Origin: Aquella oligotrophica
Lineage (GTDB): Bacteria; Pseudomonadota; Gammaproteobacteria; Burkholderiales; UBA11063
NCBI RefSeq assembly: GCF_002892535.1
Contig: NZ_CP024847.1
Span: 2,294,001 to 2,358,000 of the forward strand
Length of the DNA: 64,000 nt
Direction: 5' to 3'
The notes beneath the pieces were generated by a model. That model was not told the origin of the DNA and ran no database searches. It saw only the letters and a program-made list of their open reading frames with translations. The translations under genes were made by a program, and so were the position numbers. Below are positions 1 to 64,000 of this stretch, piece by piece (the first letter of the stretch is position 1; every line of letters starts with the position of its first letter).

Positions 1-308
1 ATGATAAACGTAATATTCCTGTAATTTAACGCAGTTTCTTCAAGAAAGCTAGCAAACTTTATACTATCAAGATTTTTACCACGTTCGTCAAGAGCAATAA
101 CAAAACTATCTTTAGGAATTTGTGCTTCAATCTTTTTAGCTTCGGCTTCCATATTTACCAATGCCGGTTTATTCGGGTTTTTATCGGCTTTTATTTCCAC
201 AAGGCTACAGCTATATTTACCATGATTAATCCGTGTTAGGTACTCTTTACAAGCAGTATTTACCCAATCAGGCATTTTATTAGCGATATTTAATATACTA
301 ACTTTCAT
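1..308 (-). CDS. rlmH: 23S rRNA pseudouridine-1915 N3-methyltransferase RlmH, N-terminal part
   Basis: The minus strand is open from an ATG at 308 to the window edge, giving about 102 residues. The start reads MKVSILNIANKMPDW and continues with a CKEYLTRI segment, a VEIKADKN segment and FVIALDERGKNLDS. This matches the N-terminal half of the SPOUT methyltransferase RlmH (YbeA), which methylates a pseudouridine in helix 69 of 23S rRNA. The C-terminal SAM-binding knot lies outside the window. Its first 11 bases overlap the end of the FUSC gene, so the two are probably co-transcribed. Identification rests on the N-terminal pattern (KMPDW, the EYL segment, LDERGK). Confidence 0.85.
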   Translation of the reverse strand, partial: MKVSILNIANKMPDWVNTACKEYLTRINHGKYSCSLVEIKADKNPNKPALVNMEAEAKKIEAQIPKDSFVIALDERGKNLDSIKFASFLEETALNYRNITFI

Positions 309-1332
309 TGTTTTTCGTATCCATTTTATCAATCCAGATTTTCACAACTAAACTCGCAAGTACAACAACTATCACACCAATAACAGTCTCTAGCAATCTA
401 GTTTTTAAAATACCTTTTTCCTCTCCAGATAAGAAAAGAATATCCATAACCAAAAGCGTAATTGAGGTACAAAAAGCCACATAATGCTTATTAAGTGTAA
501 TAATTGAAAGATAAAAAAATACCATTATCCCAAGAGACAATCCGATCATACTGAATTTGGTTAATAGAATATAAGCAATTATTATTCCCAAAATAGTTCC
601 AATAACTCGCTCTAAAACGCGTTTTAAGGTAATTTGATGTTCATTCTTCATAACTAGTAATGCAGTTAATGGTAACCAATAACCATGAGAAAGATGTAGT
701 AAGAAAGCAATTAGATTACCCAATATTACAGCAATGGTAAGAATTGAAATAAAAATAGCTTCTCTCTTTTTTGGATAACTAATAAGCCTATATTTTACAA
801 AATCAACCGACTCATTGGCATGAAAAAGCTTCTTACGTAACCATAAACGGATAAATCCACCACTTACCAATAATAAACAACCAAAACCAAAAAATAAGCC
901 ATACTTTATTGCTACCAAATAACTCGGGGCTGAAAATCCAAGCCCTAAAATAAATGCATAGGCAAGATAAAAAGCAAACGACTTTAATAACTGGTGACTA
1001 CTTAATATCGATAGTAAAGGAATTAGAAATAAAATAATTAATGTTGAATGGGTAATTGATGAGGAAACAATGGTCGCAAGACCAAACATTAGAGAACAAA
1101 TAAAACTGAAAACTAGTCCGAAAAATAACCTTTGTTTTGAATTATGTCCGTGATAATTTTGGGTTAACATCAGCGAGTTAGTCAATAAGCCCATTATTGC
1201 AGCCATTAAGCCAGTATTATATGAAGTAAGGTAATATACTACTGCTAATATTCCACCAAAAATGGCTGTTTGCAGTGCAATCAGATTTATTTGAAAATCA
1301 AATTCAAGGAAATTTTCTAATAATTTTTTCAT
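298..1332 (-). CDS. FUSC-family inner-membrane protein
   Basis: A 344-residue protein with about ten hydrophobic segments in two blocks separated by a short basic stretch (RLWLRKKLFHANES, around residues 160-175). The second half has the HGYWLPLTALLVMKNEH pattern typical of the FUSC/aromatic-acid-exporter/YccS membrane domain. That family is linked to efflux of small organic acids (AaeB type) or is of unknown role. This member is short and lacks the large cytoplasmic domain of AaeB. It lies upstream of rlmH and overlaps it by 11 bp. A terminator-like hairpin separates it from the upstream permease gene, so it may have its own promoter. The substrate cannot be told from sequence. Confidence 0.7.
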   Translation of the reverse strand: MKKLLENFLEFDFQINLIALQTAIFGGILAVVYYLTSYNTGLMAAIMGLLTNSLMLTQNYHGHNSKQRLFFGLVFSFICSLMFGLATIVSSSITHSTLIILFLIPLLSILSSHQLLKSFAFYLAYAFILGLGFSAPSYLVAIKYGLFFGFGCLLLVSGGFIRLWLRKKLFHANESVDFVKYRLISYPKKREAIFISILTIAVILGNLIAFLLHLSHGYWLPLTALLVMKNEHQITLKRVLERVIGTILGIIIAYILLTKFSMIGLSLGIMVFFYLSIITLNKHYVAFCTSITLLVMDILFLSGEEKGILKTRLLETVIGVIVVVLASLVVKIWIDKMDTKNNES

Positions 1333-1341
1333 CTATAAAAT

Positions 1342-1374
1342 CAGGAAAAACAAAAGGCTGCACAAAGACAGCCT
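1342..1374 (-). terminator. Rho-independent terminator after the permease gene
   Basis: On the minus strand the sequence folds as AGGCTG, an 8-base loop, CAGCCT, followed by a T-rich tail (TTTGTTTTT). It lies about 20 bp downstream of the permease stop codon and just before the FUSC start. Confidence 0.65.
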
Positions 1375-1394
1375 ATTATTAACGTAAGCAACTA

Positions 1395-2981
1395 TTAATG
1401 ATGTAGATTTATTGGCTTACCACGGTTATATGCCCACAATAAAACTGCGACAACCGCAAAAAGCAGATAACCTCCAGCTATTTCGTAAGGAATAATTTGC
1501 TGGGACTTAGGTAAATTACCCACCCAATACATTGAGCCATCAAGATTAACCGAATGAATAATTCCAAATAGCGAAGATACTGCCATTATAATACAGGTTA
1601 CTACAGCTGCAATAATTCTTCGCTCTATTAGATAATAGACAATCGCAGCAAATAAGGTACCTGTAATAATGAAGCCATTACCAAAAGTTACTATCCCGGC
1701 AATATCAGATAATTTACCATTATTTACTGTATAAAGAATCTCATTTAATTTGCTCATCGAAACCAGATCTGGATTTGAAGAAAGTTTGATTTCAACCATC
1801 CGCGCAATTGATGGAAATAAGCCAATAATTGCAGCTGGATAATATTTTTTATCACAGACAATAAATACCTGCATTGCTATTTCAATACCAATAAACATCA
1901 GAACAGGTGCAAGAATCGCATCAGGTACCAAATCAATAATGTAGTTTACAAAACCAAACCAAGCACCAAAGCCAATCAGTATTATATTGATAATCAAGTA
2001 CCCAGAGCGAGCATCCATTTTTTTATAAGCAGGGAATCCAGCATAAGGAGTAGTTTGCGCCGTACCACCAAAAAGTCCGATTAACATGGTCGCTATTCCA
2101 TCAACCATCAAAAGATCTTTTGGTGAATACTCTTCGCCAAGAACCTTAGCGCTTTCAGCAACTGAAACTGTACCAAAAATGACTAGTAAAGCAAAAGGTA
2201 GCGCAATTGAAAAATATTTAGCAGCAAGCCCAAATTGACTAAAAAGTCCAAGAGCCAAGCTAGGTAATGATAGCTGAATATTTGAAGCACTTGGTAAATG
2301 CATATTTCCAGTCAGGAAAATTTGGAAAATATAATAAGCGATAGTGCCAATAACTATTGCAACTAGAATTGCAGGTAAATTCGCAGGCATCTGATAACCA
2401 GCAAAATAAACCATCACAATTATCGCTAAGACCATAAAACTAACTAGAGGTAATTCAAGCATTGATAGTAAAGGGAAAAAAGCAATTAAGCCTACAGCTA
2501 CTCCAGCCAAACCGCCAAGTAATGCCACAGTTGGAAGTGCATGCTTGATTTTATGGGCAAAAAATGAGAATACAAATTTGACAAAACCGATAAAAAAAGT
2601 GCAGGCACAGCTAACATACCAGCTGGTGATTGCGGCAGTATCAGGAGTCATCCCCTGAGATTTAAACAGGAGAAAAGAAGGACCAACAACAGATAAAGTT
2701 AGACCAATACAACTGGGTGCATCCAAGCCATATGGAAAAGCAGTAACATTATCTCGTCCAAGCTTTTTTGCTAACCTAAATGCAAAATAGATAAAAATAA
2801 TATTTCCAGCAACAATTCCTACTGACAAGCCTGGTATTATATGCCGCAAAACTATGTCTGCTGGCATACCAAATACTTTTGTCAACAAAAAAGCAATGAT
2901 TGCCATATTGGTTAGATTATCAAAGACGATGGTTGCCGAGCTACTTACATCACCAAGGCTAAACCATTTATATTTAACCAT
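1395..2981 (-). CDS. NCS2/AGZA-type nucleobase permease-like protein
   Basis: A 528-residue polytopic membrane protein with roughly 12-14 hydrophobic segments. The N-terminal FSLGDVSSSATIVFDNLTN, the NVTAFPYGLDAPS motif and the LFGGTAQTTPYAGFPAYKK segment resemble the xanthine/uracil/guanine permease superfamily (NCS2 and its AGZA branch), especially bacterial relatives of unknown substrate. It is longer than classical UraA or PurP proteins. The gene is followed by a hairpin terminator and lies about 20 bp downstream of lptB on the same strand. Its role in nucleobase uptake is inferred from the family; the exact substrate is unknown. Confidence 0.65.
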   Translation of the reverse strand: MVKYKWFSLGDVSSSATIVFDNLTNMAIIAFLLTKVFGMPADIVLRHIIPGLSVGIVAGNIIFIYFAFRLAKKLGRDNVTAFPYGLDAPSCIGLTLSVVGPSFLLFKSQGMTPDTAAITSWYVSCACTFFIGFVKFVFSFFAHKIKHALPTVALLGGLAGVAVGLIAFFPLLSMLELPLVSFMVLAIIVMVYFAGYQMPANLPAILVAIVIGTIAYYIFQIFLTGNMHLPSASNIQLSLPSLALGLFSQFGLAAKYFSIALPFALLVIFGTVSVAESAKVLGEEYSPKDLLMVDGIATMLIGLFGGTAQTTPYAGFPAYKKMDARSGYLIINIILIGFGAWFGFVNYIIDLVPDAILAPVLMFIGIEIAMQVFIVCDKKYYPAAIIGLFPSIARMVEIKLSSNPDLVSMSKLNEILYTVNNGKLSDIAGIVTFGNGFIITGTLFAAIVYYLIERRIIAAVVTCIIMAVSSLFGIIHSVNLDGSMYWVGNLPKSQQIIPYEIAGGYLLFAVVAVLLWAYNRGKPINLHH

Positions 2982-3001
2982 AATTACCCCTTTATAATTA
3001 A

Positions 3002-3754
3002 CTATAAGGTGAAATTCTCACCAAGATAAACCTGTTTTACTCGCTCATCATTAACTAATTCTTCGGGTATTCCCTGCGCCAGAACTTTACCCTCACTGAT
3101 GATATAAGCACGATCACAAATACGTAACGTTTCGCGTACATTATGATCAGTAATAATCACGCCAATCCCCAAATCTTTCAGGAACGCTACAACTTTCTGA
3201 ATATCACTAACGGCAATCGGATCTACCCCAGCGAAGGGTTCATCAAGAAGAATAAACCGTGGATAATTGGCAAGTGCGCGCGCAATTTCGCAGCGACGAC
3301 GCTCACCACCAGATAAAGCCATCGCATTCACATCACGCAAATGGTCAATATTGAGCGATTCAAGCAAGCGATCAACTTCCTTACGAATGGTTTTCCGGTC
3401 AAGCCCTTTTAATTCAAGGATAGCAGCAACATTTTCTTCAACAGTCATTTGCCTAAAAATCGAAGCTTCCTGTGGCAAATAACCAAGACCTAGATTAGCG
3501 CGCTTATGAACTGGGGTACTCTTGATATTTTCACCATCAAGATAAATATCACCACCATCACTAGCTAGTAATCCTGCTACCATATAGAAACTGGTTGTTT
3601 TCCCCGCACCATTAGGCCCCAAGAGACCAATTACTTCATTACTTTTGACTTCAAAAGATACGTCTTTTACAACAACCCGCTTTTTAAACTGTTTTCGTAA
3701 ATGCTTGACTTCGAGAAAACTACTGGAGGTTGATTCCGCTTTGTTTATTTCCAT
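3002..3754 (-). CDS. lptB: LPS export ABC transporter ATPase LptB
   Basis: A 250-residue ABC ATPase with Walker A (GPNGAGKTTS, about residues 47-56), signature SGGERRRCEIARAL (about 149-162), Walker B FILLDEPFAGVDP and the H-loop ITDHNVRET. GYLPQEASIFR is characteristic of LptB. It powers the LptFG permease that extracts LPS from the inner membrane. The ATG at 3754 puts its first 35 bases inside the end of lptA, an overlap that implies translational coupling. No nearer in-frame ATG precedes the conserved FLEVKHLRKQF start of the domain. An N-terminal tail of about 12 residues is extra compared with the E. coli protein. Confidence 0.97.
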   Translation of the reverse strand: MEINKAESTSSSFLEVKHLRKQFKKRVVVKDVSFEVKSNEVIGLLGPNGAGKTTSFYMVAGLLASDGGDIYLDGENIKSTPVHKRANLGLGYLPQEASIFRQMTVEENVAAILELKGLDRKTIRKEVDRLLESLNIDHLRDVNAMALSGGERRRCEIARALANYPRFILLDEPFAGVDPIAVSDIQKVVAFLKDLGIGVIITDHNVRETLRICDRAYIISEGKVLAQGIPEELVNDERVKQVYLGENFTL

Positions 3755-4265
3755 CTTGTGCTTTCTGGTTTGGTTGCAAAATAACTGTTACCCGTCCACT
3801 TTTGGTAGTCGTGACACCATTAGCGTCAGTTGAATTGGCTGTGAAAATTTGACTTTGCGTGTTATATGTTAATTTATCGCCAATAACTAGATTATCACCC
3901 TTTTTAACCCTAGCACGCCCACTTAAAACGGCTAGATTAGTCTTGGTGGTATATTGAAAATTATTCCCCTGTCCCTCCGTCTTTTCACCATCATCGTTTA
4001 ACTGTGAAAATGTTACCGGACTCCCGAATAATTGGATAGTTTGATAACCTTCCTTATCCTGACTTGCAGTTCCTTTTTCAGAGTGAACAACAAGTGTCCC
4101 CTGAGTAATTACGACATTCCCAGTAAAAACTGAAACCATATTTTTCTGATCAAAGGTAGCATGATCAGCTGTGATTTCTACTGGTTTACTGGCATCAGTC
4201 TTGAGAGCATAACTGCTAGTACCAATAATAAACAATAAGACAAACAATAAATACTTATTTTTCAT
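3720..4265 (-). CDS. lptA: LPS transport periplasmic protein LptA
   Basis: A 181-residue secreted protein with an N-terminal signal peptide (about residues 1-20, ending SSYA) and an OstA/LptA beta-jellyroll beginning KPVEITADHATFDQ. It forms the periplasmic bridge carrying LPS from LptBFGC to LptDE. It sits between lptC and lptB, as in most Pseudomonadota. The 3' end overlaps lptB by 35 bp. The intergenic gap to lptC is about 75 bp. Confidence 0.95.
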   Translation of the reverse strand: MKNKYLLFVLLFIIGTSSYALKTDASKPVEITADHATFDQKNMVSVFTGNVVITQGTLVVHSEKGTASQDKEGYQTIQLFGSPVTFSQLNDDGEKTEGQGNNFQYTTKTNLAVLSGRARVKKGDNLVIGDKLTYNTQSQIFTANSTDANGVTTTKSGRVTVILQPNQKAQDGNKQSGINLQ

Positions 4266-4339
4266 AAATTTAATCTGCTTATTTACTTTATAGTAATATA
4301 CAAAATTTTTTCAAACAATTTGGCAAGAACGTGCTGAAC

Positions 4340-4924
4340 TTACTTCACGTAAACTATTTTAACATTCGATTCTATAGTCATTATTTTTTTAAGATAATCA
4401 ACACTAAAACCATTACCAGTCATTACACTTTTTCCTCTTGTTGCCAAAATAGACTCCGAACTATAGATAAACTGCTTTTTTGCATCCAGATGAACGTGTC
4501 TAGTATGTGCATTAATAATATATTTAGGATCAATATTATTTACGGTTAAGGCAACACTTTCACCAAGATAACCAAGCGAATTTTCCGTATCAATCCAACC
4601 ATCATTGCTGGTAAGTCTTTCTTGCAGCAAGCTAGTTGACTCGCTAAACGCAAGCATATTCAGATTATATAAAAAGACTTTACTGTTATCTGGATATTGT
4701 AAACCACTTTCTGCTAAAGCCCGATAAAGCAATTTACCATCTTTAGTATATAAATTAGCTTCTATTCCAGTTGATGAAAACTCTGGTTTATCTTTGGGTA
4801 ATTCAATTCGGTGAAAATCGATTCGGGTAAGATAGTTTAACAATATACATAACAAAGCCAGAATGATTACTGTCAGTAAATTAAACAATCTTGATGATTG
4901 ATATTTTAATCTTAACCGAATCAT
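4340..4924 (-). CDS. lptC: LPS export protein LptC
   Basis: A 194-residue single-pass inner-membrane protein: a basic N-terminus, one transmembrane helix (about residues 15-33), then a periplasmic domain of the YrbK/LptC type (DGKLLYRALAESGLQYPD, later a conserved DAKKQFIYSSESI-like stretch). LptC receives LPS from LptBFG and hands it to LptA. Position between kdsC and lptA supports the call, since LptC sequences are poorly conserved. Confidence 0.88.
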   Translation of the reverse strand: MIRLRLKYQSSRLFNLLTVIILALLCILLNYLTRIDFHRIELPKDKPEFSSTGIEANLYTKDGKLLYRALAESGLQYPDNSKVFLYNLNMLAFSESTSLLQERLTSNDGWIDTENSLGYLGESVALTVNNIDPKYIINAHTRHVHLDAKKQFIYSSESILATRGKSVMTGNGFSVDYLKKIMTIESNVKIVYVK

Positions 4925-4940
4925 TTAACTCTATTACCAG

Positions 4941-5480
4941 TTAATTTTTAGTTAGATATTCAGCAAGAATAACATCGTAGCTACCCTGAGCCTTTAAAAT
5001 AAGCTCGACAACCTCTCTTAAAACACCATTCCCACCAGAGATATTACTAACATAATCAACGCGTTTCTTAACATCGTCCACAGCATTTGCTGGAGCAAAG
5101 TTTAAACCAGCAACAACCATCGCTGGTAAATCTATCAAATCATCTCCAATGTAAGCAATTTCAGAACAAGAAATGTCCAGCTCTTTGGCTACTTGGTATA
5201 ATTTTTCTTGCTTATTATTCACTCCAGTGTAAGCAAAATCAATTCCAAGCTTATGACAACGCGCTTCTGTTGCCAAAGATTTACGTCCAGAAATGACAAC
5301 TATTTTAAGTCCCCCTTTATGCGCAAGACTTATTGCTAAACCATCCTGAATATTAAACTTCCCAAAAGGCTCTTCATGATCACCCTTGATAAAAACGAAT
5401 CCTTCTGTTAATACACCATCTACATCCGTTGCAATTACTTTAATATTGCGAGCTTTTGCAATTACTTGTTTTTTTGTCAT
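4941..5480 (-). CDS. kdsC: 3-deoxy-D-manno-octulosonate-8-phosphate phosphatase KdsC
   Basis: A 179-residue HAD phosphatase with the motif I DVDGVLT (about residues 18-24), KFNIQDGLAI, motif II ISGRKS and motif III/IV GDDLIDLPAM. These are diagnostic of KdsC, which removes phosphate from Kdo-8-P to give Kdo for LPS inner core synthesis. It lies 13 bp from kdsD upstream and 16 bp from lptC downstream, in the classical kdsD-kdsC-lptC-lptA-lptB order. Confidence 0.96.
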   Translation of the reverse strand: MTKKQVIAKARNIKVIATDVDGVLTEGFVFIKGDHEEPFGKFNIQDGLAISLAHKGGLKIVVISGRKSLATEARCHKLGIDFAYTGVNNKQEKLYQVAKELDISCSEIAYIGDDLIDLPAMVVAGLNFAPANAVDDVKKRVDYVSNISGGNGVLREVVELILKAQGSYDVILAEYLTKN

Positions 5481-5493
5481 TTAAGTTCCAAAA

Positions 5494-6465
5494 CTATACT
5501 ATCTTAGCTTTAAAAAGATCATGCATATTAAATGCTCCAACCACTTCTTGATTACTATCAACAACTACCATTCCTGTTATCTGGTATTTTTCCATTAAGT
5601 ATAATGCATCAACAGCCAGATCATCCGGTCCGATAACTTTGGGATTCTTCGTCATTATTTGCTGTGCTGTCAGAGTCCGAATATCAACATCATTATCCAT
5701 AATACGCCGAAGATCACCATCCGTGACGATCCCAGCCAGTTTTTTATGAGAATCAATAACTGCGACCATACCAAGCCCCTTTTTACTGATTTCAATCACA
5801 ACTTCTTTTAGGGTTGCTTCGGGATTAACCACCGGTAACCGTTCATTAACATGCATAACATCTGAAACATAAGTTAGGAGTCTGCGTCCGAGGCTACCCC
5901 CTGGATGAGAAAGAGCAAAGTCTTCTGGCTTAAAATTTCGTAACGATAAAAGAGCCACTGCCAAAGCATCACCCAATACTAATGTAGCAGTAGTACTTGT
6001 TGTAGGTGCAAGATTTAATGGACACGCCTCTTTATTAATTGCAATATGTAGCACACAGGAAGAAAGCTTGGCTAAAGTAGAGTCTTTATTTCCCGTAATA
6101 CCAATAATTTTAACCTGTTTTCTCTGCACAATCGGGATTATCGTGGTCAACTCATCTGATTCACCTGAGTATGAAATGGCAATTAAAATGTCCTTACTTT
6201 CAATCATTCCCAAATCACCATGCAAAGCCTCTGCCGGATGCATAAAAAAGGCTGCTGTACCAGTGGAAGCCAGTGTTGCAGCTATTTTATTACCAATATG
6301 TCCAGATTTGCCCATTCCTGACACAATAACTTTACCTGTACAATTAAAAATTAGTTGTACTGCTTGGCAGAAAGCTTCATCAATGGTATTCACCACCGAC
6401 TGCAAACCAGCTATTTCATCCTCAAACACCTGATTTGCAATTGCAATTATTTGTTGATTATTCAT
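5494..6465 (-). CDS. kdsD: Arabinose-5-phosphate isomerase KdsD
   Basis: A 323-residue protein with an N-terminal SIS sugar-isomerase domain (GKVIVSGMGKSGHIG, HPAEALHGDLGM, about residues 40-180) and two C-terminal CBS domains (about 205-260 and 270-322, with VTDGDLRR between). It converts ribulose-5-phosphate to arabinose-5-phosphate, the first committed step to Kdo. It is the first gene of the Kdo/Lpt cluster. The length is normal for the family. Confidence 0.96.
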   Translation of the reverse strand: MNNQQIIAIANQVFEDEIAGLQSVVNTIDEAFCQAVQLIFNCTGKVIVSGMGKSGHIGNKIAATLASTGTAAFFMHPAEALHGDLGMIESKDILIAISYSGESDELTTIIPIVQRKQVKIIGITGNKDSTLAKLSSCVLHIAINKEACPLNLAPTTSTTATLVLGDALAVALLSLRNFKPEDFALSHPGGSLGRRLLTYVSDVMHVNERLPVVNPEATLKEVVIEISKKGLGMVAVIDSHKKLAGIVTDGDLRRIMDNDVDIRTLTAQQIMTKNPKVIGPDDLAVDALYLMEKYQITGMVVVDSNQEVVGAFNMHDLFKAKIV

Positions 6466-6512
6466 AGTTTAATTTAACGAAATTTTGCAACTTGCAAAAC
6501 CTCACCAAAAAA

Positions 6513-7297
6513 TTACCCTTCAAGACCACCTGCTGTAATATTATATCCAGCATCAACATATAGAACTTCACCTGTAATACCACTAGCTAATTGAGAAAAT
6601 AAAAATGCTGCAGTATTACCAACTTCTTCTGTAGTTACACCACGTTTTAATGGTGCAAATTTCGACATGTGATCAAGAATTTTACCAAAATTACCAATTC
6701 CGCTAGCAGCAAGAGTCTTGATTGGTCCTGCAGAAACCGCATTTACCCGGATACCTTCGCCACCCATAGCAAAAGCCATATAGCGAGTGCTTGACTCTAA
6801 CGCAGCCTTAGCAACACCAGCCATATTATAATTTGGCAAAACCCGCTCACCACCAAGATAAGTAAGACACAATAAAGAACCATTTCGTCCCTGCATCATT
6901 TTTCTTGCTGCACGTCCTAGTGCAATAAAACTATAAGCAGAGATATCATTTGAAATCTGGAATGTTTCACGATCTACGTTATCAACAAAATCACCAACTA
7001 ATCCATTTTTAGGTGTAAAAGCAATTGAATGTAGAACACCGTCCAAACCATCCCATTTTTTTTCAAGCTCGACGAACAAATTAGTAATTTGTTCATCAAC
7101 TCCCACATCTAGGGAAATACCAAGTCTGAATTAAATTCTTTGGCAAAGCCAGCCACTCGATCTCTATGCTTTTCATTCTGATAGGTAAAAGCAAGCTCAG
7201 CTCCCTGTTGAAAACATGCTTTTGCTACACCATGAGCAATTGAACGATCCGAGATAAGCCCAGTAATCAGAATTTTTTTTCCTTGCAAAAACCCCAT
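6513..7297 (-). pseudogene. fabI: Enoyl-ACP reductase FabI, interrupted by one frameshift
   Basis: Two adjacent minus-strand frames together make one FabI. The N-terminal 62 codons (ATG at 7297, good AGGAG site 8 bp upstream) carry the Rossmann start GKKILITGLISDRSIAHG and ELAFTYQ, and stop at a TAG at 7109-7111. The next frame starts at a GTG at 7106 and continues with the expected GVDEQITNLF, HSIAF, the catalytic Tyr regions (SYLG-equivalent LTYLGGERVLPNYN), AKAALE and TLAASGI. Adding one base near the CCC run on the coding strand (7112-7114) restores a protein of about 262 residues, the normal FabI length. FabI does the last reduction in each fatty-acid elongation cycle and is often essential. 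It could be a sequencing error, a genuine pseudogene backed by another reductase, or recoding. Confidence 0.9.
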
Positions 7298-7532
7298 TGA
7301 GAGTACTCCTATATATTTGAACTCTTATTTAGATATTTTTCATTACATTTTTAACTATTTCAAACATCACAAAGATGCGCCAGCTAATTATATCATAAAC
7401 CAAAGTTACTCTTACTGAAATAAACCAGCAAGACACCTCTATGTGCGGAGCAACATATTATTTACATTCTAGAAGTGTAGTATTGAGTTAAAATATTGTT
7501 TCGATAAATCAGCTTATCAATATCACATAAAG

Positions 7533-7553
7533 ACATGATTTCCAAGGTCATGT
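7533..7553. promoter_or_regulatory. Small inverted repeat in the fabI-pgl divergent region
   Basis: ACATGA, nine bases, TCATGT lies 22 bp before the pgl start. The rest of the 277-bp divergent region is AT-rich and must carry the promoters of fabI and pgl, but no strong -35/-10 pair was recognised. The operator role is a guess. Confidence 0.25.
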
Positions 7554-7574
7554 GCAAACTACGGAATTTAATAC

Positions 7575-8243
7575 ATGAATAAATATGACTCGGCAGAATC
7601 ACAGATAAATGGAATTATAAATCATCTACTTCAATTAATAACGAAACTTCTTGAAACAAAATCTGGATTATGTATTGCAGTTTCAGGCGGAAAGAGCCCA
7701 ATAGGATTATTTGACAAATTAAGCCAGCAGGATATTGACTGGAAAAGAATAACTATCACACTGGTAGATGAGCGATTTATCGCTATTGACAACCAAGATA
7801 GCAATGAAAACTTAGTTAAAACGCATCTCCTACAAAACAAGGCTAGAGAAGCTAGATTTATCGGGCTTAGTAATACAAATATGGCGATAGATTCAGTTGT
7901 TGATCACCTTAACGCTAATATGCCTGAAATAGATATTGCCATTCTTGGAATGGGTGAAGATGGACATACTGCTTCAATTTTTCCATGCTGCAATGAATTA
8001 GAAGCAGCTAGTGATCTAAGTACTACGAAAAGGTATATTATTACTAATCCAACTACCGCAAATTATCAGCGAATTGGTCTAAATATGTCTGCTCTAATTA
8101 AAATCCCTCATTTAGTTCTAAGCATTAATGGCAATAAAAAACTAGAGGTACTTGAGAAAGCGTTAAAAGTACAAAATAAGCAGCCTCCTATTGGCTTGTT
8201 ATTATCAAATCGTCCTGATACAAAAATCTTTTGGTCTGAATAA
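7575..8243 (+). CDS. pgl: 6-phosphogluconolactonase
   Basis: A 222-residue protein of the DevB/Pgl type, with the motifs LCIAVSGGKSPIGLF, the TLVDERF loop, DSNENLVKTHLL and the signature ILGMGEDGHTASIFP. It hydrolyses 6-phosphogluconolactone to 6-phosphogluconate in the oxidative pentose phosphate or Entner-Doudoroff routes. It is followed 15 bp later by glk, so the pair links glucose phosphorylation to lactone hydrolysis; zwf is not in the window. Transcription is divergent from fabI. Confidence 0.94.
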   Translation: MNKYDSAESQINGIINHLLQLITKLLETKSGLCIAVSGGKSPIGLFDKLSQQDIDWKRITITLVDERFIAIDNQDSNENLVKTHLLQNKAREARFIGLSNTNMAIDSVVDHLNANMPEIDIAILGMGEDGHTASIFPCCNELEAASDLSTTKRYIITNPTTANYQRIGLNMSALIKIPHLVLSINGNKKLEVLEKALKVQNKQPPIGLLLSNRPDTKIFWSE

Positions 8244-8258
8244 AACAGGAGCAAGTAA

Positions 8259-9248
8259 ATGCAACATAATTATCCGCGTCTTGTAAGTGATATCGGTGGT
8301 ACAAATGCACGGTTTGCAATAGAAATTGCGCCATATACATACCAAAACATAAAAGTTTTGCAATGTAATGAATATCCAAGCCTAGCCAGTGCAATAACTA
8401 GCTACCTCTCAGAAGCAAATCACAGTGAGATAAAACATGCAGCATTGGCCGTTCCATCACCAATTGTTGATGATACCCTATTTATGGTAAATAGCCCATG
8501 GCACCTATCATCAATGAAACAAACACAGGAAGATGCAAATTTAGAAAGCCTGATATTCCTTAATGATTTTCATGCTCTTGCCCTTTCAATACCACATATT
8601 CCTAAAGATGAACTGGTAAAAGTTGGAGGAATGGAGTTAAATCCAACAAAACCCATTGCAATAATTGGTCCTGGAACTGGATTAGGTATGGCAACGCTAA
8701 TAAAACACCCTATAGAAGAACAATATCTGGCTATTCCAGCTGAAGGTGGACGCTCAAGCTTTGCTGCTGCCAGTGAAGAAGAGTTTGAACTATGGCAGTT
8801 CGTTCATAAACGATTTCATCATGTGTCGGTAGAGCGGTTTTTATCAGGTCCCGGACTACAGCTTATATATGAAGCAATCTGCAACATTAAAGAAGTTGCC
8901 ATAGATAAAATACCTAGCCCAAGCGAGATTACCGAATGTGCAATTAATGATCAATGTTATATTTGTCAGCAGACTCTTGATCATTTCTGTAGAATACTGG
9001 GAACTACCGCTTCCAATTTAGCCTGCATCACTAATGCTTTTGGTGGAGTTTATATAGGTGGAGGAATAGTCCCTAGAATCCTTGAGTACTTTATTAAGTC
9101 TGACTTTCGTTGCCGCTTTGAAGATAAAGGGCGTTATCGGTCATTTCTCGAAAAAATGCCAGTATATGTCATCACACACAAATATCCGGCAATGCTGGGA
9201 TCTAGTTATGCTCTGGAAACTTATTTAAGTAAGGGTTATATACCTTAG
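8259..9248 (+). CDS. glk: Glucokinase
   Basis: A 329-residue ROK-unrelated, E. coli-type glucokinase. It has the phosphate motif SDIGGTNARFAI (about residues 10-21), the sugar-binding LNDFHALA, the GPGTGLGMA loop, EGGRSSFA and the C-terminal GGVYIGGGIVPR. It phosphorylates glucose with ATP. An AGGAG-like site (CAGGAGC) lies about 9 bp before the ATG. It is co-directional with pgl and with the downstream lipoprotein gene, whose ribosome site overlaps its stop codon. Confidence 0.95.
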   Translation: MQHNYPRLVSDIGGTNARFAIEIAPYTYQNIKVLQCNEYPSLASAITSYLSEANHSEIKHAALAVPSPIVDDTLFMVNSPWHLSSMKQTQEDANLESLIFLNDFHALALSIPHIPKDELVKVGGMELNPTKPIAIIGPGTGLGMATLIKHPIEEQYLAIPAEGGRSSFAAASEEEFELWQFVHKRFHHVSVERFLSGPGLQLIYEAICNIKEVAIDKIPSPSEITECAINDQCYICQQTLDHFCRILGTTASNLACITNAFGGVYIGGGIVPRILEYFIKSDFRCRFEDKGRYRSFLEKMPVYVITHKYPAMLGSSYALETYLSKGYIP

Positions 9249-9256
9249 GAATATTG

Positions 9257-10297
9257 ATGAATTTAAGAAACAGTTTATTATTAGCATTAATTTACCAAAT
9301 TAATCTGGTTGCTTGCTCAAGTAGTAATACGATTAACTCCAGCTGGATGGCGGACAATAAAAAAGCCCTCATGACAAAAAAACTTACACAGGTAATTATT
9401 CCTGGGTCACATTATTCAAATGCATACAGCTTGGATAATACCAAAGGAACTTTGGTGGTCTGTGTAGGAGAGACTAACCCACCACTAAGTAATAACGCTC
9501 AAATAGAATCGATGATTGAGGCTAACCCGCAGCAAATAAGTAATACTGATTTTGTCAACTACTTAAATACTCAAACCAATAGTGTACGTTCACAACTAAA
9601 TAACGGAATAAGATATCTTGAATTTAATGTCTGTATTCAAAGTGCAAATTATTATACTTCCAATTATTACCTTACAGACACCCTTGAAAATAACTTAAAT
9701 CAAATATCTGACTTTATAAGTAGCAATGAAGACGAAATAATTTTGATTGATATTGATAACATCTATACTGATTATGGTTCGTTAAGCAGTAATGATTTAA
9801 ATATTTTTCATAACTACCTACAAACTAAATTTGGTTCATATCTTATGCCAAAAAAAGATTGGCAACAGCTGACATTTAAGGATATTTGGAGCAGTAAACA
9901 TCGTATTATTCTGCTTTCTTCAAATTCAATGCTGACTAAATATTATGATATATGGGACAAATCTGAAGTTATGGATACACCTCCAGAAGCTGAATATAAT
10001 ACAATAAAAAAACTAACCATGATTCAGCAGACTATCCAAAAGGAATCTGTAACAGCTAATGAGAATAAATTTCGTCTGTTACCGATATACTCGTCATTTA
10101 ACCCGCAAAGAGATTCACTAAGTCAGCTTAAATCGGTATCTAATGATCATTTAGTAATTGATTATTTACGCTCACTGCCTGCGAATACTAGCCTAAATAT
10201 TATTGTTACTGACAACAAGTATAATAGACTACTTGTTGACTATAGTCTACAAAAAAATCTGGGTATAGTGAAACCATCTAGTGAGTCACAATGGTGA
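9257..10297 (+). CDS. Lipoprotein with a degenerate PI-PLC X-like domain
   Basis: About 346 residues; the ATG at 9257 is preferred to the TTG just before it because AGGA lies 6 bp upstream of the ATG. There is a lipoprotein signal peptide with lipobox LVAC (mature Cys near residue 20). The rest resembles phosphatidylinositol-specific phospholipase C X domains: VIIPGSHYSNAY matches the first catalytic-His segment (usually GSHDS/GTHDS), and QLNNGIRYLEFNV matches the LRxGIRYLDLRV strand, followed by EIILIDI. Where the second catalytic histidine normally sits (a HG motif before the EVL helix) I see NYYLTDTLENNL, with no His. It may therefore be a non-enzymatic or altered member. It is the third gene of the pgl-glk unit, with no obvious metabolic link. 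Confidence 0.6.
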   Translation: MNLRNSLLLALIYQINLVACSSSNTINSSWMADNKKALMTKKLTQVIIPGSHYSNAYSLDNTKGTLVVCVGETNPPLSNNAQIESMIEANPQQISNTDFVNYLNTQTNSVRSQLNNGIRYLEFNVCIQSANYYTSNYYLTDTLENNLNQISDFISSNEDEIILIDIDNIYTDYGSLSSNDLNIFHNYLQTKFGSYLMPKKDWQQLTFKDIWSSKHRIILLSSNSMLTKYYDIWDKSEVMDTPPEAEYNTIKKLTMIQQTIQKESVTANENKFRLLPIYSSFNPQRDSLSQLKSVSNDHLVIDYLRSLPANTSLNIIVTDNKYNRLLVDYSLQKNLGIVKPSSESQW

Positions 10298-10562
10298 TAC
10301 TGGCTTTTATTAGTTTGATGTTAAAAAGATTTTGAACTGGTTCTTAGATAACTCGCATTATTTGGTTCACTCATTAAATACTCGTTATATATTTCTTCAT
10401 TACATTTTACTGTTGATGGCTTACTTTTTTTTCATCTTTGACCCAAGCTAATTTCATCTTTAATTATAATAACATATTTGTTGTCAATGCGTAAGTTCTA
10501 GCACCATATGATCAGTGCTAACGCCAAGAGCTAGACATATTTAAAAATTACTTGAAACATGT

Positions 10563-11513
10563 CTACGAATCATACACGTTATATGTTGATGATACTTTTG
10601 CTTTAATTTGTTTTAATAAAGCTTCTAAGAAATCACAAAAAACTTTGATCTTTAAGTCTTTCTCATTCGGATGCTTAATTAAATAATATGGTTGATTGCC
10701 AAAATAATATTCAGGTAACACTGGAATTAGTTGTTCCTCAAAGAATCTCGTACCATTTAAAAAATCAAGCATAAAATCAAATCCCCCAGCTATTATTTCA
10801 TGAGATTGTAGCAGAAATAAAGATTGTGTAGCATTATTAATTGTTATTCTTTTGGGCATTTCAAACATATAAGTTTTTTTTGTATACTGATTAATCGCTT
10901 CTATATTAGATGGAATAACATAATTTTCAAGCATCATCCCCGCTACTAGATGTTTTTTTAATTCACCGAGAGTTTTAGGCTCCCCATATTTTTTAATATA
11001 TTCTTTAGTACAAAATATTCTAATGGTTGCAGTAAAAATTTTTTTAACTTTTACTGTCTGCTGCGCTGGTATATGATTTACAATAGCAACATCAATTCCC
11101 TCTTTGACTAAATTAACCTCTTTTGACTGATATGCTATATTTAAATTAATTTCAGGATATTTTCTTAAAAACCCAGGCAAGTAAGGGGTAATCAAGTTTA
11201 ACGCCAAGACAGGCGGTAAGGATACATTTATTGTCCCAAAAGGATTGTTTTTTTCTACTTTTACAATATCAGATATTTTTTTATCAAAATTCACCAAATC
11301 ACCTTTAAATGAATTATACATTTGCTTTCCCTGTTCAGTTAATTCAAATTCTTTAGTATTGCGGCGAACAAGGTTTATGCCTAATTCGTCTTCAAGAAGT
11401 TTAATTTTTCTGCTAATTGTAGATACGCTTACCTTAAGTCTTTTAGCAGTATTGATAAAATTGCCCAGCTCTACTATTTTAATAAATAAAAATATATCGT
11501 CGTAAGAATACAT
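10563..11513 (-). CDS. LysR-type transcriptional regulator (orphan, paralogue 1)
   Basis: A 316-residue LysR regulator: winged HTH at residues 1-65 (ISRKIKLLEDELGINLVRRN) and a periplasmic-binding-like effector domain from about residue 90 (GTINVSLPPVLALNLITPYL). It closely resembles the two LysR genes at 30.9 and 32.0 kb, including the C-terminal LPEYYFG motif. Upstream there is no divergently transcribed target gene, only an IS3 remnant, so its target is unknown. Confidence 0.9.
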   Translation of the reverse strand: MYSYDDIFLFIKIVELGNFINTAKRLKVSVSTISRKIKLLEDELGINLVRRNTKEFELTEQGKQMYNSFKGDLVNFDKKISDIVKVEKNNPFGTINVSLPPVLALNLITPYLPGFLRKYPEINLNIAYQSKEVNLVKEGIDVAIVNHIPAQQTVKVKKIFTATIRIFCTKEYIKKYGEPKTLGELKKHLVAGMMLENYVIPSNIEAINQYTKKTYMFEMPKRITINNATQSLFLLQSHEIIAGGFDFMLDFLNGTRFFEEQLIPVLPEYYFGNQPYYLIKHPNEKDLKIKVFCDFLEALLKQIKAKVSSTYNVYDS

Positions 11514-11563
11514 AACTGTTCTTTCATATAAACTATGAGTCTAGACTAGGTAGTAGCCACCAA

Positions 11564-11730
11564 TTATGACCAATATTTCAACTCAAACTCTATCGGTGAA
11601 TCACCATTCAAGTATGTGCGAACCCTTTCTTTGTTATATTCCTTTTTCAAGATAGCAAAGAAGCTCTATACTACAGCATTATCTCAGCAATACCTTTCTT
11701 GCTCATGCTACCATCTAACTGATGTGTCGA
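11564..11730 (-). mobile_element. IS3-family transposase, C-terminal remnant
   Basis: On the minus strand, GSMSKKG is followed, after a frame change, by DNAVV-stop-SFFAILKKEYNKERVRTYL and SPIEFE before a TAA at 11564-11566. This matches the end of IS3-type OrfB (SMSRKGNCYDNAVVESFF...FYNxxRRHSxL...SPxEFE), with an internal deletion of about 20-25 codons after the KKE. It contains an in-frame stop and a frameshift and is dead. It fills most of the 327-bp gap between the LysR gene and the lipoprotein gene. Confidence 0.75.
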
Positions 11731-11802
11731 GCATAGGCCACCGTCAGCTGATAGACAACCGGGATTAAAACAGTCTATCAACTCTCTTCAACGTTGTTTA
11801 CT

Positions 11803-11832
11803 GCCAAACACCTATATTAATAGGCGTTTGGC
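11803..11832. terminator. Long hairpin downstream of the 894-residue lipoprotein gene
   Basis: GCCAAACACCTAT, a short loop and ATAGGCGTTTGGC form a 13-bp stem with one G-U pair, 8 bp beyond the stop codon of the lipoprotein gene. No clear T-run follows on the minus strand, so it may act as a Rho-type or mRNA-stabilising hairpin instead of a strict intrinsic terminator. Confidence 0.5.
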
Positions 11833-11840
11833 TTGAAACT

Positions 11841-14525
11841 TCATAGTTTTCGGGTGTAAAGACAGATACTTCCTGTATGACGCCCACCATCTTCAGGGAT
11901 CAAGGACTTTCTTCCTAGAGATAAGTTGCTGTCACTGCCACAATAATCTAAAGTTATTCTAACACCATCCCGACTACCTTTAACGCTAATATCATCATAA
12001 AACATGTGTTTTGATGTTTCAAACTTGCAATTATTGGTCATACATGCTAATTTAAATCCTACACTACGAATATTATATCCATTCGGTCGCATACTTCCAG
12101 TCATTTCTGTTTTTAAATAGAAGGGAAAGTAAGCTCCATTGATATCTAGGGTAATTGGAATATAGAATTCAGTTTTGCCATCCGCTGTGATCTCTTTATG
12201 ATAGGAAACCCTAAAAACAGATTTCATGCCAAGCATATTAATATTAACGACGCCTAAATTACGACCATCAAAGTTTGTATCGAGTGTCTCGCTAATATTT
12301 GCTCCGGGTGTTGTAATACCAATACCGTTGATAAAGTCATTTGCAGTGGTAGTCACCTCGGCACCATATACGACGAAGTTAACTGGCAATTCTTTGTTAC
12401 CAATACGTGATAAATACCATTCTTTGCCTTTGTCATCTAAATTTTCAATATATCCATAAAGGGGGTATCCAGATGCTATACTGTTTTCGGTTCTTAATTT
12501 GTTGACTGTGCTCTTACAGGATAACTTACCATCAATATTAAGCAGTGATGTAGTTATTGCACTATTATAATCACAATCATCCTTTTGTACATCAAGAATT
12601 GAACTAACTTCTTGCCCGACACCATTTAAACATGAAGCACCTATCGTTTTAACTATACCTTGACCTTTACCAGCCGTTCCTTCATAAGTAAGACTTAGCA
12701 AATTACATGCCATATTCTTAAAATTGTCAGAAGGCAATTGTAAGCGTTCAGCCCCATAAATATCTTGATAGACATTGATATAGTGGGTTTTAAATTTATT
12801 GGTTATAAAATTACGATAGCTCTTATAGCGAATTGAAATATCTTTAATTTTACAGTTATATTGCTCCTCTGCTGTACCTAGGTTACAAGCACTATCCAAT
12901 TTCTCTGTAGGAACTACTTTACCTTTAAAATATGGGTATTTGTATTCCAGAAATAGCGCATTTTTTTGGATTAGTTCGGCATCAGCCAAAACAGCCTGAA
13001 GCTCAAGGTTATAATCGTTCAAAATTAGATTATGGGCTCTACGTAATGGAATAACATTTACCCCATCTTTAACATTTGTTATGTACTGAGAATCAACTGA
13101 TTTAAGAAACTCATCAATATTAGTAATTGCTTTATCCATAACTATCTGATCAACCGCAGTTTGAATTTCTTTTAAACTTTTTATATTAAAAATCCCATCC
13201 CCGGTATTTGCAGCATATAATATAGTTAATTGATCAAAGGTTAATTTCGGGGATACTTCGGTATTTTTATAAATATACGAATCAAGATCTAAAGAGCCTA
13301 AGGTATTTCTTAAGACATTGGCGGTAACGTTAATAGTATTAATATTATTCTGTAACATGCGAATTTCTGATTTGGCATCTGCTTTTTGCAATTGATCCGA
13401 TATGGATTTTAGATAGTTATTTATCTGATCATCTTTAGATAATTCTTCTGCCTGAATTTGTCTTAATGAGGTAATTAAGGCATTCATTTCAGCTAAAGCA
13501 TTTTTGCTTCCATTAACCTTAGACAGAAACTCCATTACAGCAGATAAATGCCCGATTTTCTTGGAGATATCATTAATTGAGCCTCCCGATACAAAACTCA
13601 CCAGTGCATCTAGCACCATCTGCACATTTCCAGATTCATTTCCGGATTTTTTAATTGATTCAGTCAGTTTTTTTATTGTTTCAGCCATTTGGGCAAATGA
13701 GGCTTTATTGCTTAACTCTAGGATTTTGGCAATACTTGCTTGATAATCAGCAATACTTTTGTTCACAGGGATATTTACCGCTTTTGCTTTAATTGTATTT
13801 ACCATTTTTGTAACGACTATTGTTGGAGAAGTTCCATTTTCTAACAGATAATTATAGTAAAAATATATCATTTCATTTAAGTCATACTTCCCACTATAGC
13901 CTGCATTTCTTGCTGCTTTATCAAAAGCGTCCCGGATGAGTAGCTCATCAATCTCATCACTACTATTCATCATTTGAGGTCCTAAGTAAGTCCGTTTTAT
14001 GAAAGTGCCAGTACTAGTTGCATCAAGAATCAAATTAGTGCTGTCCGCCGCACTGCTTACATAAAATAATCCCCCAGCTATAATTTTGCCATCCTGTGAC
14101 AATTCTAATGCGTATTCATCAGCCGGAAGCCTACTTTTATCAATGTTGACTTTACAACCTTCATAACTACTACCGCAAACTACATTTGCTTCATATACAG
14201 TGGTAAAGGCATTATCAGAAACTTTGAGAACTTTTAAATTATATAAAGTATTTGGTCTTTTATTTGATTCTGCAGCATAAAACTGTGGCCCTACTAACAG
14301 TGAGTCTGCAAAATCAATTTTATATCCTTGTGCGGCGTAAAACCGGGTTAGCTCAGTCCTTTTAGCATCTGCCAATTTTTGAGCTTTAATTTGTATTTCT
14401 GTATTATCTGATGCTAAAGACTTTCCGCCGCCAACCCCATTACCATTACAAGCACTAAGGCTAACGACAATTATAAATGATAACGCAACTGTCTTAACAT
14501 GCTTTTTTAAAATATTTAACTTCAT
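11841..14525 (-). CDS. Large lipoprotein of unknown function
   Basis: 894 residues with a clear lipoprotein signal (hydrophobic residues 14-24, lipobox LSAC, then a Gly/Asn-rich linker). I do not recognise the family. Residues about 265-420 are rich in Ala, Lys, Glu, Ser and Leu and look helical or coiled-coil (for example FAQMAETIKKLTESIKKSG). The C-terminal third is rich in paired cysteines (CNLGTAEEQYNC, LACMTNNC, GSICLY) and beta-strand-like segments, suggesting a disulfide-bonded extracellular domain. An AAGGA ribosome site lies 8 bp before the ATG and a promoter can be seen upstream. Flanking IS remnants on both sides suggest it arrived as accessory DNA. Surface or outer-membrane location is inferred. 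Confidence 0.75.
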   Translation of the reverse strand: MKLNILKKHVKTVALSFIIVVSLSACNGNGVGGGKSLASDNTEIQIKAQKLADAKRTELTRFYAAQGYKIDFADSLLVGPQFYAAESNKRPNTLYNLKVLKVSDNAFTTVYEANVVCGSSYEGCKVNIDKSRLPADEYALELSQDGKIIAGGLFYVSSAADSTNLILDATSTGTFIKRTYLGPQMMNSSDEIDELLIRDAFDKAARNAGYSGKYDLNEMIYFYYNYLLENGTSPTIVVTKMVNTIKAKAVNIPVNKSIADYQASIAKILELSNKASFAQMAETIKKLTESIKKSGNESGNVQMVLDALVSFVSGGSINDISKKIGHLSAVMEFLSKVNGSKNALAEMNALITSLRQIQAEELSKDDQINNYLKSISDQLQKADAKSEIRMLQNNINTINVTANVLRNTLGSLDLDSYIYKNTEVSPKLTFDQLTILYAANTGDGIFNIKSLKEIQTAVDQIVMDKAITNIDEFLKSVDSQYITNVKDGVNVIPLRRAHNLILNDYNLELQAVLADAELIQKNALFLEYKYPYFKGKVVPTEKLDSACNLGTAEEQYNCKIKDISIRYKSYRNFITNKFKTHYINVYQDIYGAERLQLPSDNFKNMACNLLSLTYEGTAGKGQGIVKTIGASCLNGVGQEVSSILDVQKDDCDYNSAITTSLLNIDGKLSCKSTVNKLRTENSIASGYPLYGYIENLDDKGKEWYLSRIGNKELPVNFVVYGAEVTTTANDFINGIGITTPGANISETLDTNFDGRNLGVVNINMLGMKSVFRVSYHKEITADGKTEFYIPITLDINGAYFPFYLKTEMTGSMRPNGYNIRSVGFKLACMTNNCKFETSKHMFYDDISVKGSRDGVRITLDYCGSDSNLSLGRKSLIPEDGGRHTGSICLYTRKL

Positions 14526-14594
14526 AATGTTTTCCTTTTAAACAAACTGCCTACAGGATTGATATTTTTCCATTCAAACCCCATTGCAAATAGT

Positions 14595-14624
14595 ATTTTA
14601 GTAAAATTAACTTATACAAGTCAA
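14595..14624 (-). promoter_or_regulatory. Promoter of the 894-residue lipoprotein gene
   Basis: On the minus strand TTGACT (14624-14619) and TAAAAT (14600-14595) are separated by 18 bp, about 70 bp before the ATG at 14525. It looks like a sigma-70 promoter. Confidence 0.5.
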
Positions 14625-14903
14625 TGTCGGCTAGTCACACTATAGGAAGGTTAGAATACCCAATTTGTTGTGCTTCATACAAATTAAGCAAATTATCTAT
14701 TTTACGAAATGAAGTTTTGCATTTTTGTCTTTTATATTTTTAATGATTCAAAAGATAGCTTTGCTTAGGCTGCTTGCTGTACCGTATCTACAATTAAACT
14801 AGTAATGCGAACTTGGGATAAGGTAATGTGAATAAATAAAAGAATCCATCATGCTCTAAATTGTTAAAATGAATTTCTCACAAAACAAGTAACAATGACG
14901 GAA

Positions 14904-14985
14904 GCAATGATGGATTTAGTAGAATTATACGTAATAATAGATGATTTTTGCAAACAATTTATGGCCAAAGTACTTTTTGGATTGC
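14904..14985 (+). mobile_element. IS982-like transposase, N-terminal scrap
   Basis: From about 14907 the plus strand reads MMDLVELYVIIDDFCKQF before homology fades. This resembles the first residues of IS982-family transposases (LVELYxxIDDFC). Only about 25 codons are left. It runs directly into the IS256 remnant on the other strand, so one element probably inserted into or recombined with the other. Confidence 0.45.
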
Positions 14986-15335
14986 CGGATATAAATCTTA
15001 AATACAGCCGTATCATTAGGAAATGACCGCTTATTTTTTACCACTTTATGCAAAGTCATATTCAATGATTCAATGGCACGGGGAATATAAATTGCTTTCC
15101 GACTTTAGTATAGCCAAATAAAGTATTTAATGATTCCAACGATTGTACCATGATTTGCTTATAGCCGGATATTTTACATCCCATTTTTTAGCAAATTCAT
15201 CAAGATTATCCAAGGCTAATTCTTCTGTATCTGCCGAATAGATCATTTTTAAAGTTCAGGAACAATCGGAACTTACCCTTTATATTTCAAGGCTTCCTTG
15301 AATGTTTCTATTTCAGTGAAAGCCGCCTTCTACAA
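14985..15335 (-). mobile_element. IS256 (mutator)-family transposase, C-terminal remnant
   Basis: On the minus strand one frame carries YSADTEELALDNLDEFAKKW, then KYPAISKSWYNRWNH and a stop. A second frame continues with the family hallmark IYIPRAIESLNMTLHKVVK and KRSFPNDTAVFKI. These match IS256-type transposases (IYTTNAIESLN.QLRKVTK.KGSFPND). Several stops and at least two frame changes show it is inactive. It ends 4 bp from the parB stop codon, so the insertion lies just downstream of parB. The remainder of the 14526-15338 gap holds the lipoprotein promoter and no other gene that I can see. Confidence 0.8.
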
Positions 15336-15338
15336 TTA

Positions 15339-16232
15339 TTAACTAAAAAGCTCAAGAAACCCCTCTAGTTCATCAACGCTTGCATAATTAATCGTGATTT
15401 TGCCATGTCCACCACGATTATGTTTGATATTAACCATCATGCCAAGTTTATCGGCAATAGTTTCTTCTAATCTTGCAATATCTGGATCTTTTTTAGTTTT
15501 ATCACGAATAATCTCAGTCCCAAATTTTTGTTCGTGCAAGATTCGTGAGACTTTATTTTCAACTTCGGCGGTAGTATATTTTTTGAGAATTATTTCATTA
15601 GCTAATTCAAGCTGTTTTTCCATAGATAGCGGCAATAATGCTCTGGCATGCCCCATGTCCAGTTTACGTTGCATAAGATAATCCAGTACTTCCGGACTAA
15701 GGTTTAATAAGCGTAAGATATTTGAGATATTACTACGTGACTTACCAGTAACACTAGCTAAAGCTTCGTGAGTTAGACCAAATTCATCAATCAACCTTTT
15801 ATAGCCCTGAGCCTCTTCAACAATATTCAGGTCTTTACGCTGAATATTCTCAATCAGAGATACGGCTAGTGCCTCTTCATCACTAAAATCACGGACAATA
15901 GCCGGAATAACTTCAAGCCCAGCAATCTGACTTGCCCGCCAGCGCCGTTCACCAGCAATTAACTCGTAGCGATCTTTGCCAACTAATCTAACTATTACTG
16001 GCTGAATTAGTCCATTATGCCGAATTGACACCGCTAACTCTTCCAAATCTTCCTGATCAAAAACCTGCCTTGGCTGATATTTACCAGGCTGAATCTTATC
16101 AATTTTAAGTTCGGTAAGTCCACTTTGATTAGTTACTACCTCGGAGGTATCTTTTTGCTTGATATCAATATCAGCCTTTGCTGCTGATAATAATGCATCA
16201 AGACCACGTCCTAATCCTTTTACTTTTGCCAT
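15339..16232 (-). CDS. parB: Chromosome partitioning protein ParB
   Basis: A 297-residue ParB/Spo0J protein. It has the N-terminal KGLGRGLDALLS, the CTPase/nuclease-like domain with IQPGKYQPRQVF and GERRWRASQIAG, the HTH (LTHEALASVTGKSRSNISNILRLL) and a C-terminal dimerisation domain. It binds parS near the origin, slides as a CTP clamp and works with ParA. The gene is 9 bp downstream of parA. I did not find a full 16-bp parS site by eye in the window. Confidence 0.96.
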   Translation of the reverse strand: MAKVKGLGRGLDALLSAAKADIDIKQKDTSEVVTNQSGLTELKIDKIQPGKYQPRQVFDQEDLEELAVSIRHNGLIQPVIVRLVGKDRYELIAGERRWRASQIAGLEVIPAIVRDFSDEEALAVSLIENIQRKDLNIVEEAQGYKRLIDEFGLTHEALASVTGKSRSNISNILRLLNLSPEVLDYLMQRKLDMGHARALLPLSMEKQLELANEIILKKYTTAEVENKVSRILHEQKFGTEIIRDKTKKDPDIARLEETIADKLGMMVNIKHNRGGHGKITINYASVDELEGFLELFS

Positions 16233-16241
16233 ATAATTTCT

Positions 16242-17006
16242 CTATTTTAGCTTATTTAATAACTCTTTGGCACAACGAATGTATGCCTGTGCACCAACTG
16301 ACTCAGAATCCAAAGCAACTGCAGATAATCCATAGCTTGGTGCTTCTGCCAAGCGTACTGTCCTTGGAATACTAGCATAAAAGACTTTTTCGTCAAAATA
16401 CTCAACCAACTGTGCTGAAACCTGCTGGGCAAGATTATTTCTCTTATCATACATCGTCCGGATAATGCCTAATAACTGAAGTTCTGGATTTAATTTTGAC
16501 TGGATTCTGGCAATCGTATTTAATAAGTCGGTAAGCCCTTCTAATGCATAATATTCACACTGTAAAGGTACTAGAATATGCTTTGCTGCAGATAACGCAT
16601 TTATTGTCAGTAAACTTAATGATGGCGGACAATCAATCAATATAACATCATAATTTGCAGCAACTTTACTTAGTGCATTCCGTAGCCGAAATTCACGATT
16701 ATCCAGATCTACCAACTCAATTTCTGCACCAGCAAGATTACGATTTGCACCAAGAAGATCAAAACCACATTCTTTCGCTGCAACAGTAGCTTCTGAAACT
16801 GGAACATCATTAATCAGAACATCATAAACACTATACTTTAAATTATTTTTATCAACCCCAGCACCAGTAGTTGCATTGCCCTGTGGATCGATATCAACAA
16901 CCAACACCTTTTTTCTGAATAAAGATAAACTGGTAGCAAGATTAAGGACAGTAGTAGTTTTCCCTACACCACCCTTTTGATTTCCGACAACAATAATATT
17001 TTTCAT
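16242..17006 (-). CDS. parA: Chromosome partitioning ATPase ParA
   Basis: A 254-residue ParA/Soj ATPase with the deviant Walker A KGGVGKTTTVLNLA (about residues 11-24), the VDIDPQGNATTG motif and the Walker B ILIDCPPSLSLLT. It forms nucleoid-bound dimers that move ParB-parS complexes. The start overlaps the rsmG stop by 4 bp (ATGA), giving translational coupling in the rsmG-parA-parB order common near bacterial origins. Confidence 0.97.
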   Translation of the reverse strand: MKNIIVVGNQKGGVGKTTTVLNLATSLSLFRKKVLVVDIDPQGNATTGAGVDKNNLKYSVYDVLINDVPVSEATVAAKECGFDLLGANRNLAGAEIELVDLDNREFRLRNALSKVAANYDVILIDCPPSLSLLTINALSAAKHILVPLQCEYYALEGLTDLLNTIARIQSKLNPELQLLGIIRTMYDKRNNLAQQVSAQLVEYFDEKVFYASIPRTVRLAEAPSYGLSAVALDSESVGAQAYIRCAKELLNKLK

Positions 17007-17617
17007 AATTTTTTTATTTTCACCAATACGCGTGGTGCATCAAGATATGGCACCTGCAAATTAATAATTTCACTAGAATAATTATTTAATTTATCAGCCT
17101 CATTTGAAGCTTGCTGTGATTTCATCGCTAAATAGTAGCCTGAATCATTTAATAAATGCTCAGTGAGCGAGATAAAAAGGCTTAAATCCGCAAATGCTCG
17201 CGAGGTAATGATATCAAACCGTTGTATATCATATTTCTCTACCCGGCTATTTACAATTTCAAGATTGGCTAATCTAAGTTCTATCTTTACTTGCCGCAAA
17301 AAAGCAATTTTCTTCGAATTACTATCAATCAAAGTAACATGAAGATTTGGTTTCATTATAGCAATAATTATACCTGGAACACCCATCCCACTACCAACAT
17401 CAAGCACAAAGCCGTTATTATCTGGCAAATGCGGAACGATACTTAGCCCATCAATCAGATGGAGTATCTTAATCTGACGAGGGTTACTAATAGCTGTAAG
17501 ACTATATACTTTATTCCATTTTATAAGCATGCTTGCGTATTGATTTAATGCAGATAATTGATTCTCAACAAATTCAATCCCTAGCTTATGAATAGCATCA
17601 ATAATAATATCAGTCAA
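17003..17617 (-). CDS. rsmG: 16S rRNA (guanine-527-N7)-methyltransferase RsmG
   Basis: 204 residues of the GidB/RsmG family: the N-terminal KWNKVYSLTAI, then SAM motif VLDVGSGMGVPGI (about residues 69-81), LIDSNSKKIAFL and a late ITSRAFADL. It methylates G527 of 16S rRNA. The gene is coupled to parA by a 4-bp overlap. Confidence 0.95.
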   Translation of the reverse strand: MTDIIIDAIHKLGIEFVENQLSALNQYASMLIKWNKVYSLTAISNPRQIKILHLIDGLSIVPHLPDNNGFVLDVGSGMGVPGIIIAIMKPNLHVTLIDSNSKKIAFLRQVKIELRLANLEIVNSRVEKYDIQRFDIITSRAFADLSLFISLTEHLLNDSGYYLAMKSQQASNEADKLNNYSSEIINLQVPYLDAPRVLVKIKKL

Positions 17618-17625
17618 CTTATACT

Positions 17626-18273
17626 CTATTTTGAATGGTTTAATTGATGATAATCTTCAAATTCACCAGATACTACGTAATACGGTTCATTGACAAATAA
17701 TAACATCTCATGATCGCCACGCGAGTTACCATAGCCATAAGCGTAGTCAAATTTTAAACTATTTGACTCTAGATACTCTTTAATTCGTATGACCTTTTGC
17801 ATAGCATAACAATTTGGCGTAGCCAATTTCCCGCTAGCAACTCCATTGACGATTTCAATTTCAGTCGCAATAACATCATCAATCTTATGAAGCTCAGCAA
17901 AAAAGCGTAAGTAAATTGCTAGATTAGCACTAACTAATATTATTCGATGCTTATGTTCACGATGCCACTCGAGTTTTGCATAAGTTTCAGGAACAAGATA
18001 CTTATTTAGATGCGTAGTTGCAAAATTTTTTGCCTTAACAAGAATATCTTCTTCCTTCCACCCTTTTAAAATTATCGTCAATGTTCTTTGTTTTGCTTCC
18101 TGATTATCAATTTTTTTAAACAAATAGCAAATAACAACAGGAAATAGTCTTGGTAAATAGGCAATAAACTTTACTATACCAACACAATAGATAAGAAATG
18201 GAATAAGGGTATCTTTATTTGATAAAGTTCCATCAAAATCAAAATAGGCAACTATCTGGCAATCTTTACTCAT
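17626..18273 (-). CDS. HAD-IB family phosphatase
   Basis: About 215 residues, starting at the ATG at 18273 and not the upstream TTG. HAD motif I is FDFDGTLSNKDT near the N-terminus; motif II is in RIILVSANLAIY and motif III/IV in GYGNSRGDHEML. The subfamily (SerB/PSPase-like, HAD-IB) includes phosphoserine and lipid or sugar phosphate phosphatases; a helical cap with hydrophobic stretches (IVKFIAYLPRLFPVVICYLF) suggests a membrane-associated lipid-phosphate substrate, as in CicA/PgpC-type phosphatases. It lies between prfA and rsmG on the same strand. Confidence 0.8.
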   Translation of the reverse strand: MSKDCQIVAYFDFDGTLSNKDTLIPFLIYCVGIVKFIAYLPRLFPVVICYLFKKIDNQEAKQRTLTIILKGWKEEDILVKAKNFATTHLNKYLVPETYAKLEWHREHKHRIILVSANLAIYLRFFAELHKIDDVIATEIEIVNGVASGKLATPNCYAMQKVIRIKEYLESNSLKFDYAYGYGNSRGDHEMLLFVNEPYYVVSGEFEDYHQLNHSK

Positions 18274-18288
18274 TAATACTATCAATCT

Positions 18289-19371
18289 TTAGTTATTATC
18301 ACCCATATGGGCAAGAAGTTCAGCCTGATGTTCTGCAATAAGCGCTCCGGTTAAGTCATCTAGATCGCCATCCATGATATATTCAAGCTTATAAAGAGTA
18401 AGATTAATTCGATGATCCGTCATTCGTCCCTGCGGGAAATTATAAGTCCGAATCCGCTCTGACCTATCACCGGAACCAACCAGGCTTTTACGCTCTGCCG
18501 CTTCCTTAGCTTGCTGTTCGCGTAACTGAACATCTTTTATCTTAGTTGCCAAGAGCGACATTGCACGTGCTTTATTTTTATGCTGAGATCTATCATCCTG
18601 ACATTCAACCACAATCCCAGTTGGAAGATGGGTAATCCTGATTGCAGAATCAGTCTTATTTACATGCTGACCACCCGCACCAGAAGCACGGAAAGTATCA
18701 ATTCTTAAATCAGCTGGGTTAATCTCTACCTCAGCGACCTCATCAGCTTCGGGCATAATCGCAACCGTACAAGCAGAAGTATGAACCCTACCCTGAGATT
18801 CTGTAACTGGTACACGTTGTACTCGATGCGCGCCTGATTCAAATTTAAGCCGTGCATAGACACCTGCGCCAATAATCCGGGCAATTATCTCTTTATAGCC
18901 TCCCAAATCGGAATCAGTGGCAGAAATAGTTTCAACCTGCCATCCCATCCGTTCTGCATATCTTGAATACATCCGAAATAAATCTGCCGAGAATAATGCT
19001 GATTCATCACCACCAGTACCAGCTCTAATTTCAAGATAAATACTTTTGTCATCATTGGCATCTTTAGGCAATAGAAGCTTCTGTAAATCAAGCTCTAATT
19101 GCTCAATTCGCTCTTTGGCACTACTAATTTCCGCTTGAGCAAAATCTTTCATTTCCGGATCAGATAATAGCTCTTCGGCAGTTTTCAAATCATCGGTAGA
19201 TTTCTGATACTCTTTAAATTTATCAACAACTGGCGTTAACTCAGCATATTCTTTATTTAATTTGGTAAATTGCTGCATATCATCAGTTACTTCTGGAGTA
19301 GAAAGTAAATCAGATAACTCCTGTTGTCTTTTGGTCAAAATACTTAATTTATCAATTACACTTTGCTTCAT
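18289..19371 (-). CDS. prfA: Peptide chain release factor 1
   Basis: A 360-residue class-I release factor. The catalytic GGQ sits in [18 protein letters not shown] (about residues 224-241), and the codon-recognition tripeptide PVT ([10 protein letters not shown]) marks it as RF1, reading UAA and UAG. It is immediately downstream of hemA (5 bp), the usual hemA-prfA arrangement. A prmC gene does not follow here. Confidence 0.97.
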
Positions 19372-19376
19372 ATCAA

Positions 19377-20624
19377 TTAATTAGCCTCTAATCCATATAG
19401 ATAATTTACCAAATCAATCAAATTATCTTGTAGCTGTTCATTGCTGCTACATAATTTTACTGTTGGCATGTGTAGTAAGCGGTTAGTTAGCTGAATCGAT
19501 AACTGGCGCATTACATCATTTGGTGATTCACCATTTAATAACTGTTTTTCTGCAGCAGCAAGGCTTTCTCTACGAATGGAATCACTATCATCACGTAGTC
19601 TTTTAATTAAAGGCGATAAGCCCCGCTTACGTTGCCATGCTCGGTAATCATCAAGTTTACCAGAGATTATTTCTTCTGCCGCAGCCGCAGCCAGCTTGCG
19701 TTTCTCAATACCAACATCAACCAATGCCGCAATATCATCTACTGTTACTAATTGTATATTCTGATGGTTTTTTAAATTCTTATCAGCAACAAGTGGCATT
19801 GATAAATCAATAATCAGCTTTGGAATATTATTTTCAATTTCAGTAAGTAAAATATTTTCGTTTATGAGTAGATGATTACTTGAGCAGCATAATACCAAAA
19901 CGGCATAATCGCTCACGATTTCTGGTAACCGATTAAGATCAACGGCATTAGCATTAATCTTTACAGCAAGAGTCTCAGCATTAGCTAGAGTTCGGTTGAC
20001 TACAGTCACTTGCCCCAGATTAAGATAATTGAAATGCGGTGCAATCTGTTGCATCATCTGCCCTGCTCCGACAAATAACACTTTGGAGTTGGGAAGCTTA
20101 TTAAGAGCACTTTCAACTAAATTAGCAACAGCATGTCCCATCGAAATAGCCACATTATTGATTGAAGTATGGTAGCGCACTTCTTTCTCAATTGCTAATG
20201 CCATCTGAAATAAACCAGACAACTGACTACCAAGTGAGTCACTCTCAAGAGCAAGATCCATTGCCCCCTTTATCTGGGCAACAATTTCACTTTCGCCAAG
20301 CACCATCGAATCAAGCCCGGAAATCACGCGAAACAAGTGATGGGCACATTCTTCACCGTGCAAAATATAACTATGATTCCTAACTGTACGCGGACATACA
20401 CTATGCATATCACATAAGGAATTAATCACAAAATCAATATCTTTTGCAGTACAATATAACTCGGTCCGATTACATGTCGATAACAGCAAAGCCTCATTTA
20501 CAATGCCGGATTTTTTTAATCGTTTAAGAACATGGCTAACTTCTTCGCTAGCAAACGCCAAGCGATCCCGTAATTCAAAATCTGCTGTTTGATAATTAAG
20601 TCCAAAGACTACTGGTTGTAACAT
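19377..20624 (-). CDS. hemA: Glutamyl-tRNA reductase
   Basis: 415 residues with the N-terminal catalytic domain containing the nucleophile in [12 protein letters not shown] (about residues 44-55), the conserved [19 protein letters not shown] stretch, an NADPH domain with [11 protein letters not shown] and a C-terminal dimerisation helix. It converts glutamyl-tRNA to glutamate-1-semialdehyde, the first step of C5-pathway haem synthesis. It is directly upstream of prfA. Confidence 0.97.
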
Positions 20625-20642
20625 AAATATTTTCTATGTAAT

Positions 20643-21983
20643 TTAATTTTTAATATTTTGATTAATCTGTTTAACAAAATCTGGGTTTATTGAACCACTT
20701 AAATAGCGCAACTGCACCCGAGCCATCAGATATTGATAACGCGATTGCTGATAAGTCTGGAAAGTCTGATAATAGTTTTTCTGGGAATTTACCAAATCGA
20801 CACTATTTCGAACTCCAACCTGATAACCAAGCTGATCAGAGTCCAACTTAGTTTTTGCTGACTTCAATGCTGTCTGCTGGGCTTTAACAATACTTACGCC
20901 ATTTTGTACTTGCCAGAATGTGTTACGAGTATTCTGATCAGTTTGCCGTTCTACGCTAACCATTTGCTGTTTTGCAGCAACAAGATTGGCACGAGCCTGA
21001 CGCACTTGGGCATTAACCCCGCCACCCTGATATACAGGCACATTTAACTGAGCACCAACACCACCAACAGAGTAACTAGATAATGGTGTACCAGGAACAT
21101 TACTGCCATCATTACTGGTATTTAGAGTACTACTATCAAGATTTCCAGTTCCCTGGTACTGATAATTACCAACAACATTAACCGTCGGTAAATGTCCAGA
21201 GATAGCAATATTTACATCTTCATCAGCCATGGCAACTTGCTTATCCGCTACGCGTACATTTAGATTGCCAGATTCAGCCATTACCGACCAACTATCAGCA
21301 TTAGCTGGTTTTGGGCTTTCGAGATTAATTGAATCTTTAATTGGCTGAATTTTCTCAGGATCAAGACCGGTTAAATTTCTGAAAATATTTTTCTTATTAA
21401 TAAGCTCATTAGTTGCCTGAATTTCCTGTGCAGCAGAAGAGTCGTAACCTGCCTGTGCATCATTAACATCAGCAATAGTAACACTCCCCACTTCAAAAGC
21501 TCTTTTTGCCTGATTCATCTGCTTTTCTAGGGCTTCTTTAGTTTTTTGAATTGCAGTTAGTGTATCTTTGGCATACAAAACATCAAAATATGCCTGCGAA
21601 ACTGTTACTAGCAACTGTTGTTTAGCATTCTCAAGCTGAAGCTCAGTTACCATTCCAGCATATTTACCCTTACTATAAGAAGAAAATTTGCTAAAATCAA
21701 ATACAACCTGTGTAAGACTTGCACTGACAAGTCCCTGATTATATAAGGCATAATTGCCACTTTGATTGAAGTAATTTTCGCTTAAAGTCCCGGTAGCATT
21801 GATCTGTGGCAATAGCTTTGCCATAGCAATATTTTTTTGCTCCTGCCCCGCGTCATTACTGGCAATAGTTTTCAAATAATCTGCATTATAAGTTAACGCT
21901 TCCTGATAGGCAAAGGCAAGATCAAAAGCACTAACTTTATAACAAAGAACTGGGAGCAGTGCTATTAGTAGTTTCTTTTTCAT
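20643..21983 (-). CDS. TolC-family outer-membrane efflux protein
   Basis: 446 residues with a signal peptide (about residues 1-19) and two tandem OEP repeats (AYQEALTYNADYLKTIASND at the start; GVNAQVRQARANLVAAKQQM and LGYQVGVRNSVDLVNSQKNY in the second). The pattern matches the AggA/TolC type used in type I secretion and RND efflux. It overlaps the upstream RND gene by 4 bp, so the two are translationally coupled and probably form one pump. Confidence 0.93.
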   Translation of the reverse strand: MKKKLLIALLPVLCYKVSAFDLAFAYQEALTYNADYLKTIASNDAGQEQKNIAMAKLLPQINATGTLSENYFNQSGNYALYNQGLVSASLTQVVFDFSKFSSYSKGKYAGMVTELQLENAKQQLLVTVSQAYFDVLYAKDTLTAIQKTKEALEKQMNQAKRAFEVGSVTIADVNDAQAGYDSSAAQEIQATNELINKKNIFRNLTGLDPEKIQPIKDSINLESPKPANADSWSVMAESGNLNVRVADKQVAMADEDVNIAISGHLPTVNVVGNYQYQGTGNLDSSTLNTSNDGSNVPGTPLSSYSVGGVGAQLNVPVYQGGGVNAQVRQARANLVAAKQQMVSVERQTDQNTRNTFWQVQNGVSIVKAQQTALKSAKTKLDSDQLGYQVGVRNSVDLVNSQKNYYQTFQTYQQSRYQYLMARVQLRYLSGSINPDFVKQINQNIKN

Positions 21984-24900
21984 TCAAATTTCCCCATCGG
22001 TGACACTTCACTAATCTTATATGTCCACGCGTATAGAGCAGGTAAAAAAATTAGAGTTAGTAAAGTTGCAATAAATAACCCTCCCATCATGGCAACAGCC
22101 ATTGGTCCCCAAAATACGCTTTTAACCAGAGGAATCATTCCAAGAATTGCTGCGGCTGCAGTTAAAACAATTGGGCGGAATCTGCGAAGAACCGACATTT
22201 TTATTGCCTCAAGCGGAGTCTCGCCTGATTTTATGTCTGATTCAATTTGATCAATCAAAATAACAGAATTTCGCATAATAATTCCAAATAATGCGATTAC
22301 ACCCAATGTCGCAACAAAACCAAACGGACGATCAAGTAATATCAATGACAGAGTCACGCCAATCATTCCAAGCGGAGCTGTAGCAACAACAAGCATAGTC
22401 CGCTTAAAGCTGTTTAATTGTAGCATCAATAAAGTAAGAACCACAAGCGCCATAATTGGGTACATTTTGACTATCGGTCCATTAGCTTTAGCAGATGATT
22501 CAAGACTACCACCAATTTGGATATGGTAACCAAGAGGTAAAGTTTTTTCAAGCTCTTGTAATTTTGGATAAATCTGTAAAGCGACATCATTTCCTTCGGC
22601 ACCATCAACAACATCTGCCCTAACGGTTACAGTTGGTACCCGATTGCGACGAAATTTCTTACCAGCTTCAGAAAAAAATTCGACTTTAGCTATTTGTCCC
22701 ACTGGAACAAAAAAGTTATTTGCAGTCTGAATCATCATATTGGTAAGATTATTTACTTGCACCCGCTCGGTTTTATCCAGTTGAGCTATTAATGGGATCG
22801 TCTCATCTTTTTCAAAGTAATAGGTCATCGTAGAGCCAGATAATAGCATATTAATTTGCTGCTCAAGATCCGTTGAGGATATTCCTACCTGTTGCGCTTT
22901 ACTCTGATTTACAACCACGCGCATTGAACGTAGATCCTCACCCCAGTCAACATTAACCCCAAGAGTGTTAGGATTCGCACGCATAATGCTTTCTACCTGT
23001 TCAGTAATTTGCATAACACGCTGTGAGTCTGGCCCAGAAACCCGGAATTGAACAGGATAGCCGACTGGAGCGCCCATTTCTAAGAGGTTTACCCGTCCAC
23101 GAATATCAGGGAATTCATGTTTAAGTATGCCTTGAAGCTTTGCGCGTACCTTATCGCGCTCTTCTTCACCACCCTTAGTCATAACCAGTAATTGAGCAAA
23201 ATTTGCATTTTGCTGCTGAACATCAAGGGATAGATAAAAACGAGGAATTCCCTGCCCAATAAAGGTAGTAACAGAAGAAACACCGCTTTCTTTCATCACA
23301 ATTTTTTCTAATCGAATTGCCTGTGATTCAGCATTATAAATGGATGCTGATTGTGGCAACCACATATCAACAGTTAATTCTGGGCGATCAGAAGAAGGAA
23401 AGAACTGCTGGGCAACAAATAATTTAAACATAAAGAGTGCAAAAACAAATATACCAACAGTACCGATGACGACAATTTTTTTATGATTAATTACATTATT
23501 TAACAAATTTTTGAATTTATTATAAAATGGAGTCGCATACATATCACCGCCATGATGCTGCTCGCCCTTTTGCTTCAGCTTCTCTGCGGGCAAAAGATGA
23601 AAGCCCAAATACGGAGTAAAGATTACTGCCACCACCCATGAAACTACCAAGGAAATTCCCGTAACCGCAAACAAAGAGAAGACATATTCTCCAGTAGTTG
23701 AATCATTTAACCCAACGGGCAGGAATCCTGCTACTGTAATCAAAGTTCCCGACAGCATTGGAAAGGCAGTCGAGGTATAGGCAAAGGTAGCAGCCTGAAA
23801 TTTATCATATCCTTCTTCAAGCTTCAAAACCATCATTTCTACAGCAATGATAGCATCATCAACCAATAGTCCCAGTGCAATAATAAGAGCACCAAGGGAA
23901 ACCCGCTGTAAAGCAATTCCGTATATTTTCATTATCAAAAAAGTAACCGATAATACCAAAGGAATTGAGATCGCAACAACAATACCAGTTCTAAAACCAA
24001 GACTGATAAAGCTCACAATCAAGACTATCGCAATAGCTTCAAAAAGAGCTTCAACAAATTCATTTACCGCTTCTCTGACCACGTGAGGCTGATCACTTAC
24101 AACTGCCTCGCTAACACCCACCGGAAGCTTACTTTTTATTTCCTTATAGCGAGCCTCAACCTCTTCACCAGTCCGTATCACATCCGCATTTTTATTTGGT
24201 ACTACCCCCAGAAGGATAACTTGTTTACCATTATTTCTCACAAGAGTTTCTGGAGGGTCCTGAAACTCTCTTTTGACATCTGATATATCCCCAAGACGGA
24301 AAATTTTACCATTGACGGCAACGGGGAGCCCTTTCACATCTTCAAGCGTTGCAAAATTACCCGTAACCCGGACAGGAATATCATCGCCTTTAGTAGTGAA
24401 ACTACCAGATGCATTAACGGCATTTTGTGACTGAATCGCAGTTAAAACCTGTTGTAAGCTGACCCCTAGTGAGGAAAGACGGCTACTCGAAAGGTTAACC
24501 GTGATCTGTTCAGTTTGATTACCAATCAGATCAACTTTCATGACACCACCAATAGTCAGAAACTCACGCTTTACATCTTCAATGATACGGCGTAATTCTT
24601 CATAATTGTAATCATTAGCACTAAACGCATAGATATTACTATAGGTATCGCCATATTCATCATTGAAAAATGGTCCTTGTATTCCAGAGGGCAACGTTGC
24701 CTTTATATCACTTATCTTTTTACGAACCTGATACCAAGAGTCGGTAACATCTTGTCCACGAATTGTATCACCAAGATTCACAGTAATTATTGCCGCTCCG
24801 GGAGTAATCTGTGAAGAAATATAATCAAGTGTAGACAATTCAAGTAATTTTTTCTCAATCTTATCAACCACCTGCTCTTCCATTTGAGCTTCAGTTGCCC

Positions 24901-25072
24901 CAGGCCACTTGACCGATACCAGCATTGCCTTGATAGTAAAATCAGGATCTTCTTTCTGATTCAGCTCGGTATAACTAAGAATGCCCATTACAAATAATAT
25001 GACCAAAAAATATTTGACTAATGGCTGATTTTTTAATGCCCATTCAGATAGATTAAAATCTTTAAGCGACAT
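21980..25072 (-). CDS. RND efflux pump permease
   Basis: About 1030 residues from the ATG at 25072 (MSLKDFNLSEWALKNQP); the longer open frame to 25171 adds a stretch unlike the family. It has the twelve-helix, two-large-loop RND layout, with the proton-relay aspartates in LGLLVDDAIIAVEMM and repeated PLV/GxxxG helix motifs. It is HAE1/AcrB-like, with proton-driven export of hydrophobic compounds. TolC follows at once with a 4-bp overlap. No membrane-fusion (periplasmic adaptor) gene lies next to it: upstream is a divergent slt gene. Confidence 0.9.
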   Translation of the reverse strand: MSLKDFNLSEWALKNQPLVKYFLVILFVMGILSYTELNQKEDPDFTIKAMLVSVKWPGATEAQMEEQVVDKIEKKLLELSTLDYISSQITPGAAIITVNLGDTIRGQDVTDSWYQVRKKISDIKATLPSGIQGPFFNDEYGDTYSNIYAFSANDYNYEELRRIIEDVKREFLTIGGVMKVDLIGNQTEQITVNLSSSRLSSLGVSLQQVLTAIQSQNAVNASGSFTTKGDDIPVRVTGNFATLEDVKGLPVAVNGKIFRLGDISDVKREFQDPPETLVRNNGKQVILLGVVPNKNADVIRTGEEVEARYKEIKSKLPVGVSEAVVSDQPHVVREAVNEFVEALFEAIAIVLIVSFISLGFRTGIVVAISIPLVLSVTFLIMKIYGIALQRVSLGALIIALGLLVDDAIIAVEMMVLKLEEGYDKFQAATFAYTSTAFPMLSGTLITVAGFLPVGLNDSTTGEYVFSLFAVTGISLVVSWVVAVIFTPYLGFHLLPAEKLKQKGEQHHGGDMYATPFYNKFKNLLNNVINHKKIVVIGTVGIFVFALFMFKLFVAQQFFPSSDRPELTVDMWLPQSASIYNAESQAIRLEKIVMKESGVSSVTTFIGQGIPRFYLSLDVQQQNANFAQLLVMTKGGEEERDKVRAKLQGILKHEFPDIRGRVNLLEMGAPVGYPVQFRVSGPDSQRVMQITEQVESIMRANPNTLGVNVDWGEDLRSMRVVVNQSKAQQVGISSTDLEQQINMLLSGSTMTYYFEKDETIPLIAQLDKTERVQVNNLTNMMIQTANNFFVPVGQIAKVEFFSEAGKKFRRNRVPTVTVRADVVDGAEGNDVALQIYPKLQELEKTLPLGYHIQIGGSLESSAKANGPIVKMYPIMALVVLTLLMLQLNSFKRTMLVVATAPLGMIGVTLSLILLDRPFGFVATLGVIALFGIIMRNSVILIDQIESDIKSGETPLEAIKMSVLRRFRPIVLTAAAAILGMIPLVKSVFWGPMAVAMMGGLFIATLLTLIFLPALYAWTYKISEVSPMGKFE

Positions 25073-25340
25073 GCAGAGATGACCTTTTAAGTATATTGTC
25101 GATAAAGTCCTTATTATAACAGATCTACCCCACGAGAAACATGCAACATTTTTACCTAAGCCATACAACAAATAATGTATAATAATAGTGTACTTATGTT
25201 CGTCAACTAGATATGAATTTACGTTAAAAGAGTCGGTATTGTTATCAACAGTTAAAGCAATATCGGGTCAAGCGCACTAAAAATCTAATTGACTTGAGCA
25301 GATAAATTCGACTATATAGAAACAAGGCTTGATAAATTTG

Positions 25341-27230
25341 ATGAGAAAATTAGTATTCAGTTTAATGATAATCAGCAGTAGCACCTTCGCCTCCAGCACA
25401 CAATGGCTAAATGCCAGTCAGTACTATTCAAAAAACAGCACCAGCAATCTGGCTTACCTGAAACAAACTAATCCTAATGATATAATAATAGGCTACTTCA
25501 ATGCTGCGGCAAATCTGGCTTCAAACAATCCAGAACCAGCGGTTAATCTAGTCAACAAATACGGAGATGATAATTATTTTAGTGTAGATTTAATGCACCA
25601 ACTCCTCACCTACTTTTTTAATAATCAAAGCTGGAAACAATACATCGCCGTCTATGATAATTTACCAACCAAGCAGGCTTCAGTTAATGAAACTTGTGGC
25701 TATGACACGGCAAATTTTGCTTTATCCAACGGAGTAACAGATAAAAGTAATTATAAATGGCTAACTAGTAATAAAATGCCTCTTTGGTGTGTATCACTAG
25801 TTGCATCAAGACTAAATGATGGCAGCCTTAGTAAAAGTTATTTACAGCCTTTTCTCTATAACCTCGTAAGTAATGGTCAAACCGCACAGTTCAATCAATT
25901 GGCAACGACCTTCAATTATGCCAAAGTTAATTTCTCCTCGAGTATCCCCGCTTCCAGCTTGAGTAACCGCTACCAGATAGTATATAGAATTACCAATCTA
26001 GCTATAAAAGATCCAGACCGGGCATATACTGAATTAGCTAATTCAGGTGCAGACAAATTTACCAGACAGTATTTATTTAATCAAATTGCGGCCAACTTGG
26101 CAGCAAAACAGATGTTCAGTTTAGCAAAAAAAGCCATCGACAATGGAAGTAATGATTACTTATCCGATGATGATTATGAGTGGCGCGTACGGACATATCT
26201 TGCGAGTAGCAGCTGGCAGGATGTCCTTGACACCATAGATTCGATGCCAACAAAGTTACAAGAAAAATCAACTTGGCGATACTGGAAAGCATACTCACTA
26301 AGTAGCTTAGGGGATAAAAATGCCGCCAAAGAAGAACTTCAGAAAATTCCTAGTGATTATAGCTATTACTCACTACTTGCTCAATCTGAATTACATAAGT
26401 CACCAGACATAACAGCTAACCCACCCAGTGGCAAATTATCGAGCATTGACTATGCTGAGGATGCAAGTATAAGTTTTAATTTATACACAATTGGCAAAAA
26501 GAATGGAAATGCTTACTTAGTGAGACTTGCAACTCAAAGTCTTTATTATATAATTGGCAAATCCAATGAACGTGATATCGGTATTATTAGTAAAACTGCA
26601 TTAGATATGGGTTGGAATGAAATGGGTATCTATGCAGGGAATAAATGTGGCTCAAAATATGCCAGTCTGAGTTTCCCGATTCTCTTTAGCCAACAGTATA
26701 AACGCTATAGCCAATCATACAATATTAGCATGAGCTACCCAATGGCAGTTACTAGACAAGAAAGCCGTTTTAACCCTAACGCCTTAGCCGCTGATGGTGG
26801 TGTAGGTTTAATGCAAATCATGCCAGGTACTGCAAGTTATATTGCCAAGAAAACTGGCTCAAGTAACTGTTACAAAAACTATGATTGCAATATAAAATTT
26901 GGTTCATGGTATTTAGGACACTTATATGATAAATTTGGCAACAATATTATCTATTCTACTGCGGGATATAATGCAGGTCCGGGACGTGCACACCGCTGGC
27001 AACAGGCATTTAATAGTTTAGATAATCGAGTACAGATTGAACTGATTCCATTTAAGATCACTCGAGATTACGTACAGAAAGTTCTCACCAACAAGATTGT
27101 TTATGATGCCAGACTAAGTAATAGCAAACAAGTTGATCTGATTGACTATCTAAACCGTATGAATACCAAAGACTCTACCTATATCATCGATGATGATAAT
27201 AATATCGGTGATGGTTCTGTAGTTCAATAA
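25341..27230 (+). CDS. slt: Soluble lytic murein transglycosylase
   Basis: About 629 residues from the ATG at 25341 (MRKLVFSLMIISSSTFASS, a signal peptide). A long alpha-superhelical, TPR-like region is followed by a C-terminal goose-lysozyme-type SLT domain with the catalytic glutamate in AVTRQESRFNPNA, then GLMQIMPGTA and the NAGPGR motif. It cleaves peptidoglycan between MurNAc and GlcNAc with 1,6-anhydro-MurNAc formation. It is 4 bp upstream of cca. The ribosome site is weak, so a start at the TTG at 25329 is also possible. Confidence 0.92.
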   Translation: MRKLVFSLMIISSSTFASSTQWLNASQYYSKNSTSNLAYLKQTNPNDIIIGYFNAAANLASNNPEPAVNLVNKYGDDNYFSVDLMHQLLTYFFNNQSWKQYIAVYDNLPTKQASVNETCGYDTANFALSNGVTDKSNYKWLTSNKMPLWCVSLVASRLNDGSLSKSYLQPFLYNLVSNGQTAQFNQLATTFNYAKVNFSSSIPASSLSNRYQIVYRITNLAIKDPDRAYTELANSGADKFTRQYLFNQIAANLAAKQMFSLAKKAIDNGSNDYLSDDDYEWRVRTYLASSSWQDVLDTIDSMPTKLQEKSTWRYWKAYSLSSLGDKNAAKEELQKIPSDYSYYSLLAQSELHKSPDITANPPSGKLSSIDYAEDASISFNLYTIGKKNGNAYLVRLATQSLYYIIGKSNERDIGIISKTALDMGWNEMGIYAGNKCGSKYASLSFPILFSQQYKRYSQSYNISMSYPMAVTRQESRFNPNALAADGGVGLMQIMPGTASYIAKKTGSSNCYKNYDCNIKFGSWYLGHLYDKFGNNIIYSTAGYNAGPGRAHRWQQAFNSLDNRVQIELIPFKITRDYVQKVLTNKIVYDARLSNSKQVDLIDYLNRMNTKDSTYIIDDDNNIGDGSVVQ

Positions 27231-27234
27231 AGCA

Positions 27235-28335
27235 ATGAAAATTTATAGAGTTGGTGGTTATGTTCGTGATACATTGCTCGGTCTAACCCCAACAGATTGT
27301 GATCATGTCGTAGTAGGATCAACACCTGAAGAAATGCTCTTGCAGGGATATGTGCAGGTTGGAAAATCTTTCCCGGTTTTCCTCCACCCAAAAACGCATG
27401 AAGAATACGCACTTGCCCGAAGTGAAATAAAAATTGGGAATAAGCATCAGGACTTTGCCATTAATGCCCACCCAAAGATTACACTAGAAGAAGATTTATC
27501 GCGTAGAGATCTTACAATTAATGCAATTGCCGAGGATTCAGCGGGAAACCTGATAGACCCGTATAACGGAATTAAAGATCTTCGGGAAGGTATTCTCAGA
27601 CATATTTCTCCAGCATTTAAAGATGACCCGCTGCGAATTCTAAGAGTTGCCCGATTTTCTGCAACACTTGGTTTTTATGTAGCACCAGAAACAATGTTAT
27701 TATTGAAAGAAATGGCTAATCAAAAAGCAGGGTTGCATGTCAGCCGGGAAAGAATAGTGCGCGAGCTTGAATTAGCATGTGCTGGCAAATTCTCAAACAA
27801 TTTCTTCAGTATCTTATCTGAAAGTGGCAATTTGGAGGTTTTTTTTCCAAATCTGTTATTAATACCAACTTCGTTCGGACTTGATAAACTAACTTATTTT
27901 TTGCATAAAGCTACAACAACACTGCAAAAATATACAAGCTTAGCAATACTGTGCGCAAGAGCTCACGAAAAAATAAGATTAATGACTTTGAATAAAAGCC
28001 AGATTAATTATATCCACTATACTCAGTATATCTATGACAATCTCACCATCAATCCAGACTGTCACAAAATTTTAGAGCTATTAAAAAGAGTCCGAGCCTT
28101 ACGCAACTTGGAAGAGTTTAGAAAAATTGTCAATAATTTAGAATGGTATCTAAGTACAGACCATACAGAAGAATGGAAAATACTTGAATTAAAGATACTA
28201 TTAGCTTCTGCGAAGGAGTTAAGCCATATTCCAAAACAACTAACAAATAGCAAAATAGCAAACCATGATATAATTGAGCGCATTTATAAATGGCAATTAG
28301 AAACAATTAATAATGTCAAGGCAAGCATATGTTAA
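27235..28335 (+). CDS. cca: CCA-adding tRNA nucleotidyltransferase
   Basis: 366 residues of the class II nucleotidyltransferase family: the RVGGYVRDTLLG loop (about residues 5-16), the metal-binding pair in TPTDCDHVVVG, the EEYALARSE strand, SRRDLTINAIA and the amino-acid template region DPLRILRVARFSA. It adds or repairs the CCA end of tRNAs. The E. coli protein has an HD phosphohydrolase domain after residue 200; here I see no HD motif and the protein is shorter. The stop overlaps the next start by 7 bp. Confidence 0.94.
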   Translation: MKIYRVGGYVRDTLLGLTPTDCDHVVVGSTPEEMLLQGYVQVGKSFPVFLHPKTHEEYALARSEIKIGNKHQDFAINAHPKITLEEDLSRRDLTINAIAEDSAGNLIDPYNGIKDLREGILRHISPAFKDDPLRILRVARFSATLGFYVAPETMLLLKEMANQKAGLHVSRERIVRELELACAGKFSNNFFSILSESGNLEVFFPNLLLIPTSFGLDKLTYFLHKATTTLQKYTSLAILCARAHEKIRLMTLNKSQINYIHYTQYIYDNLTINPDCHKILELLKRVRALRNLEEFRKIVNNLEWYLSTDHTEEWKILELKILLASAKELSHIPKQLTNSKIANHDIIERIYKWQLETINNVKASIC

Positions 28336-28976
28336 GCACTCAATATATAGACCACATTAATACGCTTCTTGAGATTTTTCTGATTTGCGGAGTTACCGCC
28401 TGTTCCATCAGCGGCGCACTGCGCGCAATAGACTCAAGAATGGATATTACCGGAGCACTATTACTGGCTTTTGTAATTTCCAATGCCGGTGGAACATTTC
28501 GGGATCTTATTTTAAATGCTCCAGTATTTTGGATAAAAAGTCATTTTTACATCTGGCTAAGTATTGCGATTGGAGCTGCAACGTTCATTCTCTGTTCCTT
28601 TAATACTAGGCTGTTAACCAGCCGAACCTTAAATAAACTGGTTCTTATCACTGATGCCATCGGATTAGGGGTGTTCTGTCTTGCTGGAATTGAAAAATCT
28701 TTTCTAATGGGACAAAATTTCTCAATTGCTATCATAATGGGTATATGGACAGCTGTTGGAGGTGGAATCATTGCCGATGTAATTGCTAACCGGGTTCCGT
28801 TAGTATTCTCCAGTGAGTTGTATATTACAGTGTCACTACTTGGAGGAATTCTTTATATAGCTTTAGGCAGTATGATGCTTCATGCTCTGGCAGCATTTAT
28901 TGCGGTATTATTTATGGTTGCATTAAGAATACTAAGTGTAAAATATGGCTGGAAACTACCTATAATTAAAACCTGA
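28329..28976 (+). CDS. TRIC-type cation channel (UPF0126/YadS family)
   Basis: 215 residues, seven predicted membrane helices in two homologous halves. The signatures SGALRAIDSRMDITGALLLA and NAGGTFRDLILNAPVFWI are those of the bacterial TRIC family (glycine-transporter-like repeat). Bacterial TRIC proteins form trimeric monovalent-cation channels. It overlaps cca by 7 bp. The 223 bp after it contain the HU promoter. Confidence 0.85.
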   Translation: MLSTQYIDHINTLLEIFLICGVTACSISGALRAIDSRMDITGALLLAFVISNAGGTFRDLILNAPVFWIKSHFYIWLSIAIGAATFILCSFNTRLLTSRTLNKLVLITDAIGLGVFCLAGIEKSFLMGQNFSIAIIMGIWTAVGGGIIADVIANRVPLVFSSELYITVSLLGGILYIALGSMMLHALAAFIAVLFMVALRILSVKYGWKLPIIKT

Positions 28977-29129
28977 GCTAAATTTTCATTAAAAGCACAA
29001 ATAATAAAAAATTTATAAAAGCAGCTGATTTACATAAAAAATTTGGATTCTATAGCTTTTTGTCGCAGTATTTTTAGCATTTCATAACAGCAACTTATGA
29101 AAATCTTGTTTTTTTTTAGCAAATTCAAT

Positions 29130-29158
29130 TTGACAGAGCCTACAGGCTTTGGTATAAC
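29130..29158 (+). promoter_or_regulatory. HU promoter with inverted repeat in the spacer
   Basis: TTGACA (29130-29135) and TATAAC (29153-29158) are 17 bp apart, about 42 bp before the HU start. The spacer contains a perfect inverted repeat AGCCT-AC-AGGCT (29137-29148), so a DNA-binding protein could sit directly between the boxes. Confidence 0.75.
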
Positions 29159-29199
29159 TATGTCTGTATATGTTTTTAATTAATTTTTTGGAGCATTTT

Positions 29200-29487
29200 A
29201 TGAACAAGGCAGAACTAATTGAAGCGATAGCAAAAAAAGCAGACATTTCTAAAGTAAAAGCTGGTGAAGCTATTGATGCTTTTGTAGATAGTGTAACTGC
29301 AGCACTAAAATCTGGTGATACAGTAACTCTAGTTGGTTTTGGTTCATTCTCTACTGCTGCTCGTGCTGCTCGTGTTGGTCGCAACCCTAAAACAGGTAAA
29401 GAGATCAAGATTGCAGCAACGGTTACTCCTAAGTTTAAACCAGGTAAATCTTTGAAAGAAGCTGTTGCATCTGGGAAAAAGAAATAA
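29200..29487 (+). CDS. hupB: DNA-binding protein HU
   Basis: 95 residues from the ATG at 29200 with TTGGAG six bp upstream. It begins [18 protein letters not shown] and contains the DNA-binding arm [18 protein letters not shown] followed by TGKEIKI and PKFKPGK, the HU/IHF signature. It is a histone-like nucleoid protein. The gene is monocistronic: strong promoter upstream and a strong terminator downstream. Confidence 0.98.
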
Positions 29488-29504
29488 TTTAAAATTTCTT
29501 TTGT

Positions 29505-29530
29505 AAAGATGCTATTTTTAGCATCTTTTT
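29505..29530 (+). terminator. Intrinsic terminator of the HU gene
   Basis: AAGATGCTA, a short T-loop and TAGCATCTT followed by a T-run. The hairpin starts about 18 bp after the HU stop codon. Confidence 0.9.
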
Positions 29531-29570
29531 TTATTTCAAAATAGATATTAACGCAATATGGTAAGGGTCA

Positions 29571-30080
29571 ATGAAACAAATTTATACAATATCTATTCTT
29601 ATTAGCCTAATGCTGGGCTTAAGTAGTTGTGCAACCAAATCTAGCAGTAAATCATATAAAGGGAAAAAAAGTAGTGTCCCTAAAGTACCAGCCAAGCAAA
29701 TTCCAGGTGGAACTACAGATAATTGGCGATATTTGGGAACTAGTCAAGATGGTCAAATTGCAGTCGAAGTTAGTGAATCCAGCATTACCAAAACTGATAA
29801 TAAAGTAAAATTTCAGGATCGTAAAACGATTACGAACAGCCCCCCTAAAACATCAAGTGGCGCACTTGGTAATTATAAATACAGTCTATCATGGTGGAAT
29901 ATGGACTGTGCAACAAAACAATACTATATTGCAAATACTGCCATTTATGATGATTTTGGCAAATTAATTAAAATTTATAGTTTTAATAGCACGCAACCAA
30001 TAAATATTAGTAGTGGTTCAATTGCAGAACTACAATATAATTATGTTTGTCAGGATAAAAATCGGCAAATCGGCTATTGA
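29571..30080 (+). CDS. Surface-adhesin protein E-like lipoprotein
   Basis: 169 residues: lipoprotein signal ending LSSC (mature Cys near residue 20), a Lys/Ser-rich linker, then a domain beginning NWRYLGTSQDGQIAVEVSESS, with KFQDRKTI and a C-terminal MDCATKQYYI...YDDFGKLI. This follows the pattern of the surface-adhesin protein E (Saep) domain, found in small secreted or outer-membrane proteins of many proteobacteria. Two cysteines in the domain could form a disulfide. Actual adhesion is not implied. Confidence 0.6.
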   Translation: MKQIYTISILISLMLGLSSCATKSSSKSYKGKKSSVPKVPAKQIPGGTTDNWRYLGTSQDGQIAVEVSESSITKTDNKVKFQDRKTITNSPPKTSSGALGNYKYSLSWWNMDCATKQYYIANTAIYDDFGKLIKIYSFNSTQPINISSGSIAELQYNYVCQDKNRQIGY

Positions 30081-30085
30081 TAATT

Positions 30086-30865
30086 CTATTCAACCGGAAA
30101 ATTAAAAAAAGTCTCGGGATATGGCTCTTCACGCAAGGTAAAATGCCACCATTCACTATCCAGATGGCGAAAACCAGCTTCATTCATTAAGCTCTTTAGT
30201 AACAAGCGGTTAGCGCGTGCTTGTGGTGATATAGCAAGGTAATCCGGATGTGATGCAGGGCTAAAACAGTCAAACCCAGTGCCAAAATCAAGACTATTAT
30301 CAGCAGGTCGCTGCTTTATGTTCAAATTACAATTACTTAATTTATTATTAGTCGGATAAGGAGGTATTATGCTATTTAATGGAACAATAGTAAGATCTAG
30401 CGTACTCCCCCTGCTATGCCCAGATTGATAGGCAATATAGTTTCCACGAAAAAGATTTTTCTTATCAACCGCAGGATAAAATACCTGTTTCATTTTTGTA
30501 TCACCAATTGACTCTGCCCAAACAACAAAGCTATCTACTGCATTTTGCGGGCGATAACAGTCATAAACCTTAAAAGTTAATCCTAATTGAACCAACTTAT
30601 CTTCAGCCTTTTTCAATGCTAATGCAGCTTTCCGAGTCAAAAGACATACTGGCTTCTTATAATCAACAATAGGCTTACCAACAAAATTATAACTACCAAA
30701 ATAACGCATGTCTACCTGAATCTCAGGAATAACATCCTTTACATTGATCATATCACTAGGACGTTTATCCACTATTGAAATATAAGCATCATCCTCTGCA
30801 TAAATATTATAACTAGTACACAATAAGAATAGAAATAAACATCTTCTGCTTAATTTATTGTTCAA
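30086..30865 (-). CDS. D-alanyl-D-alanine dipeptidase (VanX/DdpX family)
   Basis: 259 residues with a signal peptide (about 1-23). The Zn-binding motifs are SGHSRGSTLDLTI (His and Asp ligands) and the EWWHFTL motif (catalytic Glu and third His ligand); FKVYDCYRPQNAV completes the family pattern. It hydrolyses D-Ala-D-Ala in the periplasm, as in Ddp/PcgL dipeptidases used for peptidoglycan recycling rather than vancomycin resistance. Neighbours are orphan regulators, with no dipeptide transporter nearby. It converges with the lipoprotein gene, leaving 5 bp. Confidence 0.92.
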   Translation of the reverse strand: MNNKLSRRCLFLFLLCTSYNIYAEDDAYISIVDKRPSDMINVKDVIPEIQVDMRYFGSYNFVGKPIVDYKKPVCLLTRKAALALKKAEDKLVQLGLTFKVYDCYRPQNAVDSFVVWAESIGDTKMKQVFYPAVDKKNLFRGNYIAYQSGHSRGSTLDLTIVPLNSIIPPYPTNNKLSNCNLNIKQRPADNSLDFGTGFDCFSPASHPDYLAISPQARANRLLLKSLMNEAGFRHLDSEWWHFTLREEPYPETFFNFPVE

Positions 30866-30930
30866 TTAATGCTGCCCCCTAAAAAAAACCATCTACAAAA
30901 ATTTTACCATATAATACTTGCCATTTATAA

Positions 30931-31857
30931 CTAAACATTCTCCCGATATTCAGCAGATATGAGTAAATACTTTCTCATACAATCATCAATAAACTCCCTG
31001 AATTTTATAAATCTCGCATCACTATCTTCAATGTTTTTAAGTAAATAAAAATTAATATAACCAAAATAATATTCTGGTAGAATCCGAATGAATTCACCAC
31101 AATCTAGTTCACTTTTTATATACTCTTCTGGCATGGCAGCAATATAATCTCCATTTTTTATAATTATCTTGGCATGCATATAATTACTAAGGTGAATATT
31201 ACTTTTAATCTTAATATTTCCTATTTTAATATTATCAGACTCTCTAAACATCGATAACTCATTAAACATGGTATTACTTGCCACTGACTGACAAAGAAAA
31301 TTATGTTTATCAACACTGGTAAAATCGGATAGCAGCCCGAAATTATCTATATACTTACGGGAACAGCACAAAATAATTTTAACTTTATGAATAATTCTCA
31401 ATTTCTGAGTTTGTTGTCGTGGAACATGCGAGGTTATTACAATATCATAATTTTCTTTTAACATATTAACTTCATTATGATGAAAATGAAGTTTTAACCT
31501 AAGCTTGGGATTTTTCCGAGCAAATTCACTAATATGTGGACTAATTGCATAACGGGAAAATGTTATTGGTAACGCAACATGAAGTTTACCCTGAATAGTT
31601 TCATCAGCATTATTTAGAAACCCCAATAAGCGACTAACTTCGCCATTATAACCCTTGAAAAGACTATATAACTTTTCACCATGTTCAGTCAGTTCAAATT
31701 GACGAACATTTCTTTTAATGAGGATTAAACCTAGCTTCTTCTCAATTTGCTGAATTTTACGACTAACAGTGGATTGATTGATATCCAAATGTCGAGCAAC
31801 TTCGGTAAAACCACCACGATTTACCAAATCTATAAAAATCAGGATTTCATCATACAT
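30931..31857 (-). CDS. LysR-type transcriptional regulator (orphan, paralogue 2)
   Basis: 308 residues; winged HTH at 1-62 (VARHLDINQSTVSRKIQQIE) and an effector-binding domain from about residue 88 (GKLHVALPITFSRYAISPHI). It is a close paralogue of the LysR genes at 10.6 and 32.0 kb: the HTH ends in the shared IKRNVRQFELT and the C-terminus contains LPEYYFG. The upstream gap holds a hairpin repeat and no divergent target gene. Confidence 0.9.
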   Translation of the reverse strand: MYDEILIFIDLVNRGGFTEVARHLDINQSTVSRKIQQIEKKLGLILIKRNVRQFELTEHGEKLYSLFKGYNGEVSRLLGFLNNADETIQGKLHVALPITFSRYAISPHISEFARKNPKLRLKLHFHHNEVNMLKENYDIVITSHVPRQQTQKLRIIHKVKIILCCSRKYIDNFGLLSDFTSVDKHNFLCQSVASNTMFNELSMFRESDNIKIGNIKIKSNIHLSNYMHAKIIIKNGDYIAAMPEEYIKSELDCGEFIRILPEYYFGYINFYLLKNIEDSDARFIKFREFIDDCMRKYLLISAEYRENV

Positions 31858-31953
31858 ATAACCACTTTCTTTCCCTACTTATGCAAAATTTGATTCAATT
31901 TTAGTCAATAGAGTTCTTTCATAACCCATTATTTCATTCTTAGACTAGGGGAT

Positions 31954-32013
31954 AAGGACTTTGAGAAACGGAGTGTACACGTACGTAAGTACATGAGTAT
32001 CGCAGAAGTCTTT
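31954..32013. repeat. Imperfect stem-loop repeat element between two LysR genes
   Basis: About 60 bp with an imperfect inverted symmetry: AAGGACTTTGAG on the left pairs with the reversed complement of CGCAGAAGTCTTT on the right, around a centre with ACGTACGT and paired GTAC steps. It looks like a dispersed intergenic (REP/MITE-like) element. No second copy was seen in this window. Confidence 0.4.
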
Positions 32014-32043
32014 ATGACAACGTATAAGAGTTAAAGAAGCAGG

Positions 32044-32985
32044 TTAGGAAAGAGGTCTAATAGTCAATCTATCTAAACACTCTTTAATAAATTGATAAAA
32101 TAACTGATAACGTCTGTCACTTTCTTTAATATTACTGATTAAATAATAGTCAACATAACCAATATTATAATCAGGCAACAACCGAATTATTTCACCAGTG
32201 GCAAGCTCTTCCCGAATAAAATCTTCTGGTAGCCCAGCAATAACAGTACCAGATAACACGAGCATTTTAGCATGCAAAAAATTATTAACCGCTAGCCGCG
32301 CTGGCATTGAAACCCTGATTTCATCACCAGTTTTTTCATTATAAATAATTGTCGTTCCCGGTTTAGTATCTTCCTGTAAAATCGGCGTTACAATTATATG
32401 CTTGCCTTCATCTATCAACTGATTAGCGGTATTTCGATTTAATGGTTCAAATCCAGATAGAGTTCCGTATTTTTTTATGTACTCTTTAGAACAGCAGATA
32501 ATACCCTTACTACTATGGATTTTATGTGGTTTTAATGAAACTCCACGCGGAAGAAAAGAGACTATTGCCAAATCAATTGCTTCCTTCACCATATTTATTT
32601 CAGAGTAGCGGTAGTAAATATTAAGATTAAATCTAGGATTGTTCCGAATAAACTCGCCAAGATAAGGGGTAATTGCATAACTTGCAAATGCCACTGGCAA
32701 TACCACATTCAGTGTCCCGGAGACATTTGTCGTTTCCTGGTAAAGTTTGGACAGCAGCTCTTCAACGTATTGTTCCTGCCCCCTAAAATTATCATAAAGA
32801 ACTTTCCCTTTTGGGGTAAGCTCAAACTGTCTGGTATTTCGTTTGATAAGTATGGTATCTAGTTCTTTCTCTAGTGCTTTTATTCGCCGACTAACCGTAG
32901 ACTGGTTTATCCCTATATATTTGGCAACCTCCGCAAAACCACCAGAATCAACAAGTTTGACATAAAGAAAAATATCTTCAAGCAT
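32044..32985 (-). CDS. LysR-type transcriptional regulator (orphan, paralogue 3)
   Basis: 313 residues; winged HTH at 1-63 (VAKYIGINQSTVSRRIKALE) and effector domain beginning GTLNVVLPVAFASYAITPYL. Very similar in layout and motifs to the gene at 30.9 kb (IKRNTRQFELT), suggesting a tandem duplication with the hairpin repeat between the copies. No target gene is evident. It lies 31 bp downstream of recC on the same strand. Confidence 0.9.
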   Translation of the reverse strand: MLEDIFLYVKLVDSGGFAEVAKYIGINQSTVSRRIKALEKELDTILIKRNTRQFELTPKGKVLYDNFRGQEQYVEELLSKLYQETTNVSGTLNVVLPVAFASYAITPYLGEFIRNNPRFNLNIYYRYSEINMVKEAIDLAIVSFLPRGVSLKPHKIHSSKGIICCSKEYIKKYGTLSGFEPLNRNTANQLIDEGKHIIVTPILQEDTKPGTTIIYNEKTGDEIRVSMPARLAVNNFLHAKMLVLSGTVIAGLPEDFIREELATGEIIRLLPDYNIGYVDYYLISNIKESDRRYQLFYQFIKECLDRLTIRPLS

Positions 32986-33016
32986 ATTATTCCAATAAAT
33001 TATACTTTAACCAATA

Positions 33017-36000
33017 TTAACCACGTAAATGACTTAATAATTCAGCAATCCGGGCTATATCATTAATAGAACCACTACTATCTATAAACTCAAAGTAATC
33101 CTCAGCAATTGATGAGAAAATAATGTCCTCACGCAAACCATCTAGCTCAAAATTATTAAAATCAACCAAATATTTAGCTTTTGCAAGTCGCAGGCAATCT
33201 TCACGGGTGTTTTTGAGGTTTCCTTTCCTATCAACTTCGCTAATTCTTTTCGCATATTCAGCAATTGCTGACTTATGAATTAATACTGGATATGTCAAAC
33301 TTCTCAAATAATACTTAATAACCATATCAAAAAGACTTGATGATTCCTGTACATACACAGGAAAGTTACGAATTTCAGCATTATTACGGATCAGCCTGAT
33401 TATTACACTATCTGGCTTGATTCCAGCGTCAAATTTAACATCACATTGCAACAAAAGACCACAAATTAATGCCCGGATTTTCAACGAATAGCTAACCTCT
33501 TCCAGCTTAGTGGGTAATTCCCGATCACTAATCTGCTCAAATCCTGGAGTAATTATTATTGCATTACCTTCGACAAATACCTCATCCTGAAGTATAATGT
33601 CAATGGTTTCCTCGCCCTTAGTCACAGGGTACTCAAGATAAAATTTGTTTAAGCTATTTCCGCAATTTGCTTTATATAATTGGTAAATTCTAGCATAATA
33701 ATCAAACTGTAATTTTCCGATATGATCATATGCAAGAACTCCTTTTGCCTGCAAATATTCAGACAACTCTGATAATGATGCCTTTTGCAAATAACATTCA
33801 AAAAATTTAAATATTTCTTTAGCCAGATTACGATCAAAAATAGCGATACTTTCTCTATCCTCCAGCTCAATTTCATTGATGAAAGTATTGATTCCCAATG
33901 TCCGATATAAGTTTCGATTGGAATAACAAAAAGTCGCAACCAGATCGACTAATTTTGGCTGGTATAAAATCTGCTTTTGTTCACTAGTAAGACTAATTTG
34001 TTGAGTTCCACTAAATTCCCAACGCAAATTTTGTGCTTTTTCTGTAGTAATTCTAGCTAATTTTTGCCAAAATTCCGAATAATTGAAGCTATGGTTATTA
34101 TAAAACGGATGCAATGAGTGCTGATAAATAATATTTCTGTAATTATACCTAGGCTTCATAGGATCTCCCTCATCCCAGAAATTAGTAAAACTTTGCCCCA
34201 AAACATTCATGAATAAACTCAATATCGGTGAGGGCTTAATTTCACTGTTGTCAGTTTCTTTTCGCCCAATATAGCTAATAATCAACCGCTCGCGTGCAGA
34301 AAGTATTGTATCCAGAAAAGCTTGCTTATCCTCAATATTATAGTTACGATCAGCAAGATGCCACTCTTTGGCAAGGATACTTAACTGATTAGGTTGATAA
34401 ATTGCTGGAAATTCACCAAAATTAAGCCCCAACATATAAATTACCCGATGGGGAATATTTCGCATATACTGTAATGAAGCACAGGTAATTTTACTCTCAA
34501 AACGGATTTTATTCTTAATTTCAGACATATAATCATCAATTATCTGATTGACAATTAAAAGGTTTATTTTAATCTCTGAATTAATATCCAGTATTGAGCC
34601 GATAAATTTATTTAATAATAGTCCTGATTCAGGATTATTTAATAATTGCTCTTGTAATAAAGCAAAAACCTCATGTAGCTCGTCAATTGAAAACTCACGA
34701 TACAAGTTATGTTCAAGATAAAGGAATTCCCGGATCCTGAATAAAAGATCAATTAACCCAATCAGCTTACTACATAATTCAATTTGCCCACTATCAATAT
34801 TGTCATAAGGCACCACGACCACTTCTGCAAACCGATAAAGGGGAACATGATTAGCTGAAATCAGCACATCTTCACTAAGACAAGCACCACTAACAATATT
34901 TTGCAATAAAGTCTTAAAACTATGTACCGAAAAATTTTGATAACCATAAGGTTCGTAATCTTTTTCATTAAAACCAAAATTAACCCGGTTATCAATAAAC
35001 CAGCCTTTTATTGTCTCAATATCATCATTATCAAGAAAAAGACTATCCCTTATTTCTGTCTGCATCAATAACTCAAGCAGATAATTAACTGGCAATTGAT
35101 AAGGCAAATTTAACAGTAACTTCAAGGTTTCAAGAACCTTGTAATCACCTTGCTCACGATGCCCGGTTATATGATATGGAATCTTCAGATGAATGCCAGA
35201 TGAAGTATAAGCCGTTTCATTATCAAATACTGCTCGAATATATGTAGCATAGTCATCTATATCCGGTGCTGTAATAAGAATATCTTGAGGTATAATTCCG
35301 GAACCGTCAGACAGAATATCAGATAGCTCATTAAAAAGAACCTGTACTTCACGCATCCTGTTATGACAGATATTTATCTTAATGCTTGTTTTACCATTAG
35401 GGAGATCAGAAACACATTCATCAGATCCAGAAAGTAGTTTGACTGGATCCATATAAAACAGATTATCTTTACTCAAACGATATTCATTTCGTACCCGATA
35501 CTTTAGATTACGAATGTCATCCTGAATGATCTCAAGCATTGTAGCTGCTTGCTTTTTTTCACTGAATTCAGTATTAAAGCTGTAAACTTCAACATCATTA
35601 GCCCGAAGTAATTCAATAAATTCTCGCGACTGCTGCCCAAGATTTGCCAGTAGTGGATTACCATCGAGCAGATATAAATCATCCAGACTCAAATCAGGCT
35701 TACGAAGCAATTTCTGCTCAAGGCTTGAGCGAGCTTTTGTAGATAAAAGGTCTCCATAATACTCATACGAGCACGGCTGATAGTACCAGTAAACAGGAAT
35801 CTTCTGGCTAATTTTGATAATTATTTCAAGCTGCGACGGATATACCGAAGTTAGACCAAACAGATACAGACGTTCTGGTAGTTTGAGAGAATTATCATTT
35901 AAATCAAGCTGAATGAAATATTGATAAATATCTATAAATAATTTCCGACTGCCAATAGAATCAGATAAGTGTCTAAATATCTGTTTCTGCCAGTGAGGTA

Positions 36001-36502
36001 ATTTTGCCTTTTCAAGATGAATTAATTCATGTGTTCGTAAATAAAGATACTCGTGAAAAATTTGTTGTAACTGGCTTGCCAACTGGTAAGCCCTGAATTT
36101 ATTAATCACTCCATCAACTATTATATAATTTTTTAACTCTTCAGATTCTTCTAAATCATCAAAACTGGTATTTAATAAATATTCGTAAATAATAAAGCGC
36201 GATTGTCTAAAATCAAATAATTGGGCATCAGGATTATTCTCAAGATAAATATTTTCAAGTACCGTACCAACAAGTACCACAAAATCAAGATTAGCCGAGA
36301 TTCCATCAGCTTTAGTCACCCGATCACGTAGATATACGGCAAAAGCATGATTGGGTACAATTACTTGTAATTTGCTAAAAATACTACTACGCCTAGACTC
36401 ACTCAGATGTGCATAAAAAATATCAAATAAGCCCGGAGATATGTTTTCCTCTCCAAGCTGACTACTTTGAAAAAACATTATATTATTAGAAATTTTTTCC
36501 AT
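33017..36502 (-). CDS. recC: RecC subunit of the RecBCD exonuclease
   Basis: About 1160 residues. The N-terminal region MFFQSSQLGEENISPGLFDIF, the IVPNHAFAVYLRDRV segment, NICHNRMREVQVLFNEL, HVITGHREQ-like HITGHREQGDYKVLETL and MRNIPHRVIYMLGLNFGEFPA are typical of RecC, which recognises Chi sites in the RecBCD double-strand-break repair helicase-nuclease. The frame extends to a GTG at 36544, but the ATGs at 36502 and 36478 suit the family start better. recB and recD are not adjacent in this window. The upstream region is the DnaA-box cluster. Confidence 0.9.
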   Translation of the reverse strand: MEKISNNIMFFQSSQLGEENISPGLFDIFYAHLSESRRSSIFSKLQVIVPNHAFAVYLRDRVTKADGISANLDFVVLVGTVLENIYLENNPDAQLFDFRQSRFIIYEYLLNTSFDDLEESEELKNYIIVDGVINKFRAYQLASQLQQIFHEYLYLRTHELIHLEKAKLPHWQKQIFRHLSDSIGSRKLFIDIYQYFIQLDLNDNSLKLPERLYLFGLTSVYPSQLEIIIKISQKIPVYWYYQPCSYEYYGDLLSTKARSSLEQKLLRKPDLSLDDLYLLDGNPLLANLGQQSREFIELLRANDVEVYSFNTEFSEKKQAATMLEIIQDDIRNLKYRVRNEYRLSKDNLFYMDPVKLLSGSDECVSDLPNGKTSIKINICHNRMREVQVLFNELSDILSDGSGIIPQDILITAPDIDDYATYIRAVFDNETAYTSSGIHLKIPYHITGHREQGDYKVLETLKLLLNLPYQLPVNYLLELLMQTEIRDSLFLDNDDIETIKGWFIDNRVNFGFNEKDYEPYGYQNFSVHSFKTLLQNIVSGACLSEDVLISANHVPLYRFAEVVVVPYDNIDSGQIELCSKLIGLIDLLFRIREFLYLEHNLYREFSIDELHEVFALLQEQLLNNPESGLLLNKFIGSILDINSEIKINLLIVNQIIDDYMSEIKNKIRFESKITCASLQYMRNIPHRVIYMLGLNFGEFPAIYQPNQLSILAKEWHLADRNYNIEDKQAFLDTILSARERLIISYIGRKETDNSEIKPSPILSLFMNVLGQSFTNFWDEGDPMKPRYNYRNIIYQHSLHPFYNNHSFNYSEFWQKLARITTEKAQNLRWEFSGTQQISLTSEQKQILYQPKLVDLVATFCYSNRNLYRTLGINTFINEIELEDRESIAIFDRNLAKEIFKFFECYLQKASLSELSEYLQAKGVLAYDHIGKLQFDYYARIYQLYKANCGNSLNKFYLEYPVTKGEETIDIILQDEVFVEGNAIIITPGFEQISDRELPTKLEEVSYSLKIRALICGLLLQCDVKFDAGIKPDSVIIRLIRNNAEIRNFPVYVQESSSLFDMVIKYYLRSLTYPVLIHKSAIAEYAKRISEVDRKGNLKNTREDCLRLAKAKYLVDFNNFELDGLREDIIFSSIAEDYFEFIDSSGSINDIARIAELLSHLRG

Positions 36503-36633
36503 AAAATTTGCCCGAAACGTTGATTTTATTATCAAGTTATCCACCGCTTATTTGTCAAGAAATATTTTAAATTATTTTTTAGCTTGACTTTTTGCAACAT
36601 ATTGTTATATTTAATTTTTTAGCACATTAAAAG

Positions 36634-36727
36634 TTATCAACAGATCAAACAAAACCTTGTTATAACAAGGAATAGAGCCAAATAAAAAATAATTATCCAC
36701 AGAGATATCCACAGCTTTTGTGGATAA
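36634..36727. other. Cluster of DnaA boxes (possible origin or DnaA-binding regulatory site)
   Basis: Within 94 bp there are two perfect 9-mers TTATCCACA (36693-36701 plus; 36719-36727 minus), one near-match ATATCCACA (36705-36713) and one TTATCAACA (36634-36642). A further variant, TTATCCACC, lies at 36537-36545. The boxes are next to a very AT-rich tract (about 36555-36632), which could be an unwinding element, and a perfect palindrome. A plus-strand TTGACT-16-TATATT pair lies at 36584-36611. The arrangement resembles bacterial oriC, and parAB-rsmG is 20 kb away. dnaA, dnaN or rpmH are not in the window, so a DnaA-titration or regulatory site is equally possible. Confidence 0.5.
36655..36670. 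repeat. Perfect 16-bp palindrome inside the DnaA-box cluster
   Basis: CCTTGTTATAACAAGG is a perfect 16-bp palindrome between the TTATCAACA box and the first TTATCCACA box. It is too short for a terminator with no loop, and suits a dimeric DNA-binding protein. Confidence 0.55.
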
Positions 36728-36771
36728 ACAAAAAAAACCGAAGTATCTGGTAACTTAGCTACATTTATACC

Positions 36772-37119
36772 AAAGGAGTCTGGGAATAAAATTAGTTAAT
36801 CTTAACTCCACAAATGTTGAAATTATACCAGCTCGACAAAAATTTATAATAACTTGACTAACCTTCAATCTATTATTGAAAGTACATGTCCGACTTAGAG
36901 TTGCATTGCCACCAACTTTGATTTCATCATATAATGCCATCTTGATGAATTTCTAAATGAAAACCCGGATGTCTCGCTTGAATTTTTTTCAGAAAAACTA
37001 ATGTTGATATGCTTAGTCAAAATCTCGATATCTCAATTAATACTAACATGCCATCATCACAAATAGCAAAAGCTAAATTGATTAAACAACTACAACTCCG
37101 ACTTTTTGCCAGTAATTAA
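36772..37119 (+). pseudogene. Decayed LysR-type regulator gene
   Basis: Pieces of a LysR protein occur in order on the plus strand but in shifting frames: LYQRSLGIKLVNLNSTNVE (end of the HTH domain), KIYNNLTNLQSIIES, VHVRLRVALPPTLISSYNAI, LNENPDVSLEFFSEK, then VDMLSQNLDISINTNMPS and SQIAKAKLIKQLQLRLFASN. These align with the HTH end, linker and effector-domain start of LysR proteins. At least three frameshifts and stops are present, and the recognition helix has been lost. The remaining sequence to 37338 is AT-rich with no gene that I can see. Confidence 0.7.
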
Positions 37120-37338
37120 ATATTTATGTTAATCTATTACAAACTATCAAAAATACAAATCTTAATTCGTTTTATAGATGGTATTATACCTATAAGCATA
37201 AAGTATGTAAATGGCTAAATACGTATATTATTCATGCATTTTTGTATTACTGACTACTCTAAGTAGATTAATCAATATCAACCCAAGGATTCAATAATTT
37301 TACAACAACCATAAACTTTATTTTTAACAAAGAGCATT

Positions 37339-40072
37339 ATGAAAATCTGTTATAATAATATGGATTTAATATTTTCATTTTATTTAATAAAATTAATAAA
37401 AACTTATCCCTACCCCCACTTATTTTATTTGCATTTGCCCTAATTGGCTGTAGCCAAGGTGGTACTTCAAATAATACCAACTATTCCAATATTGAATCAT
37501 TGGAAATAATAACTCCATATATACTACCAAATTCAAATACGAATAATGGCAAAGTTAATGCTGTTGTATTTAATCCAACAAATTATGAAATTACAAATCT
37601 TCAATATCATATAGATACAAGTATTGCATCTGGCTCTGAGGCTATTATTGAATCAGACAGCATAAAAAAATGCTCAAGAATACAAGCTTACTCAAGCTGC
37701 ACACTAACTTTTGAAATTAATAAAGGAAGCACTGCTGGAGCATTTAGCATAAGCGTTAGTAGCGGTCAGTTATCAAGCGCTAAAAAATCAACCACAACAA
37801 AAACATCTCTGTTAATTGGTATCCAACCTAGTATTCAGAATTCATATACCGGACCAAATGGAATAACGATTTATTACTACAACAAAATCTTAAATTCAAA
37901 TAAGTACATTATAGTATCAGGCATTATTGGGTCATTAAATACTGGAATATTAAACCAGATAACTTTAGTTGATAAAAACAATCAACCATTACCAAATCAG
38001 TATCCAATTAGTAATAATCTAATCAATCACCAACAGTTACAATTGGGTGATACATTCTCAATTATGATGACACTACCACAGTCAGTGCAAGAATTAGACT
38101 TCAATATTCAGACGTCTGAAGTATCAATGACTGGGGAAGTTTCAAATATTCAAACTGGCTCAATCACATATCAGTTAAAAACTGTTACTAATGAAGCAAT
38201 ACTTTTTAGCTACCCCGCTGTTCTAAACCTAACAGAAGAATACCCTTCTCAACCATTAGCATTAGCAAACATAGGAAACCAAGAAGCAACACAACTTGCA
38301 TTACTTTCAAATAGCCCAAATATTATAATTCAATTCGCTACTGGCAACCTTTTTCCATATGAATATGGCTTGGCACAAATTACACTTACCCCACCAAATA
38401 CTCCTACAGCAATAACATCTCTAACAACAATTTATAATAATGGACAAAATACTGTTGAAGAAAAAATCCCGGTTACAGAAAATATCACACCAACTCCTAC
38501 ACCAACTCCTACACCAACTCCTACACCAACTCCTACACCAACTCCTACACCAACTCCTACACCAACTCCTACACCAACTCCTACACCAACTCCTACACCA
38601 ACAGTATCTGCGACTTTATCAAGTAAATCGGATGGAACACCAACAATTAATTCAATATCAAATGCCATAGTATTCTATGCTGTATTTAATTTATCAACCC
38701 AAATTGCAATAGGAACACAAACCTATCGGATAAATTCACTACCTAGCAATATGTATTTTATTAATGGTAATAGTTGTCAGCTAAGCTTTGTTTCACCTAG
38801 CTGTTATATTGCAATCAACTCCGGCACTGTAGCTGGAGACTATACAATTTCTTTCTCAACAACGGGGGAAGTCTCGCCAACACCAGCTAGTACAGATATT
38901 ACTGTATTTTTAAATAAAGTTAATGTTCAATCGGCATTCTATCAAACTAGTGCACTTGATACAAACAATGTTCCCTACTGGTGGGGATGGACAATATCAA
39001 GCAGTCAAGCAAATCCGGATTTAACACCCGAAGCAGTCGATACAAACATGAAATTTAGTATAATATCATCCCGATATGGTCATATTTGTGGAATAAATTT
39101 AATTGATAATCTAACCTATTGTTGGGGAAATGGTAAAGATGGATCGCTTGGATTACCTAACAATAGTAACCTAGCTTTTCCCACTTCACCTGTTCAGGGA
39201 AATCATACTTTCACAAATATCTCGGCTGGATACCGCCAATCTTGTGGCATAGATACAAACAATAACGGATGGTGCTGGGGTAAGAATAACTGTGGTCAAT
39301 TGGGAAATGGTCAAACACCAACTGAAGGACTATATAATTCAATTCCACAGTTAGTGAGTGGGAATCATCAATTTGTTACGGTTTCAGCCGGGCAATACTT
39401 TAGTTGCGGAATAGATAACTCAGGCACTGCTTGGTGCTGGGGTGCTCAATATGGCGGTGATCTTGGCAATGGTCAGAATAGTGAGCAATATCTATCATCT
39501 CCCCAGCAGGTATTAAGCGGAGCTACAAAATTTCAAATGATTGTAACATCAGGTGCTAGCTCATATGGACCATCTAATCCAAGCTGCGGAAGTGGCCATA
39601 CATGTGCTATTGATACAACAGGAAAGGCGTGGTGTTGGGGAATAAATTCCACTGGGCAACTTGGTAACAACACACTAAATAATAGCAGTACACCACAGAG
39701 TGTCTATTCAACAAGAAAATTTATTGACATTACTGCGGGAAGTAACTATACATGTGCAATATAGATACCACATATCACGCGTGGTGTTGGGGAAGTAATC
39801 AGTATGGGCAACTTGGAAATGGAACGCTTTTATCATCAAATATACCTATTGCTGTCGCCGGAGACATTTCTTTTAAAATGATAAGCGCTTCTTCAACAGC
39901 TAACACCTGTGGTGTATCAACTGATAATAAAGTATACTGCTGGGGAAATAATGAATATGGACAGCTAGGAATAGATCAAAAGGGAGATTACAAAACAACA
40001 CCTCAAATTGTCGAAGGTGCAATCAATCAAGATGAAGCAACAACACGATATAAAAATAAAGCCCGTAAATAA
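37339..40072 (+). pseudogene. RCC1-repeat lipoprotein, apparently frameshifted twice
   Basis: The long open part (37500-39764) and a short tail (39752-40072) form one protein of about 900 residues. Upstream, LILFAFALIGCSQGG encodes a lipoprotein signal in the long part's frame, but no ATG is in that frame; ATGs at 37339 and 37360 are one base out, joined by losing one A in the A5 run at 37398-37402. The long frame stops at 39762-39764 where ATATA replaces the ATA seen in sister repeats, and the next frame continues the repeats. Domains: an N-terminal region shared with the 46.3-kb lipoprotein, a Pro-Thr linker and six or seven RCC1-type blades (CGIDTNNNGWCWG...GQLGNG). Probably a surface beta-propeller; phase variation or sequencing error are alternatives to a pseudogene. 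Confidence 0.7.
38490..38600 (+). repeat. 12-bp tandem repeat (Pro-Thr linker)
   Basis: Nine perfect copies of CCAACTCCTACA (38490-38597) plus a partial unit, encoding alternating Pro-Thr. Because the unit is a multiple of three, copy-number change alters linker length without breaking the frame. Confidence 0.95.
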
Positions 40073-40079
40073 CAGAAAT

Positions 40080-41024
40080 TTATATTCTGGATATTTGACT
40101 TCTATATTTTGAAATACACCAAATAATAAGACACCAAACAACAATAGCAATGCCGATTTGTTCCGAATAAGCATCTAGAAAATCACTGCCTTTGGCAAGA
40201 ATCTTGCTAATCCCGAAACTGCTAGTAGCCATGAAACTAGCTAACTCAAAGAAACCAACAATAAATGCCAGTATTGCAGTTGAGAAAAGCATAATCCGGT
40301 TATAGATTAATAATTTTTGCTGATTAGTATTAAAACTTCCATATAGCTTGGAAATAAAGATACTATCAAATGAATCGGTAAGTATCATGCCACTAGCAAA
40401 AGAAATCGGTAGTAACATGATGCTCCAAATAGAAATACCACTTAAAGCTGAGCTAGCTGCAATACCAAGTAAGGCAATCTCGGTAGCAGTATCAAAGCCA
40501 AGTCCAAAGAGAAAGCCAACCAAGTACATTTTTAATGGACGATCAACAAGATTTAGAATTTTCCGCGTAAGAAAACTCATTATCCCACCAGCGGGTGGAT
40601 GATTATGCGAATGACTTGAAGCATGAAATAAAGACCTTAAATTCATGAATCCAGTTAAAAACAGAAAAGTAGCCGAAATAACCGTACCTATTATGCCACC
40701 ATAATCGCCAATATTTCCCAATGAACCTTTAAATTGAATAACCCCAAGCACTATTAATAAAGTAAGTACAAAAACAATTGTCGAATGCCCAAGAGCAAAA
40801 AATAAGCCTGTTGTATAGCTTTTTCGATTCTCTGAATTGAATTTCCGGGTGATATTATCAATTGCGACGATATGATCAGCATCAAATCCATGACGTAACC
40901 CAAGGGTAAAAGCAATAAACACCAGTGATAACAGCTTTACATTACCGAGTGTAACGGTTAAATTAAGTAACCATACCGCTAAAGTAATTACACCAAGGAG
41001 TAAAAGTAGTTTTTTTGCCGACAT
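40080..41024 (-). CDS. Nickel/cobalt permease of the NiCoT/HoxN family
   Basis: 314 residues, about eight membrane helices. The signature RHGFDADHI (about residues 44-52, the HX4DH motif) and LGHSTIVF are typical of NiCoT transporters. A His-rich loop (ASSHSHNH) follows the fourth helix. It imports Ni2+ or Co2+ across the inner membrane. It is the last gene of the hydrogenase operon (12 bp after the maturation protease), so nickel for the active site is the likely cargo. It converges with the RCC1 gene. Confidence 0.9.
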   Translation of the reverse strand: MSAKKLLLLLGVITLAVWLLNLTVTLGNVKLLSLVFIAFTLGLRHGFDADHIVAIDNITRKFNSENRKSYTTGLFFALGHSTIVFVLTLLIVLGVIQFKGSLGNIGDYGGIIGTVISATFLFLTGFMNLRSLFHASSHSHNHPPAGGIMSFLTRKILNLVDRPLKMYLVGFLFGLGFDTATEIALLGIAASSALSGISIWSIMLLPISFASGMILTDSFDSIFISKLYGSFNTNQQKLLIYNRIMLFSTAILAFIVGFFELASFMATSSFGISKILAKGSDFLDAYSEQIGIAIVVWCLIIWCISKYRSQISRI

Positions 41025-41036
41025 TTGTCTGATTCT

Positions 41037-41513
41037 TTATAAATGAAGCTCTGGATCAACCAAGATTTTTTGAGAAACTTGAGAAACTCCAGTTAGAATA
41101 GCTTGGGAAACTTCACTTTCAGGCGAAATTAACGAACCTTCAATTCCCCAAAATTCAACATTATCAATATTAATCCCAAGCTCTTTAGCTAATGCCAATG
41201 AAGCCGAAACACCCAGACTATGACTAGATAGCATGCCACTAAAACCGATAATCTCGTTCGCCTGTAATTTATAAATACTACCAGGAATCTTGAGATTCGT
41301 TTTAACCATATCAATTAAAATAATTCTTTGATAATCACCAAGTAGCCAGTTTATCAGATTAATTCCGGGACGATCAGCGACTTCAAGGGTCAGAAGATTT
41401 TTTGCAACCATTTCTCTGATTGTAGGAACTTGCTCCAATTCCTCCACTACCAGCCAACCAGCCCTATCATCACCAAAGGGTGAACCAATCCCAAGGATTA
41501 AAGTTTTTATCAT
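41037..41513 (-). CDS. [NiFe]-hydrogenase maturation protease
   Basis: 158 residues of the HycI/HyaD family: LILGIGSPFGDDRAGW (metal-binding Asp region), the second acidic site in IILIDMVKT and LSSHSLGVSAS with a His ligand. It trims the C-terminal tail of the hydrogenase large subunit after nickel insertion. It overlaps the large-subunit gene by 4 bp, which fits its substrate; the large subunit ends DPCISCSAH plus nine further residues that would be cut off. Confidence 0.9.
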   Translation of the reverse strand: MIKTLILGIGSPFGDDRAGWLVVEELEQVPTIREMVAKNLLTLEVADRPGINLINWLLGDYQRIILIDMVKTNLKIPGSIYKLQANEIIGFSGMLSSHSLGVSASLALAKELGINIDNVEFWGIEGSLISPESEVSQAILTGVSQVSQKILVDPELHL

Positions 41514-42814
41514 TGGCGCGTAATATTAAGCGTTAAAAAATGAGCAGAGCAAGAAATACACGGATCATAATTCCGGATAACCATTTCGGCATGGAGGCGT
41601 AATTCATCATCTGGTTTATCTAAGCCAAATGTCTCCAAGGACGAGCGTAAATTTGCTTCGATACATGGCAAATTCTGCGAAGTTGGTGCAGAAATTCTGA
41701 TTGCCGTGGCATAACCGCGCTCATCAAGCTGCACATGATCAATCTGGATTCCACGTGGCGCTTCAACAGCACCCCAAGCATTGGCAGCTTTTGGCGTATA
41801 TTCTAGCGCAGGTTTATCAGTATAGGTATAGTTACGGCAAATTTCAAGCGCGCGTTCAATTGCCCAATAGCCTTCTATCGAGCGAGCAATTATTGAATGA
41901 AACATATTGCGGCTTGGCCATTTGATTCCAGTAGCATTTGCCATTTCCTGAATATGTGGAGGCAAACGATCAAAATTAAGGTTAATCCGCGATAAAGGTC
42001 CAAACAAAATTGGTTCACCAGCAATTGTTGTTGAATGTAGTGCAGTTGACTGACGAGCATGAAACTCACGAAAATGCTCATCATAATCATTGATATTAAA
42101 CGTTTCGCCATCACTGGTAATAACTTCTGTTGCGAAAACGGGATACTCGGTCGGATGACGGAGACTAACCATTTTAAATGGAACTTCAGCATCAGGAAAC
42201 GGCAATTGACTAAACCATTCAACAACATCCTTTGCATCTTTCAATGCAGCTTCGAGCTTCGGAATCAATACCGCAACTTCTTCTTCACGCGGTGCACGAT
42301 AAAATCCACCAACTTTCATGCCATTTGGATGAACTGAACGCCCACCAAGAAGTTTAAGGATTTCATTTCCCAAATGCTGTAATCGGACACCACGGAGTAC
42401 CTCATTTGGATAATCTTTTGCCATCTCAATGCCAGAACGATAATTAAGAAAATCAGGTGCAGCCAGTAAATGAGTGTGTAAATAATGTGATTCAATCCAT
42501 TCACCAAGAAACATCAATAAGCGCATATCATGAATCCACGGTGTCAATTCAACCCCAAATGCAGCTTCATAAGCATTCGAAAATCCAGCCTGATAAGCTA
42601 ATGGGCAAATTCCGCAAATCCGGGCAACCGCATCAATCACTTCATTTGGTTCACGCCCTTCAAGAAATTTCTCAAAATAACGTGGTGGCTCATAAATCCT
42701 CAATTCACACTTGGTGATTTTACCAGCCGTAATTTCCAGATCAAGTGCCCCCTCACCTTCTACCCGGGCAAGAATTGGAACTTCAATTTTGGTAGTGCGA
42801 TTTTCAACGTTCAT
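41510..42814 (-). CDS. hydA: [NiFe]-hydrogenase large (alpha) subunit, group 3b type
   Basis: 434 residues with both nickel-binding motifs: N-terminal RICGICPLAY (about residues 64-73) and C-terminal DPCISCSAH, plus EGEGALDLEI and RSVHPNGMKVGG. It holds the NiFe(CN)2CO centre. The short length, the FAD/NADP and double-ferredoxin partners upstream, and the motif variants fit the bidirectional soluble group 3b (sulfhydrogenase-type) enzymes. A 95-bp gap separates it from the small subunit. Confidence 0.94.
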   Translation of the reverse strand: MNVENRTTKIEVPILARVEGEGALDLEITAGKITKCELRIYEPPRYFEKFLEGREPNEVIDAVARICGICPLAYQAGFSNAYEAAFGVELTPWIHDMRLLMFLGEWIESHYLHTHLLAAPDFLNYRSGIEMAKDYPNEVLRGVRLQHLGNEILKLLGGRSVHPNGMKVGGFYRAPREEEVAVLIPKLEAALKDAKDVVEWFSQLPFPDAEVPFKMVSLRHPTEYPVFATEVITSDGETFNINDYDEHFREFHARQSTALHSTTIAGEPILFGPLSRINLNFDRLPPHIQEMANATGIKWPSRNMFHSIIARSIEGYWAIERALEICRNYTYTDKPALEYTPKAANAWGAVEAPRGIQIDHVQLDERGYATAIRISAPTSQNLPCIEANLRSSLETFGLDKPDDELRLHAEMVIRNYDPCISCSAHFLTLNITRQ

Positions 42815-42909
42815 AATTTTTTACCTAATCTATGATAATTATTTATATAAAGTATCCACTATAACTGCATCGGAATATGAAGCCATTAACAAGGGGCAAG
42901 GTGACGCAG

Positions 42910-43731
42910 TTATTGCGAGATAGTCCGAGCAACTACTCCATGAAATGTTATTGCTTGACTATTAATATGATGAAATTTATGCTTAATTTGTTCATCACTT
43001 AGTCCCATTTCCTTTAATTTGGCTATCATTGCATCCATATTGGCATATTTCGCTGGTCCATAACAACCATAACAACCACGTCCAAGCTTTGGACATATCG
43101 CATCACAGCCATCAGCAACCACCGGACCAAGGCACGGTTCATTCTTGGCAACCATCACACAAGTAACTCCAGCATGCTTACAGGTAGTGCAGACTGGATC
43201 AACATTTTTTTCTGGTTCAACGCCAAAAAGTATTTGACGAATCGCCCGTAAAATCTGCCCAGTATTAATTGGACAACCCGGTAATTCAAAATCAACCTTA
43301 ACATAAGCGCTAATTGGTTTGGCGGTTGCTAAATCACCCTCAATAATTACCTCAGTCTCTTCAGGGTAAACATCATGTTGCCAATGGCGTAATTCTTTCT
43401 CATCGGTAAAATTGCGTAGAGCTTGTATCCCACCGGTCAAGGCGCAGGCACCAACGGAAAGGACATATTTAGCTTTAGCGCGCACCATTTCAATTCTATG
43501 CACATCATGGTGGGTATTTACGCTACCCTCGATTATCGCCAGATCAACTTCAGCAAACTCATCTAGTGGTCCTGCTTCGGCAAAATGAACAATATCAACC
43601 ATCGTTGCCAATTCAAGTAAAGACACCGCATCATTAATCAATGCTAGCTGACAGCCATCACAAGAGCTAAACTTATGCACTGCTATTTTGGGACGCTTTG
43701 CAAAGTTTATTAATTTATCAGGCGTTGACAT
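42910..43731 (-). CDS. hydD: [NiFe]-hydrogenase small (delta) subunit, group 3b type
   Basis: 273 residues with the Fe-S cluster motifs of hydrogenase small subunits: SSCDGCQLAL near the N-terminus, LSVGACALTGG, PGCPINTGQIL and the C-terminal group CTTCKHAGVTC, CLGPV, DGCDAICPKLGRGCYGCYG. There is no Tat signal, as expected for a cytoplasmic enzyme. It carries electrons between the active site and the gamma/beta subunits. The start is 1 bp from the gamma gene stop. Confidence 0.93.
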   Translation of the reverse strand: MSTPDKLINFAKRPKIAVHKFSSCDGCQLALINDAVSLLELATMVDIVHFAEAGPLDEFAEVDLAIIEGSVNTHHDVHRIEMVRAKAKYVLSVGACALTGGIQALRNFTDEKELRHWQHDVYPEETEVIIEGDLATAKPISAYVKVDFELPGCPINTGQILRAIRQILFGVEPEKNVDPVCTTCKHAGVTCVMVAKNEPCLGPVVADGCDAICPKLGRGCYGCYGPAKYANMDAMIAKLKEMGLSDEQIKHKFHHINSQAITFHGVVARTISQ

Positions 43732-43732
43732 C

Positions 43733-44611
43733 TTATAATCCTTTCACGGCAAGGAGTTTTTCACAAGCTGGGTATGGATACACAGCACCATCCTTACAGA
43801 TAAATTGCGAACCAAGCTGACAATGCCCACAGTGTCCAATTGCGCATTTCATACTCCGCTCAAGACTGACAAATACATTATCCGGCTTAGCGCCAGCTTT
43901 GATAAACTCCTTGGCAACCGCCAACATCATTGGCTCTGGACCTACTGTCATTACCACACTATTGGCAAAATCAATATCAAGCTCAGGGATATAGGCTGTC
44001 ACAAAACCTTTTTTCCATTCCCATTTACCATTATCTACTGGATCTTCGGCGCTTGTTGCCATCATTACTTTGGTATCTGGAGAATTATGCCAGCGTTCAT
44101 ACATATCCTGATAAATTAGCCAATCCTGACTTTTAATTCCATGAATTACCCTTAATTTACCGTATTGATTGCGATTTTGTAAAACTTCCTCGGTTGCTGC
44201 CACCAAAGGTGCATTACCAAGCCCGCCAGTCACAATTACCACATCCTTACCCTTAGCCTCAGCCATTGGCCAGCTGGTACCAAATGGTCCGCGGACGCCA
44301 ACTTTATCGCCAGTTTGAAGTTTCATCATTCCCTTAGTTACTCGTCCAACAACCTGTATTGTATGCTCAAACCGTCCTTTTTGGTGATCGCGGTCATTTA
44401 CAATCGAAATAGCAACTTCGCCAACACCATAAAAGTAAATCATATTAAACTGTCCGGGACGAAATGAATATTTGCTATCAAGTTCAGGATCAGTAAATTT
44501 TAAACGAATAGTAAAAATATCGTGGTGATCTTTTATAAATTCAACAATTTCTGCTTCATGCGGGGTATAGGCATCATTGGTATATAGCATAATCTTCTCT
44601 CTTATTTGCAA
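43733..44611 (-). CDS. hydG: Hydrogenase gamma subunit, FAD/NAD(P)-binding
   Basis: 292 residues of the ferredoxin-NADP reductase fold: FSFRPGQFNMIY-like FAD region, VVIVTGGLGNAPLV for NAD(P) and a C-terminal [2Fe-2S] motif CAIGHCGHCQLGSQFIC. In group 3b hydrogenases this subunit exchanges electrons with NAD(P)H. It overlaps the beta-subunit gene by 10 bp. The start follows the conserved order beta-gamma-delta-alpha. Confidence 0.93.
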   Translation of the reverse strand: MQIREKIMLYTNDAYTPHEAEIVEFIKDHHDIFTIRLKFTDPELDSKYSFRPGQFNMIYFYGVGEVAISIVNDRDHQKGRFEHTIQVVGRVTKGMMKLQTGDKVGVRGPFGTSWPMAEAKGKDVVIVTGGLGNAPLVAATEEVLQNRNQYGKLRVIHGIKSQDWLIYQDMYERWHNSPDTKVMMATSAEDPVDNGKWEWKKGFVTAYIPELDIDFANSVVMTVGPEPMMLAVAKEFIKAGAKPDNVFVSLERSMKCAIGHCGHCQLGSQFICKDGAVYPYPACEKLLAVKGL

Positions 44612-45696
44612 ATCGTGTTGATTTCATCAACCACATCAATTTTAACTGGACACCAAGTTACACAACGCCCACAACCAACACAACCTTTGGTTCTAAATTG
44701 GTCACGCCAAGTTGAGAATTTATGGGTTAACCATTGACGATAACGATATTTAGGGTTTTCGCGGTAAGTTTCGCCATGAGTGTAGCTATGATCAATGCTA
44801 AAGCATGAATCCCATTCCCGCGTGTGTTCGGTTTCAGTACCCAGTACGTTTGGAATATCTCGTTCAGTATGGCAAAAGCAGGTTGGGCAGGAATTAGTAC
44901 AACTACCGCATGACAAACAACGGCTGGCAACATCATCCCACGCCTCATGTTCAAGATTTGCCATTAGCTTAGCTTCCACCTCTTTAATTGGCGGCAATTG
45001 CTTATGCTGCATTTGTGCGGCATTATCAATTAAATTAAGCGCATGCTCTACTTCTGCACCAGTTGCAGCATCAACTTCAAGATACAATAATAATTCACGA
45101 CCTTTATCCGAACCAATCTCGGCAACAAATCCAGCATTAATCTCGGTTAATGCCAAATCATACCCCTTATCTGCTCGTGGATAATCACCTAACGCCACAC
45201 AAAAACAGTTAAAATGTGAAGTACCACAATTCATCGCAATAATAAACTGATTCTCACGCCGTTTACTATAACGAATATCATTATATGAATTATGCTGAAA
45301 TACCCGATCTTGAATCTCTATTCCACGTAAATCACACGGTCTAACACCAAATACAGCTATTTTTTCGACATCCACAACCGACTCAAAAGCAAGCTTGCCA
45401 GAATCATCACGCTTTACTTTCCAAACCGTTTCTTTTGCCTTAAATAGCATGGGCTTAACCGATGCTGTCGGTACAGTAAAGCCAAATGCCTGCGGACTCT
45501 CCGTTTTTGTGATTTGATAATGCCCCGGCTTTTGTTCATCAACATAGCCCCATGGCAGATCTTCTGCCTTACTGATTGGCGCATAACTGATACCGCCTTC
45601 AAGATGGCGTGGCGCGAGACATTTATAGCCATTTCCCTTGAAGTAGCTAAGTATCTGATCAATTTTGGTATGTGGAATAAAGTAATAATGACTCAT
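44602..45696 (-). CDS. hydB: Hydrogenase beta subunit, iron-sulfur
   Basis: 364 residues: a long N-terminal domain with FGVRPCDLRGIEI and NCGTSHFNCFCVALGD, then two [4Fe-4S] motifs, CLSCGSCTNSCPTC (about residues 260-273) and CVGCGRCVTWCP (about 340-351). It matches the beta subunit (HydB, anaerobic sulfite reductase A-like) of group 3b hydrogenases. It is the first gene of the operon. Confidence 0.93.
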   Translation of the reverse strand: MSHYYFIPHTKIDQILSYFKGNGYKCLAPRHLEGGISYAPISKAEDLPWGYVDEQKPGHYQITKTESPQAFGFTVPTASVKPMLFKAKETVWKVKRDDSGKLAFESVVDVEKIAVFGVRPCDLRGIEIQDRVFQHNSYNDIRYSKRRENQFIIAMNCGTSHFNCFCVALGDYPRADKGYDLALTEINAGFVAEIGSDKGRELLLYLEVDAATGAEVEHALNLIDNAAQMQHKQLPPIKEVEAKLMANLEHEAWDDVASRCLSCGSCTNSCPTCFCHTERDIPNVLGTETEHTREWDSCFSIDHSYTHGETYRENPKYRYRQWLTHKFSTWRDQFRTKGCVGCGRCVTWCPVKIDVVDEINTICK

Positions 45697-45716
45697 GGGA
45701 TTTTCGCCAAGTAGAT

Positions 45717-45738
45717 TTGATATATCAATATTATATCA
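45717..45738 (-). promoter_or_regulatory. Hydrogenase operon promoter with overlapping palindrome
   Basis: On the minus strand TGATATAAT (45738-45730) is a perfect extended -10 element. It is followed by the palindrome TTGATATATCAA (45728-45717), covering the likely start point, 21 bp before the ATG. No good -35 is seen. The palindrome resembles, but does not match, an FNR box (its half-sites TTGAT and ATCAA are only 2 bp apart). Confidence 0.45.
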
Positions 45739-46040
45739 AAATAAGCAATTAATAGCTACAATTTTTATAAGGTTATTAACCCACCAAACCAGTAGCCTAT
45801 TTACTGCATGTTTACGACATTTATAACCTCTATAGATTTAAGGGGGCATACTAGGCTAAACCTAAACTTAACCACCCATATCTATTTGAAGTAAAAATAC
45901 TTTTTACCACAACGACACCAATAAACCAAATTACTCAAATTAAAGCTAGCCATTCTAGCTAGTTAAAAATAATACTAAAATATTCAGTGGATTACAGTTA
46001 TTTGCTTCAAAGGTGATTTATAGTCTGCCATCAGAAAGTA

Positions 46041-46187
46041 ATGTTGTCGGGAGTGGGAGGATCATTTGCGATTAGTAATCATTTTGATTTACGAGTAGAA
46101 GATACAATTTATGTACCATTTGGTGGCGGAAATCAGAGTGCTGGAGCAACGAATTTGGTACTGGGTGGTGTACAGTACAATTTCTAA
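46041..46187 (+). pseudogene. Outer-membrane beta-barrel C-terminal remnant
   Basis: A 48-codon plus-strand frame reads GVGGSFAISNHFDLRVED, then VPFGGGNQSAGATNLVLGGV and ends QYNF-stop. Alternating hydrophobic strands, a Gly-rich turn and a terminal Phe are those of the last two strands of an OmpA-like or porin-like barrel. Just upstream another frame reads KVIYSLPSESNVVGSG, as if the sequence was frameshifted. No barrel sequence is recognisable earlier in 45740-46040, which otherwise holds only the hydrogenase promoter and a weak hairpin (45944-45960). Confidence 0.5.
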
Positions 46188-46220
46188 ATAGCAACATTAT
46201 AAAAGATTCCTTCATGAGAG

Positions 46221-46255
46221 CAGGGTGATAGACAAGAAATATCATCCTGTTTATT
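46221..46255 (+). terminator. Terminator left behind by the barrel gene
   Basis: CAGGGTGAT, an 11-base loop and ATCATCCTG (one G-U pair) followed by TTTATTTT, 33 bp past the remnant's stop codon. Confidence 0.6.
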
Positions 46256-46347
46256 TTGAGAGATGACCATATTTACTAAAGCAAAACTAAGTATACATGG
46301 TAGATAAGAAATAAAAAATATAGAAATAATTGGTATAAGAGGCATGC

Positions 46348-49146
46348 ATGAAAAATCTGACAACAAAGACATTCGTACATGGAAGAAGTCGTAGGATTCA
46401 GAATCTGGCATTAGCAGGGATAACCGCAGCGGTATTAAGTGCGTGTGGAGGCGGAAGCGGTGGCTGCTGCACAGTTCCACCTAATGGAAATAGTCAATTA
46501 ATCTTTGTAGCCCCAAGTATCTTACCTTCATTAGCGAACAAGACAGGTATCAACTACATGGGAGTATATAACCCATCAGATGTAGCGATAAGTGGAATCA
46601 AGTATAGTGTTGGGCAGCAGGTAGGCTCAGGAAATAGCATAACCATGGATCAGGCAAGTGCATTAGCCTGTGCAAATATAGCAGCAAAAAGTAGCTGTTA
46701 CCTGAAATTCTCAGTACCAGAATCAACAATAGCAGGAGGTACGGTAGTAAGTGCAATAGATAGTAATGGAGCCGAAGCAGCAACACCGTTAGCAATTGGA
46801 GTGCAACAAGTACCATATAGCGAATCAGCCAATGCAAATGGAGTAGGCTTATATTTCTATCCCAAAGCGCAATATAGCGAAAGCGGAGTACCATTTATCT
46901 TGGTAACCGCAGTAGTGCAGTCACCAAATGTAGGGACAATCAATACGATAGAGTTGGTAGATGAAAGTGGGAATGTAATCCCGAACCAGACGGTAACAAG
47001 TAATAACGCAGGACCAGGTAGTTCACCGCTACAAATGGGAGATGTAGTAGAGATAGAGTTACCGATTCCGCAGGGAGTGAACCTGACGCAGAATATCAAA
47101 GTACGGACATCGTACCAGACATTAGCTACATCAGCGGTAAGTAGCTTAGCCGAGAGACTAAACCTGAAGAGTGAAGCATTAAAAGCTACGACAAATAGCA
47201 GTACGAGTACGGCAACGTATACACTGACTACGCAGGGTAATAATATCAATCTGCAATTAACCCCCAATCAGGTATATCTGACACAGAAAGATTCAATCCA
47301 GTATGGTTACTTATACAATATAGGAGATTTGACAGCATCGCAGATAACGGTAACGAGCAGCAGTCCGAATGTGAAAATAACAGTAGCAGATGAGATATTA
47401 AATGGACAGCGAGTAATCAAGGTAACGTATGAGTTGATTAATACAAGTGTAGCACCGACAACAAACTTAGTAACGGTAACTGCCCAAAACCCATCTGGAC
47501 AGACAGAGACAAGTACAGGGGGTACAAGTCAGAATGTAAATCCAGATGTGGTGCCGACACCAGCACCAAGCCCGACGCCTACACCTACGCCAACCCCGGG
47601 TCCAGGCCCATCTCCAGCTCCAACTACCGAAGCTTATGCCTATATTGCTAATAGGGCTAGCCCGGGCGCCTTATATAAATGTAAGCTTGGAACTAATGGT
47701 TCATTTGACACTTGTGTAACAACACCACCAAGCGGTGGACCTGCATATCCAACTGGTATAGCCATAGCAGTATCTAATAACCTTTTATACGCCTATATTG
47801 CGGCCTATGATGGCGGACCATATCAGTGTACAATTAATAATAATGATGGTTCATTAAATAACTGTAATAGAACTCCATCCAGTGGAGTGTCTAGCTGGAA
47901 GCTTTCCGGGATTACTTTTTCAACAGTTGCTAACTACTCCACTACCCCTCCTGTTAATATTCAGTATGCTTATTTAGGAGATGCATTTAATAAGAAGGTT
48001 TATAAATGTACCGTGGGAAATAATGGTAATCTAAGTGCTTGTGGAGATACTCCAAGTAGTGACGCACCAGCTAACTGGCAACCAAATGGAATAGCAATTG
48101 CTGTTTCAACAAATGGAACAAAATCTGCTTATGTAGCTGGCGGGAATGAAGGTAAATTGTATATTTGTACAGTAGATGAGAATGACAATGCCGATGGTTC
48201 GTTAAGCAACTGTCAGGCGACTCCTACAGACAATCCTCCAGTCTGGACACCTTGGAATATTTTTTTTACCACTATTAATAGTATCAATTATGCTTATGTC
48301 GCTAGTAGTAATGGTGTCTACCAATGCAGTTTAAATAATGATGGCACTTTTAATATATGTAATATTGCTACTCCTACTAGTGGTGCCATAGCGTGGAGTC
48401 CGCAATCTGTTGCTTTTACTTATATTAATGGCATCCAGTATGCTTATGTAGGTAGTAGCACTGGAAAAATGTACCAATGTACATTAAATAGTGATGGCAG
48501 TTTTAATGTATGCACTGAAACACCGACAACAGCATCACCTAATTTTTCAGCTCCGGTTGGAATTGCTTTTAGCAATATTGGTAGCAACTGCATGACAGGA
48601 AGTAGACTGATTTATGCAGCACATAATGGCGAAATTGGTATAAGTGGGGATCTACTTGGTTATGCCAATACTAATGTGCTTCCTGGTTCCCCATTTACTA
48701 GTGCAATAGATGCTGCTGATGCTATTTGTAATACTGATCTTTCGAAACCACAAGATATGAATATTAGTTACAAGGCCATGCTAGTTAATGGTAGCACCCG
48801 CACGGCGGTACCTTTAAACAATTGGGTGCTGCAACCAGGGATTGATTATGTAAATGCTGCTTGTGGTGTAATTGGTACGGCAAATTCACAATCTGTTATC
48901 CCTTTTGACTGGAGTGCTCCTATAGATAATAGCGGCAATTATTCGTTACGTACCGGATTACAGTCTGATTGGACCACCAGTACAGATATTTGCTCAGGTT
49001 GGATAACTGATTCTAATTCTGTAAATAGCATTGTTGGTCATTCTACTGAAATTAATGCAAACGCGATCAATAGTGGTATTGCTAGCTGTAGCAAAAAAAC
49101 TGCTGGAGGCGGACGTAGATATGGAATATACTGTGTTCAACAATAG
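46348..49146 (+). CDS. Modular beta-propeller lipoprotein with DUF1554-like C-terminus
   Basis: 932 residues; AGAGG lies 4-5 bp before the ATG. A basic N-terminus leads to lipobox LSAC and a Gly-rich linker (GGGSGGCC). Residues about 45-310 are homologous to the N-terminal region of the RCC1 lipoprotein at 37.3 kb (ILPSLANK...YNPSDVAISGI; IELVDESGNVIPNQ). After a Pro-Thr-Pro linker (about 405-430) come six repeats of about 48 residues with paired cysteines (YAYIANR...LYKCKLGTNGSFDTC), probably a beta-propeller. The C-terminus (about 755-932) has SDWTTSTDICSGWI, YKAMLVNGSTR and YGIYCVQQ, the pattern of DUF1554 domains of Leptospira and Legionella surface lipoproteins. Likely a surface-exposed adhesin or ligand-binding protein; function is unproven. 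Confidence 0.75.
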   Translation: MKNLTTKTFVHGRSRRIQNLALAGITAAVLSACGGGSGGCCTVPPNGNSQLIFVAPSILPSLANKTGINYMGVYNPSDVAISGIKYSVGQQVGSGNSITMDQASALACANIAAKSSCYLKFSVPESTIAGGTVVSAIDSNGAEAATPLAIGVQQVPYSESANANGVGLYFYPKAQYSESGVPFILVTAVVQSPNVGTINTIELVDESGNVIPNQTVTSNNAGPGSSPLQMGDVVEIELPIPQGVNLTQNIKVRTSYQTLATSAVSSLAERLNLKSEALKATTNSSTSTATYTLTTQGNNINLQLTPNQVYLTQKDSIQYGYLYNIGDLTASQITVTSSSPNVKITVADEILNGQRVIKVTYELINTSVAPTTNLVTVTAQNPSGQTETSTGGTSQNVNPDVVPTPAPSPTPTPTPTPGPGPSPAPTTEAYAYIANRASPGALYKCKLGTNGSFDTCVTTPPSGGPAYPTGIAIAVSNNLLYAYIAAYDGGPYQCTINNNDGSLNNCNRTPSSGVSSWKLSGITFSTVANYSTTPPVNIQYAYLGDAFNKKVYKCTVGNNGNLSACGDTPSSDAPANWQPNGIAIAVSTNGTKSAYVAGGNEGKLYICTVDENDNADGSLSNCQATPTDNPPVWTPWNIFFTTINSINYAYVASSNGVYQCSLNNDGTFNICNIATPTSGAIAWSPQSVAFTYINGIQYAYVGSSTGKMYQCTLNSDGSFNVCTETPTTASPNFSAPVGIAFSNIGSNCMTGSRLIYAAHNGEIGISGDLLGYANTNVLPGSPFTSAIDAADAICNTDLSKPQDMNISYKAMLVNGSTRTAVPLNNWVLQPGIDYVNAACGVIGTANSQSVIPFDWSAPIDNSGNYSLRTGLQSDWTTSTDICSGWITDSNSVNSIVGHSTEINANAINSGIASCSKKTAGGGRRYGIYCVQQ

Positions 49147-49183
49147 CTTAGATTATAATAATTGAAGAACGGATCATTTCTTA

Positions 49184-50692
49184 GTGAGTAGGCTCTTGAA
49201 AAAAAATATAAATATTACACCTGAGTTAACCAATTTTATTACTGGGTTTCGGTTTATTAGTGAAACAATGCATTTCATTGCCTACATTCTAGACAATCAT
49301 CAGCGTATTATTGCGGTTAGTAATGAATTTACCAGTGAATTCTCAATAACCAATAAAATTTTGCTAATTGGTAAGCTATTGACTGAAACGGATTTACCAT
49401 TATTACAATTTTATCAAGATAATCATGAAATAATTTCACAACAAAATTTACAGGTACTATCTGATAAAAAGCATCATATATTTTTTGAAATCATGGATAT
49501 TGATAAATTTAGCCACCTGTATATTACACATAAATATCCAATCATCGTTGATGATGAAAGTATTGGAATTTATGTGTATATGCGCCCATTTTCCCTGCAA
49601 AGATACTCTGATTTAGCGTTTTGTTCTTATGCTAAGAAAGAATATTGTATTCGTCCATGGACAGGGAAATATGAGCTAACATCAAAACAATTGCTAGTAT
49701 TATTTCTTTTTTTAAGAAATTACTCCTATACGGAAATATCATCTTGGCTTAGCGCATTTGGCATGACTATGTCTTCCTCCAGAGTTAATGAGCATCTGGA
49801 AAACCTAAAGATCCAATTTGGTGCCAAAAATAAAGCTGAGCTTAAAAAAAAGGCTACATTAGCAGGATTTCCTTCGCTTATGCCAAGAGGATTTCTAAAG
49901 TCAGGTTCATACTTAATCGATGACTATCTAATTCTTCTAAAGGGGCATACACAGTATCCAATCGTTAGCCACAGTGTATTAGCAGCTAGGTTATCATTTA
50001 ACGTTAACTCAATAGCCTCCTATCATCATGACGATAACGAGCTGATAAGCTACATAGATGCATTTATTAACTACTATAAAAATACTGACGATGCAGCATA
50101 TCTGACTACTTATGATGGCGGAACCGTACTGGCAAAAACTAGCGCCTATGCCAGCATTGAAGATTCATATAATGTATTTATACGGTCAAACCGAAATCAT
50201 TTTTTAAACACAGAACAAGGTTCTTTCCTTGACATCTTAAAATTAGAAAATGAGTGCAAAATTTTTGTACGGACAGTAATTCAAATCACAACGATAACAA
50301 AACAGAAACTCATATTAGTTAATTGTCGTCCATTTCATACTGTAAATATCCCGCGGATAATGGTAAATATTTTCAAAATATTCTCATTTCCTACTACCAA
50401 AATAAATCAAAAGTATAAAATTACCGGAAAACAGCACATGGTTTTATTTTTTTATGCCAGAAACTATTCGGCATCTGAAGTTGCTTCAATAATGACAATG
50501 CTGGGTCATAAAATGTCACTGACAACTGTTAATGAACATTTAAAGAAAATAAAACTACAATTAGGCATTAGTACCCAGCAACAATTACTTGATGCAGCAC
50601 TTATAATTGCCTATGACCTGATCCCATCAGGTTTGCTAAATTCTGGTTCGCATCATCTAACTGGAACAAATATTGAAAACTGGATTGTCTAA
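49184..50692 (+). CDS. Regulator with two sensor plus LuxR-type HTH modules
   Basis: 502 residues from a GTG start 37 bp after the lipoprotein gene, so probably co-transcribed with it. The protein is an internal duplication. Each half has an alpha/beta sensor-like region followed by a LuxR/GerE-like HTH: YELTSKQLLVLFLFLRNYS...SSRVNEHLENLKIQFGAKN (about 163-225) and YKITGKQHMVLFFYARNYS...LTTVNEHLKKIKLQLGIST (about 411-475). Each HTH is followed by a matching P-x-G-x-L-x-S-G-S tail. The first sensor part resembles PAS folds loosely. Two DNA-binding modules in one chain is unusual. Its targets may include the neighbouring lipoprotein operon (inference). Confidence 0.7.
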   Translation: MSRLLKKNINITPELTNFITGFRFISETMHFIAYILDNHQRIIAVSNEFTSEFSITNKILLIGKLLTETDLPLLQFYQDNHEIISQQNLQVLSDKKHHIFFEIMDIDKFSHLYITHKYPIIVDDESIGIYVYMRPFSLQRYSDLAFCSYAKKEYCIRPWTGKYELTSKQLLVLFLFLRNYSYTEISSWLSAFGMTMSSSRVNEHLENLKIQFGAKNKAELKKKATLAGFPSLMPRGFLKSGSYLIDDYLILLKGHTQYPIVSHSVLAARLSFNVNSIASYHHDDNELISYIDAFINYYKNTDDAAYLTTYDGGTVLAKTSAYASIEDSYNVFIRSNRNHFLNTEQGSFLDILKLENECKIFVRTVIQITTITKQKLILVNCRPFHTVNIPRIMVNIFKIFSFPTTKINQKYKITGKQHMVLFFYARNYSASEVASIMTMLGHKMSLTTVNEHLKKIKLQLGISTQQQLLDAALIIAYDLIPSGLLNSGSHHLTGTNIENWIV

Positions 50693-50751
50693 CTTAGCAA
50701 CTAAATTAAGTGCTAGGAACCTGAGGTGACAAGAAATAACTATAAAAATAG

Positions 50752-50781
50752 TTGACAGCTAAAACAGCTCTAGAATAAAAT
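50752..50781 (+). promoter_or_regulatory. Promoter of the cysteine leader-cysK-cysE operon
   Basis: TTGACA (50752-50757) and TAAAAT (50776-50781), 18 bp apart. Transcription would start near 50788, about 30 bp before the leader-peptide ATG. The 50693-50751 stretch has no gene. Confidence 0.6.
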
Positions 50782-50816
50782 AGCTTACGTAAACAAACGT
50801 TTTATCAATCAAGATT

Positions 50817-50930
50817 ATGGCAACAAATATTCATTTATCATTTACATTAGCAGATAAGCATAATATCTGCTTTGCCGATTCTTTCCTATCACAAGCATTT
50901 CCTCTATCTTGTTGTTGCTGTTGCAACTAA
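50817..50930 (+). CDS. Poly-cysteine leader peptide upstream of cysK-cysE
   Basis: A 37-residue open reading frame, ATG at 50817 to TAA at 50930, that ends PLSCCCCCN: five cysteine codons (TGT TGT TGC TGT TGC) followed by AAC and stop. Another Cys occurs at residue 18. It sits between a good promoter and cysK, starting about 30 bp after the predicted transcription start and ending 91 bp before the cysK ATG. The obvious reading is a cysteine-sensing attenuator: ribosomes stall at the Cys run when Cys-tRNA is scarce and so raise expression of cysK-cysE. Poly-cysteine small ORFs controlling sulfur genes are known in mycobacteria; here the peptide sequence is different. No strong terminator was found between leader and cysK, only a 4-bp stem (GCTA-TTCG-TAGC) before a T-rich run (about 50956-50987). 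Confidence 0.8.
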   Translation: MATNIHLSFTLADKHNICFADSFLSQAFPLSCCCCCN

Positions 50931-51021
50931 TCTAATTACTCATTCATCATTCGATAGCTATTCGTAGCATAAATATTTTTTATCTTAATAACTTAACTTA
51001 ATCTATACTCAAGGATTGATC

Positions 51022-51984
51022 ATGACTACAGCTACTTTCCGTAACCGTATTTATAATAGTATTACTGAAACCATTGGCGCTACCCCCATAGTTCGCCTAC
51101 ATCAAATTGAAAAAAAATATCAGCTAAAAGCTCAACTACTGGCAAAACTTGAGTTTTTTAATCCGCTAGCATCGGTGAAAGATCGGATTGCTTTAAATAT
51201 GATTGAGACGGCTGAGAAAGAAAATAAAATTACTCCGAATGAAACATTATTGGTAGAACCAACTTCAGGAAATACTGGAATCGGATTAGCTTTTATTGCT
51301 GCAGCTAAAGGTTATCGGCTGATACTTACCATGCCTGAAAGTGTATCGATTGAACGCCGTAAAATGATTTCCCACCTAGGAGCTGAATTAGTTCTAACTC
51401 CTGCTGCCGAAGGTATGAGTGGCGCAGTCAGAAGAGCAAAAGAAATAGCCGAAGAGCAAAAAGCTTTCCTAGTTGGACAATTTGATAATCCAGCAAACCC
51501 AGCGATACATCGTCAAACAACCGCTGAAGAAATTTGGGCTGATACCAATGGTGGTGCGGATATTCTAATTGCTGGAGTTGGAACGGGTGGCACAATTACT
51601 GGTATTTCCCAAGTAATCAAATCAAGAAAACCATCATTTAAAGCGATTGCCGTAGAGCCAAGTGCCAGCCCGGTCTTATCCGGTGGAAAGCCAGCACCAC
51701 ATAAGATACAGGGTATCGGAGCTGGATTCGTTCCATCAATTTTGGATACAAAAATCATTGATGAAATCATTCAGATTAGTAATGAAGATGCATTAGAAAA
51801 AGGACGTGAACTTGCACGTGTAGAAGGAATCCCAGGCGGAATTTCATCTGGTGCAGCACTAAAAGCAGCAATAGAAGTTGCTTCTCGTGAAGAAAATGCT
51901 GGTAAACAAATTGTCCTGATTATTCCATCATTTGCTGAACGCTATTTATCTACGGCATTATTCATTAACCCGGACGAACAATAA
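51022..51984 (+). CDS. cysK: Cysteine synthase (O-acetylserine sulfhydrylase)
   Basis: 320 residues from the ATG at 51022, which has AAGGA 6 bp upstream; a TTG directly after that site is not used. It is a PLP enzyme: the lysine in [16 protein letters not shown], the TSGNTGIG loop (about residues 72-79), GTGGTITG and [10 protein letters not shown]. It makes cysteine from O-acetylserine and sulfide. cysE follows after 1 bp, so the pair makes and consumes O-acetylserine; the two enzymes normally form a complex. Confidence 0.96.
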
Positions 51985-51985
51985 T

Positions 51986-52513
51986 ATGCTGGAACTTATC
52001 CGCCATTATCAGAAGCAGGATCCAGTACGCCCGTCCGTACTGGAGGTAATTCTGGTTTATCCGGGCTTTCATGCCACTTTATGGCATAGGCTAAATCACT
52101 GGTTATGGAAACATAAATTCCGGCTAAGCTCGCGGATTTTTGCCCATCTAGCTCGATTTCTAACCGGGATAGAAATTCATCCGGGGGCAATAATTGGCAA
52201 AAATCTATTTATTGATCATGGTATGGGAATTGTTATTGGTGAAACAACTGTGATTGGCAATAATGTGACAATCTTTCATGGCGTAACTCTTGGTGGGCTT
52301 GGTATTCCATCTACTGCCAACACCAAGCGTCACCCAACGATTGCGGATAATGTAATTATTGGTGCTGGGGCAAAAATTCTTGGCAATATTAAAATTCACT
52401 CCAATGCCAAGATTGGACCAAATAGTATCGTAATGCAAGAAGTAGCTGGAAATGTTACGATTAGTTCGCCGGTTGCTAAAGTTACCAAGTCGGTTGAGGA
52501 TTGGGTAATTTGA
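51986..52513 (+). CDS. cysE: Serine O-acetyltransferase
   Basis: 175 residues from the ATG at 51986, 1 bp past the cysK stop. It is a short (EpsC-type) left-handed beta-helix acyltransferase with the hexapeptide repeats in [62 protein letters not shown] and a catalytic-His context IDHGMG. It acetylates serine with acetyl-CoA, the first step to cysteine. The C-terminal VEDWVI would be the CysK-binding tail (a terminal Ile is typical). Confidence 0.95.
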
Positions 52514-53113
52514 TTACTCACCAAATAACATCAAGAGAATTGATGCAATAAGAAGAATACCCATGGTTACATTAAATATCTGCAAATGACGTGTGTTATT
52601 CAAATAGCGCCTAACCGCAACGCCACCAATAAGCCAGAAAGCAATGCAAGGAACACCAACTAAAAAATAAATAAGGCTGATAATAATGACTTGTGACACC
52701 ATCGGTAAATTTATCACCGTGAATGCAGAAACAGCACCGATACCCATAACCCATGCTTTAGGATTTACCCATTGAAATAAAACTGCCTTAAAAAAAGATA
52801 ACGGACGGCGCGCAGATTTAACTTCTTTTAATGAGCTACTAGAACGGATTATTTGATAAGCAAGATATAACATATAAATTGCCCCGATATACTTGATAAC
52901 CTGATGTAAAACTGGAAATTTGGCAAATACCCCGGCAAGTCCCATTCCAACCAGAAACACCATTGCCGAAAAACCAAATAAGATACCAAAATAGTGTGGT
53001 AACGAACGTTTAACCCCAAAATTAATCCCAGACATCAACATCATCAGATTATTAGGTCCTGGGGTTATCGAACTTGAAACACAAAATAATAATAATGATA
53101 AATAATACTCCAT
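52514..53113 (-). CDS. LysE/RhtB-family amino-acid exporter
   Basis: 199 residues, about six membrane helices. The N-terminal SSSITPGPNNLMMLMSG and the FGVKRSLPHYFGI stretch are the RhtB/LysE signature. It likely exports amino acids or homoserine-type metabolites. The stop codon touches the cysE stop on the opposite strand. Cysteine or O-acetylserine export is tempting given the neighbours, but is speculation. Confidence 0.85.
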   Translation of the reverse strand: MEYYLSLLLFCVSSSITPGPNNLMMLMSGINFGVKRSLPHYFGILFGFSAMVFLVGMGLAGVFAKFPVLHQVIKYIGAIYMLYLAYQIIRSSSSLKEVKSARRPLSFFKAVLFQWVNPKAWVMGIGAVSAFTVINLPMVSQVIIISLIYFLVGVPCIAFWLIGGVAVRRYLNNTRHLQIFNVTMGILLIASILLMLFGE

Positions 53114-53139
53114 CCCTTACCTTTATGTTAGAAATAAAA

Positions 53140-53885
53140 TTATCTTCCACCTGATACATCAATAAATGATCCCGTTGTAAAAGCTGATTTATCCGAAACC
53201 AACCAATAAACAGCTTCAGCAACTTCTTCCGGATAGCCACCTCTTTTCATGGGAATCGTTGTACTTAAACGCTCAACCCGCCCCTCTTCACCACCATCGG
53301 CATGCATATTGGTATAAATTAGTCCAGGACGAACCGCATTTACACGAATGCCTTTATCAGCAACTTCTTTTGCTAAGCCAGTGGTAAAAGTATCAATAGC
53401 ACCTTTTGAAGCAGCATAATCAAGATATTCATTGGGGAGCCCCAAATTGCTGCTCTAGAAGAAAGATTAACAATAACACCTCCACTACCACCTGCTAGAG
53501 TGGACATCCTTTTTACAGCTTCCCTAGAGCAGATGATTGTACCAGTTACATTGGTTGAAAATATTTTATTTATTCGCTCGCTATCAAGTTGAGAGATTGA
53601 ACACTGAGTAAATAATATCCCGGCGTTATTAACAAGAACATCAAGATGTCCAAACTCATGATCGATTGATTCAAACATTCGGATTATCTGTTTCTCGTCA
53701 GCTACATCCGCTCTAATTGGAATAGCATGACCGCCAAAATCAAGTATCTGCTTAACTACACCTGTAGCCTCATCTGCGCTTTTATTGAAATTTACACATA
53801 CCCGATAACCATTTTTTGCCAGAAGTATTGCAGTTGCCCTGCCGATTCCTCTACTAGCACCAGTAACTAACGCCACCTTTAACAT
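53140..53885 (-). pseudogene. Short-chain dehydrogenase/reductase, one frameshift
   Basis: Two overlapping frames form one SDR of about 248 residues. The first (53885 downward) has VTGASRGIGRATAIL, the NNAG motif and [14 protein letters not shown]; the second has the catalytic [16 protein letters not shown] and the end [12 protein letters not shown]. They join if one base is added in the run near 53431-53436 (coding strand CCCCAAT). The protein would resemble YgfF/FabG-like oxidoreductases (SDRs using NAD(P)H). The substrate is unknown. It is 27 bp upstream of the exporter gene. Confidence 0.85.
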
Positions 53886-54126
53886 TTTTCACCTCTTTAC
53901 CACACCATACAATGATGTAAATTATATCAAAAACTATCCTATCAGCAACAAAAAATAGACTACCTTGTTCACCTAGAATGTCTATCTATAAAAAGTAATT
54001 GAATAAATTCTTCAGGCTATCAGTAAATGTAGTTTGATATAATCCCTTATAAATTTTGTTAGTAACAATAATTTTAATAAAATTAAAGCTCTTATCGCTC
54101 AAGCATGAATTTAGGGATGCTAAACA

Positions 54127-55029
54127 ATGAAAATCAAATTATTCTCTCTGCTACTTGCAACGATCACGCTCTTTTCATGTAGTTCTGGAAGCTCATCAGC
54201 CAATGGTGGAACAAATGGCATATCTGGCGCATGGTTCTATATAGCTGATACACAAGATTACTATAAAATCCCTGATTTCTGGAATCAGATCCCCCTAAAT
54301 GATGTAAATGTGTTGTATATTGGTCCAGCTGGGATACAAGATAATAATAAATTTGGGCTTTATAATAGTGAATCCACTGGAGCACTATCTAATCGCTTTC
54401 AATGGTTGATTGCTAAAGCGAAGGAGGCTAACCCAGCTATAAAGATAATTATTTCACAGTGGTGGGGCAATGGGCAAGGAAAGTGGGGAATGCCACTAGA
54501 TACGCTAAAGTCAGAAACCGATATTAACGAATATGCTCAATCCGTCGCAAATTTTATTGAATACTATCAAACTTATGAAAATGGAAAATATGCTATTGAC
54601 GGTTTCGACATTGACTATGAAAGTAATAACGTAATTGAAAGATTCCCCATCTTGGCAAATAGAATACATGAAACCTTACAGCAATTATCAAATAAATATC
54701 ATAAACAATTCTACTTTACCATTTCACCAGCAGATATTGAATATCTAACGATGCCATCATTAGCCCAAGTAGACTACATTAATATGCAATCTTATGCTGG
54801 AGGGCTTGATATTACTCCTGAATCATATTTTGCCCTTGGGGTATCTGCGAATAAGATTTTATATGGAATTTGCCCGGAAACTAATTGTGAGACACCAACT
54901 ACTGAAGAGGCTCTTGCCACTTATTATCAATATCGCATGGCAGGAATACACTTATGGCGTTTAAATTCTGATAATTACAAATACGAAATAGCTGTACAAC
55001 AGCAAATTTATACTGCGCTTAACCCCTAA
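54127..55029 (+). CDS. GH18-type glycoside hydrolase lipoprotein
   Basis: 300 residues with a lipoprotein signal (LFSC) followed by a Ser/Gly linker. The catalytic GH18 motif DxxDxDxE is intact in DGFDIDYE (about residues 158-165). Earlier, VLYIGPAGIQD and KIIISQWWGN, and later YINMQSYAGG, follow the order of GH18 strands. GH18 enzymes cleave chitin or N-glycan cores; this lipoprotein is shorter than most chitinases and lacks a carbohydrate-binding domain. It is a single-gene unit, with a bidirectional terminator downstream. Confidence 0.75.
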   Translation: MKIKLFSLLLATITLFSCSSGSSSANGGTNGISGAWFYIADTQDYYKIPDFWNQIPLNDVNVLYIGPAGIQDNNKFGLYNSESTGALSNRFQWLIAKAKEANPAIKIIISQWWGNGQGKWGMPLDTLKSETDINEYAQSVANFIEYYQTYENGKYAIDGFDIDYESNNVIERFPILANRIHETLQQLSNKYHKQFYFTISPADIEYLTMPSLAQVDYINMQSYAGGLDITPESYFALGVSANKILYGICPETNCETPTTEEALATYYQYRMAGIHLWRLNSDNYKYEIAVQQQIYTALNP

Positions 55030-55094
55030 ACAATCTTTAATTGCTCATTTCCATACTCTATTTTATAGAACGGAACGATAAATAGCTTGATAAT

Positions 55095-55122
55095 TTAAAC
55101 CAGTCAGTTACGACTGGTTTAA
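55095..55122. terminator. Bidirectional terminator
   Basis: TTAAACCAGTC and GACTGGTTTAA form a perfect 11-bp stem with a 6-base loop, between the converging GH18 lipoprotein and DUF3141 genes, with A/T-rich flanks on both sides. Confidence 0.85.
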
Positions 55123-55136
55123 TCATATAAGATCGA

Positions 55137-57290
55137 TTATTCTGACTTAATATTAAGTTTACTTGCTATATTTTTTACTACTTTTTCGACATTTTCCGAA
55201 ACTACCCCTATTCTGTCAGCTGTACGGCGAACCGCCAAAGTTACCTGATCAAAATCACTGGTAGCAAAGGAGTATTTACTTAACTCATCAAGTGCAGCGT
55301 CAGGGTCATAATCAACAACCATTGACTGCATCCGGATTATATTTTTTAGACGATGGTCGTCCCACCTTGGCTCCATTGCCCGAGCTTCATCAAGCAAAAT
55401 ACGAGCGGTATTTTCTGCGAGTGAATTATTTCCATGCAATGATAAAGAAACAAACCTAAATAAAGCCTCAACATTATTACTGATGGGTAAATGCTGTTTA
55501 ATTTCTGCAATATGCTTAGTATCAAGACGCTTACGATCAAATTGAGTCTTACTTGGAATATAGCGTGGCTCCTTATCATAGGTTCCCCAGAATTTCTGTA
55601 CCCAAGGATTGGACCAATAATTAAAAAACATTTGCTCCTGAAAATTATCGCGGATATCCTGAAATGATTTGAGATAATCAGTTATCATATTAGCCACTTG
55701 CCCCTGTAATTGGATAAATTTATTATCAGTGCTAACTTCACTTCGATTGTTTTGGATATTTATAGCCAATGGCTCAAATACTTTCATCCATGGATTTACT
55801 ATATCAGAAAATGCAGTATAACTTTGCCTTAGCGGTTTGAAATTTTTAACTATATTAGCGTAGCTATCATTAGCAAACATTTTGAACCATGGCTGAATAA
55901 AAGTAGAATACACAAAGCTATTTGCTTCTGAAGCCTTAGCTACTGTAGCAAAGGCTCTATCATCCTCCTTGCTATTATAGCCAAGTTTTTTGATGTCCTC
56001 TATCGTTCGCGGCTCATAACGCGACTGTAACGGCTGATTAGACTCTGCGCCTTCTGGAGTCTCAAGAACTAGCTCATATAAACCCGGTGGCAGCATATCA
56101 ATAGTATCCATATTTTCAACAAACATTTCATCTTCACGTTTGCCAACCTTGGTTGCCGTAAATATTGCCAAATGTCCAACTTTTTTATTAAGGCAGTAAA
56201 CAATAGTCTTACCTCTAGCCTCGATTTCCTTTTCATCATGATAAAGATCAGCAATCCAGCCAGCCGACTGAGCAGGTGGGCTAATATTATCACCATCTGA
56301 GACAAAGGTAATTATTGGCGAAGTTATCATGCGAGGATCAAGACGAATACCATCACTAGTCATCAAATTACCAGTAGTAAGCTCATTACCAACAAATAAT
56401 TTATCTACTAGCCACTTGATTTCTTCAGTATTAAATTGGATAAAATCACCCCACCACTTTTCAAACTGCAAGTAACGATCGCTTTCCTTATCAATATTCG
56501 CAAACAGCTCATATTGCTTAGTCCAAAGAAAATTAGCCGGATTTAGTAAATCAAAATTAAGTACCAGATAGGTACCATCAAATTTACCACCACCAAGATC
56601 ACCCAGAAGTGAATTTATCCATGAGCCACCAACTAGCCCACCTTTGTAACGCATTGGATAACGCCCACGCTCACCGTTCCAGTAAGAAAGTGGAGAACCC
56701 GCAATTAAAATTGGTCCAAAAATTTCTGGATGCTGCATAGCGCTAAACATAGTTAAATAACCAGCAGCACAATTACCCACAGTACACATTTTAGGACTAT
56801 GTGGATGAAGTTTAGCTACATGTTCATAAAAAGCCAGTTGTCCATGAATTATATCTTCATAAGTCTGTCCTTCAATCGGTTCTGAATTAAAACCAATAAA
56901 ATAAACCGGATGACCATGTCTCAGCGCATTACCAATTTCGCTATCTTTTTTAAATCCGCCAATACCCGGTCCCTGCCCTGCGCGCGGATCTTGAATCACA
57001 TACGGACGCAATTTATGATCAGTTTTTACACCTTTAGGCGGCAAGATCTCGGCAAGCCAATAATTGATCGGTCGCTCAAATTTGCTACCATCCATAATGA
57101 CTTTATGCTCAAAATTAAGCACCGTAGCCGAATTATTCTGCGTCATATCCATCATCTGGTTACCACGTTTACGCATCACATCCATAAATAAAACGGAGCG
57201 TTCAAGATAATCTTTCAGATAGTCATTAAACTCTTTAGCTGTTGTAGTTAATGGAAAACCACCATTAAATTGTTGTAACTGGTCTAGCAT
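55137..57290 (-). CDS. DUF3141 alpha/beta-hydrolase (PHA synthase-like)
   Basis: 717 residues. The N-terminal half has an alpha/beta-hydrolase core related to PhaC: INYWLAEILPPKGV, PYVIQDPRAGQGPGIGGFK, HPVYFIGFNSEP, and GNCAAGYL, where a Cys is at the nucleophile position of the lipase-box, as in PHA synthases. SDGDNISPPAQS carries the acid and GHLAIF the histidine. The C-terminal half is helical. DUF3141 genes commonly sit with acetate kinase and phosphotransacetylase, as here (39 bp downstream of ackA). Function is unknown; a role in acyl-phosphate or polyester metabolism is inference. Confidence 0.85.
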   Translation of the reverse strand: MLDQLQQFNGGFPLTTTAKEFNDYLKDYLERSVLFMDVMRKRGNQMMDMTQNNSATVLNFEHKVIMDGSKFERPINYWLAEILPPKGVKTDHKLRPYVIQDPRAGQGPGIGGFKKDSEIGNALRHGHPVYFIGFNSEPIEGQTYEDIIHGQLAFYEHVAKLHPHSPKMCTVGNCAAGYLTMFSAMQHPEIFGPILIAGSPLSYWNGERGRYPMRYKGGLVGGSWINSLLGDLGGGKFDGTYLVLNFDLLNPANFLWTKQYELFANIDKESDRYLQFEKWWGDFIQFNTEEIKWLVDKLFVGNELTTGNLMTSDGIRLDPRMITSPIITFVSDGDNISPPAQSAGWIADLYHDEKEIEARGKTIVYCLNKKVGHLAIFTATKVGKREDEMFVENMDTIDMLPPGLYELVLETPEGAESNQPLQSRYEPRTIEDIKKLGYNSKEDDRAFATVAKASEANSFVYSTFIQPWFKMFANDSYANIVKNFKPLRQSYTAFSDIVNPWMKVFEPLAINIQNNRSEVSTDNKFIQLQGQVANMITDYLKSFQDIRDNFQEQMFFNYWSNPWVQKFWGTYDKEPRYIPSKTQFDRKRLDTKHIAEIKQHLPISNNVEALFRFVSLSLHGNNSLAENTARILLDEARAMEPRWDDHRLKNIIRMQSMVVDYDPDAALDELSKYSFATSDFDQVTLAVRRTADRIGVVSENVEKVVKNIASKLNIKSE

Positions 57291-57329
57291 TGTATCTCCT
57301 TCATGCTACTACTTTTATTTCCAAATATA

Positions 57330-58520
57330 TTATGTATTCTGAACTATTTCCAGAGTACTTCTAGCAATCATTAGTTCCTCATTTGTTGGAATGACATATA
57401 CCTCTACTCTTGAGTTACTAGAACTAATCTTTACTGCTTCACCACCAATAGCTTGATTATTTGCTGACTCATCAAGGCTAATTCCAAGCCATCCCAGTTT
57501 TTCACAAATCCGAGTTCTTAATCTGGCATCATTTTCTCCAATACCAGCCGTGAATACCAATACATCCAAACCACCAAGAATAGCCGTATAAGCTCCAAGA
57601 TACTTTAATAACATATAGTCAAATTTTTCCCGAGCATAAGCGGCAGCTTCTGAATCACTATCTTCGATTATCTGCATGCTTTCAGAAAGATTATCAGAAA
57701 GCGCCAGTAAGCCACTTTTTTTGCTAAGCAAAATCTCAAACTCTTGTGGAGTATAAATTTCTTTTTTTAGTAGATACAATAGTGCATCGGCAGGAAAGTC
57801 ACCACTTCGAGTCGCCATAACCAAACCAGTAATTGCACCAAACTGCATCGTAGTATCGACACTCTTATTATCAAGCATGGCACAAAGACTAGCGCCACCA
57901 CCAAGATGAGCAACAATCGCTCGTCTCGCTTGTGGCACTAATTTGGCAAGCTGGGTACTAATATAGGCATAGGAAATACCGTGAAATCCCCAATGACGCA
58001 CACCATGCTTAGTAATTTCTTCTGGTACCGCATAGAATTCTGCAACCTTTGGCATGGTACGATGAAATGAGGTATCAAAACTTGCAGTCTGAATAATATC
58101 TGGAAATACCTTAGCCAATGCCCTAGCACCCATCACTTCAAAATGCTGGTGCGTTGGTTCAATTTCCGAAAGCTGTTCTAGATAATCAATAATCTCACCA
58201 TCAAGCCTCACCGCATCCATAAATCTCTCACCACCCGACACGACACGATGCCCAGCATATTTGACTTCAACATCAGGAAAAAGCTCTTCAAGCTTAGGTA
58301 TCAGTAATGAAAGCGCCTTTTCATGATTCATGATATCATTGGTAAAGTCTTTTTCTTCTATCACCTTACTTCTGGCATCCTTGATTTTAATATGAGTATT
58401 TTGTGGCATTCCAGTATAACTACCATCCGCCAGGATAGCTAAATCACTCCCTTCAACAGTATAAAGAGCAAATTTTAAACTAGTTGACCCCGAATTAATT
58501 ACAATTACAGCATTTTTCAT
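57330..58520 (-). CDS. ackA: Acetate kinase
   Basis: 396 residues of the ASKHA kinase fold: VINSGSTSLKFALY (residues 6-19), AGHRVVSGGERF, TASFDTSFHRTMP, HLGGGASLCA and FTAGIGENDA. It reversibly converts acetyl-phosphate and ADP to acetate and ATP. It overlaps the phosphotransacylase gene by 1 bp, so acetyl-CoA to acetate with ATP gain is the likely route. Confidence 0.96.
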   Translation of the reverse strand: MKNAVIVINSGSTSLKFALYTVEGSDLAILADGSYTGMPQNTHIKIKDARSKVIEEKDFTNDIMNHEKALSLLIPKLEELFPDVEVKYAGHRVVSGGERFMDAVRLDGEIIDYLEQLSEIEPTHQHFEVMGARALAKVFPDIIQTASFDTSFHRTMPKVAEFYAVPEEITKHGVRHWGFHGISYAYISTQLAKLVPQARRAIVAHLGGGASLCAMLDNKSVDTTMQFGAITGLVMATRSGDFPADALLYLLKKEIYTPQEFEILLSKKSGLLALSDNLSESMQIIEDSDSEAAAYAREKFDYMLLKYLGAYTAILGGLDVLVFTAGIGENDARLRTRICEKLGWLGISLDESANNQAIGGEAVKISSSNSRVEVYVIPTNEELMIARSTLEIVQNT

Positions 58521-59437
58521 TAGATAGTCCTTGTTTGATAATGAGCATGAAGCGCGGCCGCAGCAATTGAATTTAACCGAGTTTCCTCATCATCGGAACG
58601 ACTAGTTACTACTACCGGAATTTTTGCTCCCAAAATCACATCGGCAGCATCAGCCTTCCCCATGAAAATCATTTGTTTATATAATGAATTTGCCGATTGC
58701 AAATCAGGAAGAATCAAAATATCAGCATCGCCCATGATTTGGGATTTAAAATGCTTGATTTTGGCTGAAGTTGGATCAACAGCAATATCGAGATCAATTG
58801 GACCATCTACGATACAACCAGTTATCTGTCCTCGATCAGCCATCTTAGAAATAATTGCAGCATCTACAGTGGCTGGCATTTTGAGGTTAACTGTTTCAAC
58901 TGCAGCAATAATTGCAACCTTTGGATTTTCCCACCCTAGTGCATGCGCTAGATCAACTGCATTTTCAAGTATTTGCACTTTCTGCTCTAAAGTCGGAGCA
59001 ATATTAATCACCATATCCGCAATAAAGATCAATCGGTTATAAGTTGGTAAATGCATAAGACAACTGCTACTAATCAGCTGATGAGTGCGGAGGTTATATT
59101 CCGGCTGCATTATTGCATGCATCATTATGTCGGTATGAAGACTGCCTTTTACCAGAAGCTTTACTTCTCCATTTGCAGCTAGGGTTGCTGCTTTGGCTGC
59201 CGCCTCAATGTCATCTTTACAATCAATTATTTTAATTCCGCTAATATCAAAACCATACTTCAACGCTGCATCGTTTATCTCTGCGATAGGTCCCACAAGG
59301 ACTGGTTCTATTACGCCACACTCTCTCGCTTTTAACGCACCACTTAACGCAACATCACTACATGGATAAACCACTGCCGCAGGGATTTTGCCTAAACTAT
59401 TGCATTTCTTTACTAGAAAATCTAGATTTTTTTCCAT
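58520..59437 (-). CDS. Phosphate acetyl/butyryltransferase
   Basis: 305 residues of the short phosphotransacylase family (Ptb-like, lacking the N-terminal DRTGG domain of long Pta). It has AVVYPCSDVALSGALKARE, LLVKGSLHTDIMMHA, GQITGCIVDGPIDLDIA and the glycine-rich end of the family (MGKADAADVILGAKIPVVVTSRSD). It transfers an acyl group from CoA to phosphate. The length and motif set make acetyl or butyryl specificity unclear; AckA as the partner suggests acetate. Confidence 0.9.
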   Translation of the reverse strand: MEKNLDFLVKKCNSLGKIPAAVVYPCSDVALSGALKARECGVIEPVLVGPIAEINDAALKYGFDISGIKIIDCKDDIEAAAKAATLAANGEVKLLVKGSLHTDIMMHAIMQPEYNLRTHQLISSSCLMHLPTYNRLIFIADMVINIAPTLEQKVQILENAVDLAHALGWENPKVAIIAAVETVNLKMPATVDAAIISKMADRGQITGCIVDGPIDLDIAVDPTSAKIKHFKSQIMGDADILILPDLQSANSLYKQMIFMGKADAADVILGAKIPVVVTSRSDDEETRLNSIAAAALHAHYQTRTI

Positions 59438-59514
59438 TAGTTCTCCACTTAATTTTTGTTACTATTCAATCTAATATTATACTCCTCTTTAATAACCATA
59501 TGTTAAATAATGAT

Positions 59515-59542
59515 AAACCCGGTCGTAAAAACGACCGGGTTT
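59515..59542. terminator. Hairpin between the Gln-rich lipoprotein and the phosphotransacylase gene
   Basis: AAACCCGGTCGT and ACGACCGGGTTT form a perfect 12-bp stem with a 4-base loop, 24 bp past the lipoprotein stop codon (minus strand). Flanks are A/T-rich. Confidence 0.85.
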
Positions 59543-59565
59543 ATTTAATTGTCACATTATTTATT

Positions 59566-59952
59566 CTAATTGTTACCTTGTTGGGATTTAATCTGTTGCA
59601 TGTATTGGTTGGTTAGGCTTTCACCAATCTGCTGCTCTGCATTATATTGCTTGATTTGCTGCTTTGATTGATCTGCCATTAGCTCTTCCTGCCCTTGAAT
59701 ATACTGAAATTGCTGTTCCTGCTGACCAGATTGAGCCTGATATTCACCCATTGGCTGTCCATCAGGCATATACATATCATCCCCCATCATGTCATCACCG
59801 ATATCTTCAGGATTTCCCACATAAACCCCCATCGGAGTATTTCCATACTGATAGCTTGGAGTATACTGTTGTGGTGGACGATCATCCGGACCAGAAAACC
59901 ATGCACAACCATTTAAAACAAACATTGACAATAATATGATTTTTTTTTGCAT
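59566..59952 (-). CDS. Small Gln-rich lipoprotein
   Basis: 128 residues with a lipoprotein signal ending LNGC, a Pro/Tyr/Gly/Asp-rich middle (about residues 20-65) and a Gln-rich, probably helical C-terminal half (about 70-128). I do not recognise the family. It follows the NlpD-like gene after 7 bp and ends at a strong hairpin, so it is the last gene of that operon. Low complexity limits any functional guess. Confidence 0.75.
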   Translation of the reverse strand: MQKKIILLSMFVLNGCAWFSGPDDRPPQQYTPSYQYGNTPMGVYVGNPEDIGDDMMGDDMYMPDGQPMGEYQAQSGQQEQQFQYIQGQEELMADQSKQQIKQYNAEQQIGESLTNQYMQQIKSQQGNN

Positions 59953-59959
59953 TTAATTT

Positions 59960-60625
59960 CTATTCAAAAATTGGCGTTGGATTTATTGGTTTTCCACTCT
60001 TACGCAATTCAAAGTGAAGAAGTGGTTTTTCACTATCAGTTTTTCCAACTTCAGCAATTTTCTGTCCACGTTTAACACTACTACCTTCTTTTACCAAATT
60101 AACCTTGTTATGTGAATAGGCAGTTAGAAAATTATCCTGATGTTTGATAATAATCAAATTACCGTACCCTTTTAACCCATTACCACTATAAACCACTTTA
60201 CCATCATTAGCTGCCAGAATAGCCTGTCCTTCTGGTGCCGATACATCTATACCTTTTAAGGCAGCAGTATAAGCCTGGGTAATCTGACCATTGGTAGGTC
60301 TTAACCAATCTACACCAGCAATCACTGCACCAGTACCAGCTGCTACTTTAGCTACTTTTGCAGTAGTTGATTTCATGGGTGAGCTTGCTGTATTTTTCGT
60401 TGTATTCTGAACTACAACACCATCGTCATCATCATTAATTTTATTAACTGTTGTTTTGGCTGGTGGAGCAGAAGTAGTAGTCGTAGCTGCCACAGCCGGA
60501 GGGGTTGCAGGAGTTGGGTTTAGTGATTTTGGCGCAGTCACATTTACAACTGGCGCTGGAGTTTCTCTGGTAACAGCACACGCTCCCAGAGTCATAACTA
60601 AACTTAAAATCAGTAAATTTCTCAT
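59960..60625 (-). CDS. NlpD-like LytM-domain lipoprotein
   Basis: 221 residues: lipoprotein signal (LGAC), a low-complexity Ala/Thr/Pro linker (about 20-70) and a C-terminal LytM/M23 domain (about 120-221: GIDVSAPEGQAILAANDGKVV, GNLIIIKHQDNFLTAYSHN, PLLHFELRKSGKPI). Zn ligands of active peptidases are missing (an Asp/Ser where HxxxD is usual, LLHFEL where HLHFEL is usual), as in NlpD/EnvC amidase activators. No LysM domain is seen, in contrast with canonical NlpD. surE lies immediately upstream (14 bp), the classical surE-nlpD pair. Confidence 0.85.
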   Translation of the reverse strand: MRNLLILSLVMTLGACAVTRETPAPVVNVTAPKSLNPTPATPPAVAATTTTSAPPAKTTVNKINDDDDGVVVQNTTKNTASSPMKSTTAKVAKVAAGTGAVIAGVDWLRPTNGQITQAYTAALKGIDVSAPEGQAILAANDGKVVYSGNGLKGYGNLIIIKHQDNFLTAYSHNKVNLVKEGSSVKRGQKIAEVGKTDSEKPLLHFELRKSGKPINPTPIFE

Positions 60626-60639
60626 TTAATCCCTCTAAA

Positions 60640-61419
60640 TTAATTAGTTAAAGCTTCAATAATCGGCATCTGGCTATAATCTGTTGGTAAAACTTCAAGT
60701 GGTGTAATTGAGACTTTTTCCTGTTTTAGATAAACTGCAAGATCTGTACCCAATTCACAGTTTTCTGGTTCACTTGAGTAACCCTGCCAATAAATAATAT
60801 TACCACGTGGTGTCACCTGTTCCATTAATGGACGATGAAGTGGACGCAACCCAAGTTTAGTAGTTTCATAACCTTTTATCTGCTCATATGCAACATTAGG
60901 AATGTTAATATTCCAGACAAAAACTTTTGGTAACTGCTTCAAGTTAGCTTCTACTTTAGCCACCAGCTCACCAACAATTCTAGCAGCAGACTGTAAATGA
61001 TCAAATTTATTGTGAGTTTCTTTATTTATACCATTGGTCGAAAACGCTAATGCAGGAATACCATGTAAGCTAGCCTCTCTAGCCGCACCGACAGTTCCAG
61101 AATAAAGAACATCTTCACCCACATTTTCACCCATATTTACACCTGAGACGACCAAATCCGGATAGTTGTCAGGCGATTTATATACATACTGTAAACCAAG
61201 CCGCACACTATCCGCTGGAGTACTAGAAACAAAATAAATTTTTTCTTCAAACTGAGTAATACTAATTGGATTATAAACAGCAATAGACTGCCCAGCACCA
61301 CTTGAATTGCGTTCCGGTGCAACAATCACAACTTCATGTCCTGCATTCACCAAATTAGCATATACTGCCTTAATGCCAGCCGCTAAATATCCATCATCAT
61401 TGGTCAAAAGTATCCGCAT
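60640..61419 (-). CDS. surE: 5'/3'-nucleotidase SurE
   Basis: About 259 residues from the ATG at 61419 (MRILLTNDDGYLAAGI), shorter than the open frame. The metal-binding NDDG and the ERNSSGAGQSIA loop, together with NMGENVGEDVLYSGTVGAAREA, mark SurE, a Mg/Mn-dependent nucleoside-monophosphate phosphatase. It is upstream of the NlpD-like gene and directly downstream of nadA, so all may be one operon. Confidence 0.95.
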   Translation of the reverse strand: MRILLTNDDGYLAAGIKAVYANLVNAGHEVVIVAPERNSSGAGQSIAVYNPISITQFEEKIYFVSSTPADSVRLGLQYVYKSPDNYPDLVVSGVNMGENVGEDVLYSGTVGAAREASLHGIPALAFSTNGINKETHNKFDHLQSAARIVGELVAKVEANLKQLPKVFVWNINIPNVAYEQIKGYETTKLGLRPLHRPLMEQVTPRGNIIYWQGYSSEPENCELGTDLAVYLKQEKVSITPLEVLPTDYSQMPIIEALTN

Positions 61420-61443
61420 AATATTCACTATCCTAACTATCAA

Positions 61444-62364
61444 TTATTTTCTATAGTAGCGTTCACTAAATTCAAGCATCCGATCAATAGGCTTTTTAGC
61501 TTCTTTCATTAATTCTTCAGATAAATAATCAATTTCTGTACCGCCACGCCCTTCCTGAGCTGCCTTAACTGCTTCTATCGTATTTAACTTCATATATGGG
61601 CAAGAATTACACTTACAGCCAGTATAAATTGGTGCCTGACGAATATCTAGATCTGGGCGAGCCTTTTTCATATTATATAAAATACCGTCCTCTGTTGCGA
61701 CAAAAATCACTGCTGACGAATTACCATTATAATCACGAACCCAATTAAGCATCTGACTAGTAGAGCCAATATAATCAGACTCATGTAGAACAGGCAAAGG
61801 GCTTTCGGGGTGCGCGATCAGGTATTTATCACCACTAACCAAAGAAAAGGCTTCATCTAATGCCACCTTATTAAATTTATCATGCACCTCGCAGACGGCA
61901 TCCCATAAAGGCATGTCATAGCCATATTGAAAATTAAGGAATGCACCCATATTACGGTCTGGTGAATAAATTACTTTCTTACCTTGTTCATAAAGATGAG
62001 CTATTATGTCATCGACATTTCTTGAAGTTACAATCCAGTCAGCCAATGCCTTATGTTCTGCAGATGAATTTATATATGCAACGTGGACATAGTCTGAATG
62101 CTCTTCACGCCATTTTTTTAAACGGCTGATATCAGTCATGGTCACCAAAGAACAGGTTGAACCCATATCTGGCAATACCACTTTTGCCTGAGGATTAAGT
62201 ATCTTTGCTGTTTCTGCCATAAAACGCACACCAGCAAACACGATGAGATCAGCTTCGGCATCTCTAGCAAATAGCGATAATTCAAGACTGTCACCAACTT
62301 TATCAGCCATTTCCTGTATTTCTGGGGTCGTATAATAATGCGCTAACGTAACTACTTTTGTCAT
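61444..62364 (-). CDS. nadA: Quinolinate synthase NadA
   Basis: About 306 residues from the ATG at 62364 (MTKVVTLAHYYTTPEIQ); the in-frame TTG five codons earlier is not needed. It has three homologous domains and the [4Fe-4S] ligands in DMGSTCSLV, a middle CEVHDKF and YTGCKCNSCPYMKLNT. It condenses iminoaspartate with dihydroxyacetone phosphate to quinolinate in NAD synthesis. nadB and nadC are not in the window. Confidence 0.95.
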   Translation of the reverse strand: MTKVVTLAHYYTTPEIQEMADKVGDSLELSLFARDAEADLIVFAGVRFMAETAKILNPQAKVVLPDMGSTCSLVTMTDISRLKKWREEHSDYVHVAYINSSAEHKALADWIVTSRNVDDIIAHLYEQGKKVIYSPDRNMGAFLNFQYGYDMPLWDAVCEVHDKFNKVALDEAFSLVSGDKYLIAHPESPLPVLHESDYIGSTSQMLNWVRDYNGNSSAVIFVATEDGILYNMKKARPDLDIRQAPIYTGCKCNSCPYMKLNTIEAVKAAQEGRGGTEIDYLSEELMKEAKKPIDRMLEFSERYYRK

Positions 62365-62464
62365 GATAATAATACTCAAAAAATCCTGAATTAATGCCAG
62401 ATTATATCATACGTTACAAGGTCAGTTTAACATGCAACATCAAGCACTAGCTATAAAACTAAAA

Positions 62465-63583
<1,119 letters not shown>

Positions 63584-63669
63584 TTACTTCTCTTTAATTT
63601 TACGTTTTAAGGCAAGATTATAACTTATCCATAGATATCAGTAAAAAGACAATCAACTATAGACAATTG

Positions 63670-64000
63670 TTATCGTTTTTGGGTATAGATCAAACCAGCA
63701 ATAGCTAGTATTATTAAAAAAACTGCAAAATAGACGATACCTTGCAAATGCTGTCCAAGAACTATCCCATAAATTACGCCACTGACTGCTGCAACTGCAT
63801 TTACTAGCGTATATGATACTGCTCCGATTTTGTTAATTATAATAAACAATAAGACATAACCTAAGGTTGATAGCAGTATTTCACATAAAATCAGCAGTGA
63901 ATTAAAATCATGAATAGTTAACTTATAATAACCCTGATTTATAACCGTAAGCGGGCTAATTATCAGACTAGAAAATAGCAACATCCACATTGCATAACAC
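63670..64000 (-). CDS. DMT/EamA-family transporter, C-terminal part
   Basis: The minus-strand frame is open to the window edge (from MWMLLFSSLI and before), with five hydrophobic segments such as LGYVLLFIIINKIGAVSYTLVNAVAAVSGV, and ends IYTQKR. The IGAVSYTLVNAVAAVSGVIYG pattern (small-residue helix following a break) is that of the second EamA repeat. It exports metabolites of unknown identity. The N-terminal half lies outside the window. Confidence 0.75.
   Translation of the reverse strand, partial: CYAMWMLLFSSLIISPLTVINQGYYKLTIHDFNSLLILCEILLSTLGYVLLFIIINKIGAVSYTLVNAVAAVSGVIYGIVLGQHLQGIVYFAVFLIILAIAGLIYTQKR

Follow-up and report, generated by a model that had tools for sequence, protein, structure and literature searches.

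An intergenic site adjoining recC in the betaproteobacterium Aquella oligotrophica P08 carries three DnaA boxes in the order, orientation and spacing of the core of the E. coli DARS elements, and we consider it highly probable that the site is a DARS-type element (DnaA-reactivating sequence), closest in plan to E. coli DARS2. The array is conserved in the genus, the same layout recurs in beta- and gammaproteobacteria, and the site lies away from the replication origin. By analogy with DARS2, its most likely function would be to recharge ADP-DnaA with ATP. A. oligotrophica P08 is placed in the family Neisseriaceae, with tap water as its source, in PMC6612550. The genome is one chromosome of 2,820,660 bp, and the window referred to throughout is the whole 64-kb stretch analysed, chromosome positions 2294001-2358000.

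Anatomy of the site

A previous sequence-only reading of the window had noted five DnaA boxes in an AT-rich, gene-free stretch with a perfect palindrome and had put the site forward as a possible oriC. The five boxes, each with at most one mismatch to TTATCCACA and two of them perfect, do lie within 191 bp (36537-36727), in a stretch that is 74% AT compared with 63% window-wide. In 100 first-order Markov copies of the window the densest 191 bp held one box (24 copies), two (72) or three (4) and never more, against five in the real sequence, so the clustering is beyond chance; the window as a whole has 31 such boxes compared with a mean of 23 in the copies. The features of the site are listed below in window coordinates, with distances given from box III.

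33017..36544, minus strand: recC (exodeoxyribonuclease V gamma subunit); Pfam PF04257 above cut-off, NCBIfam recC at 340 bits, below the cut-off of 583
36537..36545, plus strand: distal DnaA box IV, TTATCCACC, at -156 and about 35 bp before the likely recC start
36554..36588, no strand: GTCAAG, AT-rich tract and CTTGAC block, from alignments of recC leaders and P08 copies
36595..36607, minus strand: IHF-like site, TAACAATATGTTG, one mismatch, at -98
36634..36642, plus strand: extra weak box, TTATCAACA, at -59
36655..36670, no strand: perfect 16-bp palindrome, CCTTGTTATAACAAGG, a terminator-like hairpin on the minus strand
36693..36701, plus strand: DnaA box III of the DARS-type core, TTATCCACA, perfect; order and gaps as in E. 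coli DARS1
36705..36713, plus strand: DnaA box II of the core, ATATCCACA, 3 bp from box III
36719..36727, minus strand: DnaA box I of the core, inverted, TTATCCACA, perfect, 5 bp from box II
36728..36760, no strand: A-tract and ACTTAG block outside box I, from alignments

The description of the stretch as gene-free holds if recC starts at the ATG at 36502; it fails if the recC open reading frame is read from its GTG start, which reaches 36544 and runs over the first box. Comparison with the starts in relatives makes the ATG the likelier start, and the box at 36537 would therefore fall in the recC leader. The promoter scan returned 8 matches, where shuffles averaged 7.7. One of them, on the plus strand at 36584-36611, overlaps the GTCAAG/CTTGAC block and is not above chance; none lies on the minus strand between the core and recC, and we therefore claim no recC promoter.

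The blocks outside the boxes are kept to differing degrees. CTTGAC is retained in all eight aligned recC leaders and GTCAAG in three of the eight, while the three copies of the module in the P08 genome (see below) all have GTCAAG, two having CTTGAC and the third ATTGAC. ACTTAG is present in all three P08 copies and, for the most part, in relatives. The weak box at -59 recurs at the same place, among the genus rows examined, in G019 alone, where it is perfect. The palindrome is indeed perfect, 16 bp long and at 36655-36670; it was rejected as a conserved operator, since an alignment of the eight recC leaders keeps only a loose dyad.

Within the window no RNA families were found at gathering cut-off, and no tRNA or tmRNA. 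Beyond the site, 37500-40072 encodes an RCC1-repeat protein with a long Pro-Thr repeat, in which the open reading frames 37500-39764 and 39752-40072 look like one gene split by a frameshift. It is followed at 40080-45696 by genes for a NiFe hydrogenase large subunit and a nickel transporter (both scanned), whose neighbours look like a hydrogenase cluster.

The three-box core

The boxes at 36693, 36705 and 36719 match the order, orientation and gaps of the E. coli DARS1/DARS2 core (>N3>N5<). The definition of DARS is taken from passages of PMC5742627 and PMC4245941, the former giving the core as three boxes with box I opposite and the same spacing at DARS1 and DARS2. Cores were scored by the mismatches in their 24 constrained positions, each box being compared with TTWTNCACA, and the window core has one. 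The same scan found E. coli DARS1 at 813141, upstream of uvrB, with two mismatches, and DARS2 at 2969169 with three; the letters of boxes III and II at both sites agree with the DARS1 and DARS2 entries in Table 1 of PMC11317965. The best scores at E. coli datA (6) and oriC (8) are within the random range, in which the best score of 300 random 850-bp pieces of the P08 genome ran from 6 (12 pieces) to 11.

The spacing was also searched with free gaps (0-15 and 0-20 bp) in 370 genomes of the class that are at least 90% complete. This yielded 27 exact triples from 24 genomes, and gaps of 3 and 5 bp account for 24 of the triples (21 genomes). These counts are no estimate of site frequency, because they cover exact matches only and miss the window core, which has one mismatch. 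The other three triples had gaps of 3/19, 1/3 and 9/8, and the reversed-pattern control, with free gaps in the same 370 genomes, gave none. P08 itself has three cores (reversed control, none), the other two at 286.7 and 531.2 kb. All three are copies of one module, and the other two do not face recC.

These scores bear on a datA-like site, one at which binding of DnaA and IHF leads to ATP hydrolysis or to titration. Both datA, with the box layout 7-2-IHF-3, and the P08 site combine DnaA boxes with an IHF or IHF-like site, and the boxes of the P08 site stand on both sides of its IHF-like match as they do in datA. A box pair 3 bp apart is present in E. coli datA too (PMC11317965). Yet in datA the core place lacks an inverted box I (6 mismatches at best), whereas the window site has the DARS core, and a passage of PMC5742627 names the head-to-head contact of boxes I and II as a prominent DARS feature. 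We therefore judge a datA-like function to be quite improbable.

Position on the chromosome

The dense boxes, AT-rich tract and gene-free stretch are what would be expected to draw attention to an origin, but the headline proposal of oriC did not survive comparison with the skew, the parS-like sites and dnaA. In sampled stretches the GC skew is negative throughout 1.69-2.70 Mb, window included, and on to 0.16 Mb, so that both sides of the site have the same negative sign; most stretches between 0.35 and 1.5 Mb are positive, two near-zero ones being the exceptions. In contiguous sequence it goes from -0.24 to +0.15 at 161 kb, with mixed signs at about 180-300 kb, and the turn is thus at 161 kb and not at 2,330 kb. 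The dnaA gene is at 208-210 kb. A genome search with a 16-mer that we take to be parS gave four sites with at most two mismatches, at 164228 (one mismatch) and at 160434, 723367 and 1053834 (two each), compared with one for the control. Two of the four, the best one included, flank 161 kb, and none is near the site. In the 1.053 Mb examined, the DnaA-box cluster that ranks first by weighted score is at 161387-161566, with the site second.

Since the skew turn, two parS-like sites, dnaA and a separate box cluster all fall at 160-210 kb, the skew is negative on both sides of the site and the three P08 copies are dispersed, we give next to no credence to the site as chromosomal oriC or as a second or former origin. 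It is intergenic and lies between oriC and the terminus, at 2330.5-2330.7 kb. The distance to 161 kb is about 651 kb, or 0.46 of the left replichore. The P08 oriC candidate has a best score of 8 mismatches against the DARS core.

The rsmG-parA-parB block that had been read as an origin-proximal marker is present, at window 15339-17617; it stands about 670 kb from the skew-defined origin, which two of the four parS-like 16-mers, the best among them, flank. Elsewhere in P08, two perfect TTATCCACA boxes lie 153 bp apart at 930482 and 930635, and no DARS core was found there.

Conservation in the genus

A core with at most two mismatches is present in 17 of 23 genus genomes, with no reversed-control match in any of the 23, and in 10 of the 11 that are at least 90% complete and at most 5% contaminated. 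At this threshold it was not found in the remaining 6 of the 23, several of them incomplete; G010 has one at three mismatches. Conservation in relatives, a check that had been proposed for the boxes, is borne out upstream of recC, where they recur as one rigid array in seven genomes, P08 included (G000, G019, G014, G022, G007, G005 and G011). The genome G002, in which the core is beside the same rhodanese-like gene as in G011 and recC is at a contig end, was left out of this count. G020 has a worn array upstream of recC, with four mismatches.

In six other genomes (G010, G012, G001, G016, G021 and G009) a core with 0-3 mismatches stands 170-193 bp away from where the xseA frame opens. As far as both leaders are readable, no genome has a core on both the recC side and the xseA side: the xseA leaders readable in six genomes of the recC set score 8-9 mismatches at best (in G007 over 245 bp only), and the recC leaders readable in four genomes of the xseA set score 9-10 (in G009 over 482 bp only). 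The module is recognisably the same in both places, blocks outside the boxes included, in a mixed-copy alignment that is rough.

The xseA-side cores (L218, L221, L222 and L214) lie between an AmiC-like amidase gene and xseA, and G017 has TsaE-like and amidase-like parts in one frame. The neighbourhood of E. coli datA reads queG-nnr-tsaE-amiB, and the neighbourhoods of datA and of the DARS-type site may share ancestry. In G015 a core with one mismatch (L213) is about 200 bp upstream of a RarA-like gene.

Spread and neighbouring genes

A scan of named genomes for the exact core returned at least 119 stretches. By record title, 26 among the 119 matches listed are betaproteobacterial (Nitrosomonas, Gallionellaceae, Neisseriaceae, Burkholderiales and others, some genomes being repeated), and the rest have mostly gammaproteobacterial or 'Proteobacteria' titles, with a few, assigned by title only, to Phycisphaerales, Acidaminococcus, Bacilli and Magnetococcales. 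Among the matches listed, 117 of 123 cores are outside open reading frames of at least 90 amino acids.

A gene faces the core within 400 bp in 75 of the 119 listed loci. These genes form 49 clusters; one representative was scanned for each of 40, recC had already been identified, the other 8 were not included, and further members were joined by BLAST. Genes for replication or repair facing the listed cores are priA (16 loci), xseA (4), recC (3), rdgC (1) and dnaA (1). Many other facing genes at the listed loci are unrelated (glnS, citrate synthase, bipA, a TolQ-like gene and so on) or have no family match, and 32 of the 123 listed cores face no gene start. A rule that DARS cores sit upstream of repair genes is thus only partly borne out.

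In the BLAST cluster whose scanned representative is priA the core is directly upstream of the gene in 16 of the 119 listed loci (for example L085, L094, L095, L099, L105 and L119), on the strand of the gene in the 14 read for orientation, with both beta- and gammaproteobacterial titles present. Cores are near dnaA in 2 of the 119 listed loci, about 400 bp upstream of a dnaA in L186 and 4 kb away in L203, so the core pattern is not wholly absent from origin regions. Two Nitrosomonas genomes have three exact cores within 0.7-4 kb (L129, 3202-7223; L163, 3301-4031). The exact core also occurs in 18 IMG/VR contigs (L273-L290), three of them of 133-152 kb; phages may carry or mimic the site, or these contigs may be bacterial.

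The IHF-like site and the fourth box

Of the 123 cores in the at least 119 loci, 115 have 220-bp flanks and 114 have 260-bp flanks. The 114, mostly beta- or gammaproteobacterial, were used as anchors in a scan for further boxes and for WATCAANNNNTTR, which we take to be the IHF consensus. In these 114 listed cores, 30 perfect IHF matches stand at -97 to -99 on the opposite strand. A perfect IHF site lies at -110..-30 in 33 rows, compared with 4 rows for a stretch of the same length on the opposite side, and 100 shuffles gave a mean of 1.9 and a maximum of 6. A further box with at most one mismatch is at exactly -177 or -178 in 34 rows, against a mean of 0.3 per position and strand. Related species enter these counts separately, and the rows do not represent independent events. 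In the window the IHF-like site, a sequence match with one mismatch, stands at -98 and on the same strand as the IHF matches of the listed cores.

For the genus, 24 cores were compared, 23 with at most two mismatches and the one of G010. An IHF match with at most one mismatch stands at -97 to -101 in 11 of the 24 and was found in none of the other 13, which include the two other P08 copies. At that threshold P08 may therefore have one IHF-dependent site, as DARS2 is, and two without IHF, as DARS1. The distal box is more regular: between -151 and -179, on the same strand, 21 of the 24 have either TTATCCACA or TTATCCACC; in these two forms it is absent from 3. Since PMC4245941 gives the outer boxes IV-VI as dispensable in E. 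coli DARS2, the kept box IV would either be a difference from E. coli or serve recC.

The last point touches on an ordinary DnaA-controlled regulatory region, in which the double box and accessory boxes repress or activate recC (xseA in relatives) and nothing is recharged. In 13 genus genomes the module faces one of these two genes, box IV in the window stands immediately ahead of recC, and E. coli DnaA, according to PMC11317965, prefers box pairs 2-3 bp apart and controls several promoters through such pairs. This would leave unexplained why box I is inverted at a distance of exactly 5 bp, as in 24 of the 27 triples, and why the IHF site has a fixed distance. Nor does it account for the many listed cores beside unrelated genes or for the other two P08 copies, neither of which faces recC. 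We consider such a region, as the whole account of the site, unlikely. The earlier hedge that this might be a DnaA site of another kind, possibly tied to recC, was right in direction.

Likeness to E. coli sites and protein partners

The P08 site and DARS2, which lies upstream of mutH at 2.969 Mb, have in common the order and gaps of the three core boxes, the side on which the IHF matches lie (that of box III), additional DnaA boxes past the IHF site, and a place in mid-replichore (0.46 in P08, about 0.41 for DARS2). DARS2 has two IHF matches, at -87 and -71, and the P08 site one IHF-like match at -98, about one helix turn off. The two in DARS2, 3 bp apart by sequence, fit IBS1-2, which a passage of PMC4245941 describes as 'separated by only 3 bp'. 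With one core mismatch against three, the P08 site is nearer the consensus. In E. coli recC is about 7 kb from DARS2; in P08, a betaproteobacterium, it adjoins the site and the core is in the opposite orientation to it. DARS1, upstream of uvrB at 0.813 Mb, has the same core and like the P08 site is upstream of a DNA-repair gene with box III nearest that gene, but no IHF match with at most one mismatch was found in the DARS1 stretch examined, whereas the P08 site has one. The tandem pair 3 bp apart is shared with the double DnaA box promoters of E. coli nrdA, polA and purH (PMC11317965); the P08 site has an inverted third box, of which the relevant passages of that paper make no mention for these promoters.

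P08 encodes IhfA, which at 127 bits is above the NF001401 cut-off and below that of TIGR00987. It also encodes an IhfB-like protein, which scores 103 bits against a cut-off of 115, and an Hda-like protein with 150 bits against a cut-off of 195. Six PF00216 HU/IHF-like genes are present (L228-L233), one of them at window 29200-29487; one is the IhfA gene, one the IhfB-like gene and four look like HU, of which the two scanned are both below HU cut-offs. Fis was not found in the P08 genome with PF02954, the sole match being a 196-aa response regulator, whereas E. coli DARS2 needs Fis according to PMC4245941. P08 DnaA is identical to E. coli DnaA at 210 of 464 aligned residues and keeps D269, R281, R285, L290, R334 and T435; the R399 column of the alignment is uncertain, and the residue at E. 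coli Arg227 is Asn. The residues that DARS2 activity requires in E. coli DnaA are R227, L290, R399 and T435. In the one Nitrosomonas DnaA read (L203) the residue at Arg227 is His. As DnaA R227A and L290A are both reported to be severely impaired on E. coli DARS2, the change at R227 is a real point against a simple carry-over of the E. coli mechanism.

The reading of the site as DARS-type is further tempered by the failure to find Fis, by the one mismatch in the IHF-like match of the window together with the 13 of 24 genus cores that have none, and by the binding of E. coli DnaA to tandem boxes 3 bp apart at many promoters as well.

Proposed mechanism and implications

By analogy with DARS2, ADP-DnaA would assemble on the core, with the molecules on boxes I and II in head-to-head contact, and the DNA between the core and box IV would be bent by IHF. 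ADP would then be released, and apo-DnaA would leave and take up ATP, so that initiation at oriC (161 kb) would be timed from mid-replichore. More tentatively, DnaA bound at box IV, immediately ahead of recC, may reduce transcription of that gene. A double role in DnaA recharging and gene control has a precedent in E. coli, where DARS1 is overlapped by the uvrBp3 promoter and uvrB is repressed by DnaA (PMC6015884), but in P08 the promoter scan recognised none for recC.

The genes that bear on a wider link with repair are recC or xseA in the genus, xseA also in further betaproteobacteria, Nitrosomonas included, priA in both classes, and uvrB and mutH in E. coli. It is conceivable, though we think it somewhat doubtful, that DARS is an old element common to beta- and gammaproteobacteria. 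It would have a single layout, with the distal box between about -151 and -179 and the IHF site near -98 ahead of the core, and would have stayed in the leaders of genes for recombination, repair and fork restart or passed from one such leader to another, so that DnaA recharging and DNA repair would read the same nucleoprotein switch. A passage of PMC4245941 describes the DARS2 core as conserved specifically in gammaproteobacteria related to E. coli, and we found no paper on DARS in betaproteobacteria in the open-licence literature searched.

Sites of the same layout occur across two large bacterial groups in which such switches are little described. If they work, the recharging arm of the DnaA cycle would be much older and wider and would be possible without a recognisable Fis. 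The layout would then provide a pattern for finding such sites in unstudied bacteria, its natural variants would help to dissect the mechanism, and there would be a testable link between the control of initiation and recC, xseA and priA.
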